Shown: piece by piece, positions 1 to 64,000 of the stretch | Layout of the letters: each line of letters opens with the position of its first letter | Position numbering within the stretch: position 1 is the first letter of the stretch | DNA from: Flavobacterium marginilacus | GTDB lineage: Bacteria; Bacteroidota; Bacteroidia; Flavobacteriales; Flavobacteriaceae | Assembly: GCF_026870155.1 (NCBI RefSeq) | Contig: NZ_CP113975.1 | Span: 2,170,001 to 2,234,000, forward strand | Reading direction: 5' to 3' | Length of the DNA: 64,000 bases | The notes under the pieces: generated by a model | Databases searched by the model: none | Seen by the model: only the letters and a program-made list of their open reading frames with translations | Told to the model about the DNA's origin: nothing | Position numbers and translations under genes: made by a program

Positions 1-1
1 C

Positions 2-61
2 GGCTATTCATTGTTAGGTGCGCCTCAAACTTTTGGAACTACACTTAGAGTAGATTTATAA
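2..61 (+). CDS. C-terminal end of a putative TonB-dependent outer-membrane receptor (partial)
   Basis: Only the last 19 codons and the stop are inside the window. The reading frame ends in GAPQTFGTTLRVDL, a beta-strand-like tail finishing in a hydrophobic residue, as is usual for the last strand of TonB-dependent receptors, where LGAPRTFG-like tails are common. The following ABC exporter starts 61 bp downstream on the same strand, which would fit an uptake or export locus. The call rests on a very short tail and is tentative; the rest of the gene lies left of the window. Confidence 0.4.
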   Translation, partial: GYSLLGAPQTFGTTLRVDL

Positions 62-122
62 GTAAGAAAAAATCTAAAAAATGAATCAATAGATAGAATA
101 ATTATCTCATAATAAAAAAAAT

Positions 123-1007
123 ATGCAACTCGAAATAAAAAACCTCTCGAAAACCTATTCAAACGGACACAAAGCCCTAGATAATATAAATTTAACGATT
201 AAAAAAGGAATGTTTGGCTTGCTTGGGCAAAATGGAGCCGGAAAGTCAAGCCTGATGCGAACAATTGCTACTCTGCAAGAAGCTGATTCAGGAAGCATTA
301 AATTCAATGAAATAGATGTTTTTAAACAGCCCAATGAAATGCGAAAAATAATAGGATACTTACCCCAAGAATTTGGAGTGTACTCTGATGTTTCAGCGAC
401 AGATTTACTGCGTCATATTGCCCGCTTAAAAGGAATCGAAAACGAAAAGAATATTCTAGAAGTAACGAATTATTTTTTGAATAAAGTTAACTTATGGGAT
501 TCAAGAAATAAAAAACTAGGAACTTTTTCGGGAGGAATGAAACAGCGTTTTGGCATTGCGCAAGCACTTATTTCAGACCCTAAAATTATAATAGTAGATG
601 AGCCAACGGCAGGGTTAGATCCTGTAGAACGCAATAGATTTTATGATATTTTGAGTGAAATAGGAGAAAATGCTGTTGTAATCTTATCGACACATATTGT
701 CGAAGATGTAAACACTTTGTGTAATGATATGGCTATTATTGGCAACGGAAAAGTGCTAATAACCGGAGATCCAGATGATATTGAAATGAGTTTAGAGAAT
801 AAAATTTGGGAGAAAAAAATTAAAAAAAATGATTTTGAAAAATACAATCAAGAGTATAATATTATTTCTTCACGTATATATAGAGGCGAAGTTATCATCA
901 CTGTACTGGATCCTGAAATGCCTAATGGTAGCTTTTGGCCAAAAGCAACAAATTTAGAAGACGCCTACTTTTCAGTAATAAATGTTAAAAGAAATCAATA
1001 TGTTTAA
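123..1007 (+). CDS. ABC transporter ATP-binding protein
   Basis: A 294-residue ATPase that should energise the membrane protein encoded next. It carries the full set of ABC motifs: Walker A GQNGAGKSS near residue 35, signature FSGGMKQR near residue 138, Walker B IIIVDEPTAGLDP near residue 157 and the H-loop in STHIVED near residue 190. The C-terminal ~90 residues are a variable extension typical of ABC-2 type exporters. Its stop overlaps the beginning of the next gene by 8 to 26 bp depending on the start chosen, so the two are translationally coupled. The substrate cannot be read from the sequence. Confidence 0.9.
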   Translation: MQLEIKNLSKTYSNGHKALDNINLTIKKGMFGLLGQNGAGKSSLMRTIATLQEADSGSIKFNEIDVFKQPNEMRKIIGYLPQEFGVYSDVSATDLLRHIARLKGIENEKNILEVTNYFLNKVNLWDSRNKKLGTFSGGMKQRFGIAQALISDPKIIIVDEPTAGLDPVERNRFYDILSEIGENAVVILSTHIVEDVNTLCNDMAIIGNGKVLITGDPDDIEMSLENKIWEKKIKKNDFEKYNQEYNIISSRIYRGEVIITVLDPEMPNGSFWPKATNLEDAYFSVINVKRNQYV

Positions 1008-4000
1008 AAATATTTTTTTATTTGAGCTTAAACAGCAATCAAGAAAAAGAATGAATTATGTTTTCTTTATTTTGTTTGTTCTTCAAGGAATTTTCTACAT
1101 AAAACACACTTCAGACTTTTTTAGTGCCGATACTTCGTTTCATAATGCCCCTTCAATTGTTTACGCTGTGCTGGCAGGAACAGGATACTTAACTTTTATT
1201 CTGGTAGCTTTTTTTGCATCCAAAGCATTGGGCAAAGATTTAGATGATAAAACTGCCTCGCTGTTTTACACCACAGCTGTAAGTGAATCTGCTTTTTTCT
1301 GGAGTCGTTATTTGAGTTCCTTTTTTATCTTATTAGCACTCTCTACAGGCTACCTTATTGGTATTTTAATATATCCTTACACTGGTATTTCGCCTCAAGA
1401 AAAGCTGATGACTTTTGATATGGCTAATTTTTTTAAAGCTATTTTTTACATTTTTTTACCTAATATTTTTGTTTATTTTAGTGTCAGTTTTTCACTTGCA
1501 ACAATAATGAAAAAAAATATGGGTGCTTACATAGGAACACTCTTATTTTTTGTTCTTTTAATTTTTGGAGACTCTTCCAAAGATTATGGAGAAGTATATA
1601 CTATGGCTGATGCCTCTGGTTTTGCCAATTTGCATTTAAAATTAGAAAACCTTACAGCTTTACAAAAAAACAGTTTCACATTACCTCTCGAAGGGTCTTT
1701 CCTCATCAATAGACTTATTTGGTTTAGCATTGCTACTATTTTGCTTTTTGTTGCTTACAAGGGGTTTTCTTTTTTAAAATTTAGTGAGAAAAAAAATAAA
1801 TTTAAAAATGATGAACCAGCAAATACAATAATTCCAACATTAGATCTGCCTATAATTAAAATCGATTTATCCTTAAAAAGCAATATATCATCGATGTTGC
1901 GTATGGCATTATTTGAATTTAAAAATTCAATTCGACCTATTGGTTTTAAAATTTTTATGGGCTTCATTTTCACACTTTTTATCGTTTATGTTACCATATA
2001 CCATCAAACCTATTATTCAGAAACGCAAACATTACCCATTACTTCAGAAATTCTAAAAGTAACCAAACCACTGGCATTTTTTATTTATTTATTCCTTATT
2101 GTTTCTACAACTGAATTATTATATAAAGAGCGAACAGCCGATTTTTGGTTAATTTCAGACGTTACACCAACTCCAAATTGGAGTGTAATCTTATCTAAAG
2201 TTTTGTCAATGTTCCTCTTATCTTTTTTGCTTTCATTAAGCTTTATTGTAATGGGAATTGTAGTGCAAACTTTTAAAGGCTTTTATGATTACCAAATAGA
2301 TGTATATATAGGAGAATTGATTGGCAGGTGGTTGCCAAAATATTTTCAGTATGTATTATTGACTGTTTTTATTGCATCAATTACGGCAAAAAAACACATC
2401 ACTTATATTATTACTTGTATGTTGCTTATGTTTACGGCAGTTACCCAAGAAATGGGAATGATTGAACAATTCAAATACCTGTTTACATTTGCTCCCGGAG
2501 GCGATTTTTATACCGATATGAATGGATATGGCATATTTGAACAAGCAAATAGCTATTTTGTAATTTACTGGTCATCATTCGCTTTATTCCTGTTTTTTAT
2601 TTCTTTTATTGTTTGGCAAAGAGGTATTCCATTATCACTATTGCAAAGAGTGAAAAACAGCCAAAAGAGATTTAGCTATACAATTCTATTGGGTTTATTA
2701 TTGTCGGGAACAATTTTTATGATTTATGCCAATAAAATAAATCAAACAACAGTAATCGATAATGAATTTTTAAGCAAAGAGCAACAACGGGAAGAAAACG
2801 CTTTGTATGAAAAAAAATACAGTAAATATAGTAATAGCAAGCAGGTTAAGGTTACAGACATAAAGGCAACTATAGATTTGTTCCCAAATGAGAGATATTT
2901 ATTGCTAAATGCAGAAATGACCTTAAAAAGTAAAAACAATAAAAAAATAGACACCTTGCATATTGAATGGATTGACTTTTATACTATCAAAAAATTGGCC
3001 GTAAAAAATCATAATCTGAAAATAATTCAAGATGATAAAAAACTAAAGCACACAATTTATTTGATAACGCCTGCCATAGAAAAAAATCAACAGGTAGAAC
3101 TTGTAGTAGAAGCAAACATTCAGCACAAAGGATTTACAAATAATGATCCACAACAGCATTTAACTTTTAACGGATCTTATTTTAAAAACGATATTTTTCC
3201 AAAATTTATTGGTTTTGATGCTGATAGAATTGTTTCTAAAAATCAATACCGTTCCCTTTTAGGTTTAACCAAATTGCATAATCGTTTGCCTAAAGTTAGT
3301 GATAATGTTTATGCCTCATCATTCGCGGATAGTATCAGCTATGATTTTACAATAAGTACAGCAAAAGAGCAACGTATAATTGCTCCAGGAGTACTCAAAA
3401 AAGAGTGGGTAAGCAATGCAAGAAATTATTATAACTACCAATCCTTTTCAGGTGCTTGGTATGATTTTGCAATTCTATCGGCCAAATTCTATTCCAAGAA
3501 AATTGAAATTACTAAAACATCAGACAGCAAGCCCTCAAAAATTGAAATTTATGCACACCCAAATCATTTATATAATCTTGATCTTATTGAAAATGCAGTA
3601 AAAAAAGCATTGCAGAATTTGTATCCAATTTTTGGAAATTATCCTTATCCCACAATAATAATTGCTGAACGTCCACGATACGATAACAAATTAGAAACGG
3701 CTGATAATATAATTTATTTGCCCGAAAACTATGCTTGGATTGCTAAAACCAGTAATAATACGAACGACGAATTTATCAATTACTTGTTTACTAAAATGAT
3801 TGCAAAACAATATGTACAAAGATTATATCTAACGAAATCACAAGGTTTTCCTGTAATAATAAAATCAATTCCAGAATATTTGGCTTTACATTTTGTGCAA
3901 AAAGATTTTGGGAATCCTATTTTAGAACAGCATCTAAAAAATTTAGAAGATGATTATCAAAAAGGAATTTCCTCTGCCAGCAATAAAGAAATACATTGGA

Positions 4001-4170
4001 AACAAAGTGACGATTATGCCGATTATATTTCAGAATCAAAAGGAGGATTAGAACTTTATAAATTGTCCAAAAAGCAAGGAACCGCTGTGTTTTTAGACAA
4101 ATTAAGGACATTCTATTCGGTAAACAAAGACAAGAAAATTTCGGCTAAAGATTTTACATTTTTAGAATAA
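1000..4170 (+). CDS. ABC-2 type permease fused to a degenerate M1-aminopeptidase-like domain
   Basis: About 1056 residues. The first ~590 residues hold two sets of hydrophobic helices (ABC-2 permease). After the last helix near residue 590 comes a long soluble part like the M1 peptidase domain found fused to such permeases in Bacteroidota. The zinc-binding HExxH of M1 peptidases is absent: the corresponding stretch reads DEFINYLFTKMIAKQY. The C-terminus also looks short for this family and the ORF ends just before the topB remnant, so 3' truncation at the insertion boundary is possible. An upstream ATG at 982 is an alternative start; ATG 1000 (MFKNIFLFELK) matches the family better. Very AT-rich compared with the ICE genes. 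Confidence 0.75.
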   Translation: MFKNIFLFELKQQSRKRMNYVFFILFVLQGIFYIKHTSDFFSADTSFHNAPSIVYAVLAGTGYLTFILVAFFASKALGKDLDDKTASLFYTTAVSESAFFWSRYLSSFFILLALSTGYLIGILIYPYTGISPQEKLMTFDMANFFKAIFYIFLPNIFVYFSVSFSLATIMKKNMGAYIGTLLFFVLLIFGDSSKDYGEVYTMADASGFANLHLKLENLTALQKNSFTLPLEGSFLINRLIWFSIATILLFVAYKGFSFLKFSEKKNKFKNDEPANTIIPTLDLPIIKIDLSLKSNISSMLRMALFEFKNSIRPIGFKIFMGFIFTLFIVYVTIYHQTYYSETQTLPITSEILKVTKPLAFFIYLFLIVSTTELLYKERTADFWLISDVTPTPNWSVILSKVLSMFLLSFLLSLSFIVMGIVVQTFKGFYDYQIDVYIGELIGRWLPKYFQYVLLTVFIASITAKKHITYIITCMLLMFTAVTQEMGMIEQFKYLFTFAPGGDFYTDMNGYGIFEQANSYFVIYWSSFALFLFFISFIVWQRGIPLSLLQRVKNSQKRFSYTILLGLLLSGTIFMIYANKINQTTVIDNEFLSKEQQREENALYEKKYSKYSNSKQVKVTDIKATIDLFPNERYLLLNAEMTLKSKNNKKIDTLHIEWIDFYTIKKLAVKNHNLKIIQDDKKLKHTIYLITPAIEKNQQVELVVEANIQHKGFTNNDPQQHLTFNGSYFKNDIFPKFIGFDADRIVSKNQYRSLLGLTKLHNRLPKVSDNVYASSFADSISYDFTISTAKEQRIIAPGVLKKEWVSNARNYYNYQSFSGAWYDFAILSAKFYSKKIEITKTSDSKPSKIEIYAHPNHLYNLDLIENAVKKALQNLYPIFGNYPYPTIIIAERPRYDNKLETADNIIYLPENYAWIAKTSNNTNDEFINYLFTKMIAKQYVQRLYLTKSQGFPVIIKSIPEYLALHFVQKDFGNPILEQHLKNLEDDYQKGISSASNKEIHWKQSDDYADYISESKGGLELYKLSKKQGTAVFLDKLRTFYSVNKDKKISAKDFTFLE

Positions 4171-4182
4171 ATAAACATCTAA

Positions 4183-4631
4183 AGTTTTGCTAAAAATATA
4201 GCAGACGTGGCAATGACTGCCGAATGGGAACTCGCATTGCAGAAAATCGAGAACAACGAAGCTGATGCAGGGGTATTTCTAAAGGAAATGGAAACTTACG
4301 CTTCATCTATTACCAATGAATTATTGCAAACTTCCATTGCCCAAAATAACCTGCCTAAATTGGTTTGTCCGAAATGCAAAAGCCAGCAACTTATTATCCG
4401 TGATAAAATTGTCAAATGTCCCGATGAGGTTTGTAATTGGGTGCAGTTTCGTAATGTGTGTGGCGTACAAATCGGTATAGCCGATATTGAAAGCCTTGTC
4501 AGCAAGGGCAAAACTTCACTCATCAAAGGAATGAAAAGCAAAGCAGAAAAGAAGTTCGACGCCTCATCGTCTTAAATGACAAAGCCGAAAGTTCCTTTGA
4601 GTTTGCTAAAAATAAAAACTACAAAAAGTAA
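4183..4631 (+). pseudogene. topB: 3' remnant of a DNA topoisomerase III gene, 5'-truncated and frameshifted
   Basis: Translation from about 4183 gives a sequence like the C-terminal part of the type IA topoisomerases of CTnDOT-like ICEs (AMTAEWELALQKIE, then a zinc-finger-like segment with CPKCKSQQL and CPDEVCNW). No start codon or catalytic domain is present; the 5' side abuts the ABC exporter. Near 4563 the frame breaks: the first frame stops at 4575 after SSS, while the +1 frame continues VLNDKAESSFEFAK to a stop at 4629-4631, which overlaps the ATG of the next gene. One missing T in the run after GCC would explain it. A short product from GTG 4207 is conceivable but unlikely to be functional. 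Confidence 0.75.
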
Positions 4632-5512
4632 TGGAAAATAAACCTGCCATTAGCACAACGGAAATCAGAAATCTGATTTATTCCATACGTGGAAAGCAAG
4701 TGATGCTGGATAACGACCTCGCTTCCTTATACCAGGTGGAAACAAAGAACCTGAACAAAGCCGTAAAAAGAAATATTGAAAGGTTTCCTGTTTCTTTTTG
4801 TTTTCAACTGACCGAAGAAGAGGTTGAAAACTTGAGGTTCCAATTTGGAACCTCAAGTTTGAGTTACGGCGGAAGACGTTATCTGCCTTATGTTTTTACC
4901 GGACAAGGTGTTGCAATGGCTTCTGCCATACTTCGTTCAGATATTGCTGTTAAAGTCAGTGTTGAAATTATGGAAGCCTTTGTAGAAATGCGTAGAATGA
5001 TTATCAGCAACGCTTCTTTGTTTCATCGTTTGGATAAGATTGAAATTAAACAACTGGAAGCTGACCAAAAATTTGAAGCCATTTTTAAGGCGATGGAAAG
5101 CGACAAGCTCCACAGCGAAAAAGGTATTTTCTACAACGGGCAGATTTTCGATGCCTATACTTTTATTTCAGATATTATGCGAAGGACTAAAAGTTCCATT
5201 GTTCTGATTGATAATTATGTGGATGATACAGTGCTGACCTTATTGGGCAAACGTAAGGATAATGTCACCGCAACAATCTATACTAAAACTATCAGCAATC
5301 AACTACGGCTGGACTTGCAACGGTACAACAGCCAATATCCTCCTATTGAAATTGAGATTTTTTCCGATGCCCACGACCGTTTTTTAATTATTGACAATAA
5401 AGAGCTTTATCATATCGGAGCATCACTGAAAGACCTGGGTAAAAAATGGTTTGCCTTTTCACGAATGGATATTGAAGTTGGTAAGATGCTTCAAATTTTG
5501 AAAAACCGATAA
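4631..5512 (+). CDS. ORF6N domain-containing protein
   Basis: 293 residues. The N-terminal ~110 residues match the ORF6N domain, a putative DNA-binding domain common in phages and mobile elements (IRNLIYSIRGKQVMLDNDLA, VKRNIERFP, RYLPYVFTGQGVAMAS). The C-terminal half (residues ~165-290) has the look of a separate alpha/beta domain with SDAHDRFLIID and YHIGASLKDLGKKW, reminiscent of a phospholipase D-like half site (HDRFLIID, IGASLKDLG). ATG 4631 overlaps the old topB stop in TAATG. A perfect 15-bp inverted repeat lies inside the gene at 4828-4860. Its cellular role is unknown. Confidence 0.8.
   Translation: MENKPAISTTEIRNLIYSIRGKQVMLDNDLASLYQVETKNLNKAVKRNIERFPVSFCFQLTEEEVENLRFQFGTSSLSYGGRRYLPYVFTGQGVAMASAILRSDIAVKVSVEIMEAFVEMRRMIISNASLFHRLDKIEIKQLEADQKFEAIFKAMESDKLHSEKGIFYNGQIFDAYTFISDIMRRTKSSIVLIDNYVDDTVLTLLGKRKDNVTATIYTKTISNQLRLDLQRYNSQYPPIEIEIFSDAHDRFLIIDNKELYHIGASLKDLGKKWFAFSRMDIEVGKMLQILKNR
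4828..4860. repeat. perfect 15-bp inverted repeat inside the ORF6N gene
   Basis: AAACTTGAGGTTCCA is followed after ATT by its exact reverse complement TGGAACCTCAAGTTT. It encodes NLRFQFGTSSL within the ORF6N domain. It could form a strong mRNA hairpin or serve as a binding site. Confidence 0.85.
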
Positions 5513-5591
5513 ACCTTAATTTATTTCACTCGCTTCATCGGAAAAGTCTGTTTTTATTCTTGTCTATTTTTAATTCCCTATATTTCGGATG

Positions 5592-7019
5592 TTAAGCACC
5601 GTTTATTTTGTCTATAATTGTTTTACATTCTTGGTCATTAATTCCTATTTTTTTCAATTGACGAAGATTTTCTAAAACAATTCCTTTGTTGTCCGAAGTT
5701 ATTAAGTCGTATGGGAAATTTGTCTCAAGTAATTTAGATCGTAAAATTTCTTTTTGTTCGTTCAATTTTGTTTTTGCATCACTGTAAAATTCGTCTATCC
5801 CGGATTTGATTATTGGTGCTATTTGTATTAGTTCAATAATATTAGTTCTTTCGTTTAAAGCATTTATGAAGTTTATGTTTTTATTAGAATCTAATTTATC
5901 AGATATTAACCATTCACAGGCTGACTTCAAATCAAGTAATAATAACCAAGAATTTAAATCTAAATTTTGGTCAATTAGTTTGCCGTGAGCTACTCTGTTT
6001 CTAATTAATGGAAATATAAAAGCAAAATATTCATAATCAACTTCTGTATTCTCTTTCTCCATTAAGAGATTAATCTTGTCGCCAAGTGATGAATTTAATA
6101 GTGAGTTTTCAGCAATACCAAATTCAATACAATAGTCATATAAAATACCTTCTATTTGCTGTGGAACGACATTACAAAAGAGCTGTGTTTTTCCTTTTTC
6201 AATCAAGTCTAAAATATCATCAATAAGTTCTTTTCTTTGTGACAATCTTTTATTTTTATTGATAGAATTTTTAATAGAATTGATGGTTACATCAAGACTA
6301 AAATCCTTTTTTAATTCTTCTAAAAATTCGATTTTGTTTGTTCTATATAATTTTTCTAATTCAAAATATCTGCGCAGAGCAAGGTTTCCTAATTTGTTTC
6401 TAATTTCAGAAAGATATTCTAATTTGTAAGTGTGTTGAGCAAAATTATAATGGTAAGTATAGTGCGGAAATAGTTGAAATGTTGATGGTAGTTGAATTTT
6501 ATTTTTGTTTGTCTCAGTTGAAAGGTGGTTTTTGATGTAAGAAAGTATTTGTTGTTCAGCTTCTTTCTGTTTGCCGATGAAGTGAATTAATAATTTTTCT
6601 TTATAATTTTTACCTTCTTCAAATTCCTTGTTTTTTAAATCTTCAAGTTGCTTTATATAGTCGGATTTATCTTTTTCTATCTTATTAAGGTCTTCGATAA
6701 TCGTTTTTACCTTTTGCTCCAAATTTCCAGAGTGATTAGGAACCAAACAAAAATAAGTTTCGCAAATTTTATTGTAAAATTCGTTTTCACTTTTAGGAAC
6801 AACTTCAATTAAATCATATTTTTCAGCATCAAATCTTTCAACATATTTGTCACGTAAGTCTTGAAAAGATAAGGTTAGACAGTCGTCAGAAATGAAGTAA
6901 TTTAAAAATGCTCTCGTCAGTACTTTAAAGTCAGTGTTTAATGGAGCGTGATTTTGTTCTACTTCACTAATAGAATCAGATACATCTCTCATTATAATTT
7001 CGCCTATATATTTACTCAT
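5592..7019 (-). CDS. large orphan protein with coiled coil and HEPN-like RNxxxH motif
   Basis: 475 residues, not recognised as a named family. Residues ~100-150 are rich in K and E (LNKIEKDKSDYIKQLEDLKNKEFEEGKNY) and probably form a coiled coil. Residues ~320-350 contain FAFIFPLIRNRVAHGKLI, with R340 and H345 in an Rx4H arrangement preceded by helices, as in HEPN RNase-type domains and DUF4209-like proteins. It stands alone on the minus strand in a low-GC patch between an ORF6N gene and a group II intron. By inference it may be an accessory or defence gene, with cleavage of RNA as a guess from the motif only. ATG 6992 is an alternative start. Confidence 0.55.
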   Translation of the reverse strand: MSKYIGEIIMRDVSDSISEVEQNHAPLNTDFKVLTRAFLNYFISDDCLTLSFQDLRDKYVERFDAEKYDLIEVVPKSENEFYNKICETYFCLVPNHSGNLEQKVKTIIEDLNKIEKDKSDYIKQLEDLKNKEFEEGKNYKEKLLIHFIGKQKEAEQQILSYIKNHLSTETNKNKIQLPSTFQLFPHYTYHYNFAQHTYKLEYLSEIRNKLGNLALRRYFELEKLYRTNKIEFLEELKKDFSLDVTINSIKNSINKNKRLSQRKELIDDILDLIEKGKTQLFCNVVPQQIEGILYDYCIEFGIAENSLLNSSLGDKINLLMEKENTEVDYEYFAFIFPLIRNRVAHGKLIDQNLDLNSWLLLLDLKSACEWLISDKLDSNKNINFINALNERTNIIELIQIAPIIKSGIDEFYSDAKTKLNEQKEILRSKLLETNFPYDLITSDNKGIVLENLRQLKKIGINDQECKTIIDKINGA

Positions 7020-7371
7020 TTTCTGTTTTTTTTTAAATTGTACCTACCGTTAGTCTGTGAATAAACTCAAAAAGTGTCTCTCAGAATCGGCTGTGTCAAA
7101 TTTTTCTCCGACAGGTATCCGAATAGTTTCTCTTTTTGACTTAGTTTTTTCACAGCCTGACAGTCTCGTCGCTACAAGAGGTTTGGGATTAAATAAAGCC
7201 TTATTTTCGGATTTGCCAAAACTTCCCAAATACAAGACAATTTTCAAATTAAGCCAAATGCTCAAATCTCTTGTAACGACTTTGTGTGCCCTGCATGAGC
7301 AGGACACACGCTGTAGTGTTAGATAAAAATCCGAAAATACAAATTTTGGATTAGAAAACAAATCCTACAGC
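7020..7371. other. non-coding stretch with hairpins upstream of the intron
   Basis: No convincing gene. It contains an imperfect inverted repeat (7168-7184 with 7264-7280, 15 of 17 bp), a hairpin around 7287-7312 built from GTGTGCCCTGC and GCAGGACACAC, and an 11-bp arm ACACGCTGTAG (near 7306) whose complement CTACAGCGTGT runs into the 5' end of the group II intron. An 89-codon open frame at 7057-7326 is overlapped by an equally long frame on the other strand and is not believed. Confidence 0.5.
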
Positions 7372-7948
7372 GTGTATTTTTCCAGAGGGTGTAAGTCCCT
7401 TATGGGCGGATTGAAAACCCGAACCATTAGCACGTCGCAAGGTTGTTAGCTGTGAAGCTAGAACTGAAGGAAGCGAACCGGCAAAAGTCTGTACCGACGA
7501 ACAGAAATTGCATAAGAGGCATAGCAACAAGGATGAGTATGCACAGCAATACGAAGTCCAAAACAGTGTCCTGAACATGCTATGAAATCAGGTTGTTGTT
7601 ATGTAGATGCAGCGGGGATAGACCGAAGGAAAAAGTTCTTACCAGGGGAGGTCTTGGCAACTACGAGTTGGTTAAGCCAAGAAGTCAGCAGAGGTCATAG
7701 TGCTTGGGGCAACGAGTTGCGAATAGATACCGCACAGGACTCACAAACAAGGAAGGACTGAACGCAAATCTCCAAGAAATTCGATTAGGAAAGTTATCTT
7801 AGCCTAGTCTTAAAGTAAATTATGGATAGCCCAAGAGGTGTAAAGAGCTTTTGGATGACGATTTGCGAACCGCCGAATACGTGACCCGTACGTTCGGTGG
7901 TGTGAGAGGCGCACTCCGTTCCGTTGGGGGCGGAGCCGTCTACTCGAT
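7372..7948 (+). ncRNA. group II intron RNA lacking its encoded protein
   Basis: Begins GTGTATTTTTCCAGAGGG, consistent with a GUGYG-type 5' end followed by an EBS/domain I-like GGGTGTAAGTCCC stem, and has the GAAGGAAGCGAACCGGC and CCGACGAACAGAAATTGC blocks typical of bacterial group II introns. Near the 3' end lies a domain V hairpin, GAACCGCCGAATACG with CGTACGTTCGGTGGT and the trailing GTGAGAGG. A domain VI stem follows, ending in CTACTCGAT. The whole is only ~577 nt and no reverse transcriptase/maturase frame exists, so the intron has lost its protein and would need one in trans to splice or move. End points are inferred from motifs. Confidence 0.8.
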
Positions 7949-7970
7949 TTTATTCTATTTGTTTTTCCGT

Positions 7971-8369
7971 TCAAATTAGCAATCCGTTTTCTTTCAGATG
8001 CTTAAATATTATTTTATCAACTTCCGATATTATGTTTAAATCTTTGTAATTTAACCATTTAATTTCTTCTATTTCATTATTTTCTTTTAGATTTCCAATG
8101 TAATTAGCTTTATAACACGTCATTTTTACAATTACTCCTTCAATAGCTCCGTCTGATTGAGCTTTAAACGTTCCAATATATTCGATAGATTCACTTATTA
8201 TTTTGACACTTAATTCTTCTTGAATTTCTCTAATTAAAGTTTGCTCGTCGGTTTCTTCATTTTCTCTTTTTCCTCCTGGAATATAATATTTATTTTTTCC
8301 TTTTGATTTTGTGCTTAAAATTTGACCATTTTCAATTTTTATTAATGCAATTTTATCAATTTCTTTCAT
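7971..8369 (-). CDS. Nudix hydrolase
   Basis: 132 residues from ATG 8369 (MKEIDKIALIKIENG); a longer frame extends 28 codons upstream, but the extension is basic and does not resemble the family. The Nudix box reads GGKRENEETDEQTLIREIQEEL, with the metal-binding REIQEEL, about residues 43-65. Such enzymes hydrolyse nucleoside diphosphates linked to another moiety; the substrate here is unknown. It is a lone cargo gene convergent with the group II intron and very AT-rich. Confidence 0.85.
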   Translation of the reverse strand: MKEIDKIALIKIENGQILSTKSKGKNKYYIPGGKRENEETDEQTLIREIQEELSVKIISESIEYIGTFKAQSDGAIEGVIVKMTCYKANYIGNLKENNEIEEIKWLNYKDLNIISEVDKIIFKHLKENGLLI

Positions 8370-8760
8370 CAGATTTCTTTTTTCATTTTGTCTGCAATTT
8401 TCGATTCCAACTTTCACATTTCTGCTTTTCAAGTTTTCGTTTTTATACTCCAACTTTCCAATTTCTATTTTTCAAGTTTTACTTTTCAACTCCAACAAAT
8501 CTGAAATCTAAAATAGTTAATCTAAAATCGATTTTTTTAGCGTTTTCTTTCGTTATAGCTGTCGCACAACTCATAAATAAACGCAATGCTTATATTGTAT
8601 ATGCCCAAAACTTAATGCTCAAAAATACAAATTAATTTTGCCTCTACCTGTTTATCTCGTCAAAATCTGCCTTTCAACGCCAAACCCTACCACTTCTTCA
8701 AAAGCTCTCAATTCCTGCTCTAATTTTAGGTTTCAGACAAAATTCTAAACAAAATAGAGT
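8370..8760. other. intergenic region carrying the upstream signals of the DUF1896-methylase operon
   Basis: No gene supported; a 110-codon frame at 8303-8635 overlaps the Nudix gene antisense and is dominated by F, S and N. The right part contains the phased TGCC element at 8658-8691, about 70 bp before the DUF1896 start. Confidence 0.5.
8658..8691 (+). promoter_or_regulatory. 10-bp-phased TGCC repeat upstream of the DUF1896/methylase operon
   Basis: Units CGTC (8658), TGCC (8668), CGCC (8678) and TACC (8688) are spaced exactly 10 bp apart and are followed 7 bp later by CAAA. The segment TGCCTTTCAACGCCAAACC matches the one at 37457-37475 at 18 of 19 positions. It is one of four such elements in front of ICE operons. 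Confidence 0.55.
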
Positions 8761-9194
8761 ATGGATACACATAAAGACCTATCGTATTTCAGATTACGAC
8801 TGCAAGAATTATTAAACACCAGCTTCCCTGAAAAAGCAAACGACCAGAAATTTATTGAGGAACGTTCCTTGTGGGTGCCAATGCCTACGAGGATGCTTTT
8901 CGTTCGGGAAATCCTATTGAGCAATGCAACGAAATAGCCAATTACATACTTTTTGAGGGCTTGTATTTCTTCAAATTTGACACCGTTTTTCAGGTAGTCT
9001 GTAATGAGTTTGATACCATAATGGCAGACGAGGAATTGCGACCATTTGCACTGAAAATGTTCCCTGTTTGTGAACTTGTTTTCTCCAACTATGAACTAAC
9101 CGATGATTTCGCATACGGTTATGAGTTTGCCCTGCTCTATACCGAAATAACGGGAACCATCGCAATATGGATAGCCGAAAATGGGCTTCAGTAA
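8761..9194 (+). pseudogene. DUF1896 family ICE protein, frameshifted
   Basis: ATG 8761 starts MDTHKDLSYFRLRLQELL, the usual N-terminus of DUF1896 proteins of Bacteroidota ICEs, and this frame ends at 8937. The rest of the family sequence (GANAYEDAFRSGNPIEQCNEIANYILFEGL through [12 protein letters not shown]) is in another frame, open from 8871 to 9194. The switch lies near 8865-8870 in TTCCTTGTGGGTGCC; a single missing G would restore one continuous protein of ~144 residues. The end overlaps the next gene by 14 bp. Either a real lesion or a sequencing error. Confidence 0.75.
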
Positions 9195-12100
9195 AAAGCA
9201 ACATCTCCAACAGAACATTGATGCCCTGCGAATTGCTTTTAAACTGGAAAAGGAGAAACGCCAAGCCACCGTAGGCGAAAGACTGCTAATGATGCAATAT
9301 AGCGGATTTGGCGGTCTTAAATTCGTGCTGAACCCCATAGCGAGCGAAATAGACATCAATAATTGGAGAAAAACCGAACATGACCTTTTTCCACTCACGC
9401 AGGAACTCCACCAGCTACTCAAAGAAAATTCCGAAGACGAAAAACAATACCGCAGGTATGTAGATAGTATGAAAAGCTCTGTACTGACGGCTTTTTATAC
9501 ACCGCCCCAGATTATAGATGCGATTTCCGCAACCTTGCGTGAAAGCGGTCTGAATATTCAAAAATTCCTCGAACCCTCCGCAGGTATTGGCTCATTCGTA
9601 CAATCCTTTTCAGAAAACCAAAAAGCCAGTGTGACCGCCTATGAAAAGGATTTGCTGACAGGCAAGATTTTAAAACAGCTTTATCCCGAAAACAATATCC
9701 GTGTAAGTGGTTTTGAGGAAATACCCGAAAAGGAACAAAACAGCTATGATGTAATTGCCAGCAATATTCCTTTTGGCGACACTTCTATATTTGACCTTTC
9801 TTATTCCCGAAGCAAAGACACGGCAAAAGTACAGGCTTCCCGAAGCATACATAATTACTTCTTTCTGAAAGGTGCTGATATGCTCCGTGAGGGCGGTTTG
9901 TTGACTTATATTACTTCACAGGGTATTCTGAATAGCCCCAAGAACGAACCGATACGCAGGGCGTTGATGCAGGATAACAATTTAGTTTCAGTTATCCGAT
10001 TGCCTAACAACCTGTTTACAGAATATGCAGGTACGGAGGTTGGCAGTGATTTGATTATACTGCAAAAGAACACAGTAAAACAAAGTCTGACCGAAAGGGA
10101 AGATCTGTTTTGCCAAAGCAACCGAACGGAATACGATACTCCAAGCAATGCACTCTTTCAGGACAGTACAAGGATTGTGCATACCCACCGAAAATTAGAT
10201 ACCGACCCTTACGGTCAGCCTGCCTTAATTTATACACATAAAGTCGGCGTTGACGGAATTGCTAAAGACCTCAAACAAATGCTTTCCGAAGATTTTGGCA
10301 AGCATCTGAATTTGAATTTATACAAAGGCGAACGGAACAATGAGCCTATAATACAAATTCCGATTGAACCAAAGGTTACACCTCCGGTTATCGAACCTTT
10401 AATCATTCAGCAAAAACCGCAACCTGTACCCATTCCCGTAATCATTCCGGAAAGCCCACAGGAATTTAAACAGTTAAGCATTTTTGACCTGTTTGAAAAT
10501 GCGGGCGAGCCTATAATGTTTCTTGCTCCAACCAAAAGAGTGACACAAGTTAAAAGGCAAAGCACTAAAAAAATCAACCGTGCAATAGGTCGCCAAACCG
10601 ACCTGTTCAATGGGATGCAACAAACTTATACACCTCCAGTTACAAATAGAATTACTAACGGAAGTACATTAAACAATGACAAAAAACAAGAAGCTATCGG
10701 CGACCTGTTTTCGAGTAGCAACGGGAATGCCCGATCTGATAAGCCAGTCATTCCCAACACCATTCCTGAACCTGCTCCTTATAGTCGCGAATTGCAACCG
10801 TTCTATCGTAACGATTGCCTTGTCTTGGATAAGGATTGGGTAGGTCATTTGCAAGATGTAGATACATCTGCTGGTACGGCGGTTTTCCATCCTTTGCAGT
10901 TACCGTCTTTGCAAAAAGCAAGAGCCGAAGCGTATATCGGAGTACGTGATGTTTACCAAGAGCTTTATAATAAAGAGGCGAAGTTTAAGACCGAATATAA
11001 GGAAGAAAGAGAAAACTTTAACCGTTTATACGATGCCTTTGTCAAAAGGTATGGCAATCTCAACAGTGCCGATAATGCCAAATTGATTAAAACAGACAGT
11101 TCTGGTAAGGAAATCCCTTATTTGGAGCGTGTTGTTGGTGGCGTGGTACACAAGGCGGATATATTCAGCCGTCCTGTAAGTTTTTCTACCATAACATTAG
11201 CAACAGACAATCCCGAAGAAGCATTAGTAGCTTCACTGAACAAATACGGAAGCGTGAATTTGTACTATATGTCCGAAATCAGCAGTATGACGGACGATGC
11301 TTTGAAAGAAGCCTTACACGGTCGTATTTTCTACAATCCTTTGCAAAAGGAACATGAAATATCCGAACGCTGGATTGCAGGGAATGTGGTTGAAAAAGCC
11401 GAAGCGGTCAAAGTCTATCTCGAAAACAATTCCGATGATAGCCAAGCCAAGGCAAGCCTTACGGTTTTGGAAGAAGCCCGACCAAGACGTATCGAATTTG
11501 AAGAACTGGATTTTAATTTGGGCGAACGCTGGATATCCACAGGGATTTATGCCCGTTTTGCTTCACATCTTTTTGATGCAGAAGTAGCCATCCATTATTC
11601 CGAAAGTGCTGATGACTTTTCTGTAAAGTGCGACCAGAAGAATGTTCATATATGGGAAAAATACGCTGTCAAAGCAGAAAGCAGAACCTTTGACGGAATT
11701 TCCCTGCTCAAACACGCCCTTGTCAATACTACACCAGACATTACCAAAAAAATCAGAATTGGCGACCAAGAGGTTAAAGTGCGGGATATGGAGGCTATAC
11801 AAATGGCAAACACCAAGATTGACGAAATCCGTTCCGCTTTTACCGATTGGCTTCACGCCCAAAGCGATGAGTTTAAAAACAGGCTGACCGACCAATACAA
11901 CGATACGTTTAACTGTTTTGTCCGACCGAACTATGACGGAATACATCAGGATTTTCCAGGATTAGACCGTAAAGTACTCGGTATTGAAGACCTGTATTCC
12001 AGCCAAAAGGACACCGTTTGGATGATAAAGTTGAACAATGGAGCTATCTGTGACCACGAAGTAGGCGCAGGAAAAACCCTTGTGATGTGTACCGCATCAC

Positions 12101-14592
12101 AGGAAATGAAACGTTTGGGATTAGCCCACAAGCCAATGGTTATAGGACTGAAAAGCAATGTTCACGAAATTGCCGAAGCCTACCGTACTGCCTATCCACA
12201 CGCTAAAATTCTGTTTCCGGGCAAAGAAGATTTTACGCCCCAAAAACGCCTGAGGATTTTTGGGGATATTAAAAACAACGATTGGGATTGTGTTATTCTG
12301 ACACACGACCAATTCGGAATGATACCACAATCGCCCGAAATGCAAAAGGAAATCCTGGAAATAGAACTGGACAGCGTAGAGCGTAATCTCGATGCCCTGC
12401 AATCGCAAGGCAAGGAAGTGACCAGAGGCATGCTTGCCGGAGTAATCAAGCGGAAAGAAAACCTCGAAGTCAAACTCAAAACCCTGCAACACGATATTGA
12501 AAATCGCAAAGATGACGTGGTGGATTTTAAGATGATGGGCATAGACCATTTATTTGTGGACGAAAGCCACCAATTTAAAAACCTAATGTTCAACACAAGG
12601 CATACAAGGGTTGCTGGATTGGGAAATGTGGACGGAAGCCAAAAAGCAATGAACCTGCTCTTTGCTATCCGTACCATTCAGGAACGTACAAATGCGGATA
12701 TGGGAGCAACCTTTCTGTCGGGAACTACTATCAGTAACTCATTAACAGAGCTGTACTTGCTGTTCAAATACCTGCGACCAAGAGCAATGGAAAAACAGGG
12801 CATTCATTCTTTTGATGCCTGGGCAGCTATCTATGCAAGAAAAACGACCGATTATGAATTTTCTGTGGCTAATAATATCGTCGCAAAAGAGCGTTTCAGA
12901 TACTTTATCAAAGTGCCGGAACTGGCTCAGTTCTATTCCGAAATTACTGATTACAGGACGGCAAAAGATATAGGCATTGACCGCCCAAATAAAAATGAAA
13001 TATTGTATAACATACCGCCTACACCAGATCAAGCTGTATTTATCCAAAAGCTGATGGAATTTGCCAAAACTGGGAATGGCGAATTGCTCGGAAGACCTCC
13101 ATTGTCACAAAGTGAAGAAAAAGCAAAGATGCTCATCGCTACAGATTATGCCCGAAAAATGTCTTTGGATATGCGGATGGTAAGTGCAATATATGAAGAC
13201 CATCCCGACAACAAGGCTTCGCATTGTGCAAAAAATATTGCCAAATATTACAACCAATACAGTGCACAGAAAGGAACGCAGTTCGTTTTCTCTGATTTAG
13301 GAACCTACAAATCAAACGAATGGAATGTGTACTCCGAAATCAAATGTAAGCTCGTGGAAGACCATGACATCCCTGCACATGAAGTCCGCTTTATACAAGA
13401 AGCCAAAACAGACAAGCAACGTAAAGAGCTTATCAAAGGGATGAACGAGGGTAAAATTCGTGTGCTCTTCGGTTCTACAAGTATGCTAGGAACAGGTGTA
13501 AACGCACAGAAAAGAGCCGTTGCGGTTCATCATTTGGATACTCCGTGGAGACCCAGCGACCTTGCCCAACGTGACGGAAGGGCTGTACGCAAAGGCAATG
13601 AAATTGCAAAACATTTTGCAGACAACAAAGTAGATGTCATTATCTATGCCGTAGAAAAATCATTAGATAGTTATAAGTTCAACCTGCTGTACAATAAACA
13701 GCTTTTTATTGACCAGCTAAAAACCAACAATCTAGGAAAGCGAACCATTGATGAAGGCAGTATGGACGAAAAATCGGGAATGAATTTTTCTGAATATGTG
13801 GCTATCCTATCAGGCAATACAGATCTGCTGGATAAAGCAAAATTGGAAAAACAGATTGCTGGATTAGAAAGCGAAAAACAGGCATTCAATCGTTCTAAGT
13901 TCAGTGCCAAATATAAATTGCAAGACTTTACGGAACTGCTAGAAAGTGCGCAATCCCGTTGTAACCGAATGCACCTTGACTGGGGGAATTTACAAAAGCG
14001 CATACAAAAGCGTTCGGACGGGACTATCGAAAATCCTGTTTTGCTGGACGGTTTATCGCCCAATGCAGATATAAAACAAATCGGTGCTAAGCTCAACCAG
14101 CTTGCCGACAAAGCCCGCACTGGAGGTCAGTATGAAGAAATAGGAAGCCTGTATGGATTTACGTTGTTGGTCAAAACTGAAATATCCGAAAAAGAGGGTA
14201 TGGATATAAGCGTAAACCGATTTTTGATACAGGGCGAAGGCAATATCAAATACACCTACAACAACGGTTTAGTAGCAAAAGACCCTGACACCGCTTCATT
14301 GAACTTTCTGAAGGCGTTGGAAAAACTGCCCAGCTACATTAACCAGGAACAAAAGAAGATTACCGAAACTCAAAAAGATCTGCCTATACTTCAGGAATTG
14401 GTGGTTCGTACCTGGTCTAAAGAAAATAGATTGAGCGAACTTAAAACAGAATTGGCTGGCGTTGAGAGAAAGATACAGTTGTCAATTACTCCAGAAGCGA
14501 AAGAAGAAGCTGTGGAGCAGAGCGAAAAACAGGAACAAACTCCAAACAATTCGGAGGATATTGTAGGGATAAAAGGTATTCATTTACCTTGA
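9181..14592 (+). CDS. giant N6-adenine methylase / SF2 helicase fusion of the ICE backbone
   Basis: 1803 residues. An N-terminal methyltransferase domain (~residues 90-300) has [11 protein letters not shown] (SAM site) and ASNIPFGD near residue 195 in place of the usual NPPF. After a proline-rich linker (~390-540) and a middle region comes a SNF2-like helicase: Walker A EVGAGKTL near 961, DESH near 1127, and the C-terminal lobe with [14 protein letters not shown] and motif [14 protein letters not shown] near 1463. The tail is coiled-coil-like. Relatives are carried by many Bacteroidota ICEs next to DUF1896, as here, and resemble phage DarB-type anti-restriction proteins; protecting or processing the incoming DNA is a likely role. 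The degenerate NIPF motif leaves methylation activity open. Confidence 0.85.
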
Positions 14593-15021
14593 AGAGTATT
14601 CTAATGTGTAAAAGTATACACTACATTTGGTTCTTTTCTTTGTCCACTCAATTGGAACATTGTAAGCGTGAATCAAAATGTATTATTATTTCACTTTTTT
14701 ACAAATGGCAGCTCGCTTAATAGAGATATACCTATATAAATCAGAATGTTAAGCTTTCCAGTTTCTTTCACATAATTACCAGCTATAAAGTAAGCCCCAT
14801 CAATAGCAAAAGATATATTTTGATTACTAAAAGTCCGAATTTGGTAAGTACATTCTAACTCATGATTACGTTTTTGATTTTGAGAAAAAGTACGCAAACC
14901 AAAAATTTGCCGATTTTCTGACCTTGATATAAAATTGTAAATCATCTTGTTGCGATTTCAATTTTGAAAAAATAATAGCTTTGTCATACTAATCGGCCTA
15001 CTTTATAATCAGTCAGCAAAT
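14593..15021. other. junction between ICE backbone and efflux cargo
   Basis: No strong gene. An 84-codon frame on the minus strand (14691-14945) ends with a beta-barrel-like stretch (FAIDGAYFIAGNYVKETGKL) and may be the broken 3' end of an outer-membrane protein gene; no start or N-terminal part is recognisable. Confidence 0.4.
14691..14945 (-). pseudogene. possible outer-membrane barrel protein remnant
   Basis: Up to 84 residues on the minus strand. The alternating hydrophobic pattern and IDGAYFIAGNYVKETG recall the last strands of porin-like or alginate-export-type barrels, but there is no signal peptide and the length is far too short. It lies at the boundary where backbone DNA gives way to cargo, which would fit a truncation. 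It could equally be a chance frame. Confidence 0.25.
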
Positions 15022-16368
15022 TTACCTTGCCGTGACCTGTAGATAGTTTGTAATTGCAATTCTGTACTGATTTTTTGCCTCAATGAGCTTGTCCTCTGTT
15101 TCTGCTTTCAATGCTATGGCTTCCAGTAAATCAGAGAGTTGTATAAGACCATTATTGTAACCGTCCTGGTTTACCCTTAAATTTTCTGTTGTCTGCACTA
15201 ATGTTTCCGTTATTAATCGTATTTTATCATCTGCTTCGCTCAGGTCTGTCCATGCTTTTTCCATCTGAAGGTTTAATAATCCTTTATTGTCCGAAAAAAT
15301 ATTTTTAGCCATTTCTTCCTTGAATTTTAACTCTTTAAGCTTATGTTTTCTACCCCACCAATCAGAAATAGGTACAGACAAAGAAGCATACGCCATTCCA
15401 TTTAAAGAACCATTTTGTGCACCGCTCAATTGGTCAAGATAATAACCCGTAACACCTATTCCTAAATTTGGCATATAGTCCGCCTTCTTCATTTGAGTTT
15501 CCAGCTTGGTTCCTGTAACCATTTTTTCAAGTAGCTGATATTCCATTCTACTGGGTAGCACCTCCTGATTGGATACAAAATAAGTTTTTGGCAAAGAAAG
15601 GTCGTCAAATTTGTCATCAAGAACTATTTCGGGTTTGTAATCCATGCCAATAGTCTGGCACAGTTGCATTAGCATCAGTTTTTTGGCATTGTTTAATTTT
15701 ATTTTATTGACCTGTAATTCCTGCTGTTTGATGCTGACTTTTAACAAATCATTTTTTATAATGACTCCGTTTTTATAAGCATTGCCAACCTGTTTGTAAA
15801 GAATATCAAGAAATGTGATATAACTGTCGAGCGTTTTTTGTTTCTCACCAATGGCAATTGCCAGCCAGTATTCTTGCTCTGTTTTAAGCAAAATTTCGTT
15901 TTCGGACAGCTTGTGTTGCTTTTCTTTTACCTCGATATTCAATTGGGCTAGTTGGTTGCCTGTCTTTATTTTGCCTCCTGCATATACCGGTTGCACTATA
16001 TTGAGATAACCTAAACCCATTTGGTTAAACAATCCAATATTTACGTCTGGCATATAAGCAAACTGTGTAGCACCTGCAAGATTAGCAGGATTACCGTCAT
16101 ACACTGGAAGATTACCCCCTTTCATGTTCATTTCCAGCAACGGATCCAGAGCCTGCATGGCAATAGCCGAAGCACTCACTTTTGGGAAGTAATTCGTATA
16201 GGCCTCTTTTTTAGTTTCGGTAGCGGCATCGATATCAATCAGGCTGTTTTTTACCTTAGTGTTATTTTGTAGCGCGAGCGACCTAACCTGCTCTAAAGTC
16301 AGGTGTTTCTGTGCATTTACACCAATAGACATGCACAGAATGATTACAATTAAATTTATTTTTTTCAT
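15022..16368 (-). CDS. TolC-family outer-membrane efflux protein
   Basis: 448 residues with an N-terminal signal peptide (MKKINLIVIILCMSIGVNA) and the repeating helix/strand pattern of TolC-type channels (LTLEQVRSLALQNN at the start; repeat-like NGLIQLSDLLEAIALKAET near the end). It is the last gene of a minus-strand set: adaptor, RND pump, then this outer-membrane channel, 76 bp after the pump gene. The set forms a tripartite exporter spanning both membranes. Substrate unknown. Confidence 0.9.
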   Translation of the reverse strand: MKKINLIVIILCMSIGVNAQKHLTLEQVRSLALQNNTKVKNSLIDIDAATETKKEAYTNYFPKVSASAIAMQALDPLLEMNMKGGNLPVYDGNPANLAGATQFAYMPDVNIGLFNQMGLGYLNIVQPVYAGGKIKTGNQLAQLNIEVKEKQHKLSENEILLKTEQEYWLAIAIGEKQKTLDSYITFLDILYKQVGNAYKNGVIIKNDLLKVSIKQQELQVNKIKLNNAKKLMLMQLCQTIGMDYKPEIVLDDKFDDLSLPKTYFVSNQEVLPSRMEYQLLEKMVTGTKLETQMKKADYMPNLGIGVTGYYLDQLSGAQNGSLNGMAYASLSVPISDWWGRKHKLKELKFKEEMAKNIFSDNKGLLNLQMEKAWTDLSEADDKIRLITETLVQTTENLRVNQDGYNNGLIQLSDLLEAIALKAETEDKLIEAKNQYRIAITNYLQVTAR

Positions 16369-16444
16369 TGAATTTTAATTTTATTTATTTCGATAGAGAA
16401 GCTTTTAAATAGGGGTACTTTTTTATTTGGGCAGCTATTCCGAT

Positions 16445-19400
16445 TTACGAAACGGCAATCTCTTCTACTTCTTTGTCTTGATTTTTGTATGCCATCCAAT
16501 AAATAAGAGGTAGCATGGTCAAGATAAATACCATAGAGATTAAGGTTCCAAAGAAAATAACCGTACCCATAGGGCCCCAAAGCGGACTCTTACCTATAAT
16601 CATCGGAATAACTCCCATTGATGCCGCAAGTGAAGTCAGCAATATTGGTCGCATCCTTCTTTTTCCAGCTTCTAAACAAGCTTGCAATACAGGCATTTTC
16701 GAATGAGATCGCAGTTCTTCTATATAATCGAACATGATAATACCATTTCTAACAATAATACCTATCAAACTTACAAGGCCAAGCACTGCTGTCATACTAA
16801 ATTCCATGTCCATTAGCCAAAGCCCAAAAGCGGCACCAAAAAAACTGAACGATGTTGAAGCAAAGACAAGCGAGGCAAGACTCACATTTTTAAAGTGAAA
16901 AACAAGAATGAAGAAAATAATCCCCACTGAAATAAATAGTCCAGCTACTATTTTTGGCATTGTCTCTTCGGTATTTTCTTTGATACCTCCGTAAGAAACG
17001 GTAATATTTTTGCTACCCATTTCCTTAGACATTCCTTTTACCAGGTCCTCAATCTTCCCTTGGGTGTTACCTGCTTTTACACCTCTTTTGAGATCCACAT
17101 AAACAGATAAAGTACGCACGCCATTTCGGCGAACAATCTGTCCTTCGTGCCATCCATTGCTAATTGCAGCTACTTGACGAAGTGGAACTGCTGGAGAGAA
17201 CAAACCTGAGATATATTCATTAGCAACATCCGAAACTTTGGGATCTTTGTCCTTCCATTTTGATTTAAGCACTACTGGTATATTATAGTCGCCCTCCCAT
17301 ACTGTTGTAATAGGCAGACCTCCAAACCTTGACGTCAAGCCTATTCCTAAGAGCCCTTCATTGATTCCCAATCGATTTGATTCAACAGGATGCAAAGCAA
17401 TATTTACATCAGGAAGGATTTCTTCATAGTTGGTATAAATTCTTAGAGGTGTATCTAATTTCTTGATTTCAGATTGCAATTTACCTGCAGCTTCTTTCAA
17501 ATCCGAAATACTGTCCGCACTGAGTCTTACTTCAATATCTGCATCCACGCCTGCTTGGTAATCAAGCTGTTTGAATTTTACATAAGCCTGAGGATAATGA
17601 TGTGCATACTTTGCGGTATATTCATCAAGGAGTTCTATAGTTGCCTTACTTGATACGGTATTGACTATAAATTGTGCAAAATTTGGACCTCCAATTTTTG
17701 GAGCGTACGTTGTATGAAACCTTGGAGAACCTGTTCCCATAAACGTAGTTATTGATTTTATACGGTTATCAACTCCTAATTCTTTAGCAAGGTCTTTTGC
17801 TACTACTTCTGTCTGAGCCAGTGAACTTGCCTGAGGCAGGAATATCTCTACTGCAAACTGGTTACGCTCTGCGGTAGGCATGATCTTAAGCGGAAGATTT
17901 ACAAACATTACAATTCCAATTACAACGAATGCTATCCCTATAGCGAATGTTATTTTTGGGAATTGAAATACTTTGGCAAGGACACTATCATAGAAAGATT
18001 GGATGTAATCCATAAAGGATTTATTTCGCTTTTCACCCACCGCCTGATGCATTCCTTTTTTAATAAATGCATACTGAAAATAAGGTACCAGCAAAACAGC
18101 AACGGCTAGAGAAATCAACAATGTGATTAGAATTGTCCAAGGAAAGGCACTCAAGAAGTCATACATCTGACCTGTAAAAGTTATCAAAAACGGAAAAAAT
18201 GTAACCCCAATGGCTAATGTGGCCGAAAAAATAGCTTTAAAGTATTCTTTGGCACTCTCTATAGCGGCTTGTTTGCGTTGTACACCTTCATCAATCTTCT
18301 CCAGATAACTATCCAAGATTACAATCGAATTATCTACAATCATCCCAAGCACAACAATAAGTGCGGCAAGAGTTACTGTATTAAGCTCAATGCCTACTGA
18401 GAACATAATGCCCAGAGATATAAAAATGGTAATTGGAATAGTTGATGCAGCAACTCCAGCGACACGCAGCGGAAGAAATGCTACAATAACCAATATAACC
18501 GCTATGATGGCAATACCAAGTTCTTCTAAAAATGTCTTGATAGAAGCATCGACTACCTGTGGCTGGTCGGCTATTCGGTAAATTTTTACATCATCAGGTA
18601 GTGTTTTTTCAAAATCCTTTAATATAACATCGACATCTTTTCCATATTGAACAATATTGTATCCCTCACGCATTTCGGTAGAAAGAATTAAACATTTTTT
18701 ATTATTGCTAATAGTGTAACTGGAGGCTTTTGGGTATTCACGTACAACTTTGGCAACATCCTTTAGTCGTATATGATTCCCTTTTTCATCAGAATAAACG
18801 ATTTGCTCCTCTAACTGCCTTTCGGAAGAAAAGGGTCTCGCTATGTGAATGGGCACAACCATTTGATCGTTGTCAATTACACCCGAGGGGCCAATCATAC
18901 CTTTGGTAAGCAATGTTTGGTACAAACTGTAAATATTGATACTGTAGCTGGCCACTTTTTCTTTATCGATATAGATACTAAGCTGTTCGTTCTGAACTCC
19001 GTAACGACGAAGATTTGATACCGATTCAACACTTCGCAATTTATTTTCCAACGTTTCTAGATATTCCTTCAGTTGACGATACGTTTTTGTATCCGATTCT
19101 AAAGCAATAAGCAAAGCAGAAGTATCTCCGAAATCATCATTGGCAACCAGTGCAACTACCCCGGAAGGCAACTGCATCTTAAAATTGGCAAGGCCGTGTT
19201 TGATTTTTGACCATACTTCGTCTTTGTTGCTTACCTCATCGTTTAGTTCTACAAATACATACACTATTCCATCTCTGGACAGAGAATATGTTTTGGATTT
19301 TTTAACTTCTTTGTAGGTGAAAAGAAATTTTTCCAAAGGCTTTGCCAGTTGTTCCTCCACTTCTGCGGAGGTGGCACCTGGATATGCGCCGACCACCACT

Positions 19401-19546
19401 CCTTGTCTAATGGTAAAGATGGGAAATTCCTGTTTTGGCATTTTGAACAGGGCAAAAATCCCGAACAGTAATAATGTACCAATAAGTAACAGTACAATTT
19501 TATTATACTTTATAGCCAGGGCTATGAGTCCTTTTTCTTCTTTCAT
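16445..19546 (-). CDS. RND-family efflux pump, inner-membrane subunit
   Basis: 1033 residues, the normal AcrB/MdtB length, with a leading helix at ~12-32, a large periplasmic loop, a block of helices (~335-500) containing GMIVDNSIVILDSYLE (the proton-relay TM4 segment with D), a second periplasmic loop and a second helix block (~860-1015). FPLITFTGQ and SLIGIIVRNGIIMFD are typical of the family. It uses the proton gradient to drive export through the adaptor and TolC partner encoded next to it. Fourteen bp separate it from the adaptor gene. Confidence 0.93.
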   Translation of the reverse strand: MKEEKGLIALAIKYNKIVLLLIGTLLLFGIFALFKMPKQEFPIFTIRQGVVVGAYPGATSAEVEEQLAKPLEKFLFTYKEVKKSKTYSLSRDGIVYVFVELNDEVSNKDEVWSKIKHGLANFKMQLPSGVVALVANDDFGDTSALLIALESDTKTYRQLKEYLETLENKLRSVESVSNLRRYGVQNEQLSIYIDKEKVASYSINIYSLYQTLLTKGMIGPSGVIDNDQMVVPIHIARPFSSERQLEEQIVYSDEKGNHIRLKDVAKVVREYPKASSYTISNNKKCLILSTEMREGYNIVQYGKDVDVILKDFEKTLPDDVKIYRIADQPQVVDASIKTFLEELGIAIIAVILVIVAFLPLRVAGVAASTIPITIFISLGIMFSVGIELNTVTLAALIVVLGMIVDNSIVILDSYLEKIDEGVQRKQAAIESAKEYFKAIFSATLAIGVTFFPFLITFTGQMYDFLSAFPWTILITLLISLAVAVLLVPYFQYAFIKKGMHQAVGEKRNKSFMDYIQSFYDSVLAKVFQFPKITFAIGIAFVVIGIVMFVNLPLKIMPTAERNQFAVEIFLPQASSLAQTEVVAKDLAKELGVDNRIKSITTFMGTGSPRFHTTYAPKIGGPNFAQFIVNTVSSKATIELLDEYTAKYAHHYPQAYVKFKQLDYQAGVDADIEVRLSADSISDLKEAAGKLQSEIKKLDTPLRIYTNYEEILPDVNIALHPVESNRLGINEGLLGIGLTSRFGGLPITTVWEGDYNIPVVLKSKWKDKDPKVSDVANEYISGLFSPAVPLRQVAAISNGWHEGQIVRRNGVRTLSVYVDLKRGVKAGNTQGKIEDLVKGMSKEMGSKNITVSYGGIKENTEETMPKIVAGLFISVGIIFFILVFHFKNVSLASLVFASTSFSFFGAAFGLWLMDMEFSMTAVLGLVSLIGIIVRNGIIMFDYIEELRSHSKMPVLQACLEAGKRRMRPILLTSLAASMGVIPMIIGKSPLWGPMGTVIFFGTLISMVFILTMLPLIYWMAYKNQDKEVEEIAVS

Positions 19547-19559
19547 TTCCTGTAATTTT

Positions 19560-20615
19560 TTAGTTTTTTTGTACAGATACGGGTGTCCCTATACTGATAT
19601 TTTGATACCCCTCTACAATCAGTTCTTCTCCTTCTTGTAAACCTTTAGTAATATGGACTCCATTTTCTGAAAGATTGCCTAAAGAAACTTCTTTATAGGC
19701 CGCTTTTCCTTGTTTGTCTTTTACCCATACAAATCTCTTACCTGAAAAGTCTACCTGTACGGACTTTATAGGTACGACAATACTGTTACTGCCTTCCCTT
19801 TTTATAGTGTTGAGATACGTTCTGCAGACCATACCAGGCATGATTTTACCTGTTACGTTATTTATTTTCACTTTAATATCATAAGTATGGGAGGTAGGAT
19901 TAGCAAAAACACCTTTTTCCAGCACCTTTCCATTAAAAGTTTCGTTGTCTAGTGCTGAAATCATTACTTCACATTTATCTCCTATCGTAACACCTGAAAT
20001 TTCACCCTCCGGAATGGCAATCTTGACTTTTACACTTCCAATATCCATAATATTATAAACTGGCATTCCAGGCATTACGTTAGTTCCAGGTTCCAGGTAA
20101 CGCTTCCCAACGACTCCAGATTGTAGGGCATAGATTTTGCCGTCTTTGAAGTTCTTATGGGCTATCGCATCACCTGCTCTTGCTTGCTCTAGTTTTGTTT
20201 TTGCATCTATGTATTGAATTTCAGGAAGACTCTTGCTTTCATACATAGCAGACATACGTTTGTAAGCATCTTCAGCCTGTTTTAGTGTGGCCTTAGAGAC
20301 CTCATTTGCACTTTTTAAACTGGCCGTATTAAGCGATGCGAGTAATTGTCCTTTAGTTACTTTTTGTCCTTCGCTTACGTGCATCTCTTCAATATTGCCT
20401 GGTACTAAAAAACTGACATCAACTGCATTGTCACTTTCAATCGTACCAACATATTCTTGTCCGTTAGCACTTTTCGCACAAGTAACTTGTAGTGTTTTAA
20501 CGAGGATCTCTTTTGTTCTGTTTTGGTCTTCCTGATTTTTAGCACAGGATAAAACTGTTAATGCAAAGGATATAGCACAGATATACTTTACTGGATGTGA
20601 ATAAACGTTGGTCAT
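19560..20615 (-). CDS. RND efflux periplasmic adaptor (membrane fusion lipoprotein)
   Basis: 351 residues from ATG 20615 (MTNVYSHPVKYICAISFALTVLSC); the LTVLSC lipobox indicates a lipoprotein with the modified Cys at about residue 24. Barrel-sandwich/lipoyl halves (NAVDVSFLVPGNIEEMHVSEGQKV; IYALQSGVVGKRYLEPGTNV) flank a short alpha-hairpin, followed by the beta-barrel and membrane-proximal domains. It is the first gene of the adaptor-pump-channel operon and stands back to back with the AraC-type regulator 126 bp away, its likely controller. Confidence 0.9.
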   Translation of the reverse strand: MTNVYSHPVKYICAISFALTVLSCAKNQEDQNRTKEILVKTLQVTCAKSANGQEYVGTIESDNAVDVSFLVPGNIEEMHVSEGQKVTKGQLLASLNTASLKSANEVSKATLKQAEDAYKRMSAMYESKSLPEIQYIDAKTKLEQARAGDAIAHKNFKDGKIYALQSGVVGKRYLEPGTNVMPGMPVYNIMDIGSVKVKIAIPEGEISGVTIGDKCEVMISALDNETFNGKVLEKGVFANPTSHTYDIKVKINNVTGKIMPGMVCRTYLNTIKREGSNSIVVPIKSVQVDFSGKRFVWVKDKQGKAAYKEVSLGNLSENGVHITKGLQEGEELIVEGYQNISIGTPVSVQKN

Positions 20616-20741
20616 AATTTTTTTGTTATTTGATGTCGAGTACAAAATTCAACATAAGAAAGCGTTTAGGTAAGACCAATTATTCTTCAATAGTGTTCAA
20701 AATGTCGTATTTTTGTTGTTTTGAATAACAAAAAAGTCAAA

Positions 20742-21641
20742 ATGATTATGAAAAACGGAAATTTTGGAAAAATCTCTATTGAACACTTTGCCCATCAGGT
20801 AAATCTTAATGTGGTTACACAGACCGATGATTTTATAATTTCGAAAAAACCAACTACACTTCAAGAGCATGCTTTAAATTTTGACTATCCCCATATTATT
20901 GAGGGGATTGCTTTTGTCTTTTGTGTACAGGGAAAAGCACGAATAAGAATTAACCTTATAGAACACGAGGTACAGGAAAACACACTGCTAGTTGCTGTGC
21001 CTAATAATATTATCCATGTACTAGAACAAAGTACTGACTTGAGAATTGAATTTCTCTTTTTTACGTTCGATTTTATTTCCAATATGCGGTTGACAATACA
21101 GTTGGGGAATATTATAAAAGCTGTTGAGGAACAGGCTAGCCTAAAATTAGAAACTGCCGTTTTTGAAGAACTTTTGACTATACACGGACTCATTATCAAA
21201 CAATATGAAAAACCTGTTGCGTACAGAGAGGATGTTATCAAAAATCTTTTGTATGCTCTTAGTTATCAAATTCTTCAGATTTATGATATATCTTCTGCAA
21301 ACAAAACCAATGTACCTGCCAATAGAAAACAAGAACTCTATATGAAGTTTATGACATTATTATTCGATCATTACAAGACCGAGAGAAGCATTAAATTCTA
21401 TGCAGATAATTTATATTTGACTCCCAAACATTTTTCAAAAGTTATAAATGAAGTAAGTGGAAAGCCTATTTTGGAATGGATAGACGAGATGGTGATTATG
21501 GCCTCTAAGGCAATGATAAAAAGCACTGAGATGACCGTAGCACAAATAGCCGACGAATTAAATTTTGCAAACGCTTCTTTTTTTGGAACCTACTTTAAAA
21601 AAAGGGTTGGAATGACACCAATGCAATACAGAGTACAATAA
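20742..21641 (+). CDS. AraC-family transcriptional regulator
   Basis: About 300 residues. The C-terminal ~100 residues hold the two helix-turn-helix motifs of AraC (FYADNLYLTPKHFSKVINEVSG and VAQIADELNFANASFFGTYFKKRVGMTPMQYR). The N-terminal ~190 residues are an effector-sensing domain without a recognised ligand. It is divergent from the RND operon, which it most likely regulates. TATTTTTG at 20708-20715 fits the Bacteroidota -7 box (TAnnTTTG) for this gene. ATG 20742 is chosen over the TTG at 20721. Confidence 0.88.
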   Translation: MIMKNGNFGKISIEHFAHQVNLNVVTQTDDFIISKKPTTLQEHALNFDYPHIIEGIAFVFCVQGKARIRINLIEHEVQENTLLVAVPNNIIHVLEQSTDLRIEFLFFTFDFISNMRLTIQLGNIIKAVEEQASLKLETAVFEELLTIHGLIIKQYEKPVAYREDVIKNLLYALSYQILQIYDISSANKTNVPANRKQELYMKFMTLLFDHYKTERSIKFYADNLYLTPKHFSKVINEVSGKPILEWIDEMVIMASKAMIKSTEMTVAQIADELNFANASFFGTYFKKRVGMTPMQYRVQ

Positions 21642-22067
21642 CGCAAAATGCTTCTGATATTTTCTGAATGTCTATATAAAATCAATTCTAATTTAATTAT
21701 TAGCTGCTGATAGCACGACAAATTTCCGTTTCAAAAAAAATCTGCAGAATCTGTATGCCTAAATTTGCACGCAGATTCCGCAGATTATATCAGCTAATCA
21801 AGTCTAAAAAAAATAAACCATTATGGACTCAAAGTCCATAGTTTCGGTTTGTCAGACTGAAAGTCTGCAAGCTGTATTACGAATATTTACCGCAAATTCG
21901 CAAATTATTTCTATAACTAATATTTTAAAATTTGCGAATTTGCGGTTTGAAAATTTTTTAGAAGCTAAAAGCGAAATGCACTAAAGTACATAGTTTTAAC
22001 TATTTTTGGGACCAATAAAAAAGAAAATTTGTCGTACTCCCTTTAGCCGTTTAGTATTGTACTATTC
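21642..22067. other. non-coding region with several palindromes
   Basis: No gene found. It contains short hairpins TGGACT-CAA-AGTCCA (near 21832-21846), CAGACT-GAA-AGTCTG (near 21853-21868), a pair of AATCTG/CAGATT-type words near 21750-21790, and the perfect 18-bp inverted repeat at 21889-21946. The pattern resembles non-coding repeats of flavobacterial chromosomes. Confidence 0.5.
21889..21946. repeat. perfect 18-bp inverted repeat
   Basis: ACCGCAAATTCGCAAATT at 21889-21906 and its exact reverse complement at 21929-21946, separated by 22 AT-rich bases. It could be a bidirectional terminator after the AraC gene or the end of a small non-autonomous element. Confidence 0.8.
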
Positions 22068-22401
22068 TTACATATTGACTGCGATTTTGCCAACAGTTCG
22101 GTCTTTTTCTAAATAAGAATGTGCTTCACGCATTTCATCAAAAGAGAATGTTTTGGAAACGTGTGATTTCAGTATTCCTTTTTCCATTAATTGAGCAAGT
22201 TGCAACATATCATCTCCTGATGAGGCTACAAGCAAAAAGGATAAATCAACATTTTTTGCTTTTGCTTTTTCAACTTCTTCAGCAGATAGACTACTAGAGG
22301 CAATGGAAACAATTGTTCCGCCTTGTTTTGTTATGTCTAATGATTTTAAAATAGTATCGCCACCAAGTGTGTCTAATACAAAATCAACATCAATTGAAAC
22401 T
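22068..22401 (-). pseudogene. 3' fragment of a zinc-independent quinone oxidoreductase gene
   Basis: The minus strand reads SIDVDFVLDTLGGDTILKSL then a region ending FSFDEMREAHSYLEKDRTVGKIAVNM and a stop at 22068-22070. This is the C-terminal third of an alcohol dehydrogenase/quinone oxidoreductase of the medium-chain family. The frame is closed by a stop immediately upstream of ~22401 and no N-terminal part is present. A nearly complete paralogue follows directly at 22463, suggesting recombination or deletion between two similar genes. Confidence 0.7.
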
Positions 22402-22462
22402 TAATGCAATAGTTGGTTTTGTACTATCTACAAATTGTAAATTATTGTTCTCATTTTATAGC

Positions 22463-23467
22463 TTATTTAATTTTTATGACAACCTTCCCTTTCGATCTAC
22501 CTGTTTCTACATAAGCCATAGCTTCATTGGTTTGTTCAAATGGAAATACTTTGTCAATAACAGGTTTAATGATTCCTGCTTCAATTAATTTTGTTATTTC
22601 ACCCAATTGATTGCCTTCGGCTCTCATAAACAAGAATTTAAAAGCTACATTTTGTTTTTTGGCTTGTTTTCTTGCTTTAGAACTTATCAATTTAATTAAC
22701 AATTTTAAATACCAAGGCAAGCCAATTTCAGCAGCAAATTCTGGTGTTGGTGGCCCTACTAAAGAAATTAATTGCCCACCAGGTTTTAGAATGCGTAATG
22801 ATTTTTCGAGAATTTTTGGATCACGATTGCTGTGCAAAACCAAATCATAGTTTTTTAATTTGGTTTCAAAATCTTCGGTTTTGTAGTCAATAATTACATC
22901 GGCTCCGAGACTTTTGACTAAAGCTATATTTTTTTCGCTGGTGGTTGTAGCTACAAAGGCTCCCAAATGTTTGGCAAATTGAATCGCAAATGTACCCACA
23001 CCGCCTGAACCAGCCTGAATGAACACTTTTTGTCCTTTTTTGATATTTGCCATTTCAACAATTGCTTGCCAAACCGTAAGTCCGACCAACGGAATAGAAG
23101 CGGCTTCTTCCATCGAAAGGTTTTTGGGTTTTAGTGCCAAGTCAGTTTCATTTACGGCGATATATTCCGCAAAAGTACCAATTCTATAATCTGCTACTCT
23201 TGAATAGACTTCGTCGCCAACTTTGAAATTTTTAACGCCAGAACCTACTTTAACTACAGTTCCTGCCATATCGTGCCCATTGATGAGCGGGGTTTTATAG
23301 GGTAAAAAGAGCTTGAATTCGCCCTTTTTAATCATTGAATCTAATAAATTGACACCCGCTGCGTGAATTTGCACCAAGACTTCATTTGCTTTTGCAATGG
23401 GTTCGGCAACTTCTATAAGATGTAATTTTTCGGTCTTGCTGTATTTTTTTATTTGAAATGCTTTCTT
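22463..23467 (-). CDS. NADP-dependent quinone oxidoreductase / medium-chain dehydrogenase, start codon apparently lost
   Basis: The open frame codes for KAFQIKKYSKTEKLHLIEV through VVIKIK, a whole zinc-less medium-chain dehydrogenase. It has a Rossmann segment AGSGGVGTFAIQFAKHLGA and typical quinone oxidoreductase blocks (NGHDMAGTVVKVGSG, PLVGLTVWQAI). The codon where ATG is expected (23465-23467) reads AAG, and the codon before it is the TAA stop of the upstream DoxX gene. Initiation is possible only at a downstream GTG (23377), which would remove ~30 N-terminal residues, or at a non-standard codon. It may be a weak or dead gene. Confidence 0.75.
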   Translation of the reverse strand, partial: KKAFQIKKYSKTEKLHLIEVAEPIAKANEVLVQIHAAGVNLLDSMIKKGEFKLFLPYKTPLINGHDMAGTVVKVGSGVKNFKVGDEVYSRVADYRIGTFAEYIAVNETDLALKPKNLSMEEAASIPLVGLTVWQAIVEMANIKKGQKVFIQAGSGGVGTFAIQFAKHLGAFVATTTSEKNIALVKSLGADVIIDYKTEDFETKLKNYDLVLHSNRDPKILEKSLRILKPGGQLISLVGPPTPEFAAEIGLPWYLKLLIKLISSKARKQAKKQNVAFKFLFMRAEGNQLGEITKLIEAGIIKPVIDKVFPFEQTNEAMAYVETGRSKGKVVIKIK

Positions 23468-23839
23468 TTATTTATTAATTGAATTTAATTTTGAAAAATA
23501 GAAATTTGAAATTGCAAGAATGACAAGGTTTATCAAAGGCACAATAACATTTGCTGTTGGGTCTCCTACTACATAATGTATGATAGCAGCCGAAATATAT
23601 AAGATTCCAAATCCTGCATAAGCCCATTCTTTTACTTTTGCGGAAAAAAATGGAGCCATTAAAACTATTGCTCCGATTAGTTTTGAAATCCCAACTTGAA
23701 CTCTAAAATAATCAGGAAATCCAAAGTGCTTATATGATTCTACAATTTTTGTATCCGTAAAATACCAATAAACAGCAAGTAATGAACCTATGCTAATTAA
23801 ACTTGTAGTTACCCAATAAATGATTTTGTCCTTCTTCAT
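23468..23839 (-). CDS. DoxX-like small membrane protein
   Basis: 123 residues with four predicted membrane helices (WVTTSLISIGSLLAVYWYF; IGAIVLMAPFF; AYAGFGILYISAAIIHYVVG; VIVPLINLVILAISNFYF). It is a DoxX-like family member and a clear paralogue of the product of 28670-29038 (both begin MKKDKIIYWV). It lies 6 bp after the flavodoxin-fold oxidoreductase gene on the same strand, so the two are probably co-transcribed. Function in the family is poorly known and often tied to redox stress. Confidence 0.85.
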   Translation of the reverse strand: MKKDKIIYWVTTSLISIGSLLAVYWYFTDTKIVESYKHFGFPDYFRVQVGISKLIGAIVLMAPFFSAKVKEWAYAGFGILYISAAIIHYVVGDPTANVIVPLINLVILAISNFYFSKLNSINK

Positions 23840-23845
23840 CCTAAA

Positions 23846-24406
23846 TTATTTTATGGTTTCTAAATAACCTTTTCTTAATTCATCAGTTCCGCTTATTACA
23901 TTTCCGAAGAAAGTTGTTTCTGTTTTGATACCACAAAATTCAAAAATACCTACTTCGATGGTTCTGAGCTGTGCTGTGAGCATAAGAGTTTCTTCATAAA
24001 CAGCCGTTGGTGTATTCATGTTGATATATACGTGAGCTGTTTTTCCTTTTAATAAGCCTACAGGGCCATTTTCGGTAATCTGAAAAGCAAATCCATGCGA
24101 AAATACTCTATCAATAAACCCTTTTAACATCGCTGGCATTTGTGACCACCACATAGGGTAAACAATGGTCAAATGGTCTGCCCAAGTAATTGCTTCTTGA
24201 TATTTCTGAATATCAGTTGGCATTTCTTTGCCCATAAACATAAATTCAATGTCGGGCATTGCCAAAACAGGATTAAAGCCTTCGCCATATAAGTCAATAA
24301 TTTGTACTTCATCGCCTTTGGCTGTGGCTTTTGTTGCTACTTCATCTACAATTGCTTTTGTAAAACTAGCAGGGTTTAAGTGCGAAAAAATAATTAAATG
24401 TTTCAT
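23846..24406 (-). CDS. NAD(P)H-dependent oxidoreductase, flavodoxin-like fold
   Basis: 186 residues, the usual length of KefF/NQO1-like FMN oxidoreductases. The N-terminus MKHLIIFSHLNPASFTKAI is the flavin phosphate-binding loop region; IVYPMWWSQMPAMLKGFIDRVFSHGFAF is the family hallmark near residues 80-107. It reduces quinones or similar electrophiles with two electrons. It is the first gene of a minus-strand unit with DoxX and the quinone oxidoreductase, with the TetR gene upstream on the same strand. Confidence 0.88.
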   Translation of the reverse strand: MKHLIIFSHLNPASFTKAIVDEVATKATAKGDEVQIIDLYGEGFNPVLAMPDIEFMFMGKEMPTDIQKYQEAITWADHLTIVYPMWWSQMPAMLKGFIDRVFSHGFAFQITENGPVGLLKGKTAHVYINMNTPTAVYEETLMLTAQLRTIEVGIFEFCGIKTETTFFGNVISGTDELRKGYLETIK

Positions 24407-24440
24407 TTTATTTTAGATTTTAAATTTGTTACTATTTTGT

Positions 24441-24612
24441 TACTCCTCAGGTACTAAGAAACTAAGTTTCTAAGAGGCTAAGAACTTGATAATAAAAGCT
24501 ACAGGGATATTTTGTTTTTTAAATAATGATTTTGGTAAAATAAAAAGCATTAATCGATACTAGGTTTTAGTCTTAGTGCCTTGTATCTTAGAATCTTAGT
24601 ACCTGAGCAGTT
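24441..24612. repeat. inverted-repeat-bounded CTAAG repeat block
   Basis: CTCAGGTACTAAGA (24446-24459) is the exact complement of TCTTAGTACCTGAG (24594-24607); extending outward gives 18 of 21 matches. Between them CTAAG or its complement recurs at least six times. It looks like a short dispersed chromosomal repeat. Confidence 0.6.
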
Positions 24613-24688
24613 ACACTATCTTTTATGATTGAATTTTCAAAAGTTTTGTAGGCAAGTTTGTTTCATTGTTTTGATTTTTAACTTATTT

Positions 24689-24704
24689 TAGACTTTTTAG
24701 TCTA
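24689..24704. promoter_or_regulatory. palindromic operator candidate
   Basis: TAGACTTTTTAGTCTA is a perfect 6-bp-arm palindrome with a 4-bp centre; TAGACTAAAAAGT recurs near 24764. It lies between the TetR gene and the oxidoreductase operon, so TetR binding is plausible but unproven. Confidence 0.4.
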
Positions 24705-24798
24705 TTTTATGTCGGGTTTTTAATGATTACTTAAATTTATTAAAATTGAAAATCGATTTAAAATAGACTAAAAAGTATATTTTTGGTTGAAAAAAAAA

Positions 24799-25389
24799 CT
24801 AATTTGAATAATTAGTTAATTCCATTTTTAAACTTTTTATCAATCCACGCATCGGTTGTGCTGTATTCATGCAACGGCAGATAACAATGGCTCCTTCAAT
24901 GGCAGATTGCGCTTTAAAAGCATAAATATCAGGCTGCAAGTCTTGGCTAAATTCTCCATCTTGAATGCCTTGTTTTAATATTTCAACAAAAACATTTTGA
25001 CTTTGCTTAAAGGTTTCTCCTATTTTCTCTTTAATATACGGAAAATTATCATCAGCTTCTACCGCAAGGTTCATTAAAGGACAACCACCTTTGATATGCA
25101 TTTGCAAAGGGTCTTTATAAAAATCAAAATAAGCAAATATTTTTCCTTTTGCGGTTTTCTCTTTGCTAATCAATGCCATCAAAGCAATGCCGTTAGACTC
25201 TATCATGTAGCTAACAACCTGTAACGAAAGTGCTTCTTTGTTTTCAAAATGGCCATAAAGACAGCCTTTTGTCAATTTTGTAGCCTCAAGAACATCATCA
25301 ATATTTGTCCCTGAAATACCTTTTTGGTTATAAATAGGTGCTGCTGTTTCTATTATAAACTGTTTTGTTCTTTCTGCTTTTGTCATCAT
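24799..25389 (-). CDS. TetR/AcrR-family repressor
   Basis: 196 residues. The N-terminal ~50 residues are the TetR helix-turn-helix (FIIETAAPIYNQKGISGTNIDDVLEATKLTKGCLYGHFENKEAL); the rest is the ligand-binding helical domain, with a single Cys in KGGCPLMNLAVEADD similar to YcdC/NemR-type electrophile sensors. It is transcribed toward the oxidoreductase-DoxX operon and probably controls it in response to reactive compounds. An inverted repeat AAAATAAAC-CAAAAA-GTTTATTTT at 25412-25435, just upstream of its start, may be an autoregulatory operator. Confidence 0.88.
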   Translation of the reverse strand: MMTKAERTKQFIIETAAPIYNQKGISGTNIDDVLEATKLTKGCLYGHFENKEALSLQVVSYMIESNGIALMALISKEKTAKGKIFAYFDFYKDPLQMHIKGGCPLMNLAVEADDNFPYIKEKIGETFKQSQNVFVEILKQGIQDGEFSQDLQPDIYAFKAQSAIEGAIVICRCMNTAQPMRGLIKSLKMELTNYSN

Positions 25390-25411
25390 CACATTACTTT
25401 TTTGAATTGTA

Positions 25412-25435
25412 AAAATAAACCAAAAAGTTTATTTT
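25412..25435. promoter_or_regulatory. inverted repeat upstream of the TetR gene
   Basis: AAAATAAAC and GTTTATTTT form a perfect 9-bp inverted repeat with a 6-bp centre, 23 bp upstream of the start codon. A plausible operator for autoregulation. Confidence 0.45.
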
Positions 25436-25594
25436 ATAACACTATTTTTTTAGTAAGTGAATTATACGGGCAAAGATATAGTATTCACTTTCAATACGCA
25501 AGTGTTTTTTTGTTTTATTTTTAAATAAGACAAAATATTTTTTATGCGTTTAATTGTAATACGTTACTGCTAATGTTTTTTTCGGCATTAACCT

Positions 25595-25981
25595 TTAAAA
25601 TTTTTCAGAAGTTTTTGATTGCCTAGATGCAAAGTACAATATTGTCATAGAAATAATTTCTACCACTAGTGGTGGCAGTATTGCACTTGACCAGCCATCA
25701 ACGATAACACTGTATATTCTACCAAAAAAAACGACTGTTATGAGCATTAGTGCCGATTGGTACCAAGTTTTGTTTTTGGTTAGCAATCCTGTAATTAGCA
25801 TAAATCCGATGGCTACAAGTGTACCGCTGATGGCACCACGGAAGGTATTGTGAGCCAGAATACTATTCAAATCCACACCATACAATGCTACTGTATCTGA
25901 TGGGAAAAACATATTTTTAAATCCTAAAAGTAATATCGATATGATATTGACTACAACTAAAATGTTTATTAATTTTTTCAT
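25595..25981 (-). CDS. small four-helix membrane protein (DUF4345-like)
   Basis: 128 residues from ATG 25981, with helices near residues 5-24, 48-68, 74-95 and 103-122. The segment LAHNTFRGAISGTLVAIGFMLITGLLTK followed by FFGRIYSVIVDG resembles DUF4345 proteins. It forms a probable pair with the downstream DinB gene on the same strand. Function unknown. Confidence 0.6.
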   Translation of the reverse strand: MKKLINILVVVNIISILLLGFKNMFFPSDTVALYGVDLNSILAHNTFRGAISGTLVAIGFMLITGLLTKNKTWYQSALMLITVVFFGRIYSVIVDGWSSAILPPLVVEIISMTILYFASRQSKTSEKF

Positions 25982-26025
25982 CAATTGTATTTTTTTTACT
26001 TGAAATATTTTTGTCTTATGTGTTT

Positions 26026-26505
26026 TTAATTTTTCAATAACCCTATTTGTCCTAAATGATAGGATAGGTGATTGGTCCTACTCAAAACCACATTCAATTT
26101 ATTTCGATGCGGTTCTTTTGCAAAATCTTCATCAGATACTGCTGTATGTTTTGCTAACCATTGTGTTGGCGTGAGCGATTTTAATTGAGATAGTACTGTA
26201 TTATTGACCTCATTCCATTGGGTTCTTAATTGCTCTATACTTGGTTTGGGCAGTTCTGATTTGTCAGGGTTTTTGACAAATATCTCTAGCAGTTCGGGGT
26301 ATAAACTTTCGCCAAATCCTAGTAGAGGCAACATGTTATCATGCACTGCAATAAGATGCCCCAATAAATAATGCCCTGTGTTTTTTGAAGCTGAAACTTC
26401 TTGAGATAATTGCTCGTCTGAAAAACTTTCAATTAGTTTTGAGGCTCTTTTAATAGTACTGCTAAATGTATCGAGTACGATTTTATATATGATTTCGTTT
26501 TCCAT
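26026..26505 (-). CDS. DinB-family protein
   Basis: 159 residues forming a four-helix bundle of the DinB/YfiT type. It has spaced histidines able to bind a metal: H in GHLIAVHDNM near 45-55 and H in SRTNHLSYHLGQIGLL near 143-155. Members act as putative metal-dependent thiol transferases in some lineages; the substrate here is unknown. Flanked by small membrane protein and MBL-fold genes on the same strand. Confidence 0.75.
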   Translation of the reverse strand: MENEIIYKIVLDTFSSTIKRASKLIESFSDEQLSQEVSASKNTGHYLLGHLIAVHDNMLPLLGFGESLYPELLEIFVKNPDKSELPKPSIEQLRTQWNEVNNTVLSQLKSLTPTQWLAKHTAVSDEDFAKEPHRNKLNVVLSRTNHLSYHLGQIGLLKN

Positions 26506-26606
26506 TTTTTGTTATTTAAAGTTGTCATCTAAAATTACTTTTTTATGATGAATCAAATGTTTTTCAATTTATTTTGGATGATGATTCGCTCTCATTATTA
26601 TTTGTT

Positions 26607-27593
26607 TCAAATACTAATACGCTGGCCAATATGCATCCAAATAATAGAAGAAAGCTCATTTTTATGTTTCTCTTTTAGTATTTGTTCAGGATAATAAACG
26701 GGTTCGTCACTCAAGTCAAAAGTGCCATAGTGCATCGGAATCCATTTTTTGGCTTTTAAATCTTTGAATGCCCTAATTGCTTCACTAGGGCCGGTATGAG
26801 CATATTTCATAAACCATTGTGGTTCATAGGCACCAACGCCTATCATAGCAATGTCAATAGTATAGTCTTTGCCAATCTCGGCAAAGTGCTGTGCGTAGCC
26901 ACTATCGCCAGCAAAGAAAATGGTTTTGTCTGCCTTTTTATCCTTAATCATAAAACCTCCCCAAAGATTTTTGTTGGTATCGGTTAGCCATCTTCTTGAC
27001 CAATGCTGACTTGGCAGATAATCAATACTAATGTTATTTGAGGTGTTAAACTGTTGAAACCAACCTGCTTCTTGAATTTCATTTTTTACACCCCAACTTT
27101 TCAATATTTTTCCAATTTCTAAACCTGTTAGTATAATTGCCGAGGGATTGTATGCACACAATTGCAGAATACTTTCTTTATCAATATGATCCCGATGATT
27201 GTGAGAAAGTAGCAGGTAATCTACATTATTCAAATCGGGTATTTCAAAAGGCACTTTGGTATAGCGTTTTAAAAACCTATTTTCAGTAATTACGGGGTCT
27301 ATCAACAATCGAGTACCATTCAAATCAATAATAAAACAAGCGTGGCCTACCGGAATTATGGCATTCACACTTTTATCCCTAATTTTATCAATTAGTTGCC
27401 AAGAAAGTGGCGAAACTTGATTTTTTTTAAGTTTGGTTATTGGGCTCTTATTCGTCTGCCATTTCAATACTTCTTTGAAACTATTAATGTGGTCGCCGTG
27501 CAAGTTGGTGTACAGTCCCTTGGGGTTGAGTTCATTCCCTTTCCAATTTTCTTTAATAAATTTTAAATCGGTATTGAATTTTTTTAGTGCCAT
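26607..27593 (-). CDS. MBL-fold metallo-hydrolase (UlaG/NAPE-PLD-like)
   Basis: 328 residues. The zinc site motif reads LLSHNHRDHID near residue 130, preceded by VGHACFIIDLNGTRLLIDP and followed by FFAGDSGYAQHF and PMHYGTFDL. This order and GHACF match the UlaG/NAPE-phospholipase D-like branch of the family, with hydrolase activity on phosphoesters or lactones. Part of the same minus-strand detoxification-like cluster. Confidence 0.85.
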   Translation of the reverse strand: MALKKFNTDLKFIKENWKGNELNPKGLYTNLHGDHINSFKEVLKWQTNKSPITKLKKNQVSPLSWQLIDKIRDKSVNAIIPVGHACFIIDLNGTRLLIDPVITENRFLKRYTKVPFEIPDLNNVDYLLLSHNHRDHIDKESILQLCAYNPSAIILTGLEIGKILKSWGVKNEIQEAGWFQQFNTSNNISIDYLPSQHWSRRWLTDTNKNLWGGFMIKDKKADKTIFFAGDSGYAQHFAEIGKDYTIDIAMIGVGAYEPQWFMKYAHTGPSEAIRAFKDLKAKKWIPMHYGTFDLSDEPVYYPEQILKEKHKNELSSIIWMHIGQRISI

Positions 27594-27733
27594 TTTATGC
27601 TAGTTATTTATTAAGAATTGTCGGTGTCTTATTTAACTTTCTTTCCGTTTTTTACAAAAGTAATGGTTTCAGTACAATCATGCCCATGTGCCTACAGCTA
27701 AAGCTAGAGGCAATTGAAAAATATAAATACAGC

Positions 27734-28657
27734 CTAAATAGTTGCCTTTTTTGTTAAAAATGGAATTACTTTTTTTAGAAATTCTTCGTGATATTGAAAT
27801 ATACCACCATGCCCAGAATTAGGATAAATTACAACAGGTTCGGCATTGGGGAAACGCTTTGCCAAATCATACGAATTGGGTGTCGGTACCATTCTATCAT
27901 TGTCGCCATTGGCTACTAATACTGGATGTTTAAAAACGCTTAAATCAGCAGGAGTTTCATGTCCCCAAGCTTCAATGGCTTTGAGTTGTGCTTTGAGTAC
28001 GCTCAATTTTACACTTTTGTCTCTATTTTCAGATCTTTCTTTTAATCTTTTCAAGAAATCTTTGGCGGCTACTTTACCTTCTTTATTTTGGGTAAAGAAT
28101 AAATAAAATTTAGGGTCTCTGAATGAAAATATCCCTTTGAAAATATCTTTATAAGTCAAACCAACCACATCGCTCACGCCTGCACCGCCTCTAGGGCCTG
28201 TACCTGCAAGAATGATTTTACGAGCCAAAGTGGGTTCTACCAAAAGTAATTCTTGAGTAATAAAACCACCCATTGAGAACGCAACAATATCTACTTGTTT
28301 GTAACCCAAGGCGTGAATAAAGGCAATAGCATCTTTGGCCATATCAGCAATGCTTTTGCCTTGTTTGCCTGTTGTAGCACCTACACCTCTGTAATCAAAA
28401 GAAATAATTTGACGTTCAGCCGCTATGGCGTCCATAATTCTTGGGTCGCAATTATCAAGGTTTGCCGTTAAGTGATTAAAATACACTACCGGTATATCGC
28501 CTGTTTTGCCATAAGAGCGGTAGGCAAATTTGATTCCGTTGGCTTCTACAAATTGAGTAGGAACGGTGGCGTAGGCATATTTGGCACTATCGCTTTGAGC
28601 ATTTGATTTTAATAGTGTAGCTAACGTTAAAATTGTTAGCAGAAATATTTTTTTCAT
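27734..28657 (-). CDS. secreted alpha/beta hydrolase
   Basis: 307 residues with a signal peptide (MKKIFLLTILTLATLLKSNAQ). The nucleophile elbow AFSMGG lies near residue 129, the acid in NGDNDRMVP near 250 and the histidine in NSGHGGIFQ near 285, giving a full Ser-Asp-His triad. It belongs to the chloroperoxidase/epoxide-hydrolase-like group by general pattern; the substrate is unknown. It precedes the second DoxX-like gene's partner region: 28670-29038 lies upstream on the same strand 12 bp away, so both are likely one transcript. Confidence 0.87.
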   Translation of the reverse strand: MKKIFLLTILTLATLLKSNAQSDSAKYAYATVPTQFVEANGIKFAYRSYGKTGDIPVVYFNHLTANLDNCDPRIMDAIAAERQIISFDYRGVGATTGKQGKSIADMAKDAIAFIHALGYKQVDIVAFSMGGFITQELLLVEPTLARKIILAGTGPRGGAGVSDVVGLTYKDIFKGIFSFRDPKFYLFFTQNKEGKVAAKDFLKRLKERSENRDKSVKLSVLKAQLKAIEAWGHETPADLSVFKHPVLVANGDNDRMVPTPNSYDLAKRFPNAEPVVIYPNSGHGGIFQYHEEFLKKVIPFLTKKATI

Positions 28658-28669
28658 TTTGTTTATATC

Positions 28670-29038
28670 TTAAAGAGTTGATTTTGTTTTAGAAAAATAA
28701 ATATTTGAAATGATGAGCGGTATCATAAAAAAAACAGGCATTGCTACAATATTTATAGGGTCGTTTGCTGCATAATGAGCAATGGTTGCCATGATAAACG
28801 TAATGCCAAAACCAGCATACGCCCATTCTTTTATTTTACTCGAAAAAACCGGAATAAGTAAAACAAGAACACCAATGACTTTGGCTATAGCAAGCTCTAT
28901 TCTAAAAGCATCAGAGTAGCCTAAATGCTTAAATCCTTCTTCCATTTTTGGGTCAGTAACATACATGTAAGCACTCATTAACATGGTTAAACCTAACAAA
29001 CCAGTTGATACCCAATAGATAATTTTATCTTTTTTCAT
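28670..29038 (-). CDS. DoxX-like small membrane protein (second copy)
   Basis: 122 residues, four helices. It begins MKKDKIIYWVSTGLLGL and shares FKHLGYSDAFRIELAIAKVIGVLVLLIPVFSSKIKEWAYAGFG-type blocks with the product of 23468-23839, so the two are paralogues. Eleven bp downstream of the SDR gene and 12 bp upstream of the hydrolase gene: SDR, DoxX-like and hydrolase form one probable operon under HxlR control. Confidence 0.85.
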   Translation of the reverse strand: MKKDKIIYWVSTGLLGLTMLMSAYMYVTDPKMEEGFKHLGYSDAFRIELAIAKVIGVLVLLIPVFSSKIKEWAYAGFGITFIMATIAHYAANDPINIVAMPVFFMIPLIISNIYFSKTKSTL

Positions 29039-29049
29039 TTTGATAAAAT

Positions 29050-29844
29050 TTAAGCGTTATTTAATTGTTTAAGTATTGTTTTCTCTAAAAACCCATACGC
29101 AAAATGTTGTAAATTAACCAATACCGATAAGCCTTTTCCAACCAAGTTTCTAAATTTAGGTTTGTCTGTTTCAACAACTTTAAGCACTTTTGTTGCAACT
29201 TTAGAAGCATCCTCTCCTTGAGCAACTATAAAATCAGCATATTTTTGGCTTTTCGCTCTTAAAGAGTTGTAATCTTCAATTTTATTTACGGTTGTAGATG
29301 CATTAGACATAATGTTTGTTTTGAAAGAACCTGGTTCAATCATGGCTACACGAATGTTAAACTCTGTTAATTCATAGCGCAATGCTTTGTAATACCCTTC
29401 TAAAGCATGTTTAGAAGCGGCATAATAAGAAGTACTCGGAAAAGCAACTAGCCCAGTGATAGAGCCAACAGTTATGATTTTTCCCGATTTTTGTTTTCTA
29501 AAATAAGGTAAAATTGAATTTGTGACTTTGATAGTTCCCCAAAAGTTAGTTTCAAATTGTTTTCGGCCTAATTCTATCGGAATTTCTTCTGCAATACCAT
29601 TGACCAAAAATCCCGCATTGTTAATCAAAACATCTAACTTGCCAATTTCTTTAAAAAGTCTTTCAGGCAAGGTATTTATTGACTCGTCTGAATCAAGGTC
29701 TAAAGCAACCATTTTGAAAGGGACTTGGGTTTTACTTGGGTTTCGGCTGGTGCCTATTACATTGTATCCGCTTTGATGCAATTGGTTAGCAATTAATAAT
29801 CCAAACCCTGATGATGCTCCGGTAACTAAAATATTTTGTTTCAT
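29050..29844 (-). CDS. SDR-family oxidoreductase
   Basis: 264 residues from ATG 29844 (MKQNILVTGASSGFG); the longer frame to 29913 is rejected because it would place coding sequence across the promoter. The cofactor motif TGASSGFG, INNAGFLVNG and catalytic Ser plus YYAASKHALEG (YxxxK) are complete, so it should be an active NAD(P)H-dependent classical SDR. First gene of the operon divergent from the HxlR regulator. Confidence 0.9.
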   Translation of the reverse strand: MKQNILVTGASSGFGLLIANQLHQSGYNVIGTSRNPSKTQVPFKMVALDLDSDESINTLPERLFKEIGKLDVLINNAGFLVNGIAEEIPIELGRKQFETNFWGTIKVTNSILPYFRKQKSGKIITVGSITGLVAFPSTSYYAASKHALEGYYKALRYELTEFNIRVAMIEPGSFKTNIMSNASTTVNKIEDYNSLRAKSQKYADFIVAQGEDASKVATKVLKVVETDKPKFRNLVGKGLSVLVNLQHFAYGFLEKTILKQLNNA

Positions 29845-29877
29845 TTTATTGTATTTAAAAATTAATTTATAAATTTG

Positions 29878-29927
29878 CTTGCGTTTTGCAAGTACAAAGA
29901 TAAACACATTCACTTGTTATTTGCAAG
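29878..29927. promoter_or_regulatory. HxlR-type double operator in a divergent promoter
   Basis: Two palindromes of form CTTG-N7-CAAG: CTTGCGTTTTGCAAG at 29878-29892 and CTTGTTATTTGCAAG at 29913-29927, centres 35 bp apart. On the minus strand a -7 box TATCTTTG (29895-29902) sits between them and a TTG (29924-29926) 21 bp upstream overlaps the second one. Binding would block the SDR promoter, a layout fitting a repressor encoded next door. Confidence 0.65.
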
Positions 29928-29957
29928 TGATTTTAAAAATATTTTTAATTTTTTTTT

Positions 29958-30365
29958 ATGAAAACAACAAAAAAAAGATCCGATTGCCCTATTAGCTGCA
30001 CTTTAGACGTGTTTGGCGACAAATGGTCGTTCTTGATAATTAGGGATTTATTATTTAAAAAAGAGTGCACTTATGGCGATTTTCTGAAGTCGGCAGAAGG
30101 AATTGCTACCAATATTTTAGCCAATAGATTGGTTACTTTAGAAGAAAATAAAGTAATCGAAAAATTAGAACACCCCACAAGTAAAGCCAAAGTGTTGTAC
30201 CGATTAACCCCAAAAGGAATAGATTTACTCCCAGTTTTAATAGAAATTCATCTTTGGTTTGAAAAACATGGAACAATTCCAGACGAGATTAGAGAAATGC
30301 TTGAAATGGTAAAAAAAGACAAGGTTGGTTTTATAGAAAGTTTTACCAAAATGCTCCAAAGTTGA
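29958..30365 (+). CDS. HxlR-family transcriptional regulator
   Basis: 135 residues, single winged-helix domain with the family signature CPISCTLDVFGDKWSFLIIRDLLF near residues 10-33 and the conserved N-terminal Cys at position 10, which in several HxlR proteins senses aldehydes, quinones or disulfide stress. Divergent from the SDR-DoxX-hydrolase operon with two matching palindromes between, so it most likely represses that operon and itself. Confidence 0.9.
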   Translation: MKTTKKRSDCPISCTLDVFGDKWSFLIIRDLLFKKECTYGDFLKSAEGIATNILANRLVTLEENKVIEKLEHPTSKAKVLYRLTPKGIDLLPVLIEIHLWFEKHGTIPDEIREMLEMVKKDKVGFIESFTKMLQS

Positions 30366-30501
30366 TACTAATTATGTCCAGTTTAAAAAAGCATACATGC
30401 TATTCAATTTTTTGAATTTAAGTAAAAAATATTAAAGGGTTCGAACCGTAAAATTCAATAAGTATAAGGGTTTAGAATTATGGTCTTGATGCACCATCAA
30501 A

Positions 30502-30535
30502 AAGCCTGTAAAAACAAGTGCTTACAGGCTTTTAA
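30502..30535. terminator. terminator hairpin between convergent genes
   Basis: AAGCCTGTAA (30502-30511) pairs perfectly with TTACAGGCTT (30522-30531) followed by TTT. It lies between the HxlR gene and the convergent ChrA gene and could stop both. Confidence 0.7.
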
Positions 30536-30577
30536 GTTTCTTTTGAACTTCTTGATGCAAATTAAAACCTTTAAAAC

Positions 30578-31708
30578 CTAAATTAAAGTCAAAAGATACC
30601 CTACTAGTGAACCGCCTAAAACTATAAAAGCACTATTAATTTTCTTGTAATTAAATGTTACAATAATACTTAATAAAGCGATTAAAATAGTTCGCCAATC
30701 TATTATAGTTTCCTTTCCCATTTCTAAGCATATAGAAATTATGATTGCTATTGATGCAACATTTACAGCATCCAAAAAGGTGGAAAACATTTTAGAATTC
30801 CGCATTTTTTTTACCAATGGATTTAATAATGCAACAAAAATAAAGGATGGTAAAAAAATGGCAATAGTTGAAATAATTGACCCTGAAAATCCATTAATTT
30901 GGTAACCGATAAAAGTTACTGACGAAAAAACTGGACCTGGCGTAAATTGCCCTACTGCGATTGCATCTATTAATTGTGTTCTCGACAAAAGTCCTGTTGC
31001 AACTAATTCTGCATCAAGAAAAGCGAAAAGTACATAGCCACTTCCGTATAAAATTGCACCAATTTTTAAGAAGATTAAGAATAAATTCAGGTTTGTTGGA
31101 GAAATTATATTGGTGTTTGAAACTTGAAAAAAAGTTAACGGAATAAAAGCATTTATACTTTTATTCGTGTTCTGTTTTAAATAATAAATCAATAATGCAA
31201 TTATTCCTGCACCAAACATTAAAACTATTTCATTGTAATTTAGAAGTGAAAAAATCAAAACGACAGCTCCAATAATTCCCAATTGAATTGTTTTTAAGGA
31301 TTTTTTTGCTAACGGAAATATTGCTGAAAGAATAATTGCAATGATTGCTGGTTTTATTCCATATAAAAAAGGTTTTACTTCAGGAATTTGTCCATATTCT
31401 TTATATAACCAAGCAAAAAATCCTGTTATGATTACTGCTGGAAAAATAAAACAAATTCCCGCTGTAATTAGTCCTTTCCAACCTGCTTTTTCGTGTCCGA
31501 TGTGAATAGCCATTTCTGTACTATTTGGACCAGGAATTAAATTTGTTGCTCCGATTAAGTCAAGAAAATGTTGTTCGGTTAGCCACTTTTTTTTGAAGAC
31601 TACTTCATCTTGCATCATCGCAATATGTACAGCTGGACCACCAAAACCAATAATGCCAAGTTTCAAAAATAATTTTGCTATTTCTTTTAAATTATTTTTC
31701 TCCGTCAT
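30578..31708 (-). CDS. chrA: ChrA chromate transporter
   Basis: 376 residues, the long two-domain form. The first half has FLKLGIIGFGGPAVHIAMM and ATNLIPGPNSTEMA; the second has GAILYGSGYVLFAFLDAEL and AVGQFTPGPVFSSV, the two repeated ChrA signatures, with about ten membrane helices. It exports chromate in resistance systems, though members of this family are also found without chromate phenotypes. Overlaps the DoxX gene upstream by 17 bp, so both are expressed together. Confidence 0.9.
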   Translation of the reverse strand: MTEKNNLKEIAKLFLKLGIIGFGGPAVHIAMMQDEVVFKKKWLTEQHFLDLIGATNLIPGPNSTEMAIHIGHEKAGWKGLITAGICFIFPAVIITGFFAWLYKEYGQIPEVKPFLYGIKPAIIAIILSAIFPLAKKSLKTIQLGIIGAVVLIFSLLNYNEIVLMFGAGIIALLIYYLKQNTNKSINAFIPLTFFQVSNTNIISPTNLNLFLIFLKIGAILYGSGYVLFAFLDAELVATGLLSRTQLIDAIAVGQFTPGPVFSSVTFIGYQINGFSGSIISTIAIFLPSFIFVALLNPLVKKMRNSKMFSTFLDAVNVASIAIIISICLEMGKETIIDWRTILIALLSIIVTFNYKKINSAFIVLGGSLVGYLLTLI

Positions 31709-32129
31709 TTTTATTTAATTTGGTATCAAACGACCATTTTCCTGCACCTTCAATCAAAAGAAAAATTCCCCCCAATAACATTGCCCAATCTGTTCTACTT
31801 CCGTGAAGCATTTCCCAAAAACCATCGTTTTTAAGAACTTCTGCTTTGGTTGTAGCGATTGCAACCAGCATAATTATAATAATTGGAATACTTGCCAAAC
31901 GTGTAAAAAGTCCAATTAGGATTAATATGCCACAAAGTATTTCAAAAAAACCAACAAAACTGCCTAAAAATTCTGGCGATGGTAAACCAATTTTAGCAAA
32001 TCTTCCTGCGCCCAATGTCTCAGGAAATAAAAATTTTTGTATTCCTTCTGAAAAAAATACTGCTCCAACCATTAGACGTACTAAAATGGTTGTTTTTGAA
32101 TTATCTGTATTTATTATTTTCTGCAACAT
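31692..32129 (-). CDS. DoxX-family membrane protein
   Basis: 145 residues with four helices; LVRLMVGAVFFSEGIQKFLFPE and GFFEILCGILILIGLFTRLASIPIIIIM are typical DoxX segments. Co-transcribed with chrA (overlap) and the lipoprotein gene just upstream (2 bp gap). It differs clearly from the two shorter DoxX-like paralogues in this window. Confidence 0.87.
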   Translation of the reverse strand: MLQKIINTDNSKTTILVRLMVGAVFFSEGIQKFLFPETLGAGRFAKIGLPSPEFLGSFVGFFEILCGILILIGLFTRLASIPIIIIMLVAIATTKAEVLKNDGFWEMLHGSRTDWAMLLGGIFLLIEGAGKWSFDTKLNKNDGEK

Positions 32130-32131
32130 AA

Positions 32132-32623
32132 TTAATTTTTTATTTGAAAATCTTGATTTGAAAATGGCGGAATTTTAGGAACGACGATTACATTGTATTC
32201 GTGATCTGTAGCTTGATGACAAGAATTGCAAGAATTTGTGAGATTTGTGTAATTTCTCTGAAACATTTCTTTATTCTTTTTTAGAATAGAATTACTTAAA
32301 CTATCCATTGCTAAATTAATCATTCCAATAGATTTGGTTTCGGTTCTGTCGGAACAATATTTTTGAATTCCTTCTAAATTTTCTTTAATTTCATTCATTT
32401 CAAAATCGGCTAATTTCCAATTTTGATTTTCTCCTGCAAACCAAAGTTTAGCGTGATGAATTTGTATGCTACCCATAAACTCTCCAAATCCGGGCTTGTA
32501 TGTTTCGGAAAGTTTATTTTCTAAACTGTCTATTTTAGTTTGCAAGACTTTAGTTTTATCTGCTTGTTGATTGCAAGAAACTACAATAAAAAGTAAAAGG
32601 ATTAATGGAATATATTTTTTCAT
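32132..32623 (-). CDS. lipoprotein with a cytochrome c-like CxxCH motif
   Basis: 163 residues from ATG 32623: MKKYIPLILLLFIVVSC, a signal peptide with a lipobox Cys at residue 17. A coiled-coil-like segment follows (KTKVLQTKIDSLENKLSE) and near the C-terminus LTNSCNSCHQATDHEY, a potential haem c-binding CxxCH. Possibly an outer- or inner-membrane-anchored haem lipoprotein. It is the first gene of the set with DoxX and chrA, which suggests a role in chromate or redox metabolism. The longer frame to 32701 is not favoured. Confidence 0.7.
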   Translation of the reverse strand: MKKYIPLILLLFIVVSCNQQADKTKVLQTKIDSLENKLSETYKPGFGEFMGSIQIHHAKLWFAGENQNWKLADFEMNEIKENLEGIQKYCSDRTETKSIGMINLAMDSLSNSILKKNKEMFQRNYTNLTNSCNSCHQATDHEYNVIVVPKIPPFSNQDFQIKN

Positions 32624-32843
32624 TTTAAGAGAGAATTTGTTATTTCTGTGATTTTTATCAAGCTGTTGCAAAACTTGTTTACACTGCCCACAAAATGACA
32701 TTAATCTAACCCTATATCAGGTTGGATTTCCATCAAATTTAAGGGAGCCTTATCTTCGTAGTAAATATAATGTTTTATAAATTTATCAAAAAATAGTTTT
32801 TTCTGAAGTAAAAATGCCTCACGGAATTGCGATATATTCTTAT

Positions 32844-34862
32844 TTATACGTTGTCTTTGTGCTTATCCTTTTGCACCAAATGTTTCAGATCGGGGTCATT
32901 TTTAATCCGCTCCAATTCGCTTTCTATAATCAGAACAATGTCTCGTTTTATCTGCTTATAATTGGCTTCTATTTCCTGTTTCATATTGTCTTTACCTTGA
33001 GCATCTACAAAAGATAAAATTTGCGGTAACTTCTGATAGTCTTTTGTCTCGGATACAACCTTTTCATTATCCACTACTATTTCAGAATGGAAAATCTTCT
33101 GCTCAATACGTTCATCAAAATTATCTGACACTGCGCCCACGAATATACCTTGTGTGAGTGTAGATATTTTGGAAGCGGGGATAAGACTGTCTAATTGTGT
33201 AGATATGGAAGTAGATTTATCGTTACGGTTAATAGTTATACTCTGTCGTTTCTGCAGTACTTTTCCGAAACGCTCCGAAAGGCTTTTTGCCGTTTCTCCA
33301 ACAACTTGCCCGCTAAAAATATTACCTACCGTATTTTGAATAACCTTGCTTTCCTTGTCTCCGTAATCCCTTGTTAATTGGGAAAAATCTTGAAAGCCCA
33401 AACAAACTGCAACCTTATTACTACGGGCAGTTGCGATAAGATTGTCCAGCCCTCTAAAATATATCGTAGGCAATTCATCTATGATTACGGAACTTTTTAA
33501 TTGCCCTTTTTTGTTGATGAGCTTTACAATTCTTGAATTGTACAATCCCAATGCTGCGGAGTAAATATTCTGGCGGTCGGGATTATTACCAACACACAAA
33601 ATTTTAGGTGCTGCTGGGTTATTGATGTCTAAAGAAAAATCATCGCCCGTCATTACCCAATACAACTGTGGGCTAATCATTCTTGACAAAGGGATTTTTG
33701 CCGATGCAATCTGCCCCTGTAATTGGTCTTGCGCACCGCTTTGCCACGCATCCATAAAAGGGGATAAATAATTTTCCAAATCGGGATAGGAAGTTAAAAT
33801 TGTGAATACGTCCGAATACTTTTTATTCAGCAATTCAATGGCGTGTGGGAATGTACAATACTTACCATCTTCATAGATTTTCAGATACCAAATAATGGCA
33901 GCCAATAGTATAATTGGACTTTCCACAAAAAAATCCCCTTGTTTCTGTATCCAAGACCTGTTGAGGTTCAGCATTATGGTATAAGCAGCTTCGTAAGCAT
34001 CGGAAATGTCCGTCATAAAATCAGGATTAAGCGGATTACAACGATGACTCTTACGTGGATCGTCAAAATTGATGACGTAAAATTTGGGCTGAACTTTATA
34101 CTTATCCTGATGCATTAATAAATGATTGTAGGCAATGGTAGAAAGGTCATCAAACTTGAAATCGTAGATGTACATCGAAAATCCTTTTTCAATCTGTTGT
34201 TTGATGTAATTATTGATAATTGCATACGATTTTCCTGAACCCGGAGTTCCCAAAACAATCGTTGCCCGAAAAGGATTGACTATGTTAATCCAGCCATTGT
34301 TCCATTTTCCTTTGTAGTAAAATTTTGTAGGAAGATTGACAGAATATTCGTTTTCTATCAGTTTGGTTTCCTGTTGGAAACTCTCGTTTTCATTATTGAA
34401 AACATCGTCCATCAGATTAGTGCGGAGCAATCGGCTCATCCAAACTCCGGCTACCATTAAAGCGATATAACCTAAACCTGTGGTAAGGATATAAAGGATT
34501 GGAGCGGTAATTATTGATAGCTTTAATAAGGGTGTGTTCAGAAAAAACAGAACAAAGCCAATCCCCAAAGCCACATAAATTTTAGACCAGGTTATTTTTT
34601 CATTCTTTACACCTTTTGTACCTAAACAGCTTAGTGCCAATAATACCAAAGCAAACAGCTTGGTATATAAGCTATGCGAAAACAGCCCGGCGGTACGTTG
34701 AAAATTGCCTAATATTTTATTGATTACTTCTAAAGTCCAGCCACGTTCCATAAAGAAACCGTAGCAGAACCAATAAAAGTGCATCAGTACCAAAAGAATA
34801 CTTACTGCCCGCATAAATGCCATAATCTTGGCAAGTCCTCGTAAATCATCTTCTCCCTGCAT
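32844..34862 (-). CDS. mobC: type IV coupling protein (MobC/TraG-VirD4-like)
   Basis: 672 residues. An N-terminal part with helices (to ~150) precedes a VirD4-type ATPase: Walker A LGTPGSGKSYAI near residue 204-212, Walker B VIIDELPTIYF near 470 and GFQDFSQLTRDYG. It brings the relaxosome to the secretion channel of the ICE. The minus-strand gene is preceded by a phased TGCC repeat at 34924-34958. Named after the CTnDOT mobC coupling protein. Confidence 0.9.
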   Translation of the reverse strand: MQGEDDLRGLAKIMAFMRAVSILLVLMHFYWFCYGFFMERGWTLEVINKILGNFQRTAGLFSHSLYTKLFALVLLALSCLGTKGVKNEKITWSKIYVALGIGFVLFFLNTPLLKLSIITAPILYILTTGLGYIALMVAGVWMSRLLRTNLMDDVFNNENESFQQETKLIENEYSVNLPTKFYYKGKWNNGWINIVNPFRATIVLGTPGSGKSYAIINNYIKQQIEKGFSMYIYDFKFDDLSTIAYNHLLMHQDKYKVQPKFYVINFDDPRKSHRCNPLNPDFMTDISDAYEAAYTIMLNLNRSWIQKQGDFFVESPIILLAAIIWYLKIYEDGKYCTFPHAIELLNKKYSDVFTILTSYPDLENYLSPFMDAWQSGAQDQLQGQIASAKIPLSRMISPQLYWVMTGDDFSLDINNPAAPKILCVGNNPDRQNIYSAALGLYNSRIVKLINKKGQLKSSVIIDELPTIYFRGLDNLIATARSNKVAVCLGFQDFSQLTRDYGDKESKVIQNTVGNIFSGQVVGETAKSLSERFGKVLQKRQSITINRNDKSTSISTQLDSLIPASKISTLTQGIFVGAVSDNFDERIEQKIFHSEIVVDNEKVVSETKDYQKLPQILSFVDAQGKDNMKQEIEANYKQIKRDIVLIIESELERIKNDPDLKHLVQKDKHKDNV

Positions 34863-34923
34863 TATTTTAATTTTTAATGTTCGGGCTTGAATTTAAAGAC
34901 TGTGCAGCTCGGCTATAAGAATG

Positions 34924-34958
34924 TGGCAGTCAATGGCAGTTCGTGGCAGTGTTTGGCT
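34924..34958 (-). promoter_or_regulatory. 10-bp-phased TGCC repeat upstream of mobC
   Basis: On the plus strand GGCA recurs at 34925, 34935 and 34945 and GGCT at 34955, i.e. AGCC-TGCC-TGCC-TGCC with exact 10-bp period when read toward mobC; TATA begins 7 bp after the last unit. It stands 62-96 bp upstream of the mobC start. GCCAAACACTGCC is shared exactly with 37448-37460. Confidence 0.6.
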
Positions 34959-35047
34959 TGTACAAAATAAATTTACGTTATTACGGAAAACCGTAAGTAA
35001 TAAAAACTTAAAACTTGTAGTTTTAACGAAATTTAAAAATTATAGTT

Positions 35048-35329
35048 ATGGCAGAATTTGACGAAAATGACTTGGTTCATAAAGATTATGAAAACAAGAC
35101 AACTACTGGCGATGACCCAGAATATACAGGCACTAAAGACAGAGTTCGTGTAAACAAAAAAGAACGTTATGAAGTAATAGACTTTTGTAACGAGTTTATG
35201 AAAACCCACGATTTAAAAAATAAATCCAGTTTTCAAAAAATTGAAGAAATAATAAGACTTCCAGAAGCTAGTAACATTGTAATGCGAGATAAACTAAATG
35301 AATTTGTTACTCAAAATTGGAAAAAATAG
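35048..35329 (+). CDS. small acidic hypothetical protein
   Basis: 93 residues, unrecognised (MAEFDENDLVHKDYENKT ... KLNEFVTQNWKK). The first third is acidic and disordered-looking, the rest helical. It stands alone between the divergent mobC and convergent mobB genes, starting with ATG 35048 after an AT-rich leader. Its codon use is AT-rich like cargo. It is probably real because the frame fills the gap with good initiation spacing. Confidence 0.5.
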   Translation: MAEFDENDLVHKDYENKTTTGDDPEYTGTKDRVRVNKKERYEVIDFCNEFMKTHDLKNKSSFQKIEEIIRLPEASNIVMRDKLNEFVTQNWKK

Positions 35330-35404
35330 TAGTAGGAACATTTCTTTATAGATTTGGACTATCCGATAAATTTGATACTTTTCTCGGATAGTTTGATTTT
35401 ATCT

Positions 35405-36709
35405 TTAATTACCAGTATTCCTTTTTCTTTTCTTCTTCATCTTATTAGTAAAATCCTGTTCCTCATAATCTTCGCCCTGTGTTTCGGGCAATAAACCGCC
35501 TAATGCTTCAATCAAGCCGTCTTCGTGTTTTTCAATAGTATTCAAGAAATTGAATAATTGGTGCGGTTCTTCCGCAGGAAGACCTGCATCATTTGGTCTT
35601 GATATTTTCGATTGTAGTTTAACCGGCTCTTTAATGTCGGGTTTGATATTAATGTCGGGTTTGATATTATTGTTCCAATAATCATTAAAGGTATTGGCAG
35701 AAAGTTCCTTACTTAAACGTGATTCGTTCCAAACTGCTTTTGAATTATGGTCAATAAAAGTTATTCCGTAAATACGTCCTGTGTCATTCCTGCGTACCAC
35801 GACGTTAATGCCTTGTTCGCCTAACTGTTTTTTAAAAGCCTGCTCATCACTTGTTGATTGCAGGGCAATGGTAACGGCTGATTGCAAAGTTTTTTGGCTT
35901 GGATGGTTTTTCAAAACTGTTTTGCTTTTCTCAAAATGTAATTCTACAGATGTAAATCCAGCACTTTTTCCGAACAGAGAAGCCTTGAACGGATGTCCGG
36001 CTCTTTCTCCTTTTTCATTTAACGGAATGTACAATAAACCTTTCTGCATTTTTCCCTGCAATTCGCCCTCCACTTTTTCGGTAGTAATATTGAACAGCGA
36101 AAGTAAAGCGTTGTATTCTCCCAAAGTTTGGTATTGATAGTAGTTGGGCAGATGGCGTATGACGGAAGCTATCTGACTTTTCACATCGCCTGCCCGATAA
36201 TCTATCGGGCGGAAAATCTTGTCGTTTTGATTACGCTCTTTGTTCGTTGCGGGTATTAATCCGTGTTTCCTTTCCAGTTCACGGCATACATTCATAGACC
36301 GCATTTTCTCGAATTTATCCGAAATCTTTTTGCCCTCTTCATCCACGCAAACCGATACAATATGAATATGACTACGGTCAATATCCGTGTGTTTGAATAC
36401 CACAAAAGGCTGTTCGCCGTAACCCATTTCCCTCATATAATCTTTCGCCATTTCCCTGTACCTGTCATCGCTTACCTTATCTTTAGGGTCGGGATTGAGC
36501 GAAATATGCAAGGTATGTTTCTCGGTATTGCGGTTGGCTATCAGGTAAGGCGCAAAAGATTGGGCTAATTGAGCAACGGAATAATGACCGTTAGCGGTTT
36601 CAATCATCTTATTGGCAAACAAAATATATCCGTTTTCGTTCTCTACTTTGAGCTGATTGTATGCCAATGCGCCGTATAAATTTCCACTTCTGCCAATTTT
36701 TGCTATCAT
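35405..36709 (-). CDS. mobB: relaxase / mobilization nuclease
   Basis: 434 residues. The N-terminal ~220 residues are a relaxase domain: MIAKIGRSGNLYGALAYNQLKV at the start, then HTLHISLNPDPKDKV and the three-His metal motif HTDIDRSHIHIVSVCV near residues 107-122. It nicks oriT and is carried into the recipient. The C-terminus is charged and disordered. It lies 2 bp after the accessory gene mobA, as in CTnDOT-like elements. Confidence 0.9.
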   Translation of the reverse strand: MIAKIGRSGNLYGALAYNQLKVENENGYILFANKMIETANGHYSVAQLAQSFAPYLIANRNTEKHTLHISLNPDPKDKVSDDRYREMAKDYMREMGYGEQPFVVFKHTDIDRSHIHIVSVCVDEEGKKISDKFEKMRSMNVCRELERKHGLIPATNKERNQNDKIFRPIDYRAGDVKSQIASVIRHLPNYYQYQTLGEYNALLSLFNITTEKVEGELQGKMQKGLLYIPLNEKGERAGHPFKASLFGKSAGFTSVELHFEKSKTVLKNHPSQKTLQSAVTIALQSTSDEQAFKKQLGEQGINVVVRRNDTGRIYGITFIDHNSKAVWNESRLSKELSANTFNDYWNNNIKPDINIKPDIKEPVKLQSKISRPNDAGLPAEEPHQLFNFLNTIEKHEDGLIEALGGLLPETQGEDYEEQDFTNKMKKKRKRNTGN

Positions 36710-36711
36710 TT

Positions 36712-37149
36712 TTAAGGCTGTTTTTTCAAATGTTTTGCTTCAAATTCCTCGCTTATCTGAATGATTTTTTGACATAGCATCGCCATTTCAGCCGTCTGTT
36801 TTTCCAATTTGTAAAGGAACGCCCCTGCTTTTTTCTCGGAAAAATGCTTGTACAACAACTTTACAATCTGGTTGTAATTAACACCTACGGAGCGGAATTG
36901 ACTGTGAAAAGAAGTCAATCGCATATAAAAATCAACCGTTCCTTTATCAATTTTAACCGATTTCATTTCCTTACTGAACAGCAGGGAAATTATAAATTTT
37001 GCTTTATTAGGCATTCCCGATGCTTCCAAAAGCGATAAAAGTTTGGCATTTTCTTCGTCTGTAAGACGGAAAACGTGGCGGTGGATGCTCGGGTCGGTTT
37101 TTGGTTTGCGTCCGCCTTTATTCTGTTTTTGGTTATTGTTTTCGTTCAT
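36712..37149 (-). CDS. mobA: relaxosome accessory protein MobA
   Basis: About 145 residues from ATG 37149. A basic, disordered N-terminus (NENNNQKQNKGGRKPKTDPS) is followed by a ribbon-helix-helix-like region (HRHVFRLTDEENAKLLSLLEASG) and a helical tail (VGVNYNQIVKLLYKHF) typical of plasmid mobilization accessory proteins (MobC/BfmA type). It should bind near oriT, which probably lies just upstream in the hairpin cluster at 37214-37309. Confidence 0.85.
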   Translation of the reverse strand: MNENNNQKQNKGGRKPKTDPSIHRHVFRLTDEENAKLLSLLEASGMPNKAKFIISLLFSKEMKSVKIDKGTVDFYMRLTSFHSQFRSVGVNYNQIVKLLYKHFSEKKAGAFLYKLEKQTAEMAMLCQKIIQISEEFEAKHLKKQP

Positions 37150-37213
37150 CACTAATCCATTTTTAACTCACACAAAATCTCGACTTCGGAGAGGTTTTTT
37201 AGCTCCCAGCAGG

Positions 37214-37309
37214 GCAAGTTGTTTTGAGGCACTAACTCGGTTTCGAGTGCCTCAAAACACAACTTGCCGTGTTCTGTTGAACACAAAAATCCGCCCTGCG
37301 GGACGGATT
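37214..37309. other. oriT: candidate oriT: three consecutive hairpins
   Basis: Hairpin 1 (37214-37267): GCAAGTTG/TTTTGAGGCACT pairs with AGTGCCTCAAAA-CA-CAACTTGC, a ~20-bp stem with a 2-base bulge. Hairpin 2 (37269-37284): GTGTTC-TGTT-GAACAC. Hairpin 3 (37288-37309): AATCCG-CCC-TGC-GGG-A-CGGATT. They lie immediately upstream of mobA-mobB, the usual place of oriT in CTnDOT-like elements. The nick site cannot be placed. Confidence 0.5.
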
Positions 37310-37446
37310 AAATGTAACAGGGAAAAACGGCTCGAAGCCATTACCATTAATCTCCATTTTGTCAAAAGACTTTTGCATAAATCCGTTAATAAAATTCATT
37401 ATACAAAGTAAACTCCTCTTTACGAAAGGATTGTACTATACGGAAG

Positions 37447-37480
37447 TGCCAAACACTGCCTTTGAACGCCAAACCATGCC
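37447..37480 (+). promoter_or_regulatory. 10-bp-phased TGCC repeat upstream of parA-traB-traD
   Basis: TGCC (37447), TGCC (37457), CGCC (37467), TGCC (37477), exact 10-bp period, TAAA beginning 7 bp after the last unit. Orientation is toward parA, 370 bp downstream, implying a long leader. Confidence 0.55.
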
Positions 37481-37848
37481 AGGTTAATAAAAGCACCTAT
37501 ATATCTGCATTTCTTTGTACTTATAAACAGATATAAGGGCATAAGTGGCTGTGCAGGTAACAACGTAAATACGTAAGCACCGATATAGAAAGGTGCAATA
37601 ATATGGATGTAAACAGGTACTTCAATCTGTACTTGTCTATGTGGTTAAGCACATAAGGTTTTAAGCAGATATGTTGGTAAAAAACTGCTTATCTGCATAC
37701 GAATATAAATACGTATTCGGCTATATAGACAGCTCTCGGCATACTTGCGTCTGTACAGGTTTATGAACATAGATCCAATGATGCATAACTAACTGCTTAT
37801 ATGCGGGCATAAGTAATTGGATATATAAATAATTAAATAAGTAGAAAT

Positions 37849-38616
37849 ATGAACACAAAACACAAAACAGTATTTATCGCCTTTTCTTCTCAAAAAGGCG
37901 GTGTTGGCAAAAGCACCTTTACAACGCTTGTTGCAAGTACGATGCACTATCGGTTAGGCTACAACGTAGCCGTATTTGATGCGGATTTTCCACAGCACAG
38001 TCTTATGAAAATGAAGACAAGGGATTTGGCTATGGTAATGGAAAATGAGGCTTTGAAAAAGCTGGCGTACAAACAATTTACTACCATCAACAAAAAAGCC
38101 TACCCGATTATCCAGTGCAAGGCTGATAGCGTATTGGAAGAGGGTCACGAATTTGTAAACGCTTCTGCCGTTCCGGTTGACATTGTATTCTTTGACCTAC
38201 CAGGAACCGTAAACACGCCCGGCATTCTGAAAGCATTAGCAGGAATGCACCACATTTTTACACCTATTATGGCAGATCGTGTGGTAATGGAAAGTACGCT
38301 CATCTTCACACAGCTTTTGCAGGACGTGATTATGAAAAAAGGAGAAACTTTCATAGAAACTATTAACTTGTTTTGGAACCAAGTTGATGGTAGGGAAAGC
38401 ACGCCCTTATATAGAGTGTATAACCAACTTATTAAGCAGTTAGGGTTAAGTCTGATGCAAAGCCAAATCAAAAGCAGTACCCGTTTTCGTAAAGAAAGCG
38501 AAGTGGATAGCAAAACCGTTTTCCGTTCTACCGTGATGCCTCCCGATGAACGTTTGATGAAAGCCTGTCAGTTAGACCTGTTCATAGACGAATTTTTGAA
38601 AATCATTCAATTATAG
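37849..38616 (+). CDS. traA: ParA-family ATPase of the ICE (TraA)
   Basis: 255 residues with the deviant Walker A FSSQKGGVGKSTFTTL near residues 11-26 and IVFFDLPGTVN near 112. A partition-type ATPase that in CTnDOT-like elements opens the tra region. It is followed at 4-bp spacings by the DUF3408 and TraD genes in one operon, controlled by the unusual upstream region. Confidence 0.88.
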   Translation: MNTKHKTVFIAFSSQKGGVGKSTFTTLVASTMHYRLGYNVAVFDADFPQHSLMKMKTRDLAMVMENEALKKLAYKQFTTINKKAYPIIQCKADSVLEEGHEFVNASAVPVDIVFFDLPGTVNTPGILKALAGMHHIFTPIMADRVVMESTLIFTQLLQDVIMKKGETFIETINLFWNQVDGRESTPLYRVYNQLIKQLGLSLMQSQIKSSTRFRKESEVDSKTVFRSTVMPPDERLMKACQLDLFIDEFLKIIQL

Positions 38617-38620
38617 CCCT

Positions 38621-39061
38621 ATGGAGAAAGACAATAAAAGAAAAGCCACGCCTGATATTAACGAGGAACTAATGATGAACCTTATGGTGGACGGCATTAA
38701 AAAGGACGGATTACAGCTTCCGCCTGAACCGCCGATCGAAGCACTCGAAAAAGAAGAGATTAAGCTTAAAGAAGTAACACAGGTGAAACCTGCGGGTAAA
38801 GAAAAAGTCAGAACTAAAAAGACAAGTGAAGCAGATTATGAAAGTATCTTTTTCAGAAGACCCGATACCAATGCCCGTGACGGGAAAACAGTTTATATCC
38901 GACCAGATTTTCACGAAAAACTGTCACGGATTGTCCAAGTAATAGGCGAAGACAAAATAACTATTTATGCCTATTTAGACAATTTGCTGGATTACCATTT
39001 TCAGGAATTTGGCGACCAGATTACCAAGAGTTTTAATGATAAATACAAACCCATTTTATAA
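38621..39061 (+). CDS. traB: DUF3408 conjugation protein (TraB-type)
   Basis: 146 residues. Acidic N-terminus, basic middle (KEKVRTKKTSEADYESIFFRRP), then a C-terminal ribbon-helix-helix-like domain (KTVYIRPDFHEKLSRIVQVIGEDKITIYAYLDNLLDYHF) typical of DUF3408. It is probably the DNA-binding partner of the ParA-like ATPase. Confidence 0.82.
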   Translation: MEKDNKRKATPDINEELMMNLMVDGIKKDGLQLPPEPPIEALEKEEIKLKEVTQVKPAGKEKVRTKKTSEADYESIFFRRPDTNARDGKTVYIRPDFHEKLSRIVQVIGEDKITIYAYLDNLLDYHFQEFGDQITKSFNDKYKPIL

Positions 39062-39064
39062 ACT

Positions 39065-39700
39065 ATGGAAACAGTAATTGTGATATGTCTGCTGATAATA
39101 ATTGTCCTGCTTTTGCAGGACAAGATTATCATTAAAAAAAGGTCAGAGCAAAAGCCGATGCAGGAAAAAGTTAATCCAAATCTGCCCGATATTATGGGTC
39201 AGCCTAAGCCTGTAAGAAGACTTTACGTGCCAAACACTGCCAATGAGAGCCAAATTGAGGAACCGGAGATTAACCCTGATAATTTAGACATTGAATACGA
39301 CGAAAATGAAAACGCAGGTATTCAAATTCCGCAGTCAGCGCTGGACGAAGTTTTCAGTAATATGCCTGATTTGGAGGAAGAGGAAGAAGAATGGAACAGG
39401 TACGGAATATCCGGTGGCGATAACAGTCTTGCCCAAGGGGTTACCTACGAGGAATTAAGCTCTGTAGGGCAGTTGCTCCAAAAGGGAAATTTGGAACAAT
39501 CCCAAAAAGAAACAGCCATAGCAATAGTTCAAAAATTACAGGGAACCGAATTATTCAGCCTACTGGAAAATTCTATAGAGAATGCTTCCCGTAAAATAGC
39601 CGAGCTATTGGACAGTAGCCTTTCTTCTGATACGGATGCTGGTTCTTCCACTTTGCGGAAAAATGATTTGGAAGATTTTGATATTGGGGAGTTTGTCTGA
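39065..39700 (+). CDS. traD: conjugal transfer protein TraD
   Basis: 211 residues. One N-terminal membrane helix (METVIVICLLIIIVLLLQDK) followed by a long acidic soluble part (DLEEEEEEW) and a helical C-terminus ending DLEDFDIGEFV. Recognised as the TraD-type protein found between the DUF3408 gene and traE in flavobacterial ICEs. The last ~160 bp are repeated, at about 90 percent identity, at 40661-40820. A GTGCCAAACACTGCC stretch with three phased units (39228-39251) lies within the gene. Confidence 0.75.
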   Translation: METVIVICLLIIIVLLLQDKIIIKKRSEQKPMQEKVNPNLPDIMGQPKPVRRLYVPNTANESQIEEPEINPDNLDIEYDENENAGIQIPQSALDEVFSNMPDLEEEEEEWNRYGISGGDNSLAQGVTYEELSSVGQLLQKGNLEQSQKETAIAIVQKLQGTELFSLLENSIENASRKIAELLDSSLSSDTDAGSSTLRKNDLEDFDIGEFV

Positions 39701-40820
39701 AAAGACGACTTCCCTTTGTTCTTTAAAAATAGAATATTATGGAACGAGAATTACCGACAGTGAACATCGAAGGAACGGATTTTTTTGTAGATGTTATAAA
39801 AAATGAATTAAAGGAAAAAGGCAACCCTCAAAATAGGATGAGCATTAAAAAGATGCTGTATGTTGGTGATGGTTACCGTTTTCAGTATGATATGACAATC
39901 AATAATTTTCTTCCTTTTGGAGTATCAATGGCTCTGGGCAATAACAACCATTCAAAGGAAATAAAAATCCCCAATCTTGTAGAGCTCGATCCTATAGGTA
40001 TGGCAAAAAAGTACAATCTAACAATAGAAGAAATTTCGGGAAAGACAGATTTTGAATTGACGATAAAACCGGGAAGTCCGATTGATTTGCGATGGAACAA
40101 AAAAATATTGCCAACATTGGATATTGCTGGACACACCTTTTATGTTGATTTAGTGATGGACAAGCTTCGACCAAAAGATGACTTTAGGTCCAAAGGAATA
40201 GATTTATCTGAAATAAGGGAGTATTATGATCGTTATTACCAGACATATATTATTCCTTATAATCCAAAAACGCGTGAATTTCAGGAAGTGGGTATTCGTA
40301 CCATTACCGAACTGCCCAAGGAAATCATAGTGATAAAATTTCCGCATCTTAGTGAATTGGATAATGTTGGCTGGAACATAAAATATGGTTTTGGGCCCGG
40401 ACACCTTATAAAAGAAGATACTCTTCAATTACACTTTAAAGCGAGAACACTACCATGGAAGGAAACCAACATTCCAAAAAATATTAAGTTAAACCTTGAA
40501 GAACAAAAATTGGAACAAAAAGAGAAAATAGAAGCCAAGAAATTATCAGATATATTCCCTGAACAAAAAAATGGTAGAAAAATGTAAAATTTTCTATATA
40601 AAAGAAGCGTCAGAGCCAAAAGTTCTGGCATTTTTTTATGCCCAATTTTTGCTCAGAAAATACAGGGAACCGAATTATTCAGCCTATTGAAAAATTCCAT
40701 AGAAAGTGCGTCCCATAAAATAGTCGAACTGTTGGACGGGAGCCTTTCTTCTGAAACGGATGCTGGTTCTTCCACTTTGCGGAAAAATGATTTGGAGGAT
40801 TTTGATATTGGGGGTTTGTG
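39537..40820. repeat. direct repeat of the traD 3' end flanking a cargo gene
   Basis: 39537-39697 and 40661-40820 align over ~160 bp with about 15 differences plus a 1-bp gap; homology of the second copy extends weakly left to ~40650. The second copy carries only the end of traD and runs past the stop because of the gap. The gene at 39739-40587 lies between the copies. Confidence 0.85.
39739..40587 (+). CDS. unknown protein with two repeated ~120-residue domains
   Basis: 282 residues, unrecognised. Residues ~5-120 and ~125-245 are repeats: LPTVNIEGTDFFVDVIKNELK against LPTLDIAGHTFYVDLVMDKLR, and IPNLVELDPIGMAKKYN against FPHLSELDNVGWNIKYG, with PGSPIDLRW against ARTLPWKE. The tail is a charged helix (LEEQKLEQKEKIEAKKLSD). 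It begins 38 bp after traD and is the first cargo gene of the traD-traE island. The function is unknown and no catalytic motif is visible. Confidence 0.7.
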   Translation: MERELPTVNIEGTDFFVDVIKNELKEKGNPQNRMSIKKMLYVGDGYRFQYDMTINNFLPFGVSMALGNNNHSKEIKIPNLVELDPIGMAKKYNLTIEEISGKTDFELTIKPGSPIDLRWNKKILPTLDIAGHTFYVDLVMDKLRPKDDFRSKGIDLSEIREYYDRYYQTYIIPYNPKTREFQEVGIRTITELPKEIIVIKFPHLSELDNVGWNIKYGFGPGHLIKEDTLQLHFKARTLPWKETNIPKNIKLNLEEQKLEQKEKIEAKKLSDIFPEQKNGRKM

Positions 40821-40906
40821 TGAGCAAGCATCTTTTTGCAACTTGGGTTGTTGTTATAGAATTAAAAAAGTGATGTTTATGAAGAGATTTGGAAAGACAA
40901 AATCAA
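40588..40906. other. traD: traD fragment and terminator-like sequence
   Basis: After the 282-codon gene comes a short GCCA/TGGC hairpin with seven Ts (near 40614-40637), then the partial second copy of traD (40650-40820), which encodes FSLLKNSIESASHKIVELL through DLEDFDIG in frame but without a start. The rest to the ImmA stop is unremarkable. Confidence 0.6.
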
Positions 40907-41821
40907 CTATTGTAAAACTGTTTTAGTTTTTGCTCTATTTTTTTCCCCTTTCGGAAAAATAAATACAAAGCTATTATATGTATTATTAAAAAAATGATAA
41001 CTTGCTTTTAGTTGTTCTCCATTTTTTGTCATCAAAGAAATTGTTCCATTTTCAAGAAATTTTTTTTTGAATTTGAAATCTTGAACGAATGCCCATTTAA
41101 AACCAAATTCATCAGGAAGTGTTAATTCCCCAAACTCCTGTAGAAAAAATTTTGAATAAAACAAATCTCTTGTAGTCAATATATTTGTGAATCCATTTTC
41201 ATTTACAGGATGATTCAATACAAGTAAAGCACATTTGTTTTTAGATTGCAATACATAATTTCTAAAGGTAGAATGTACAGATGCACCAAATTTTTTTCTT
41301 AAAGCAATGACTGAACCTAATCCCAAATTTAACTTTTCACATTCTTCTAGAAACCTTTCATGTTGAAATAATGTGATAGAAGCAAAATAGTTAGCTTCAG
41401 CTTCAAATTGCTCATCATACTCTTCACTTAAAGTTTCGTCATTATCTAAAGCCAAGATAATTTCATCTTGCCATGATAAGACTCCATGTCCAATTTCATG
41501 TAATTTGACAAAATTCTTTTTTCCAATATTTTTATCAAGATTCGCATCTATGTATATGATTTTCTCTTCTCTGTAAAAAAAACCTTTTATTTTTGATAGA
41601 GCATGTACTAGAGCCTTTTTTGAAGGATCTATTAGTTTTTCTTTGAAGGAGTCAAAAAAAGAATTATCGATGTTTTGCAAGTCAATTTTGTTATCAACTG
41701 CAAAATTAGAGTATGATAAAATCTTATCTACGGGTGTAGGGAAAATATCAAAAGATTTACTTTCTTTTAGAATGTTATACGATACCTTTTCAATTTCTTT
41801 TCGAGTAAAATCATCTATCAT
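40907..41821 (-). CDS. ImmA/IrrE-family metallopeptidase
   Basis: 304 residues. The zinc motif KLHEIGHGVL gives HEIGH at about residues 108-112, followed by an acidic EEYDEQFEAEANYFAS segment providing the third ligand, as in ImmA/IrrE peptidases. The C-terminal ~110 residues (LLVLNHPVNENGFTNILTTRDLFYSKF to the end) are a further domain. Such peptidases cleave a cognate XRE repressor. Its ATG overlaps the stop of the XRE gene by 4 bp, so they form a repressor/peptidase switch next to the ubiquitin-like operon. Confidence 0.88.
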   Translation of the reverse strand: MIDDFTRKEIEKVSYNILKESKSFDIFPTPVDKILSYSNFAVDNKIDLQNIDNSFFDSFKEKLIDPSKKALVHALSKIKGFFYREEKIIYIDANLDKNIGKKNFVKLHEIGHGVLSWQDEIILALDNDETLSEEYDEQFEAEANYFASITLFQHERFLEECEKLNLGLGSVIALRKKFGASVHSTFRNYVLQSKNKCALLVLNHPVNENGFTNILTTRDLFYSKFFLQEFGELTLPDEFGFKWAFVQDFKFKKKFLENGTISLMTKNGEQLKASYHFFNNTYNSFVFIFPKGEKNRAKTKTVLQ

Positions 41822-42171
41822 AATTCCCTTTTTCGTGATTTAATAAATTCTAAATATTTCAATATATCATTTCTTTCATCTTCTGTTAAATCTTCCGCTC
41901 GAAAAGCTATTTTTTGGGCAAAGTTTAAGTTAATTTCTTCTTGTTGAGCTTCTTTCTTATCTATCATTTTAGCATTTGAAAGAAGTGTTTTTAATGAGAC
42001 TTTATATAGAGATGACAGTTTTGATAAGATATGTACAGATGGATTTTTAATTTTGTCATTTTCTAATTGGCTAAGATAGGCATTAGAAATATCGGTCATT
42101 TCTTCTACTTGTCTCAATGTCAGTCCTACATTTTTCCTTGCATCTTTTAAAGTTGATCCTAGTGAGCTCAT
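41818..42171 (-). CDS. XRE-family repressor
   Basis: 117 residues from ATG 42171 (MSSLGSTLKDARKNVGLTLRQVEEM); the TTG at 42192 is not favoured. A Cro/C1 helix-turn-helix covers ~residues 5-60 (LTLRQVEEMTDISNAYLSQLENDKIKNPSVHILSKLSSLY); the rest is a short helical tail ending in FIKSRKREL. Divergent from the DUF2188-ubiquitin-like operon. The shared GCTTGATATATT motif at both promoters suggests it represses both. Confidence 0.88.
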   Translation of the reverse strand: MSSLGSTLKDARKNVGLTLRQVEEMTDISNAYLSQLENDKIKNPSVHILSKLSSLYKVSLKTLLSNAKMIDKKEAQQEEINLNFAQKIAFRAEDLTEDERNDILKYLEFIKSRKREL

Positions 42172-42189
42172 CTTTTCATCTTTTTTATA

Positions 42190-42289
42190 CAAAGATATAA
42201 TAAATGCTTAATATATCAAGCGTAATTTTAATTAAAATCTAAATATATAAAAAATATTTGCTTGATATATTTAGATTTTTATATATTTG
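42190..42289. promoter_or_regulatory. divergent promoter pair with a shared operator motif
   Basis: Plus strand: TTTG (42257-42260), 21-bp spacer, TATATTTG (42282-42289) for the DUF2188 operon. Minus strand: TTG within GCTTGATATATT, 19-bp spacer, TATCTTTG (complement of 42190-42197) for the XRE-ImmA pair. The 12-mer GCTTGATATATT occurs at 42260-42271 on the plus strand and at 42221-42210 on the minus strand, in both cases at the -33 region. The first is nearly self-palindromic (GCTTAATATATCAAGC); the second is the arm of a larger repeat AATCTAAATATAT with ATATATTTAGATT. Confidence 0.72.
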
Positions 42290-42320
42290 CAATATTAATT
42301 TAAACTATAAAAATAGAATT

Positions 42321-42566
42321 ATGGCAAATTATCATGTAACACAAAAGAAAGGACAAGAAGGATGGAATGTTCAAAAAGAAAGTGGCAAGAAAGCTTCAGC
42401 CATTGTAAGTACACAAAAGCAAGCGGAACAACTTGCAAAACAGTTTTCAGCAAACAATGGTGGTGGTGAAGTAAGAATACATCGTCCGAATGGTGGACCG
42501 ATTAGGGACAGTGATACCGTCAAGCCTGGAAATGATCCAAAATCAATGAAAGACACAAAATTTTAA
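42321..42566 (+). CDS. DUF2188 domain protein
   Basis: 81 residues from ATG 42321 (MANYHVTQKKGQEGWNVQKESG), which fits the family start better than the upstream frame. Matches DUF2188: GWNVQKESGKKASAIVSTQKQAEQLAKQF and GGEVRIHRPNGGPIRDSDT. Small alpha/beta protein of unknown biochemical role. First gene downstream of the operator-bearing promoter; the Ubl gene follows after 314 bp. Possibly an associated but separable unit. Confidence 0.8.
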   Translation: MANYHVTQKKGQEGWNVQKESGKKASAIVSTQKQAEQLAKQFSANNGGGEVRIHRPNGGPIRDSDTVKPGNDPKSMKDTKF

Positions 42567-42880
42567 TGAGAAGAAAGCGATTAAGAAAAAAAAACCAGGC
42601 AAAAATCACCTGGCTTAATTCATAAAGGAAACAAAAGCCCTTGCAAGGCTCTTGGTAATAATGTTTTTTGCACTTCAAAACTACCTCCTTTATTTGAAAT
42701 AAGCAAGCTTTTGATGATTTTGAACCTACGAACCTAATGATTGAGGAGTAGGGGCTAGGTATTAATTTTATAAAATTTCAATTGCACAAAAGATAAAACT
42801 ATTCTAGGGCAAGCCCTACCATTGCTGAAATGATAGGCAATGGACAATTTTTATAAATCAATATTAAAATTATTTAGAAG
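42567..42880. other. structured leader between DUF2188 and the ubiquitin-like gene
   Basis: No gene. It holds several hairpins: CCAGG-N9-CCTGG near 42593-42613, an AGCCCTTGCAAGGCT near-palindrome near 42638, AGGGC-AA-GCCCT near 42806, and CCATTGC-N11-GCAATGG just after it. Read-through, attenuation or a small RNA are all possible. Confidence 0.5.
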
Positions 42881-43582
42881 ATGAATTCAAATAATAATCA
42901 AGGGGCACCATACTCCCCTAATTCAAAAGTACCCTTAAAGTTTGTAATAGAAGGTAAAGGATATGAAGCCTTTGATCAGTACAAAACAGGGGCTGAACTA
43001 AAGCAGCTTTCAGGAATACCTTTAGATACCGAGTTGTTTTTGTCAATCAGTAAGCCATATCAGGATGAGCTTATTGAAAATGAGAAACAAGTTAATCTGG
43101 CTCGACCTGAAACAGAGTATTTCTTTGTGAAGAAAAAGCTTCAGTTCTTTATTAATGACAAGCCATTTACTTGGTATAAACAATATATTCGAGGTATTCA
43201 AATCAGAGAACTCGGCAGTATTCCTGTTGAAGATGATATCTTTCTTGACATTAAACAAGATTGGCAAGATGATCAAATATTAGATGAAGAAGTTGTTGAC
43301 TTAGCTCGTCCAGGTAAAGAGAAATTTTTCTCTAAACCAAGACCAATGGAAGTAACAATAATTGTAAACGCTCGTCCGCATATATGGAAAGAAGTAAATA
43401 TTTCTTTTGAACAATTAGTTGTGTTGGCTTTCGGAGCATATGACAATAATCCAAATAAGGGTTATACAGTTACTTACAGTAGAGGTTGGGAACCTAAACC
43501 AGAAGGCACTATGGTGAAAGCTTCAAGTGTTCTTGTCAAAAATAAAATGATTTTCGATGTCACAGCAACTGATAAATCATAG
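42881..43582 (+). CDS. multi-ubiquitin-like protein (three beta-grasp domains)
   Basis: 233 residues. Three successive ubiquitin-like domains: ~16-85 (VPLKFVIEGKGYEAFDQYKTGAELKQL), ~86-153 (LQFFINDKPFTWYKQYIRGIQIREL) and ~155-233 ([39 protein letters not shown]). The first two are close repeats ending VNLARP/VDLARP; the third is the conserved C-terminal form of Multiubiquitin proteins. It ends in ATDKS without a terminal Gly-Gly. Next to an E1-like protein, it should be the substrate activated by that enzyme; what it is attached to is unknown. The final 26 bp overlap the next gene. Confidence 0.87.
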   Translation: MNSNNNQGAPYSPNSKVPLKFVIEGKGYEAFDQYKTGAELKQLSGIPLDTELFLSISKPYQDELIENEKQVNLARPETEYFFVKKKLQFFINDKPFTWYKQYIRGIQIRELGSIPVEDDIFLDIKQDWQDDQILDEEVVDLARPGKEKFFSKPRPMEVTIIVNARPHIWKEVNISFEQLVVLAFGAYDNNPNKGYTVTYSRGWEPKPEGTMVKASSVLVKNKMIFDVTATDKS

Positions 43583-44735
43583 TCCTGACCTTAAACGTCT
43601 AAGAGACGAAGGTTATGAGATCGAGGTTATTGGTGGATATTTACTTATCCACCATATACCTTTTGTTGATCTAAATAGACAAATCCAGTATGGAGTATTG
43701 GTAAGTACGCTTATGTTATGCAACAATCACCGAACGGGAATGCCGGATAACCATGTTATTCATTTTATAGGGGAGAATCCCTGTGAAATTGACGGTACAG
43801 TTATAACAGCTATTCAACATAGTAACACTACTTCTGTGTTGAATCATCTGATTACAGTAAACAGGTCTTTTTCAAATAAGCCTGTTGCTGGATATCCAAA
43901 CTACTATGAAAAAGTCAAGAGGTATGCAGACATCATTTCCGCTCCTGCGAAATATATGAATCCATTGGTTACTGAAAAGACTTTTAAAGTTATAGCGGAC
44001 AGTTGCAATGAAACGGTATTTCAATACATTGATACTAATTCGAGTCGCGCAAACATCGAATCGATTAATGCAAAGTTAGAACGACAGAAAATAGCAATTA
44101 TTGGGTTGGGAGGCACTGGAGCTTATATTTTGGATATGGTGGCTAAAAACCCAGTAAAAGAAATCCACCTTTACGACGGCGATAGTTTTGACCAACATAA
44201 CGCCTTTCGTTCTCCTGGTGCAGCATCAATAAATGATCTGATTGAAAATCCGAAAAAGGTAGCCTATTTTCAAAAACTATATTTAAACATGCACAAGTAT
44301 ATCCATGTCCATGACTACTATGTGAAGAAAGAAAACTTACAAGAGTTGAATCAAATGGATTATGTATTTGTATGTGTTGACAGGAATGCCGCAAGGAAAA
44401 TGATAACGGATTATTTAGTGAGTGCAGGAGTTGCTTTTTCCGATGTAGGTTTAGGGATTAATGTTGTTGAAGGCAAGCTTACAGGCGCTGTAAGGGTTAC
44501 TTCCGCGACTCGTGACAAAAACGACCATCTACCTCTCCGTATTTTTTCGGACGATTCTGATAATAATGAATACGCCACCAATATTCAGATTGCTGAATTG
44601 AATGCATTGAATGCTATTTTTGCTATTATAAAATGGAAGAAGATATCCGGAATTTATGTTGATTTGGAAAATGAGTATCATTGCTCATATTCTATTGGAG
44701 TATCTAAAATTTTTAATGAAGATGCTACAGCATAA
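43557..44735 (+). CDS. E1-like ThiF protein with a DUF6791-like N-terminal domain
   Basis: 392 residues. Residues ~1-170 match the domain that precedes ThiF in multi-ubiquitin operons (DUF6791-like; [34 protein letters not shown]); C55 and C76 are candidate thiol sites. Residues ~178-300 are the adenylation domain with the nucleotide loop [38 protein letters not shown] and the [13 protein letters not shown] strand. After that only one Cys remains (about 376), so no canonical E1 catalytic loop Cys can be pointed out. It should adenylate the Ubl tail. ATG 43557 lies inside the preceding gene, implying coupled translation. Confidence 0.85.
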
Positions 44736-45138
44736 ATTCGTTGAGTTCATTCCTGAGAAGGTTGAAAAAGGTGTTTTGTACATCTCAATCGAATACTGTA
44801 CTGCAATACATAAATGTGTATGTGGATGCGGTAACGAAGTGGTTACTCCATTATCTCCGACAGATTGGAAATTGACTTTTAATGGTAAAGAAGTTACGCT
44901 CTATCCTTCTATAGGTAATTGGAATTTTGAATGTCAGTCCCATTACTGGATAAGGAACAATAAAATTGAGTTTGCTAGTCGTTGGACAGAAAGGGAAATT
45001 CTTTTGGGTAGAGAAAATAATCTGGAACGTAAGTTAGATTATTTTGAAGTTCCAAATATTCCAAAAGAAGAACTGGTCATACAGAAAAGTTTAAAAACTA
45101 CTATTTGGCAGAAGTTGTCCAAACTTTTCTTATTGTAG
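44722..45138 (+). CDS. DUF6527 protein with a CxCGCG putative zinc site
   Basis: 138 residues from ATG 44722, which overlaps the end of the E1-like gene by 14 bp; the longer frame to 44656 is a shadow of it. Cys26, His30, C32, C34 and C36 ([12 protein letters not shown]) and CQSHYWI with a preceding PLSPTDWKL and LYPSIGNW define DUF6527, which is repeatedly found with multi-ubiquitin/E1 genes. The cysteine cluster plausibly binds zinc and may contribute a ligase- or hydrolase-like step; the actual activity is unproven. Last gene before the terminator at 45160. Confidence 0.85.
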
Positions 45139-45159
45139 AATTTTGATTTTTATCTCTAT

Positions 45160-45191
45160 AAAGCCGGAGGTAATCCTTCGGCTTTATTTTT
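45160..45191. terminator. bidirectional terminator between DUF6527 and DUF3800 genes
   Basis: AAAGCCGGAGG (45160-45170) pairs with CCTTCGGCTTT (45175-45185) with one G-T wobble, followed by ATTTTT on the plus strand and A-rich sequence upstream for the other strand. Confidence 0.85.
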
Positions 45192-45206
45192 ATATTGTCT
45201 GTAAGA

Positions 45207-46343
45207 TTATTTTTTTGCAATAATCTCGCAAAGCGTCCCAAATTTCATAATCTCCTCATAACTATCTGTTGAATGCAGAAACGCAGGATTTTTTTGGTCA
45301 GATTTATTAATGATATCAATAAAAAACTTCAAGTTTTCTAATTGTAAAGACGAGAAGGAGTCGATATCTGCCTTAATCTCTTCGATGGAGTGTATGTTCC
45401 TGTAATGAGTGTATTTACCAATGAAGCCAATAAAAATATCAGACAGTTGTGTTAATTGGTTATCTTGAGAATCTACGAAAGAGTAGTTTTTAAACTCAAC
45501 CCCGTTGTCCAGAATTCGATACTGATCCAATGCTTCACGTATGGAGTCCTCATTGTCGAATATATGGGTCGAGTTCTTAAAAGTGTAGGTGGGTCTTAGA
45601 TAAAAATGTGTCAGATCTGCTAATAGAACGTGATCTTCTTCATCCATTACAAAAGCTAATGCACCTTTCTTTTTAGATTCCCTTAATATCTGCCGTAAAG
45701 ATTCCAGTCCAAAATGAAATTCTGGTGTCGGAAGATAATCTTCAAAAAGATTACTTAATTGCTCTATGAAATCGCCAATTTTTTCAGGCTTAATGTTAGG
45801 ATAATCAAAAGCATAAAAAAGTTTGATAACGGCCTCTATTTCAAGCCGACAGAGTTTGTAGAGGTCATTTTTCAATTGGCTGGTAAATTGAGAGCCTAAT
45901 CGCATAGCTACCTCGGAGTTCATGATAGCAGAATCCACAATGTCGACGACTGACCAATAGAGAATATTAAGGCTTGAGTAATGTACATAAAGATCGCTAT
46001 CCTTTAAAAAGCGAAAGAACAGGTTTAATTTTTGCGATTTAAGACAATCAAGAAAATCTCCGAATGCGATATGTTTGAATTTAACTTCTTTGGCAGTTTT
46101 CTGCAATTTAAAGCTATCAATCAATGACTGTACGTCCGGCACGATTCCATGATGTAGAAGTCCTCCCAAAACAAAATTTGCGGTAAATGTAAAATTGAAA
46201 TCATTTTCTCTTACATAGAATGTTTTGATATTATTGGTTTCATCATAGTAGAATATGTAAGGTGTTGTAAAATCTACTCGCGGATTCAGTATTTGGGCAA
46301 ATTGGTTAGCTACTTCTATTTCTGCTATTTCAAAGTCTATCAT
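45207..46343 (-). CDS. DUF3800-like protein
   Basis: 378 residues. N-terminal YIFYYDETNNIKTFY and FVLGGLLHHG and C-terminal HIFDNEDSIREAL plus FVDSQDNQLTQLSDIFIGFIGKY match the pattern of DUF3800 (an RNase H-like fold with acidic residues D-E near the start and a DSxxxxxLQLxD-type C-terminal motif). The middle is helical and longer than in many members. Convergent with the ubiquitin-like operon and facing it across the shared terminator, so not in its transcript. Could be a nuclease or an accessory of the island. Confidence 0.65.
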   Translation of the reverse strand: MIDFEIAEIEVANQFAQILNPRVDFTTPYIFYYDETNNIKTFYVRENDFNFTFTANFVLGGLLHHGIVPDVQSLIDSFKLQKTAKEVKFKHIAFGDFLDCLKSQKLNLFFRFLKDSDLYVHYSSLNILYWSVVDIVDSAIMNSEVAMRLGSQFTSQLKNDLYKLCRLEIEAVIKLFYAFDYPNIKPEKIGDFIEQLSNLFEDYLPTPEFHFGLESLRQILRESKKKGALAFVMDEEDHVLLADLTHFYLRPTYTFKNSTHIFDNEDSIREALDQYRILDNGVEFKNYSFVDSQDNQLTQLSDIFIGFIGKYTHYRNIHSIEEIKADIDSFSSLQLENLKFFIDIINKSDQKNPAFLHSTDSYEEIMKFGTLCEIIAKK

Positions 46344-46399
46344 ACTAGCTAACTTATTAAATTAATTAAAAGGCTAAGTTATCAAAATGACTTTATAAA

Positions 46400-46433
46400 T
46401 GCCACCCATAGCCAATTAATTCCTTTCACTGCC
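46400..46433 (+). promoter_or_regulatory. 10-bp-phased TGCC repeat upstream of traE
   Basis: TGCC (46400), AGCC (46410), TTCC (46420), TGCC (46430), exact 10-bp period, then TATA 7 bp after the last unit. It lies 92-125 bp before traE and should belong to the promoter of the traE-traQ operon. Confidence 0.6.
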
Positions 46434-46524
46434 ACTTTGTTATAACACCTCCTTTTCCATTAGATATTTGTCTGGATAATCTGCATCGAGCAGGCTAAAC
46501 ATAACAATTTAAAATGTTAAAATC

Positions 46525-46830
46525 ATGGAAAAAGAAAGAAAAAAAATCCTGCTGGCAACAATGGCATTGCTGACAGGAATGGGTGCGATGGCACAGGGAG
46601 ACGGTTCAGCTGGTATTACCGAAGCCACTCAAATGGTTACGTCCTATTTCGACCCTGCCACACAACTCATCTATGCTATTGGAGCCGTGGTAGGTCTCAT
46701 TGGAGGGGTTAAAGTGTACGGCAAGTTCAGCAGTGGTGACCCCGATACGAGCAAGACTGCGGCAAGCTGGTTTGGTGCGTGTATCTTCTTGATTGTTGCG
46801 GCTACCATTTTGCGTTCATTCTTCCTTTAA
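46525..46830 (+). CDS. traE: conjugal transfer protein TraE (DUF4134)
   Basis: 101 residues. Signal-like hydrophobic start (MALLTGMGAMAQG) then two membrane helices (LIYAIGAVVGLIGGVKVYG and CIFLIVAATILRSFFL) separated by SSGDPDTSKTAASWFGA, the DUF4134 signature. A VirB2/pilin-like subunit by position and topology. First gene of the mating-apparatus operon. Confidence 0.9.
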   Translation: MEKERKKILLATMALLTGMGAMAQGDGSAGITEATQMVTSYFDPATQLIYAIGAVVGLIGGVKVYGKFSSGDPDTSKTAASWFGACIFLIVAATILRSFFL

Positions 46831-46841
46831 TCCCTTGCTTT

Positions 46842-47171
46842 ATGAATTACAATATCAATAAAGGCATTGGAAGAAGTGTAGAATTTAAGGGGTTGAAAGC
46901 ACAATACTTGTTCATTTTCGCAGGCGGACTGCTTGGTACACTAATCCTTGTAATGATAATGTATATGGCTGGCGTAAACTCTTATATCTGCCTGTTGCTT
47001 GGAGCAGGCGGTGCTTCGCTGATTGTATGGCAGACCTTTTCATTGAACAAAAAGTATGGGGAACACGGGCTGATGAAAATTGGGGCAAGAAAAAGACACC
47101 CACGATACATCATCTGTCGCAAGCCTTTACACCGCTATTTAAAGTTCACTTCTAAATCGAATGCCTTATGA
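46842..47171 (+). CDS. traF: conjugal transfer protein TraF (DUF4133)
   Basis: 109 residues from ATG 46842 (MNYNINKGIGRSVEFKGLKAQY), the conserved DUF4133 start; two adjoining helices follow. VirB3-like inner-membrane component. Its 3' end overlaps traG by 4 bp. Confidence 0.9.
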   Translation: MNYNINKGIGRSVEFKGLKAQYLFIFAGGLLGTLILVMIMYMAGVNSYICLLLGAGGASLIVWQTFSLNKKYGEHGLMKIGARKRHPRYIICRKPLHRYLKFTSKSNAL

Positions 47172-49663
47172 GAAATGTAGCCAAGACCACTACGCTGGAA
47201 AATAAGTTTCCATTACTGGCGGTAGAAAACAATTGTATTCTCTCCAAGGATGCAGACATTACCGCCTGTTTTGAAGTGCGTTTGCCGGAACTGTTCACGG
47301 TGGCTTCTGCGGAATATGAAGCTATTCATTCTGCTTGGCACAAAGCCATTAAGACTTTGCCCGATTATACAGTTATCCACAAACAAGACTGGTACATCAA
47401 GGAAAACTATGCGCCCGATATTGCTGGCGATGATTTGAGTTTTTTGGGTAAATCCTATCAGCTGCATTTTAACGAACGTCCTTTTCTTAATCATTATTGC
47501 TACCTGTTCCTGACCAAGACCACTAAGGAAAGAATGCGTATGCAGAGCAATTTTTCGTCGCTTTGTAAAGGTGCTCTTATACCAAAAGAAATTAGGGATA
47601 AGGAAGTAATCCATCGTTTTATGGAAGCGGTAGCACAGTTTGAACGTATTGCAAATGACAGTGGTTTTATCGGTTTGCGACGTTTTACAGAAGAGGACAT
47701 CATTGGTACGGATGAAAAACAGGGGTTATTGGAACAGTATCTAACGCTGTCGAGGGAGGCCGGGACACCAATGCAGGACATCGGATTGGGAGCAGAGGAA
47801 GTACGTGTTGGCAACAAAAGATTGTGCCTGCATACCTTATCCGATACAGACGACCTGCCCTCAACAGCATCAGCAGATACTCGTTACGAAAAACTATCTA
47901 CCGACCGGAGCGACTGCCGTTTGTCGTTTGCTGCTCCAGTGGGATTGCTGCTAAACTGCAATCATATCTACAACCAGTATCTGTTTTTGGATAACAGCGA
48001 AGATAACCTGCAAAAATTTGAGAAGTCCGCAAGGAATATGCATTCACTGGCTCGTTACAGCCGTGCCAATCAAATCAATAAAGAATGGATAGAACGCTAT
48101 CTGAACGAAGCACACAGTTTTGGACTGTCATCCATCAGGGCTCACTTCAACATCATGGCTTGGTCGGAAGACCCTGCCGAACTGAAACAGCTAAAGAACG
48201 ACACCGGTAGTGCTTTGGCACTGATGGAATGCAAACCCCGTCATAATACCAACGATGCAGCTACGCTGTACTGGGCAGGAATGCCTGGCAATGCAGGTGA
48301 TTTTCCAAGTGAGGAAAGCTTTTATACGTTCATCGAACCAGCTTTGTGCTTCTTTACTGAAGAAACCAATTATCACAATTCGCCATCGCCTTTCGGTATC
48401 AAAATGGCTGACCGCCTGACAGGAAAGCCTATCCATCTGGATATATCGGATTTGCCGATGAAACGTGGGATTATCACGAACCGGAACAAGTTTATACTGG
48501 GGCCGTCAGGTTCGGGAAAATCTTTTTTCACAAACCATATGGTAAGGCAGTATTATGAGCAGGGTGCACACGTGCTGTTGGTGGATACAGGTAATTCCTA
48601 TCAAGGTTTGTGCGAACTCATCAAAGGAAAAACCAAAGGCGAAGACGGGGTTTATTTCACTTACACAGAGGATAATCCGATAGCCTTTAATCCTTTCTAT
48701 ACCGATGATGGTGTATATGATATAGAAAAAAGAGAAAGTATCAAAACGCTGATTCTGACACTTTGGAAAAGGGATGATGAACCACCAACCCGTTCAGAAG
48801 AAGTGGCATTGTCCAATGCGGTAAGCGGTTATATTGAACGTATCAAACAAGATGAGGTATATCCTTCTTTCAATGGATTCTATGAATATGTTCAGGGCGA
48901 TTACCGTAAGGTACTGGAAGAAAAACAGGTTCGGGAAAAAGACTTTGATATTGCCAACTTCCTGAACGTACTGGAACCTTATTACAAAGGAGGCGAATAC
49001 GATTACCTGCTCAATTCCGATAAACAGTTAGATCTGCTTTCCAAACGCTTCATTGTGTTTGAAATTGATGCAATCAAAGACCACAAAATCCTCTTCCCAA
49101 TCGTGACCATCATCATCATGGAGGTGTTCATTAACAAGATGAGAAGACTCAAAGGTATCCGCAAACTCATACTGATTGAAGAGGCTTGGAAAGCGATTGC
49201 CAAGGAAGGTATGGCAGAATATATAAAGTACCTCTTCAAAACGGTTAGAAAGTTTTTCGGTGAAGCCATTGTAGTAACACAGGAAGTCGATGACATCATC
49301 CAATCGCCCATTGTCAAGGAAAGTATCATCAATAACTCCGATTGTAAAATCCTGCTCGACCAGCGCAAGTACATGAACAAGTTTGATGACATACAGGCTA
49401 TGCTTGGACTTACAGAAAAGGAGAAGGGACAGGTGCTTTCCATCAACATGAACAATGATCCGTCACGACTTTACAAGGAAGTGTGGATAGGTTTAGGCGG
49501 CACCCATTCGGCTGTATATGCTACAGAAGTGTCGGTTGAAGAATATTTGGCCTATACCACCGAGGAAACCGAAAAAATGGAAGTGATGCGGCTTGCCGGT
49601 GAACTGGGCGGAAATGTAGAGCAGGCTATCAAGCGGATAGCTCTGCAAAGAAGAGAAAAGTAA
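47168..49663 (+). CDS. traG: TraG conjugation ATPase (VirB4-like)
   Basis: 831 residues. Walker A ILGPSGSGKSFFTNHM near residues 443-458, Walker B LILIEEAWKAIA near 665 and VVTQEVDDI near 698. Energises assembly of the mating channel. The N-terminal ~400 residues are the TraG N domain (LPLLAVENNCILSKDADITACFEV-like start). In CTnDOT order a traH would follow; here traI comes next after 33 bp, so traH is absent. Confidence 0.92.
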   Translation: MRNVAKTTTLENKFPLLAVENNCILSKDADITACFEVRLPELFTVASAEYEAIHSAWHKAIKTLPDYTVIHKQDWYIKENYAPDIAGDDLSFLGKSYQLHFNERPFLNHYCYLFLTKTTKERMRMQSNFSSLCKGALIPKEIRDKEVIHRFMEAVAQFERIANDSGFIGLRRFTEEDIIGTDEKQGLLEQYLTLSREAGTPMQDIGLGAEEVRVGNKRLCLHTLSDTDDLPSTASADTRYEKLSTDRSDCRLSFAAPVGLLLNCNHIYNQYLFLDNSEDNLQKFEKSARNMHSLARYSRANQINKEWIERYLNEAHSFGLSSIRAHFNIMAWSEDPAELKQLKNDTGSALALMECKPRHNTNDAATLYWAGMPGNAGDFPSEESFYTFIEPALCFFTEETNYHNSPSPFGIKMADRLTGKPIHLDISDLPMKRGIITNRNKFILGPSGSGKSFFTNHMVRQYYEQGAHVLLVDTGNSYQGLCELIKGKTKGEDGVYFTYTEDNPIAFNPFYTDDGVYDIEKRESIKTLILTLWKRDDEPPTRSEEVALSNAVSGYIERIKQDEVYPSFNGFYEYVQGDYRKVLEEKQVREKDFDIANFLNVLEPYYKGGEYDYLLNSDKQLDLLSKRFIVFEIDAIKDHKILFPIVTIIIMEVFINKMRRLKGIRKLILIEEAWKAIAKEGMAEYIKYLFKTVRKFFGEAIVVTQEVDDIIQSPIVKESIINNSDCKILLDQRKYMNKFDDIQAMLGLTEKEKGQVLSINMNNDPSRLYKEVWIGLGGTHSAVYATEVSVEEYLAYTTEETEKMEVMRLAGELGGNVEQAIKRIALQRREK

Positions 49664-49696
49664 AACAATTATCAATCATTTAAAAAAAGAAGAACA

Positions 49697-50329
49697 ATGA
49701 AAAAATTAATTTTAATGGTGTGTGCAGCGCTAATGTTGGCTGTAGCACCGTGCGCAAAAGCCCAATGGGTGGTTACAGATCCCGCAAACCTGGCTTCAGG
49801 AATTCTTAACAGTGCGAATGAAATTATACAGACTTCATCGACGGTATCTAATGTTATTAAAAATTTCAAAGAAGTGGAAAAGGTATATAAGCAAGGCAAG
49901 GAATACTATGATAAGTTGCAAGCCGTCAACAATCTTGTAAAAGATGCCCGCAAGGTACAGCAGACAGTACTGCTAGTAGGCGATGTGTCAGAAATGTATG
50001 TTCAGAATTTTGGCAAAATGATGAACGACCCCAACTTTTCTGCGCAGGAATTGGCAGCTATTGCCAACGGCTATTCAGTATTGCTGGGTGAGAGTACAGA
50101 ATTACTGAAAGAACTCAAACAGATTGTAAGTTCATCAAGTCTTTCCCTAAATGACAAAGAGCGTATGGATATTATTGACCGAGTGTACAAGGAAGTGAAA
50201 GAATACCACAGCTTGGTACGCTACTATACGAATAAAAATATCTCGGTAAGCATTTTAAGAGCAAAGAAGCAGAACAATACCAAACGAGTGCTTGACCTCT
50301 ATGGAACTCCAAACCAAAAATACTGGTAA
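49697..50329 (+). CDS. traI: conjugal transfer protein TraI (DUF4141)
   Basis: 210 residues with a signal peptide (MKKLILMVCAALMLAVAPCAKA) and QWVVTDPANLASGILNSANEIIQTS, the DUF4141/VirB5-like start; the rest is helical. Periplasmic component encoded between traG and traJ. Confidence 0.87.
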   Translation: MKKLILMVCAALMLAVAPCAKAQWVVTDPANLASGILNSANEIIQTSSTVSNVIKNFKEVEKVYKQGKEYYDKLQAVNNLVKDARKVQQTVLLVGDVSEMYVQNFGKMMNDPNFSAQELAAIANGYSVLLGESTELLKELKQIVSSSSLSLNDKERMDIIDRVYKEVKEYHSLVRYYTNKNISVSILRAKKQNNTKRVLDLYGTPNQKYW

Positions 50330-50332
50330 GCC

Positions 50333-51325
50333 ATGGAATCTGATAATCTTCATGAGGTTCTGCGCTCCTTGTATGATGAAATGCTTCCACTGTCTGCCGA
50401 TATGGCGGCAGTGGCGAAAGGAGTGGCTGGTTTGGGGGCCTTATTCTATGTAGCTATTAAGGTGTGGCAGGCACTAAGCCGGGCAGAGCCGATTGATGTG
50501 TATCCTTTACTGCGTCCTTTTGCTTTAGGTCTTTGCATCATGTTTTTCCCAACCATGGTACTTGGAACAATCAATGCAATCCTTAGCCCGATAGTGCAAG
50601 GTACGCATGCCATCCTCGAAAATCAGGTGCTTGACCTGAACGACCTACAGACAAAAAAAGACCTGTTGGAACGGGAAGCCATGCTTCGAAATCCTGAAAA
50701 CGCTTATTTGGTATCGGATGAAGAGTTCGATAAAAAACTAGAAGAACTGGGCTGGTCGCCAAGCGATCTGGCCACGATGTCGGGGATGTATATGGAAAAA
50801 GAGATGTACCGCATTGAGCAGTCTGTAAAAAACTGGTTCAGGGAATTACTGGAAATTTTATTTCAGGCAGCTGCTCTGGTGATTGACACTATACGTACAT
50901 TCTTTCTGATTGTATTATCTATACTCGGACCAATTGCTTTTGCAATATCGGTCTGGGATGGTTTTCAATCGACACTTACGCAATGGCTTACACGATATGT
51001 CAGTGTGTATTTATGGTTACCCGTAGCCGACCTCTTCAGCTCTATGCTTGCCAAGATACAATCCCTGATTATTGAAAGGGATATCGAAATGCTTGCTGAC
51101 CCTACTTTTATTCCCGACACCTCAAATACCGTTTATGTAATTTTTATGATCATTGGCATTGTGGGATATTTTACCATCCCGACCGTGACAGGCTGGATTA
51201 TTCAGGCTGGTGGCGCAGGAAACTTTACCCGTAATGTGAACCAAGCCGCAATGAAAGCAGGAAATATTGCTGGAGCTGGGGCAGGTTCGGCAGCAGGAAA
51301 TATCGGCGGACAGTTACTCAAATAA
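50333..51325 (+). CDS. traJ: conjugal transfer protein TraJ (VirB6-like)
   Basis: 330 residues with several membrane helices (AAVAKGVAGLGALFYVAIKVW; PFALGLCIMFFPTMVLGTI; FFLIVLSILGPIAFAIS; TVYVIFMIIGIVGYFTIP), a Gly/Ala-rich end, and the TraJ block SVWDGFQSTLTQWLTRYVSVYLW. Four bp after traI. Confidence 0.9.
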   Translation: MESDNLHEVLRSLYDEMLPLSADMAAVAKGVAGLGALFYVAIKVWQALSRAEPIDVYPLLRPFALGLCIMFFPTMVLGTINAILSPIVQGTHAILENQVLDLNDLQTKKDLLEREAMLRNPENAYLVSDEEFDKKLEELGWSPSDLATMSGMYMEKEMYRIEQSVKNWFRELLEILFQAAALVIDTIRTFFLIVLSILGPIAFAISVWDGFQSTLTQWLTRYVSVYLWLPVADLFSSMLAKIQSLIIERDIEMLADPTFIPDTSNTVYVIFMIIGIVGYFTIPTVTGWIIQAGGAGNFTRNVNQAAMKAGNIAGAGAGSAAGNIGGQLLK

Positions 51326-51349
51326 TGTAAAACTATTAATCAGTAAAAA

Positions 51350-51973
51350 ATGGAATTTAAAACGCTAAGAAATATCGAAAACAGTTTTCTCCAAATTAGG
51401 CTGTATGCCCTTGTATTTACCGTTCTCTGTACCAGTGTTGCAGGATATGCCGTTTGGCAATCCTACCGCTTTGCAGAAGAACAACGCCAAAAGATCTATG
51501 TACTGGATAATGGCAAATCATTGATGCTGGCACTTGCACAGGATGCATCCATCAACCGACCAGTTGAAGCAAGGGAACACGTAAGACGTTTTCACGAACT
51601 GTTTTTTACGCTGGCTCCTGATAAAAATGCTATCGAAAGCAATATGAGCCGGGCGTTTAACCTTGCCGATAAAAGTGCTTTTGATTATTACAAAGACCTT
51701 TCGGAAAAAGGATATTACAACCGTATTATATCGGGGAATGTACAGCAGCGTATCGAAGTGGATAGCGTGGTTTGCAATTTCGACAAGTATCCCTATGCGG
51801 TACATACGTATGCTAAACAGTTTATTATCCGTTCCAGTAATGTAACCAAACGTAATCTGGTAACTTCCTGCTATCTGGTCAATTCCGTCCGTTCGGATAA
51901 TAACCCGCAGGGCTTCAATATCGAAAAATTTTCGGTGGTCGAAAACAAGGATATTGAAGTTATTGAACGCTAA
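51350..51973 (+). CDS. traK: conjugal transfer protein TraK (VirB8-like)
   Basis: 207 residues with one N-terminal helix (LYALVFTVLCTSVAGYAVW) and a soluble domain (REHVRRFHELFFTLAPD, KGYYNRIISGNVQQRIEVDSV) typical of TraK. Periplasm-facing scaffold protein. Confidence 0.9.
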   Translation: MEFKTLRNIENSFLQIRLYALVFTVLCTSVAGYAVWQSYRFAEEQRQKIYVLDNGKSLMLALAQDASINRPVEAREHVRRFHELFFTLAPDKNAIESNMSRAFNLADKSAFDYYKDLSEKGYYNRIISGNVQQRIEVDSVVCNFDKYPYAVHTYAKQFIIRSSNVTKRNLVTSCYLVNSVRSDNNPQGFNIEKFSVVENKDIEVIER

Positions 51974-51983
51974 AAATAAGAGT

Positions 51984-52412
51984 ATGGAAACATTTTCAGA
52001 TTTAAACACCTTCGCTATAACCCTTACCGAAAAAGGATATAGCGGTTATTTCCACACTCAGGGCGCGTATCCCGGAAAGCTAAAAGACAGTATTTGTGAA
52101 TATCTCGAAAGTTGCCAAAAGGATGCCGACAATTTGCCTAAACAGGAATTGTTGCTGACAAGCTATCTGCAATGGTCAGGAGAAGATAAGCCTCGTGTAG
52201 AATGCAATATGTGGGTAAAATACCTGAACGGCAAATTCTCTCTCAACAGAATGGAGGTAGCAAAAAAAGATGGCTTCGGACAACTGATGAAAAAATCAAC
52301 TTTGACAGACCTTTCTATACTATCCGTACCCAAAGCAATTGCTTCAATCGCTTTGGTTAGTGAAGAGCCGAAGCAGGAGGCAGAAAAAAGTCCAAAGCGT
52401 TTCAAGCTATAA
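51984..52412 (+). CDS. uncharacterised tra-operon protein between traK and traL
   Basis: 142 residues from ATG 51984 (METFSDLNTFAITLTEKG). Mixed alpha/beta, no membrane segment, basic end (EKSPKRFKL). It is not part of the CTnDOT Tra set but sits in the operon with close spacing (10 bp after traK, 20 bp before traL), as in other flavobacterial ICEs. Function unknown. Confidence 0.65.
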   Translation: METFSDLNTFAITLTEKGYSGYFHTQGAYPGKLKDSICEYLESCQKDADNLPKQELLLTSYLQWSGEDKPRVECNMWVKYLNGKFSLNRMEVAKKDGFGQLMKKSTLTDLSILSVPKAIASIALVSEEPKQEAEKSPKRFKL

Positions 52413-52432
52413 CAAAAAGAAATTTGAAGGCT

Positions 52433-52720
52433 ATGAAAAAATTAAGAACAACTATGGACAGGTACTTTGACAAGCTGGATGAACGTTGGCGGGTATTGCC
52501 AATACAAAAACAGCATCAATGTATGCTGTACTTCTTTGTGGGCTATCTGCTACTTACTGCAGGGGTCATTGGCAAAGTATGGTATGAAACTTCAAAGTCC
52601 CGTAACGATATAGGCATTGAGCATATCGAGAACCCCATCCACAAAAAAAATGAAAGTCCTACAAAATTGCAGGATACATTAACAACAATTTATAAAAATA
52701 AGATTTATGAAAGTAAATGA
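52433..52720 (+). CDS. traL: conjugal transfer protein TraL (DUF3989)
   Basis: 95 residues from ATG 52433 with one membrane helix (CMLYFFVGYLLLTAGVIGKVWY) after a basic N-terminus. Overlaps traM by 14 bp, so they are translated together. Confidence 0.82.
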   Translation: MKKLRTTMDRYFDKLDERWRVLPIQKQHQCMLYFFVGYLLLTAGVIGKVWYETSKSRNDIGIEHIENPIHKKNESPTKLQDTLTTIYKNKIYESK

Positions 52721-54035
52721 GAACAAAAAAGCGGTTGTTCGGGTAACTGAAGGTAACCCAGCAGCAACCGATGAGGTACTGCAAGACAGTACACAGGATA
52801 AAGTCCAAAGGCTAAAAAAGCCGCTGATATTTGGTTTAATGGGAATCGTATTTGTAGGCTGTATGTACCTGATCTTTAAACCGTCTTCCGAGAAAAAGGA
52901 AATTGATAAAATCGGGCTGAACGAGGTTGTGCCTCAAGCTACTGGTGCAGGAATGCCTGAAGATAAGGGTAAAGCATACGAAGAGGAAATGTTGGAACTT
53001 AAGAATCAGGAAAAACGGAACGATCTCACCTCTCTTTCTGATTACTGGAATGAAGACGAAAAAGGAGAAGCGGGAGAGGAACTGCCTGACGAGGAAGAAA
53101 GCTACAGTAGTGCCCACGGATCTGGAAAACAGAGTAATCCCGCTTTGAACAGTTATCGCAACGTGCAAAGCACATTAGGTTCTTTCTATAAGGACGATAA
53201 TTCAGAAACACAGGAACTCCACAAGCAATTAGAGGAATTAAAGGAAAAACTGGCTGAGAAAGACGTTCCAGCTGGAGTAACAGTAGATGATCAATTGGCA
53301 TTAATGGAGAAATCCTATCAGATGGCTGCAAAATATCTTCCTTCAGGTACAAATACGGGAGAAGCTGTACCTGCCAATGGTGATGTTTCTAAATCTTTTC
53401 CCTCTACAAAAAAAGAGCAGTTTGTGGCATTAACTTCTACAAGAAAGAACACCGTATCGGCCTTGTATCGTGAGCCTAGCGATAGTGTTTTTTTAGCTGA
53501 TTGGAGCCAAAATAAGAACAGGGATTTTTATACTGCTGGTGCTTTAGAACAAGTGATACATCCCAAAAACAGTATCAAAGCCTGTGTACAGGAAACCCAG
53601 ACTATTATCGGTGAAAGCGGTGTACACCTCCGTTTATTGGAGCCTGTCCAAATGCCTAATCGTATCATTCCCAAAGGAACAATTTTAACGGCTAATGCCA
53701 AACTCGAGGGAGGACGTTTACATCTCAAAGTTACCTCCATAGAACTGGAGGGAAACATCATCCCAGTTGATATTACGATTTATGATCTGGACGGACAGCA
53801 GGGGCTGGATGTGCCCTATTCGCCCGAAATGAATGCTCTTACCGAAATGGCAGGTAATATGAGCCAGCAATCCGGAACGAGCCTTATGCTTACCCAATCA
53901 GCAGGACAACAGGTTGCTGCTGATTTGAGCCGTGGTGTAGTACAGGGCATCTCGGGCTATTTCTCCAAAAAATTGAAGACACCGAAAGTTACCTTAAAGG
54001 CAGGTCATCAACTGTTTCTTGTCTCCAAAAAATAA
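52707..54035 (+). CDS. traM: conjugal transfer protein TraM (VirB10-like)
   Basis: 442 residues: cytoplasmic start, one helix (PLIFGLMGIVFVGCMYLIF, ~residues 39-57), a long charged/proline-poor coiled linker and a C-terminal VirB10-type domain (SIKACVQETQTIIGESGVHLRLLEP, IIPKGTILTANAKLEGGRLHLKV). Spans the envelope as part of the core complex. Confidence 0.92.
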   Translation: MKVNENKKAVVRVTEGNPAATDEVLQDSTQDKVQRLKKPLIFGLMGIVFVGCMYLIFKPSSEKKEIDKIGLNEVVPQATGAGMPEDKGKAYEEEMLELKNQEKRNDLTSLSDYWNEDEKGEAGEELPDEEESYSSAHGSGKQSNPALNSYRNVQSTLGSFYKDDNSETQELHKQLEELKEKLAEKDVPAGVTVDDQLALMEKSYQMAAKYLPSGTNTGEAVPANGDVSKSFPSTKKEQFVALTSTRKNTVSALYREPSDSVFLADWSQNKNRDFYTAGALEQVIHPKNSIKACVQETQTIIGESGVHLRLLEPVQMPNRIIPKGTILTANAKLEGGRLHLKVTSIELEGNIIPVDITIYDLDGQQGLDVPYSPEMNALTEMAGNMSQQSGTSLMLTQSAGQQVAADLSRGVVQGISGYFSKKLKTPKVTLKAGHQLFLVSKK

Positions 54036-54060
54036 TGTAAAACATAAATAGAATTAAACA

Positions 54061-54954
54061 ATGAAAAATCATTTTAGAACCTTCTGGGCATTTGCACTGA
54101 TCATTGGCTTTGCCGTATCCTCCTTTGCACAGGACAGTGCAAAAACACCTCTTGCTTTGGGCAAGATAGAACCGTACTGTATGGAAGTTACCTATGACAA
54201 GACTTCACATCTGATTTTCCCAACCGCTATCCGATATGTGGATCTGGGCAGTGAATACCTGATTGCAGGAAAAGCAGAAGATGCGGAAAATGTACTTCGA
54301 GTAAAAGCATCGGTAAGAGAGTTTGAATCGGAAACTAATTTTTCGGTAATTACCAATGACGGCCGCTTTTACAGCTTCAATGTGCATTACAGCTCATTCC
54401 CAGAGGTATTGAGTTATGACCTGCTAACAATGCAGAAGGCAGTGGATAAAGCCGGTGGAAACGATGTGCTTTTTGAAGAGTTGGGTAACAACACCCCATC
54501 TCTGGCTGGTTTGTTATTGGAAACCATTTACAAAAACGATAAGCGCATTGTAAAGCATATTGGAGCGAAAAGTTTCGGCATACAGTTTATCCTGAAAGGA
54601 ATTTACATCCATAATGGTAAATACTATTTCCATACAGCACTCGCAAACCGTACAAATGTTCCTTTCCAGATTGATTTTATCAATTTCAAAGTAGTAGACA
54701 AAAAGATCGCAAAGCGAACCGTTGTACAGGAAAGACCAATGATACCACTGCGCACTTACAAGCCACTGGGTGAGATTGGTGGTAAAACAACCGAGCAGAA
54801 TGTGTTCCTGTTGGATCAGTTTACCATTGCCGATGACAAGATGTTACTGATTGAGATTTTCGAGAAGAACGGTGGTAGACATCAAACGCTACAGGTAGAA
54901 AATTCCGATTTGATTAAGGCTCGTTTGATTAATGATATGCACCTGAAATTTTAA
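54061..54954 (+). CDS. traN: conjugal transfer protein TraN (DUF4138, VirB9-like)
   Basis: 297 residues with a signal peptide (FWAFALIIGFAVSSFAQ), then SHLIFPTAIRYVDLGSEYLIAGKAEDAENVLRVKA, the DUF4138 hallmark. Outer part of the core complex, encoded next to traM as expected. Confidence 0.92.
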   Translation: MKNHFRTFWAFALIIGFAVSSFAQDSAKTPLALGKIEPYCMEVTYDKTSHLIFPTAIRYVDLGSEYLIAGKAEDAENVLRVKASVREFESETNFSVITNDGRFYSFNVHYSSFPEVLSYDLLTMQKAVDKAGGNDVLFEELGNNTPSLAGLLLETIYKNDKRIVKHIGAKSFGIQFILKGIYIHNGKYYFHTALANRTNVPFQIDFINFKVVDKKIAKRTVVQERPMIPLRTYKPLGEIGGKTTEQNVFLLDQFTIADDKMLLIEIFEKNGGRHQTLQVENSDLIKARLINDMHLKF

Positions 54955-54981
54955 TAATTCATTAAAAGTAATAATAGAAAA

Positions 54982-55542
54982 ATGAAAAAGTATATTTATA
55001 CGATGATGTTTGCCTTTATGGGTATTACTATCACACAGGCACAACGCATGCTGCCTAAACAGAAAGGAATGGAAGTAAACGCTGGAACCTTATCAAATGA
55101 CTATCCCAGCAGGAACTACTACCTCAATATTGGTATGACCGTAAACGGTAAAAACGGCAATTATCAGCTTTGGGCATTGGAATATACGCACCAGTTTGAT
55201 GACTATAAAAACCTCCGATTACCACAGGAAATCTACACAGGTGAAGGTGGTTACAGTTTCTTCCTGCTGGGCGATGCCCGTAAGAACATTAGCCTGAATG
55301 CGGCAATAACTGGTGTATTGGGTTATGAAAGCATTAACCGTGGTGAAATTTTGTTGTATGACGGTGCAAAAATATTGAGTGAGGATAATTTCATTTACGG
55401 AACAGGTGGACGACTGTCTTTTGAAACTTACTTGTCCGACCGTTTTGTACTGATTCTTCAGGGACGAACAAAAGTTTTGTGGGGGACGGATCTGGAACAG
55501 TTCCGACCTTCAGCGGGTGTAGGATTGAGGTTTAACTTTTAA
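54982..55542 (+). CDS. traO: conjugal transfer protein TraO
   Basis: 186 residues with a signal peptide (YTMMFAFMGITITQAQ) and an outer-membrane barrel-like pattern ending FRPSAGVGLRFNF. Conserved TraO block FLLGDARKNISLNAAITGVLGYE. In CTnDOT traP (primase) follows; it is absent here. Confidence 0.9.
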   Translation: MKKYIYTMMFAFMGITITQAQRMLPKQKGMEVNAGTLSNDYPSRNYYLNIGMTVNGKNGNYQLWALEYTHQFDDYKNLRLPQEIYTGEGGYSFFLLGDARKNISLNAAITGVLGYESINRGEILLYDGAKILSEDNFIYGTGGRLSFETYLSDRFVLILQGRTKVLWGTDLEQFRPSAGVGLRFNF

Positions 55543-55553
55543 AACATAAAAGG

Positions 55554-55988
55554 ATGACAGCATTTTTTAATAAATTCAGAATAGGATTACTGCCAGTATT
55601 GCTGGCAATCCTGATAAGTTCCGTTACATCCTGTAGCAAAGAAGAACTTGAAATACAAAATAATTTCCCTTTTGAGGTAATGGTGATGCCCATACCTAAA
55701 GAAATTGCTAATGGCAATACCTTGGATATCAGGCTAAAGATAGAGGCTGCCTATAATTATAGTAATACGCAATACTATCTTCGCTACTTTCAGTTTGATG
55801 GACAAGGAACTTTGCAGTATTATGATGAGCTACCGTATCTGCCCAACGATTTGTATCAATTACCAACCAAACAATTCAGGTTGTATTATACTTCACATTC
55901 CACCGTCTCCCAATCCTTTGAAGTATGGATTTCTGATAACTTTGGTAACGAGAAACAACTAAGTTTTCAGTTAAACAGCAGTGATTAA
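55554..55988 (+). CDS. traQ: conjugal transfer protein TraQ (DUF3872)
   Basis: 144 residues: lipoprotein signal (LLPVLLAILISSVTSC) followed by a beta-rich domain with EEELEIQNNFPFEVMVMPIPKEI-like start and YYLRYFQFDGQG, as in DUF3872. Last gene of the tra operon; a strong terminator follows at 56016. Confidence 0.85.
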   Translation: MTAFFNKFRIGLLPVLLAILISSVTSCSKEELEIQNNFPFEVMVMPIPKEIANGNTLDIRLKIEAAYNYSNTQYYLRYFQFDGQGTLQYYDELPYLPNDLYQLPTKQFRLYYTSHSTVSQSFEVWISDNFGNEKQLSFQLNSSD

Positions 55989-56015
55989 TGAAATTATTGA
56001 CGATTAATATAAATT

Positions 56016-56050
56016 AAATTGACCTGCTGTATTTCAGCAGGTCAATTTTT
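56016..56050 (+). terminator. terminator of the traE-traQ operon
   Basis: AAATTGACCTGCTG (56016-56029) pairs perfectly with CAGCAGGTCAATTT (56035-56048), loop TATTT, then a run of Ts. It marks the right end of the tra block. Confidence 0.9.
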
Positions 56051-56243
56051 TACGATTTATTTTCAGGCTGTCAATCTTTACTTTAATTCCTTTCGATACA
56101 ATAATATTAATTTGAAAATAGCATTATTAAATTCTAATAAATGTGCAGTGCAGAACTCACACCAGTAAACAAGAAATTAATAATAAAATTATAATTGAGA
56201 TATTTTAAGAATTTAGATTCATAAATTTGAAAGAAATTTAATT

Positions 56244-56807
56244 ATGACTTTGCTTTTCCAATACTTTAGTAAACACAATCCACTTTCCAAAGAAGCAGAA
56301 AATGCTATTTCTGAAATATGTTCTATTATAAAAATTAAAAAAAATCAAGAATTACAAACTATTGGTCATACTTGCAAAACTATTTATTTTCTAAACACAG
56401 GAACAGCAAGGATTTATTATTACAAAGATGGAATTGATATTACAGAAAGCTTTGCTTTTGAAAACAATATTATCGCAAGAGTTGAAAGTTTATTTACAGG
56501 AAAGCCATCACGAAAGGCAATACAAATTTTAGAGGATAGTGAAATCGTAGCAATAAATGCTACTCTACTTTTTAAATTGTACGACACTTATCCTGAAATT
56601 GAAAGATTATTTAGAAAAATATTCGAAGTTGCTTACGTAGAGACTGTAAACAGAATTGAAGGAATTCAATTTCATACGGCAGAGGAAAGATATACTTCTT
56701 TGATTTTAGAAGAACCAAATGTTTTAAAAAAAGTTCCTCTAAAACATATTGCCTCTTATTTAGGAATTACCCAAGTTAGTCTGAGTAGAATAAGAGCAAT
56801 TAAGTAA
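56244..56807 (+). CDS. Crp/Fnr-family transcriptional regulator
   Basis: 187 residues. N-terminal cyclic-nucleotide-binding-like beta-roll (~20-115), then a C-terminal winged-helix (LKHIASYLGITQVSLSRIRAIK). Lacks an obvious Fe-S cysteine cluster. Upstream TAAATTTG (56222-56229) fits a -7 box. It precedes the rhodanese-MBL gene by 67 bp on the same strand and is its likely regulator. Very AT-rich, unlike the tra genes before it. Confidence 0.87.
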   Translation: MTLLFQYFSKHNPLSKEAENAISEICSIIKIKKNQELQTIGHTCKTIYFLNTGTARIYYYKDGIDITESFAFENNIIARVESLFTGKPSRKAIQILEDSEIVAINATLLFKLYDTYPEIERLFRKIFEVAYVETVNRIEGIQFHTAEERYTSLILEEPNVLKKVPLKHIASYLGITQVSLSRIRAIK

Positions 56808-56874
56808 TTATTTATCTTATGTTAAAGGATTAGTGTTTTTAAGTGTCGAATTTTGTAAAATAAAATAAATCAAA

Positions 56875-57981
56875 ATGACACATATAAAAACAATTGATAC
56901 AAAAACACTTCGAGATTGGTTAGAAACAGGCAAAGAGGTTTCTATAATTGATATTAGACCGATACAAGAACGAGTAGAATGGCATATTCCACAAAGTATT
57001 CACGTTAATGCTTACGAAAAATTAAAAACAAAAGATAAATATGCTTTTCAAGGTTTGCACCTTGAAAAGCATATTCCTGTTGTTGTAATTTGCGCAGGCG
57101 GAAAGACAAGTTTAATTGGTGCTGAAATATTACAAAGCCAAGGTTTTGATGCTTATTCTTTAGAAAATGGTATGAAAGGTTGGAGTTTGTCTTGGAATAC
57201 CGCTAAAATTACTTTTCCAAATTTTGAAATCATCCAATTAAGACGAACAGGAAAAGGTTGTCTTTCTTATATTGTAGTTTCAAATAATGAAGCAATTATA
57301 GTTGATGCTTCACTTCCAATCGAAGTTTATGAACAAATTTTAAAGCAAGAAAATTTCACTTTAAAATACGTTGCTGAAACTCATATTCACGCTGACCACA
57401 TTTCAAGGTCAAAACAATTAGCAGAAAATAATAATGTTTCTTTATTTCTTCCGCATCCAAACAATGTGACTTTTGACTATGAACCGATAAATAATAATAC
57501 AATTTTTGAATTAGGAAATATTCAGATAGTGTCTTTAAAATCTCCGGGACATACTTTAGAAAGCACTACTTTTTTTATAGATGAAAAAGCACTACTAACA
57601 GGAGATACTTTATTCATTAATGGAGTTGGAAGACCAGACTTAAAAGCCAATAACGACGAAGCATTAGAAAAAACAAAAAATCTATATCAATCATTACAAA
57701 CATTATTAGCACTTGATGAAAATAGTGTTGTTTTACCTTCACATACAAGTCAACCAGTTGAATTTGATAATCAACCTATTCAAACCACTATTGGTTTTGT
57801 AAAAAACAATGTAGCAATGCTGCAACTAAATGAAAAAGATTTTACGGATACTATTTTAAATCGTATTCCACCAACTCCAACTAACTATTTAGAAATTGTA
57901 GCATTAAATTTAAAAGGAGATTTCAGTACTATAAATCCAATTGATTTAGAAGCTGGAGCAAACAGATGTGCAATTTCTTAA
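56875..57981 (+). CDS. rhodanese / MBL-fold persulfide dioxygenase-like fusion
   Basis: 368 residues. An N-terminal rhodanese domain (~5-100) with the active-site loop ICAGGKTSLIG (Cys about 73), then a metallo-beta-lactamase domain (~115-330) with THIHADHISRS near 169-178, SPGHTLESTTFFI and LTGDTLFINGVGRPD. The domain pair resembles sulfide-detoxification enzymes (ETHE1/CstB-type) that oxidise persulfide and move sulfane sulfur. Followed by a DsrE-like gene, supporting sulfur handling. Exact substrate not shown. Confidence 0.85.
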   Translation: MTHIKTIDTKTLRDWLETGKEVSIIDIRPIQERVEWHIPQSIHVNAYEKLKTKDKYAFQGLHLEKHIPVVVICAGGKTSLIGAEILQSQGFDAYSLENGMKGWSLSWNTAKITFPNFEIIQLRRTGKGCLSYIVVSNNEAIIVDASLPIEVYEQILKQENFTLKYVAETHIHADHISRSKQLAENNNVSLFLPHPNNVTFDYEPINNNTIFELGNIQIVSLKSPGHTLESTTFFIDEKALLTGDTLFINGVGRPDLKANNDEALEKTKNLYQSLQTLLALDENSVVLPSHTSQPVEFDNQPIQTTIGFVKNNVAMLQLNEKDFTDTILNRIPPTPTNYLEIVALNLKGDFSTINPIDLEAGANRCAIS

Positions 57982-58001
57982 CTTTAAAATCGAAATTATA
58001 A

Positions 58002-58349
58002 ATGAAAATTCTAATCATACTAAATGATGCGCCTTATGCTAATGAAAAATCATATAACGGGCTTCGTACAGGCATACAATTATTGAATCAAGTAAAAGAT
58101 ATTCAAATAAGCTATTTTTTATTTTCTGACTCAATTGGCTCAATTATTCAAAATCAAAAACCATCGGCTACAAAATATAATGCAGGAGAACTTATAGAAG
58201 AATTAATTAGTAAAGGAGCTTCAATAAAAATATGCAAGAGTTGTATGGAAGCAAGAGGAAACATTAATAAAATTGAAGGTGTAGAGATTAGTAATATGGC
58301 CGAATACTCCAATTTAATTATTAATGCTGACAAAATCATAACTTTTTAA
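58002..58349 (+). CDS. DsrE/DsrF-like sulfurtransferase family protein
   Basis: 115 residues with ILNDAPYANEKSYNGLRTGIQLL and a conserved Cys pair in KICKSCMEARG near residues 75-80, the likely sulfur-carrying position. Could relay sulfane sulfur from the fusion protein. Its stop overlaps the next start in TAATG. Confidence 0.85.
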   Translation: MKILIILNDAPYANEKSYNGLRTGIQLLNQVKDIQISYFLFSDSIGSIIQNQKPSATKYNAGELIEELISKGASIKICKSCMEARGNINKIEGVEISNMAEYSNLIINADKIITF

Positions 58350-59584
58350 TGGAAATAAAATTAGGGTTAAAAGAAAACTGGAAACAGTTTTGGCTATTGG
58401 TTTTTATTAATGCGCTAGTAGGCGGAATGATAGGTTTAGAAAGAACCTTATTGCCTGAAATTGCAGAAAAAGAATTTCATCTTACTTCAACTTCTATAAT
58501 TTTATCATTTATCATATTATTTGGATTATTTAAAGCAATAACCAATTATTTTGCAGGAGCATTAGCCAATAAATTTGGCAGAAAAAAACTGCTCCTTTAT
58601 GGTTGGATTATTGGAATTCCAATTCCTTTCATTCTCATATATGCTAACAATTGGAACTGGATTTTATTTGCAAATATTTTATTAGGAATAAATCAAGGAT
58701 TAACCTGGTCAAGTACGGTTGTAATGAAAATGGATTTAGTCGGCGAAAAACAGCGTGGTTTTGCAATGGGATTAAATGAATTTGCAGGTTATGGAGCTTT
58801 AGGACTTGTTGCTTATGCAACAAGTGTAATAGCTGATAATTGTGGAGTAAGACCTTATCCTTTTTATATTGGAATTGTAATTGTAATCCTTGGAACGTTA
58901 TTGACGTGGTTTTTTGTAAAAGATACTGCCGGACACGTTAAAAAAGAAACAGAAATAAACAATACAATTCCTCTATTAAAAAATACTTTTACAGAAACAA
59001 GTTGGTTAAATAAAAATTTAGGTTCAGTTACTCAAGCAGGATTAATAAATAATTTGAATGATGCAATGATTTGGGGTATAATTCCAATTTTATTAGCACA
59101 ACGAGGATTTGGAATTGCCAATATTGGAATAATTACGGCTACTTATCCAATTGTTTGGGGTTTAGGACAACTAATAACAGGAAAACTTTCGGATATCTAT
59201 TGCAAAAGGGATTTGCTGTTTTGGGGAATGTTGTTACAAGGTTTAGCCATAGTATGTTTGGTTTTCTCAACATCAATTTTTCATTTTGTAACTATTTCAG
59301 TCTTATTAGGTATTGGAACAGCAATTGTTTATCCAACATTTTTGTCAAGCATTGCAGAAGATACAAATCCAGAACAGAGAGCAAAAACTATTGGCGTATT
59401 TCGATTTTGGAGAGATTTCGGTTATGTTATTGGTGCTATATTGACTGGTGTTTTAACAAACATATTCAGCATTGAGTTTTCAATTGGTTTTATTGGTGTA
59501 TTAACTATTATTTCTGCAACAATTATTATTTATAGAATGTCTTGTAAATTAACTTCTAAAAGACTTTTTAAAAAATATTTCTAA
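58349..59584 (+). CDS. MFS transporter
   Basis: 411 residues, 12 membrane helices with LANKFGRKKLLLYGWIIGIP between helices 2 and 3, as in major facilitator proteins. Coupled to the DsrE gene. Its place with persulfide and DsrE genes suggests export or import of a sulfur compound; the substrate is not readable. Confidence 0.87.
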   Translation: MEIKLGLKENWKQFWLLVFINALVGGMIGLERTLLPEIAEKEFHLTSTSIILSFIILFGLFKAITNYFAGALANKFGRKKLLLYGWIIGIPIPFILIYANNWNWILFANILLGINQGLTWSSTVVMKMDLVGEKQRGFAMGLNEFAGYGALGLVAYATSVIADNCGVRPYPFYIGIVIVILGTLLTWFFVKDTAGHVKKETEINNTIPLLKNTFTETSWLNKNLGSVTQAGLINNLNDAMIWGIIPILLAQRGFGIANIGIITATYPIVWGLGQLITGKLSDIYCKRDLLFWGMLLQGLAIVCLVFSTSIFHFVTISVLLGIGTAIVYPTFLSSIAEDTNPEQRAKTIGVFRFWRDFGYVIGAILTGVLTNIFSIEFSIGFIGVLTIISATIIIYRMSCKLTSKRLFKKYF

Positions 59585-59924
59585 ACTCACATCTTTGTTA
59601 TAGTAATCCAAATTACAGGAGGTTTCTTTGCTACTTTATTTTTCGTGCGAACTCATGAAAGAAAGTAGGAAGGATGAGTAAGTCCAAAGCGACCTTCTTT
59701 TGCTTCTTTTCTTTGGTCGCAAGACAGGATAAAGAAAAGAAGTCCGCAGAATTTATTATTAGGGATGTGTATCCCTAACGAAAACTTCACAGCCTCTTTG
59801 GAAAAATATAGGAGAGGAGTTTATGTATCGGAATATATTTTTGGCAAAGTGGCTGCACAGATTTGACGCAAAAAGACTGTTCCGACCATAGGAGGGAGTG
59901 TCTTTTTGCGCCCGATTCCGGCTG
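59585..59924. other. intergenic region with PRTRC 3' hairpin
   Basis: No gene. AGGGAT-GTGT-ATCCCT at 59761-59776 is a small hairpin. CGCAAAAAGAC (59867-59877) and GTCTTTTTGCG (59900-59910) form a perfect 11-bp inverted repeat just beyond the ThiF stop and may terminate the minus-strand PRTRC operon. The GC content rises here, marking the return to backbone DNA. Confidence 0.5.
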
Positions 59925-60734
59925 TCAGGCGACTTTTATGGGATGGGTTCGAAAATCCTTCAGATTGTGAAAAAAACCTCTGTAGGGTGTCATACCGTGT
60001 CGAAATAAGCTCCATAAAAGCGAACAGCCCATCTGGGTTAAAGAGGAATTGATAAACAAATCCTGTTTCTCCAATGCTTCCGCTAAACTGCAACTTGGTG
60101 TGTCGTCCTCTTGCTCAGACTGTTTCAATAATTCTCCAAATTCTTCGGTAATCATTGGCAGGCTTGCCACCGTTTCGTATTTCTCCGAATTGGGTTGATG
60201 AATGTTTCCTATGGTAGATAGTAACATTTGCCCTATATGCTGGCTGTTTCCAAAATCCAGCCAATATTTAGGTTCGTCCCTATAGTGTCTGCGGCTGCTT
60301 ATTTCTTTCAGTATTTCGGCAACTCCAAACCTCGACTGTACATTGTCCACGCAGGTAATGTAAATTGTTGCTTTTGCTTCTTCGGGTATTCTGCCTAAAC
60401 CGTCCTTTTCAAATCTTGCGGTTTCCGCTTTCCAGTTTGTCCCTGAAAAGCGGTTTGCACGGTTGATGAGTGCAACGGATTTGTATAACCCTGTTTCACT
60501 TTCTGCAAAACGCTGTCTTCCTAAATTGGCATTGGTCACAATATCATCATCCCATAGACTGACACGTAAGCCTGCGTGTCCCAATTCGATTAAGCTGTGG
60601 TTCATTTCCATTAAAGCGCTCAAAACCTTTGAGCCTGTACCACCTGCGCCGATTAAGTTTACCGCAATGGGATTGGTCGGGCTTATCAGATAGTTATCTG
60701 TAAAATGTACTTTTAGTTTCTCAGTATTCATCAC
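59925..60734 (-). CDS. PRTRC system ThiF-family protein
   Basis: 269 residues. The nucleotide loop VNLIGAGGTGSKVLSALMEM is near residues 25-45, followed by LWDDDIVTNANLGRQRFAE and YITCVDNVQSRFGVAEIL. ThiF/E1-like adenylating protein that gives the PRTRC (ParB-related, ThiF-related) cassette its name. Its start overlaps the stop of the B gene by 4 bp. Distinct from the ThiF of the ubiquitin-like operon. Confidence 0.9.
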   Translation of the reverse strand: MMNTEKLKVHFTDNYLISPTNPIAVNLIGAGGTGSKVLSALMEMNHSLIELGHAGLRVSLWDDDIVTNANLGRQRFAESETGLYKSVALINRANRFSGTNWKAETARFEKDGLGRIPEEAKATIYITCVDNVQSRFGVAEILKEISSRRHYRDEPKYWLDFGNSQHIGQMLLSTIGNIHQPNSEKYETVASLPMITEEFGELLKQSEQEDDTPSCSLAEALEKQDLFINSSLTQMGCSLLWSLFRHGMTPYRGFFHNLKDFRTHPIKVA

Positions 60735-61453
60735 AAAATATTTTTAAGGGTTTTGTTGTTCTTTTTTAATACATCTTTAGGAAAGGCTTCGCTTGTTTCA
60801 ATCAGTTTTTTCCAAAGGCTTACGCAATTCCCTTTTATGGGATTTTGTTTTCCTAATAAATGGCTGAAGTAGCTGTTGAAAAAGTAGTCTTCCCAAGCAG
60901 TTGTAAATTCCTCTACGGAAGCGGAATTTTTAATGTCTATACTTACAGTCCCCATACATACTTTTCCATCTTCATAAATGTTGAAGAAAGGAGCAAAATA
61001 CAATGATGTATTTTCTGTTGGTCTTCTATCGGTTGCGAGGGCAAATACCGCAAGGCTATTTTTATTGGCATACCAAAGCATTGGCGGTACATACGCTTTG
61101 CCGTTGGGTATTTCCAAACCGCTGACAAAATACAATTGCTGTTCCTGTGCTTTGGTGTACCAAAGTACCGTGCCTTTTTCGCTTGGATTGATATGCAGTA
61201 TATTAGTCGGCAAAATTCCTTTTGGCTTTAAAAAGGCTTTCTCCTTTTCTTTTTCGGATTGTAAAGCCTTCGCCAATACTTTAGCTTCATTTACGGTTAG
61301 TGGATGGGCATTGATAGGATTTCCGTTTTTGTCCATATCAAAATGCTCCACGTACATATCGGTATTCGTTCCTTTGGTTTGGTAAAAAACCAATGCAGAT
61401 TTTGGGTGGTAAAGCGTTCCGAAATTCTCGGTTATGTCGTTTACATTGTTCAT
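60731..61453 (-). CDS. PRTRC system protein B
   Basis: 240 residues, FGTLYHPKSALVFYQTK at the start and TVLWYTKAQEQQLYFVSGLEIPNGKAYVPPMLWYANKNSL in the middle, the PRTRC protein B pattern. Overlaps the neighbours on both sides by 4 bp. Function unknown. Confidence 0.87.
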   Translation of the reverse strand: MNNVNDITENFGTLYHPKSALVFYQTKGTNTDMYVEHFDMDKNGNPINAHPLTVNEAKVLAKALQSEKEKEKAFLKPKGILPTNILHINPSEKGTVLWYTKAQEQQLYFVSGLEIPNGKAYVPPMLWYANKNSLAVFALATDRRPTENTSLYFAPFFNIYEDGKVCMGTVSIDIKNSASVEEFTTAWEDYFFNSYFSHLLGKQNPIKGNCVSLWKKLIETSEAFPKDVLKKNNKTLKNIL

Positions 61454-62625
61454 TTTCTTGTCGTTTTATAATCATACAGTAGTGTGCAGAGTTCGTCCAA
61501 AAGGGCAAACAGGCGGTTCTCAAAATCAAGATTGGTTTGTTTAATGTTGCTTCCGTCAAAACGTTTGAAAATGGTCGGTTCTTCCATTGCTCCATACTCG
61601 TTAAACTCATTGTTAATACTGTCGGCAAGTCTCTCATACAACCAACCTGTGGTATCTGCTATAAAGGAGATGTACTTTTCCATTCCAACGGTTTCGGAGT
61701 CGTTTTCATCATTATAGGGGTCTTCTTGGGGGCTTGGTGCGTTTCGGAAAATGCTCTCGTGCGGATATTGCGCATAAAGGGCAAATGCATTGCAAGCTAC
61801 TTCTTGACACTCCAGGTCGAATGCGTCATGGCTTTTAAAGCAGTTTAAACGCTGTTCAAATACCTGTAAATTAATACGGTTGAACAGTTTTTGTTCTATC
61901 CGTTCGCCTATCCATTCGGCTTTTACAATCTCTGCAATACAGCTTTCCGTTTCCTCGGTATAATCGTCTTGTTCTACCCAATCGTTCATCATTTCATACA
62001 TCCAGTACAGATAGCTGTTTTCCTGTCTGTAGTAGGGTATATTGGCAATATGGTACAGATAACTGCAAACTGAAACAAGCAATTGAGCCGTCTTTTTACG
62101 CTTTGGGTCATTGAGCATTTGAAAGAGCGGCACAATTGGAATATAGTACAAGGTTGTGCCTGTGCTGTATCGTTCTTCGCTTGTAAAAAATGTTTTCTTA
62201 CTATCCTGTACCAAACGTAAATTATCCCAATTGACATTGATTTGTTTTAACTTGTTTTCAGCATCCCACATAGCCAATGCCATATTGTAAGGATAGCCAT
62301 AATCTTTCGTTTGTAATGGTTCAATGTCGTAATGTTGGGCAAGCTGGGAAAGCGACTTGTAAAAATCCTTTTTCATTTTTGCTGTTTTCGTACAAGCCTG
62401 TACGGATTGCACTGTTTTCAGTTTAGGCAAAAACGTACACTTTAGAAAACCATTGGAAGCATTGCTATCGGCACTGATTTCTGTTTGTCTTTCCGAACCT
62501 CGTTTGCATATTTGGCTCTCTGCATCCAATGGGCGAACTCGCTTAATTGTTGGTGCAGCTGCCGTTGTATTTTTTGTTCGGGTATGCTGATAGTTCCCGA
62601 TAGGATATTGCGTTGCATAGTTCAT
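61450..62625 (-). CDS. PRTRC system protein F
   Basis: 391 residues. The first ~85 residues are basic and low in structure; the core starts near MKKDFYKSLSQLAQHYDI and includes LLVSVCSYLYHIANIPYYRQENSYLYWMYEMMNDWV. Assigned by content and by its place directly upstream of B and ThiF. An internal start near residue 84 is possible. Confidence 0.78.
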   Translation of the reverse strand: MNYATQYPIGNYQHTRTKNTTAAAPTIKRVRPLDAESQICKRGSERQTEISADSNASNGFLKCTFLPKLKTVQSVQACTKTAKMKKDFYKSLSQLAQHYDIEPLQTKDYGYPYNMALAMWDAENKLKQINVNWDNLRLVQDSKKTFFTSEERYSTGTTLYYIPIVPLFQMLNDPKRKKTAQLLVSVCSYLYHIANIPYYRQENSYLYWMYEMMNDWVEQDDYTEETESCIAEIVKAEWIGERIEQKLFNRINLQVFEQRLNCFKSHDAFDLECQEVACNAFALYAQYPHESIFRNAPSPQEDPYNDENDSETVGMEKYISFIADTTGWLYERLADSINNEFNEYGAMEEPTIFKRFDGSNIKQTNLDFENRLFALLDELCTLLYDYKTTRK

Positions 62626-62642
62626 CGTTTTTGATTTTTGGT

Positions 62643-62861
62643 TTAACCTTTTGTCCCCATTACGCTTTCCAATTTGTATTCTATCCTATCATCACGGATA
62701 ATGGGGGCAGATATTTTTGCGGTGGTTAGTATGGGATACGTATTGGCGTAAAAATTCAATACTGCTTCCACACTCCAACGTGGTTCTGGGTCGGTCAGTC
62801 TGATGTCCTGTCCTTTATCTTTGAGTATGAATACTCGTTCTAACTTTGTTGCTAATAACAT
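62643..62861 (-). CDS. PRTRC system protein C
   Basis: 72 residues from ATG 62861 (MLLATKLERVFILKDKGQDIRLTDP, VEAVLNFYANTYPILTTAKI). Typical small PRTRC protein C, itself a compact beta-grasp-like fold by published family description. The longer frame to 63005 runs antisense-free into the E gene and is rejected. 17 bp downstream of the E gene. Confidence 0.88.
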   Translation of the reverse strand: MLLATKLERVFILKDKGQDIRLTDPEPRWSVEAVLNFYANTYPILTTAKISAPIIRDDRIEYKLESVMGTKG

Positions 62862-62878
62862 AACTCTTGATTTTTTTG

Positions 62879-63415
62879 TTAAACGATAGATTGTTCTGTC
62901 GCAAACAGACCTGTTGAAGAAAACTTGTCTGATAGTTCGGATTTGCGTTTTCGTATCTCGTCCGCTTTCTCGGGGTAATCGGTAATTTCTGGTACTTTCA
63001 TCCACGCTTCACGGAACTTTTCCTCTTTTTCCAATTCGTCTGCCTTTGCCATACCGTCTTTAAACTTCTTATCTTTGGCTTCCTGTTCTTTTTTCTCTTT
63101 TTCGGTTTTTTCTTTTTCCATTGCCGATTGCTTTTTAGCTTCTTCCAATTGTTTCATAAAGGCTTCCATATTTACCATTAAACCCGAGGCGGTTTGCAAA
63201 GGAGCTGTTATCTGCTGAAAAAATCCCTCGTCCAATTCTTCTGCTGTTCCCCTTAAATTAAGCGGTGGAATCAGTTGTTTTGCGTTGTCTCCGCATTGTT
63301 CGTTTTGGAGCATAACCGATACAATAAGGTTGTTTTCTGCTCCCTTTGCTATGGTCAGTTGCAAATCACCTGCAATTTCCAATTGTGCTATCTGATTGAA
63401 AAAATATGTGTTCAT
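62879..63415 (-). CDS. PRTRC system protein E
   Basis: 178 residues: a globular N-terminal half (NTYFFNQIAQLEIAGDLQLTIAKGAENNLIVSVMLQNE) and a long charged coiled coil (MEAFMKQLEEAKKQSAMEKEKTEKEKKEQE). Matches PRTRC protein E. ATG 63415 is preceded by a weak leader. Confidence 0.87.
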   Translation of the reverse strand: MNTYFFNQIAQLEIAGDLQLTIAKGAENNLIVSVMLQNEQCGDNAKQLIPPLNLRGTAEELDEGFFQQITAPLQTASGLMVNMEAFMKQLEEAKKQSAMEKEKTEKEKKEQEAKDKKFKDGMAKADELEKEEKFREAWMKVPEITDYPEKADEIRKRKSELSDKFSSTGLFATEQSIV

Positions 63416-63469
63416 CGTTCTTAGATTTTTAAATGTTGTTTAGTAGTTTTTTTATTGCAGTCAGTTATA

Positions 63470-63868
63470 CTATCTGCGGTCAACGAACGACTCAATTTTC
63501 AAAGTTGCTCTTCTGTTTTCCCAATAGACATACTCAAGGGCTCCTTTCTTCGTTCTGAATCGTCTACCGTTTACGTTCCAACGTACTTTTATCCTGCGGA
63601 TAGTTGATGGTGTTCTGAATGCATCAGAGGTTATCCCAGTAATTTTTTTCTCTTTTTCTATCTTTGCAACCTTGATATATATTACCTTTTGTTCTACATG
63701 CGGATGATGTGTTGTCAGTAAGAGGTTATTGTTTCTATCAAAGATTTCAAAGCGGACAAAATCTTTATTATTCAACATAATGCGGAGCAATTCTGATTCA
63801 TTGAAATTCCAATTAAGCCCTATGTTTTTTGTCTCGTAGTCCCTGTATGTAATAGTTCCGATATTCAT
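63470..63868 (-). CDS. hypothetical protein of the PRTRC operon
   Basis: 132 residues, not recognised. Beta-rich with a basic C-terminus (RRIKVRWNVNGRRFRTKKGALEYVYWENRRATLKIES). It may bind nucleic acid, judged only from charge. 54 bp upstream of the E gene on the same strand. Confidence 0.6.
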   Translation of the reverse strand: MNIGTITYRDYETKNIGLNWNFNESELLRIMLNNKDFVRFEIFDRNNNLLLTTHHPHVEQKVIYIKVAKIEKEKKITGITSDAFRTPSTIRRIKVRWNVNGRRFRTKKGALEYVYWENRRATLKIESFVDRR

Positions 63869-63883
63869 TGCTTTAGTTTTTAA

Positions 63884-63911
63884 AGACTACCGCCATTTAA
63901 GACGGTAGTCT
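63884..63911. terminator. hairpin between PRTRC-region genes
   Basis: AGACTACCG (63884-63892) pairs perfectly with CGGTAGTCT (63903-63911); on the minus strand it follows the stop at 63920 and is followed by TTTAAAAAC. Probably a terminator of the gene entering from the right. Confidence 0.55.
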
Positions 63912-63919
63912 GTGGTTAT

Positions 63920-64000
63920 TTAATTAAGGTTTAAGATTTCCGCTCCGTCTGTTGCAAAAGCAGTACATAGTTCAAATGCTTTTTGTGATTTTATTTGTGC
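63920..64000 (-). CDS. C-terminal end of an unidentified protein (partial)
   Basis: The minus strand reads AQIKSQKAFELCTAFATDGAEILNLN and stops at 63920-63922. The start lies beyond the window. Too short to identify; by position it belongs to the PRTRC/ICE region. Confidence 0.55.
   Translation of the reverse strand, partial: AQIKSQKAFELCTAFATDGAEILNLN

What the first reader, a model, noticed from the sequence alone, without database searches (positions are those of the whole stretch)
42190..45138. Bacterial ubiquitin-like conjugation operon as ICE cargo, under an XRE/ImmA-type switch
Seen: genes for DUF2188, a three-domain ubiquitin-like protein, an E1-like ThiF protein with an extra N-terminal domain, and DUF6527 follow on the plus strand. 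The last three overlap (26 and 14 bp). They are divergent from XRE and ImmA/IrrE genes that overlap by 4 bp. Known: Multiubiquitin/ThiF/DUF6527 operons have been described by comparative genomics, and ImmA-type peptidases cleave XRE repressors to switch on phage or ICE genes. Inferred: peptidase cleavage of the repressor would induce the Ubl pathway, a stress- or invasion-triggered modification system that is mobile by conjugation. The coupling of this switch to the Ubl pathway, the lack of a visible E1 loop Cys and the C-terminus without Gly-Gly make it unusual.
Basis: partly seen in the sequence, partly recalled or inferred. Interest (0 to 1): 0.9.

Follow-up and report, generated by a model that had tools for sequence, protein, structure and literature searches.

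The report
Mobile bacterial ubiquitin-like operon with switch
A mobile DNA element in a Bacteroidota bacterium carries a compact ubiquitin-like protein-tagging operon next to a known type of damage-sensing switch, and comparison with relatives points to features of it that we did not find described.

Summary
The operon type was described in 2006 (Iyer type 6e, 'domain X' subset). The switch matches PADLOC capH/capP, and CapH+CapP beside Ubl (Bub) operons is in print, so the coupling is not unusual: in my survey M78 lies within 3.5 kb upstream in 38 of 68 loci, downstream in 0 of 68.

Additions. (1) An operator-like site, TTGCTTGNTNNATTTAGA, lies between the XRE gene and the operon in the seven Bacteroidota loci with the window-type XRE, upstream of a -7 box. 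(2) The Ubl ends in Ser in 88 of 88 loci read; in the overlapping E1 frame codon 7 ends in T in 80 of 80, which indicates selection on that Ser. (3) DUF6791 is probably a diverged E2/RWD-like domain fused to an E1 without a conserved loop Cys. (4) A covarying structured element with no Rfam 15 match lies between DUF2188 and the Ubl, probably a minus-strand RNA.

Protein tagging and anti-phage function are untested.

The parts
40907..41821 (-). M78/ImmA-type metallopeptidase, CapP-like (304 aa, HEIGH motif)
   Evidence: Pfam Peptidase_M78 2e-9; PADLOC capP 2.5e-16; PDB CapP 7t5t E 0.0017; HExxH
41818..42171 (-). XRE repressor, CapH-like (118 aa; a TTG at 42192 would lengthen it)
   Evidence: Pfam HTH_3 2.4e-13; PADLOC capH 2.9e-12, HTH_VI 1.8e-13
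42206..42221 (.). near-palindrome GCTTAATATATCAAGC by the XRE promoter, second operator-like site
   Evidence: -7-like TATCTTTG at 42190-42197 (-)
42258..42275 (+). operator-like site TTGCTTGATATATTTAGA
   Evidence: pattern in 7 of 148 loci, all in the XRE-operon gap
42282..42289 (+). TATATTTG, -7 box of the operon promoter (consensus TAnnTTTG recalled)
42321..42566 (+). DUF2188 protein (81 aa)
   Evidence: Pfam 8.1e-18; PADLOC PDC-S16 1.4e-15
42583..42860 (-). conserved structured element, probably a non-coding RNA on the minus strand; ends approximate
42592..42616 (-). terminator-like stem (11 pairs) followed by a T-run
   Evidence: A-run/T-run and stem conserved in the alignment of 21 loci
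42881..43582 (+). Multi_ubiq protein, three Ubl domains, ends VTATDKS
   Evidence: Pfam 6.5e-28, 3 stretches; PDB 9cd2 8.4e-20 over residues 23-233
43557..44735 (+). DUF6791-ThiF protein (E1-like, 392 aa)
   Evidence: Pfam DUF6791 2.5e-53, ThiF 1.4e-14; NCBIfam NF004805 1.9e-179; model matches BubCD and other E1s
44716..45138 (+). DUF6527 protein, Cys/His-rich, presumed metal-binding
   Evidence: Pfam 1.9e-26; invariant H29 C31 C33 C35 C70 H73 in 33 sequences
45207..46343 (-). DUF3800 gene, defence-candidate family PDC-S51; neighbour, role in the system unknown
   Evidence: Pfam 2e-6; PADLOC 2.5e-135
40653..40823 (+). partial copy of the 3' end of the gene at 39065-39700 (source 39529-39700), left edge of the cargo
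   Evidence: 154 of 172 identical

Best explanation
A three-gene ubiquitin-like conjugation operon of the Iyer 6e 'domain X' (DUF6791) type, carried in a cargo slot of a CTnDOT-like ICE and controlled by a CapH/CapP-type switch. Shown by sequence: the gene families, the divergent switch, the operator-like site at the operon promoter, recurrence in other genomes and plasmids, the invariant Ser end of the Ubl. Inferred: XRE holds the divergent promoters shut; when ssDNA appears (damage, phage, incoming DNA) the M78 peptidase cuts XRE; the E1 domain adenylates the already mature Ser end of the third Ubl domain; DUF6791, probably a diverged E2/RWD-like domain with a near-invariant Cys76, helps hand it on; DUF6527 is the metal-binding partner or target adaptor. 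The likely output is protein tagging or Ubl assembly in a stress or anti-phage response.
Against: No conjugate, no regulation and no phage phenotype has been measured. hhalign's own probability for DUF6791/E2 is 32%, on 25 columns and a five-sequence profile; Pfam sees no link; the fold search returned E1s only, so DUF6791 is untested by fold. Cys76 is missing in 3 of 43. No separate E2 or JAB gene in the operon, which could also mean that it does not conjugate.
Confidence: 0.6

Rival explanations
1. The E1 activates the Ubl end not for protein tagging but for another chemistry (as MccB or PaaA do on peptides, recalled) or to control Ubl self-assembly; the three-domain Ubl acts mainly as an assembly.
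For: No Gly-Gly, no conserved E1 loop Cys, no JAB or separate E2 in the operon; MccB and PaaA are among the sequence and fold matches.
Against: The closest profile match is BubCD, whose PDB entries include complexes with BubB and BubA; DUF6791 resembles Prok-E2_E.
Confidence: 0.2
2. XRE-ImmA regulate the ICE's own transfer genes (as ImmR-ImmA of ICEBs1, recalled) and sit beside the Ubl operon by chance.
For: They lie among tra genes; the XRE resembles the ICEBs1 regulator 7t8i (E 8.5e-7).
Against: The pair is absent from the same slot in five close ICE relatives, which carry IetA-IetS there; it accompanies Ubl operons in many loci, upstream only; the operator-like site is at the operon promoter in seven loci.
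Confidence: 0.08
3. The Ubl core works with a protease module: in 16 of 68 loci IetS (subtilase), with IetA (AAA ATPase), lies upstream, so tagging might direct proteolysis and M78 might act on tagged targets rather than on XRE.
For: IetA-IetS co-directional with the Ubl genes in the loci listed; subtilase and AAA domains; 16 of 68.
Against: IetAS is a stand-alone defence system in PADLOC, so neighbours in a defence island may be unrelated; 52 of 68 loci lack IetS; many IetAS loci are close ICE relatives (10 clusters of 55 at 95%, 7 of 44 at 80%).
Confidence: 0.1
4. The structured element between DUF2188 and Ubl is only a terminator and conserved intergenic DNA, or a leader on the plus strand, not an RNA gene.
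For: Many loci are close relatives; a bare terminator elsewhere scored 36.6 bits with the model (L153); single-sequence folding of the plus strand is weak (z -1.62); G-U counts on the first 19 pairs favour plus, 15 to 8.
Against: Changes on both sides in 19 of 28 pairs, 43 cells against 13.3 in shuffles, 0 of 500; covarying helices lie outside the terminator; conserved over loci with different upstream modules.
Confidence: 0.35

Closest known systems
Iyer et al. 2006 operon type 6e, subset with an uncharacterised domain fused to E1 in place of JAB (PMC1779556)
   Same: One- to three-domain Ubl, E1 with a non-JAB N-terminal domain, and a Cys/His metal-binding protein, mobile (section 14 and passages read).
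   Different: The paper guessed that the domain does what JAB does; here it resembles Prok-E2_E. Its metal signature is written C-x3-C...H-x2-C; here the invariant residues are H29, C31, C33, C35, C70 and H73. Switch, Ser end and structured element are not in the parts I read.
Bub (bacterial ubiquitination-like) pathway, Citrobacter BubA-BubB-BubCD
   Same: E1 domain is its closest profile match and ties for the best structural match; flanked by the same kinds of regulator.
   Different: JAB is replaced by DUF6791 and there is no separate Prok-E2_E gene. The two defining papers are not held, so whether DUF6791 operons are among the 544 Bub operons is unknown to me.
CapH+CapP switch
   Same: XRE plus M78 peptidase, divergent from a defence-type operon; PADLOC models match both.
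   Different: The M78 protein is matched only over residues 72-203 of 304; the XRE scores slightly higher with another PADLOC model, HTH_VI.
9cd2, 'ZDHYS365 multi-ubiquitin domain protein' (PDB)
   Same: Closest solved Ubl; aligned over residues 23-233 of 233; same end, VTxTDKS.
   Different: Only the alignment was seen; its paper was not found.
Bil pathway (BilA 8u38)
   Same: Multi-Ubl protein with a weak match (E 0.0041).
   Different: The operon has no separate E2 or JAB gene.

Membership tests
Iyer type 6e, domain X subset | Ubl with one to three beta-grasp domains | tested here: met
   three Multi_ubiq stretches
Iyer type 6e, domain X subset | E1 fused to a non-JAB N-terminal domain | tested here: met
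   DUF6791-ThiF; no JAB signal. That DUF6791 is the paper's domain X is my inference
Iyer type 6e, domain X subset | Cys/His metal-binding partner protein | tested here: met
   DUF6527 with invariant Cys and His; metal binding itself not tested
Iyer type 6e, domain X subset | separate or Ubl-fused inactive E2/RWD domain | tested here: inconclusive
   no such gene or fusion by Pfam; DUF6791 may be it
Bub pathway | E1 of the BubC kind | tested here: met
Bub pathway | JAB domain on the E1 (BubD, role recalled) | tested here: not met
   DUF6791 instead; no JAB match
Bub pathway | conjugation of the Ubl to protein | not testable with these tools
   needs biochemistry
CapH+CapP | HTH repressor and M78 peptidase genes together beside a defence-type operon | tested here: met
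   PADLOC capH and capP, gene order
CapH+CapP | repressor site at the operon promoter | tested here: inconclusive
   operator-like site in seven loci; binding not tested
CapH+CapP | ssDNA-triggered cleavage | not testable with these tools
   needs biochemistry
E2/RWD fold (for DUF6791) | profile similarity to an E2-like family | tested here: inconclusive
   score 28.7 against 300 shuffles at most 20.3 and 15 controls at most 18.5, but probability 32%; Pfam none
E2/RWD fold (for DUF6791) | fold match to solved E2/RWD structures | tested here: inconclusive
   the fold lists span 150-392 only
Bil | separate E2 and JAB genes with E1 and Ubl (recalled) | tested here: not met
   none among the operon's genes

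The most novel reading that the evidence does not exclude
The DUF6791 branch is a distinct, JAB-free protein-tagging machine: an E2-like domain with its own Cys (Cys76) fused to an E1 without a loop Cys, charging a multi-Ubl protein that is made mature with an obligatory C-terminal Ser, and accompanied in Bacteroidota by a dedicated structured non-coding RNA that is part of the system.
Probability: 0.25. Interest if true: 0.82.

Novelty: new variant of a known kind. Interest (0 to 1): 0.6.

Why it matters
If right, it answers two open oddities of an operon type known since 2006 (what the domain fused to the E1 is, and how a Ubl without Gly-Gly is used), gives an operator with which the switch can be tested directly, and adds a candidate RNA partner. 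It also shows one ICE slot exchanging the module in front of a fixed Ubl core (CapH/CapP here, IetA-IetS in close relatives). Each point can be tested with purified proteins or a reporter.

Tried and rejected

Rows dropped. One search recognised the E1 in 81 of 91 loci; ten (L137-L142, L144, L145, L147, L148) were missed by the script's pattern and are outside its counts; 13 of the 81 lacked 3 kb on both sides. For the six Pseudomonadota loci drawn at random one search shows M78 upstream in three (L137, L138, L140). L081 and L046, and L083 and L018, have equal contig lengths and gene rows, so raw counts hold repeats; the 95% and 80% cluster counts reduce these. By gene rank instead of distance, M78 was upstream in 32 and downstream in 1 of 80. 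In one search the Ubl was not recognised in L141, L142 and L144, so their ends are not counted. A1 used 43, A2 33 and A3 34 of the loci in hand; 21 of the 28 loci with the structured element or near copies went into A7. The 120-bit line for 'window-type XRE' was drawn after seeing the scores; the next score is 101.9.
Full report
What is there. On the plus strand come DUF2188 (42321-42566), a 233-aa protein with three Multi_ubiq domains (42881-43582), a 392-aa DUF6791-ThiF protein (43557-44735) and DUF6527 (to 45138). Divergent from them are an XRE gene and an M78/ImmA gene that overlap by 4 bp. A DUF3800 gene (PADLOC candidate PDC-S51, 2.5e-135) follows on the minus strand. The E1 matches NCBIfam NF004805, a 'hypothetical protein' family, at 1.9e-179 over its whole length.

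Where it sits. The block lies between tra genes of a CTnDOT-like element: ParA-like, DUF3408 and two further genes upstream; DUF4134, DUF4133, a TraG-like protein (name recalled), DUF4141, TraJ and TraM downstream. A partial copy of the 3' end of the gene at 39065-39700 sits at 40653-40823 (154 of 172 identical), a scar at the left edge of the cargo. In five close relatives (L008-L011, L013; E1 86-87% identical) the same slot holds IetA and IetS (AAA ATPase and subtilase, tested on L008) where the window has XRE-ImmA, followed by the same DUF2188, Ubl, E1 and DUF3800 genes. TraG homologues lie near 12 of 80 loci. Outside ICEs, 120 of 72,556 plasmid records carry a relative of the E1 (109 over at least 80% of it), 84 of the 120 typed mobilizable or conjugative; none of 50,697 phage records does. 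Among genomes drawn evenly DUF6791 occurs in 14 of 395 of the phylum and 7 of 397 of the family, both counts including the window's own genome, and in 7 of 299 of the phylum of a Methylophilus genome that was chosen for having it.

The switch is known. PADLOC names the pair capP (2.5e-16) and capH (2.9e-12; its HTH_VI model scores slightly better, 1.8e-13). PMC13373217 (passages and the Introduction read) says that CapP is activated by ssDNA and cleaves CapH, that 219 of 544 Bub operons are flanked by CapW or CapH+CapP, and that Bub operons have not been shown to protect against phage. In my loci an M78 gene with HExxH lies within 3.5 kb upstream of the E1 in 38 of 68 loci and downstream in 0 of 68; in clusters at 80% E1 identity, 27 of 44 against 0 of 44; in the 17 usable Bacteroidota loci drawn without regard to the window, 11 of 17. 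IetS is upstream in 16 of 68. Other upstream neighbours are sigma-70-like genes with an M78 gene, LexA/S24, a gene with weak STAS-like and HTH matches beside a weak ATPase match, an annotated WYL gene and an M78-UvrD helicase fusion. So the module in front is exchangeable, and M78 is the commonest of those I recognised.

An operator. Between the XRE gene and the operon lies TTGCTTGATATATTTAGA (42258-42275), followed after a few bases by TATATTTG, the Bacteroidota -7 consensus TAnnTTTG (recalled). A near-palindrome, GCTTAATATATCAAGC, lies by the XRE promoter (42206-42221). The pattern TTGCTTGNTNNATTTAGA occurs in 7 of 148 loci: the window's own copy (L001), L015, L036, L041, L042, L055 and L063. 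Of 110 loci scored with the window-type XRE profile, nine reach 120 bits: these seven (window included) and L054 and L061, which are not Bacteroidota and lack the exact site; L061 has a variant with three mismatches to the near-palindrome. In each of the seven the site is in the XRE-operon gap and a TAnnTTTG follows. In the window alone a match with up to two mismatches is expected 0.59 times by chance, so the weight lies in the conservation. L036 and L041 have the XRE and the site but no M78 gene beside them.

The Ubl end. The last residue is Ser in 80 of 80 loci and in 8 of 8 more, from Pseudomonadota genomes and plasmids including a cyanobacterium. The E1 start overlaps the Ubl stop by 26 bp with ATG in 78 of the 80 and in all 8. 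In the E1 frame the codon that supplies the first base of the Ser codon encodes eight different residues (N, S, D, A, V, G, H, F) yet ends in T in 80 of 80; a C there would be silent for the E1 and give Pro at the Ubl end. Given each E1's own use of T-ending codons, 41 of 41 representatives with T has a chance of about 1e-8 if they are taken as independent. Selection therefore appears to act on the Ubl's Ser. None of the six Ubls of JAB-type loci that I read ends so: L112 ends SSVD after TTEG, L113 runs on from QTEG into its E2 domain, L114 ends STPG, L115 QFG, L116 GYGG, L143 FGL. My inference: the DUF6791 branch needs no JAB because its Ubl is made mature.

A structured element. The gap between DUF2188 and the Ubl is conserved in sequence in 28 loci, each time just upstream of the Ubl gene, four of them partial (L014, L023, L044, L144), with different upstream modules. 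On the minus-strand alignment of 21 loci, 28 pairs in five helices are paired in 89.0% of cells; 19 pairs show changes on both sides; 43 such cells against 13.3 in shuffles, 0 of 500. Sliding the partners lowers pairing to 33-51%; the structure was read from the same sequences, which favours it over slid versions. The stem at 42616-42592 (minus) is followed by a T-run, and the minus strand folds far better in the alignment. No Rfam 15 family reaches its score in window 40500-46600 or at that place in eight other loci. A model of 124 positions built on the plus strand found the element in L014 (6.6e-5) and weakly L026 (0.044), neither in training, in the right place; nothing at E up to 1 in the JAB-type loci (L112-L116, L143) or outside Bacteroidota among 92 sources. 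It occurs once in the window's genome and in 3 of 100 relatives, of which one is the window's genome, one a known copy of the operon and one a false hit. It may be a small RNA that tunes the operon or works with it, or just a conserved terminator region; no transcript has been seen.

DUF2188 hint. In one JAB-type locus (L115) the Ubl is fused to DUF1508, the family of YegP (name recalled), and PMC13373217 reports yegP-like genes behind capK-capS in 57 cases. DUF2188 next to the Ubl here may play a similar part; their relatedness was not tested.

In print. Searches of 5.39 million open papers found none with DUF6791 or DUF6527 and none with both 'multi-ubiquitin domain' and 'bacterial'. Two key papers on Bub and its Ubls are not held, so some of this may be in them; the Ubl family has solved structures.

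Verdict. The operon belongs to a described type and its switch is of a described kind. The operator, the selected Ser end, the E2-like reading of DUF6791, the IetAS-for-CapHP swap in one ICE slot and the structured element are additions, of which the Ser end and the operator are the firmest.

Noticed in passing
window 42583-42860 (-): Conserved, covarying structured element between DUF2188 and the Ubl gene, probably a minus-strand RNA with a terminator; no Rfam 15 match.
   Followed up: yes
window 40653-40823 and 39529-39700: A 171-bp partial duplication of the 3' end of a tra-region gene marks the left edge of the cargo.
   Followed up: partly
L008:1065-4736 and other loci: IetA-IetS (AAA ATPase and subtilase) occupy the slot of XRE-ImmA in close ICE relatives; IetS is upstream of the Ubl core in 16 of 68 loci.
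   Followed up: partly
L148:1798-5205; also L147, L137, L138: M78 peptidase fused to a UvrD-type helicase upstream of the Ubl operon on a Leptolyngbya plasmid. L147 is annotated UvrD helicase and hit by the M78 profile; the large M78 genes of L137 and L138 were not checked for a helicase.
   Followed up: partly
L028, L029, L037, L065, L090 (upstream of Ubl): Sigma-70-like gene, a small unknown protein and an M78 gene together, divergent from the Ubl operon: perhaps a sigma/anti-sigma version of the switch.
   Followed up: no
L036, L041, L042, L051, L052, L057, L061: A protein of 508-530 aa recurs near the Ubl operon in 7 loci; the L042 copy has no Pfam match. Possible partner.
   Followed up: no
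L115:6406-6963: DUF1508 (YegP family) fused to Multi_ubiq in a JAB-type locus.
   Followed up: no
window 59925-60734 (-): By eye, a second ThiF/E1-like protein (GAGGTGSK motif) in another gene cluster of the same window; not tested.
   Followed up: no
window 15022-20645: By eye, an efflux set (outer-membrane factor, RND pump, membrane fusion protein) as further possible cargo; not tested.
   Followed up: no
L031 and L032: Contigs of equal length with the same coordinates and gene rows appear in a Pontibacter and an Amaricoccus assembly, which suggests contamination of one of them.
   Followed up: no
(BFVD entry A0A385DVW5): A crAss001 phage protein named thiamine biosynthesis protein (383 aa) is the best viral fold match of the E1 model over its whole length, but at rmsd 14.1.
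   Followed up: no
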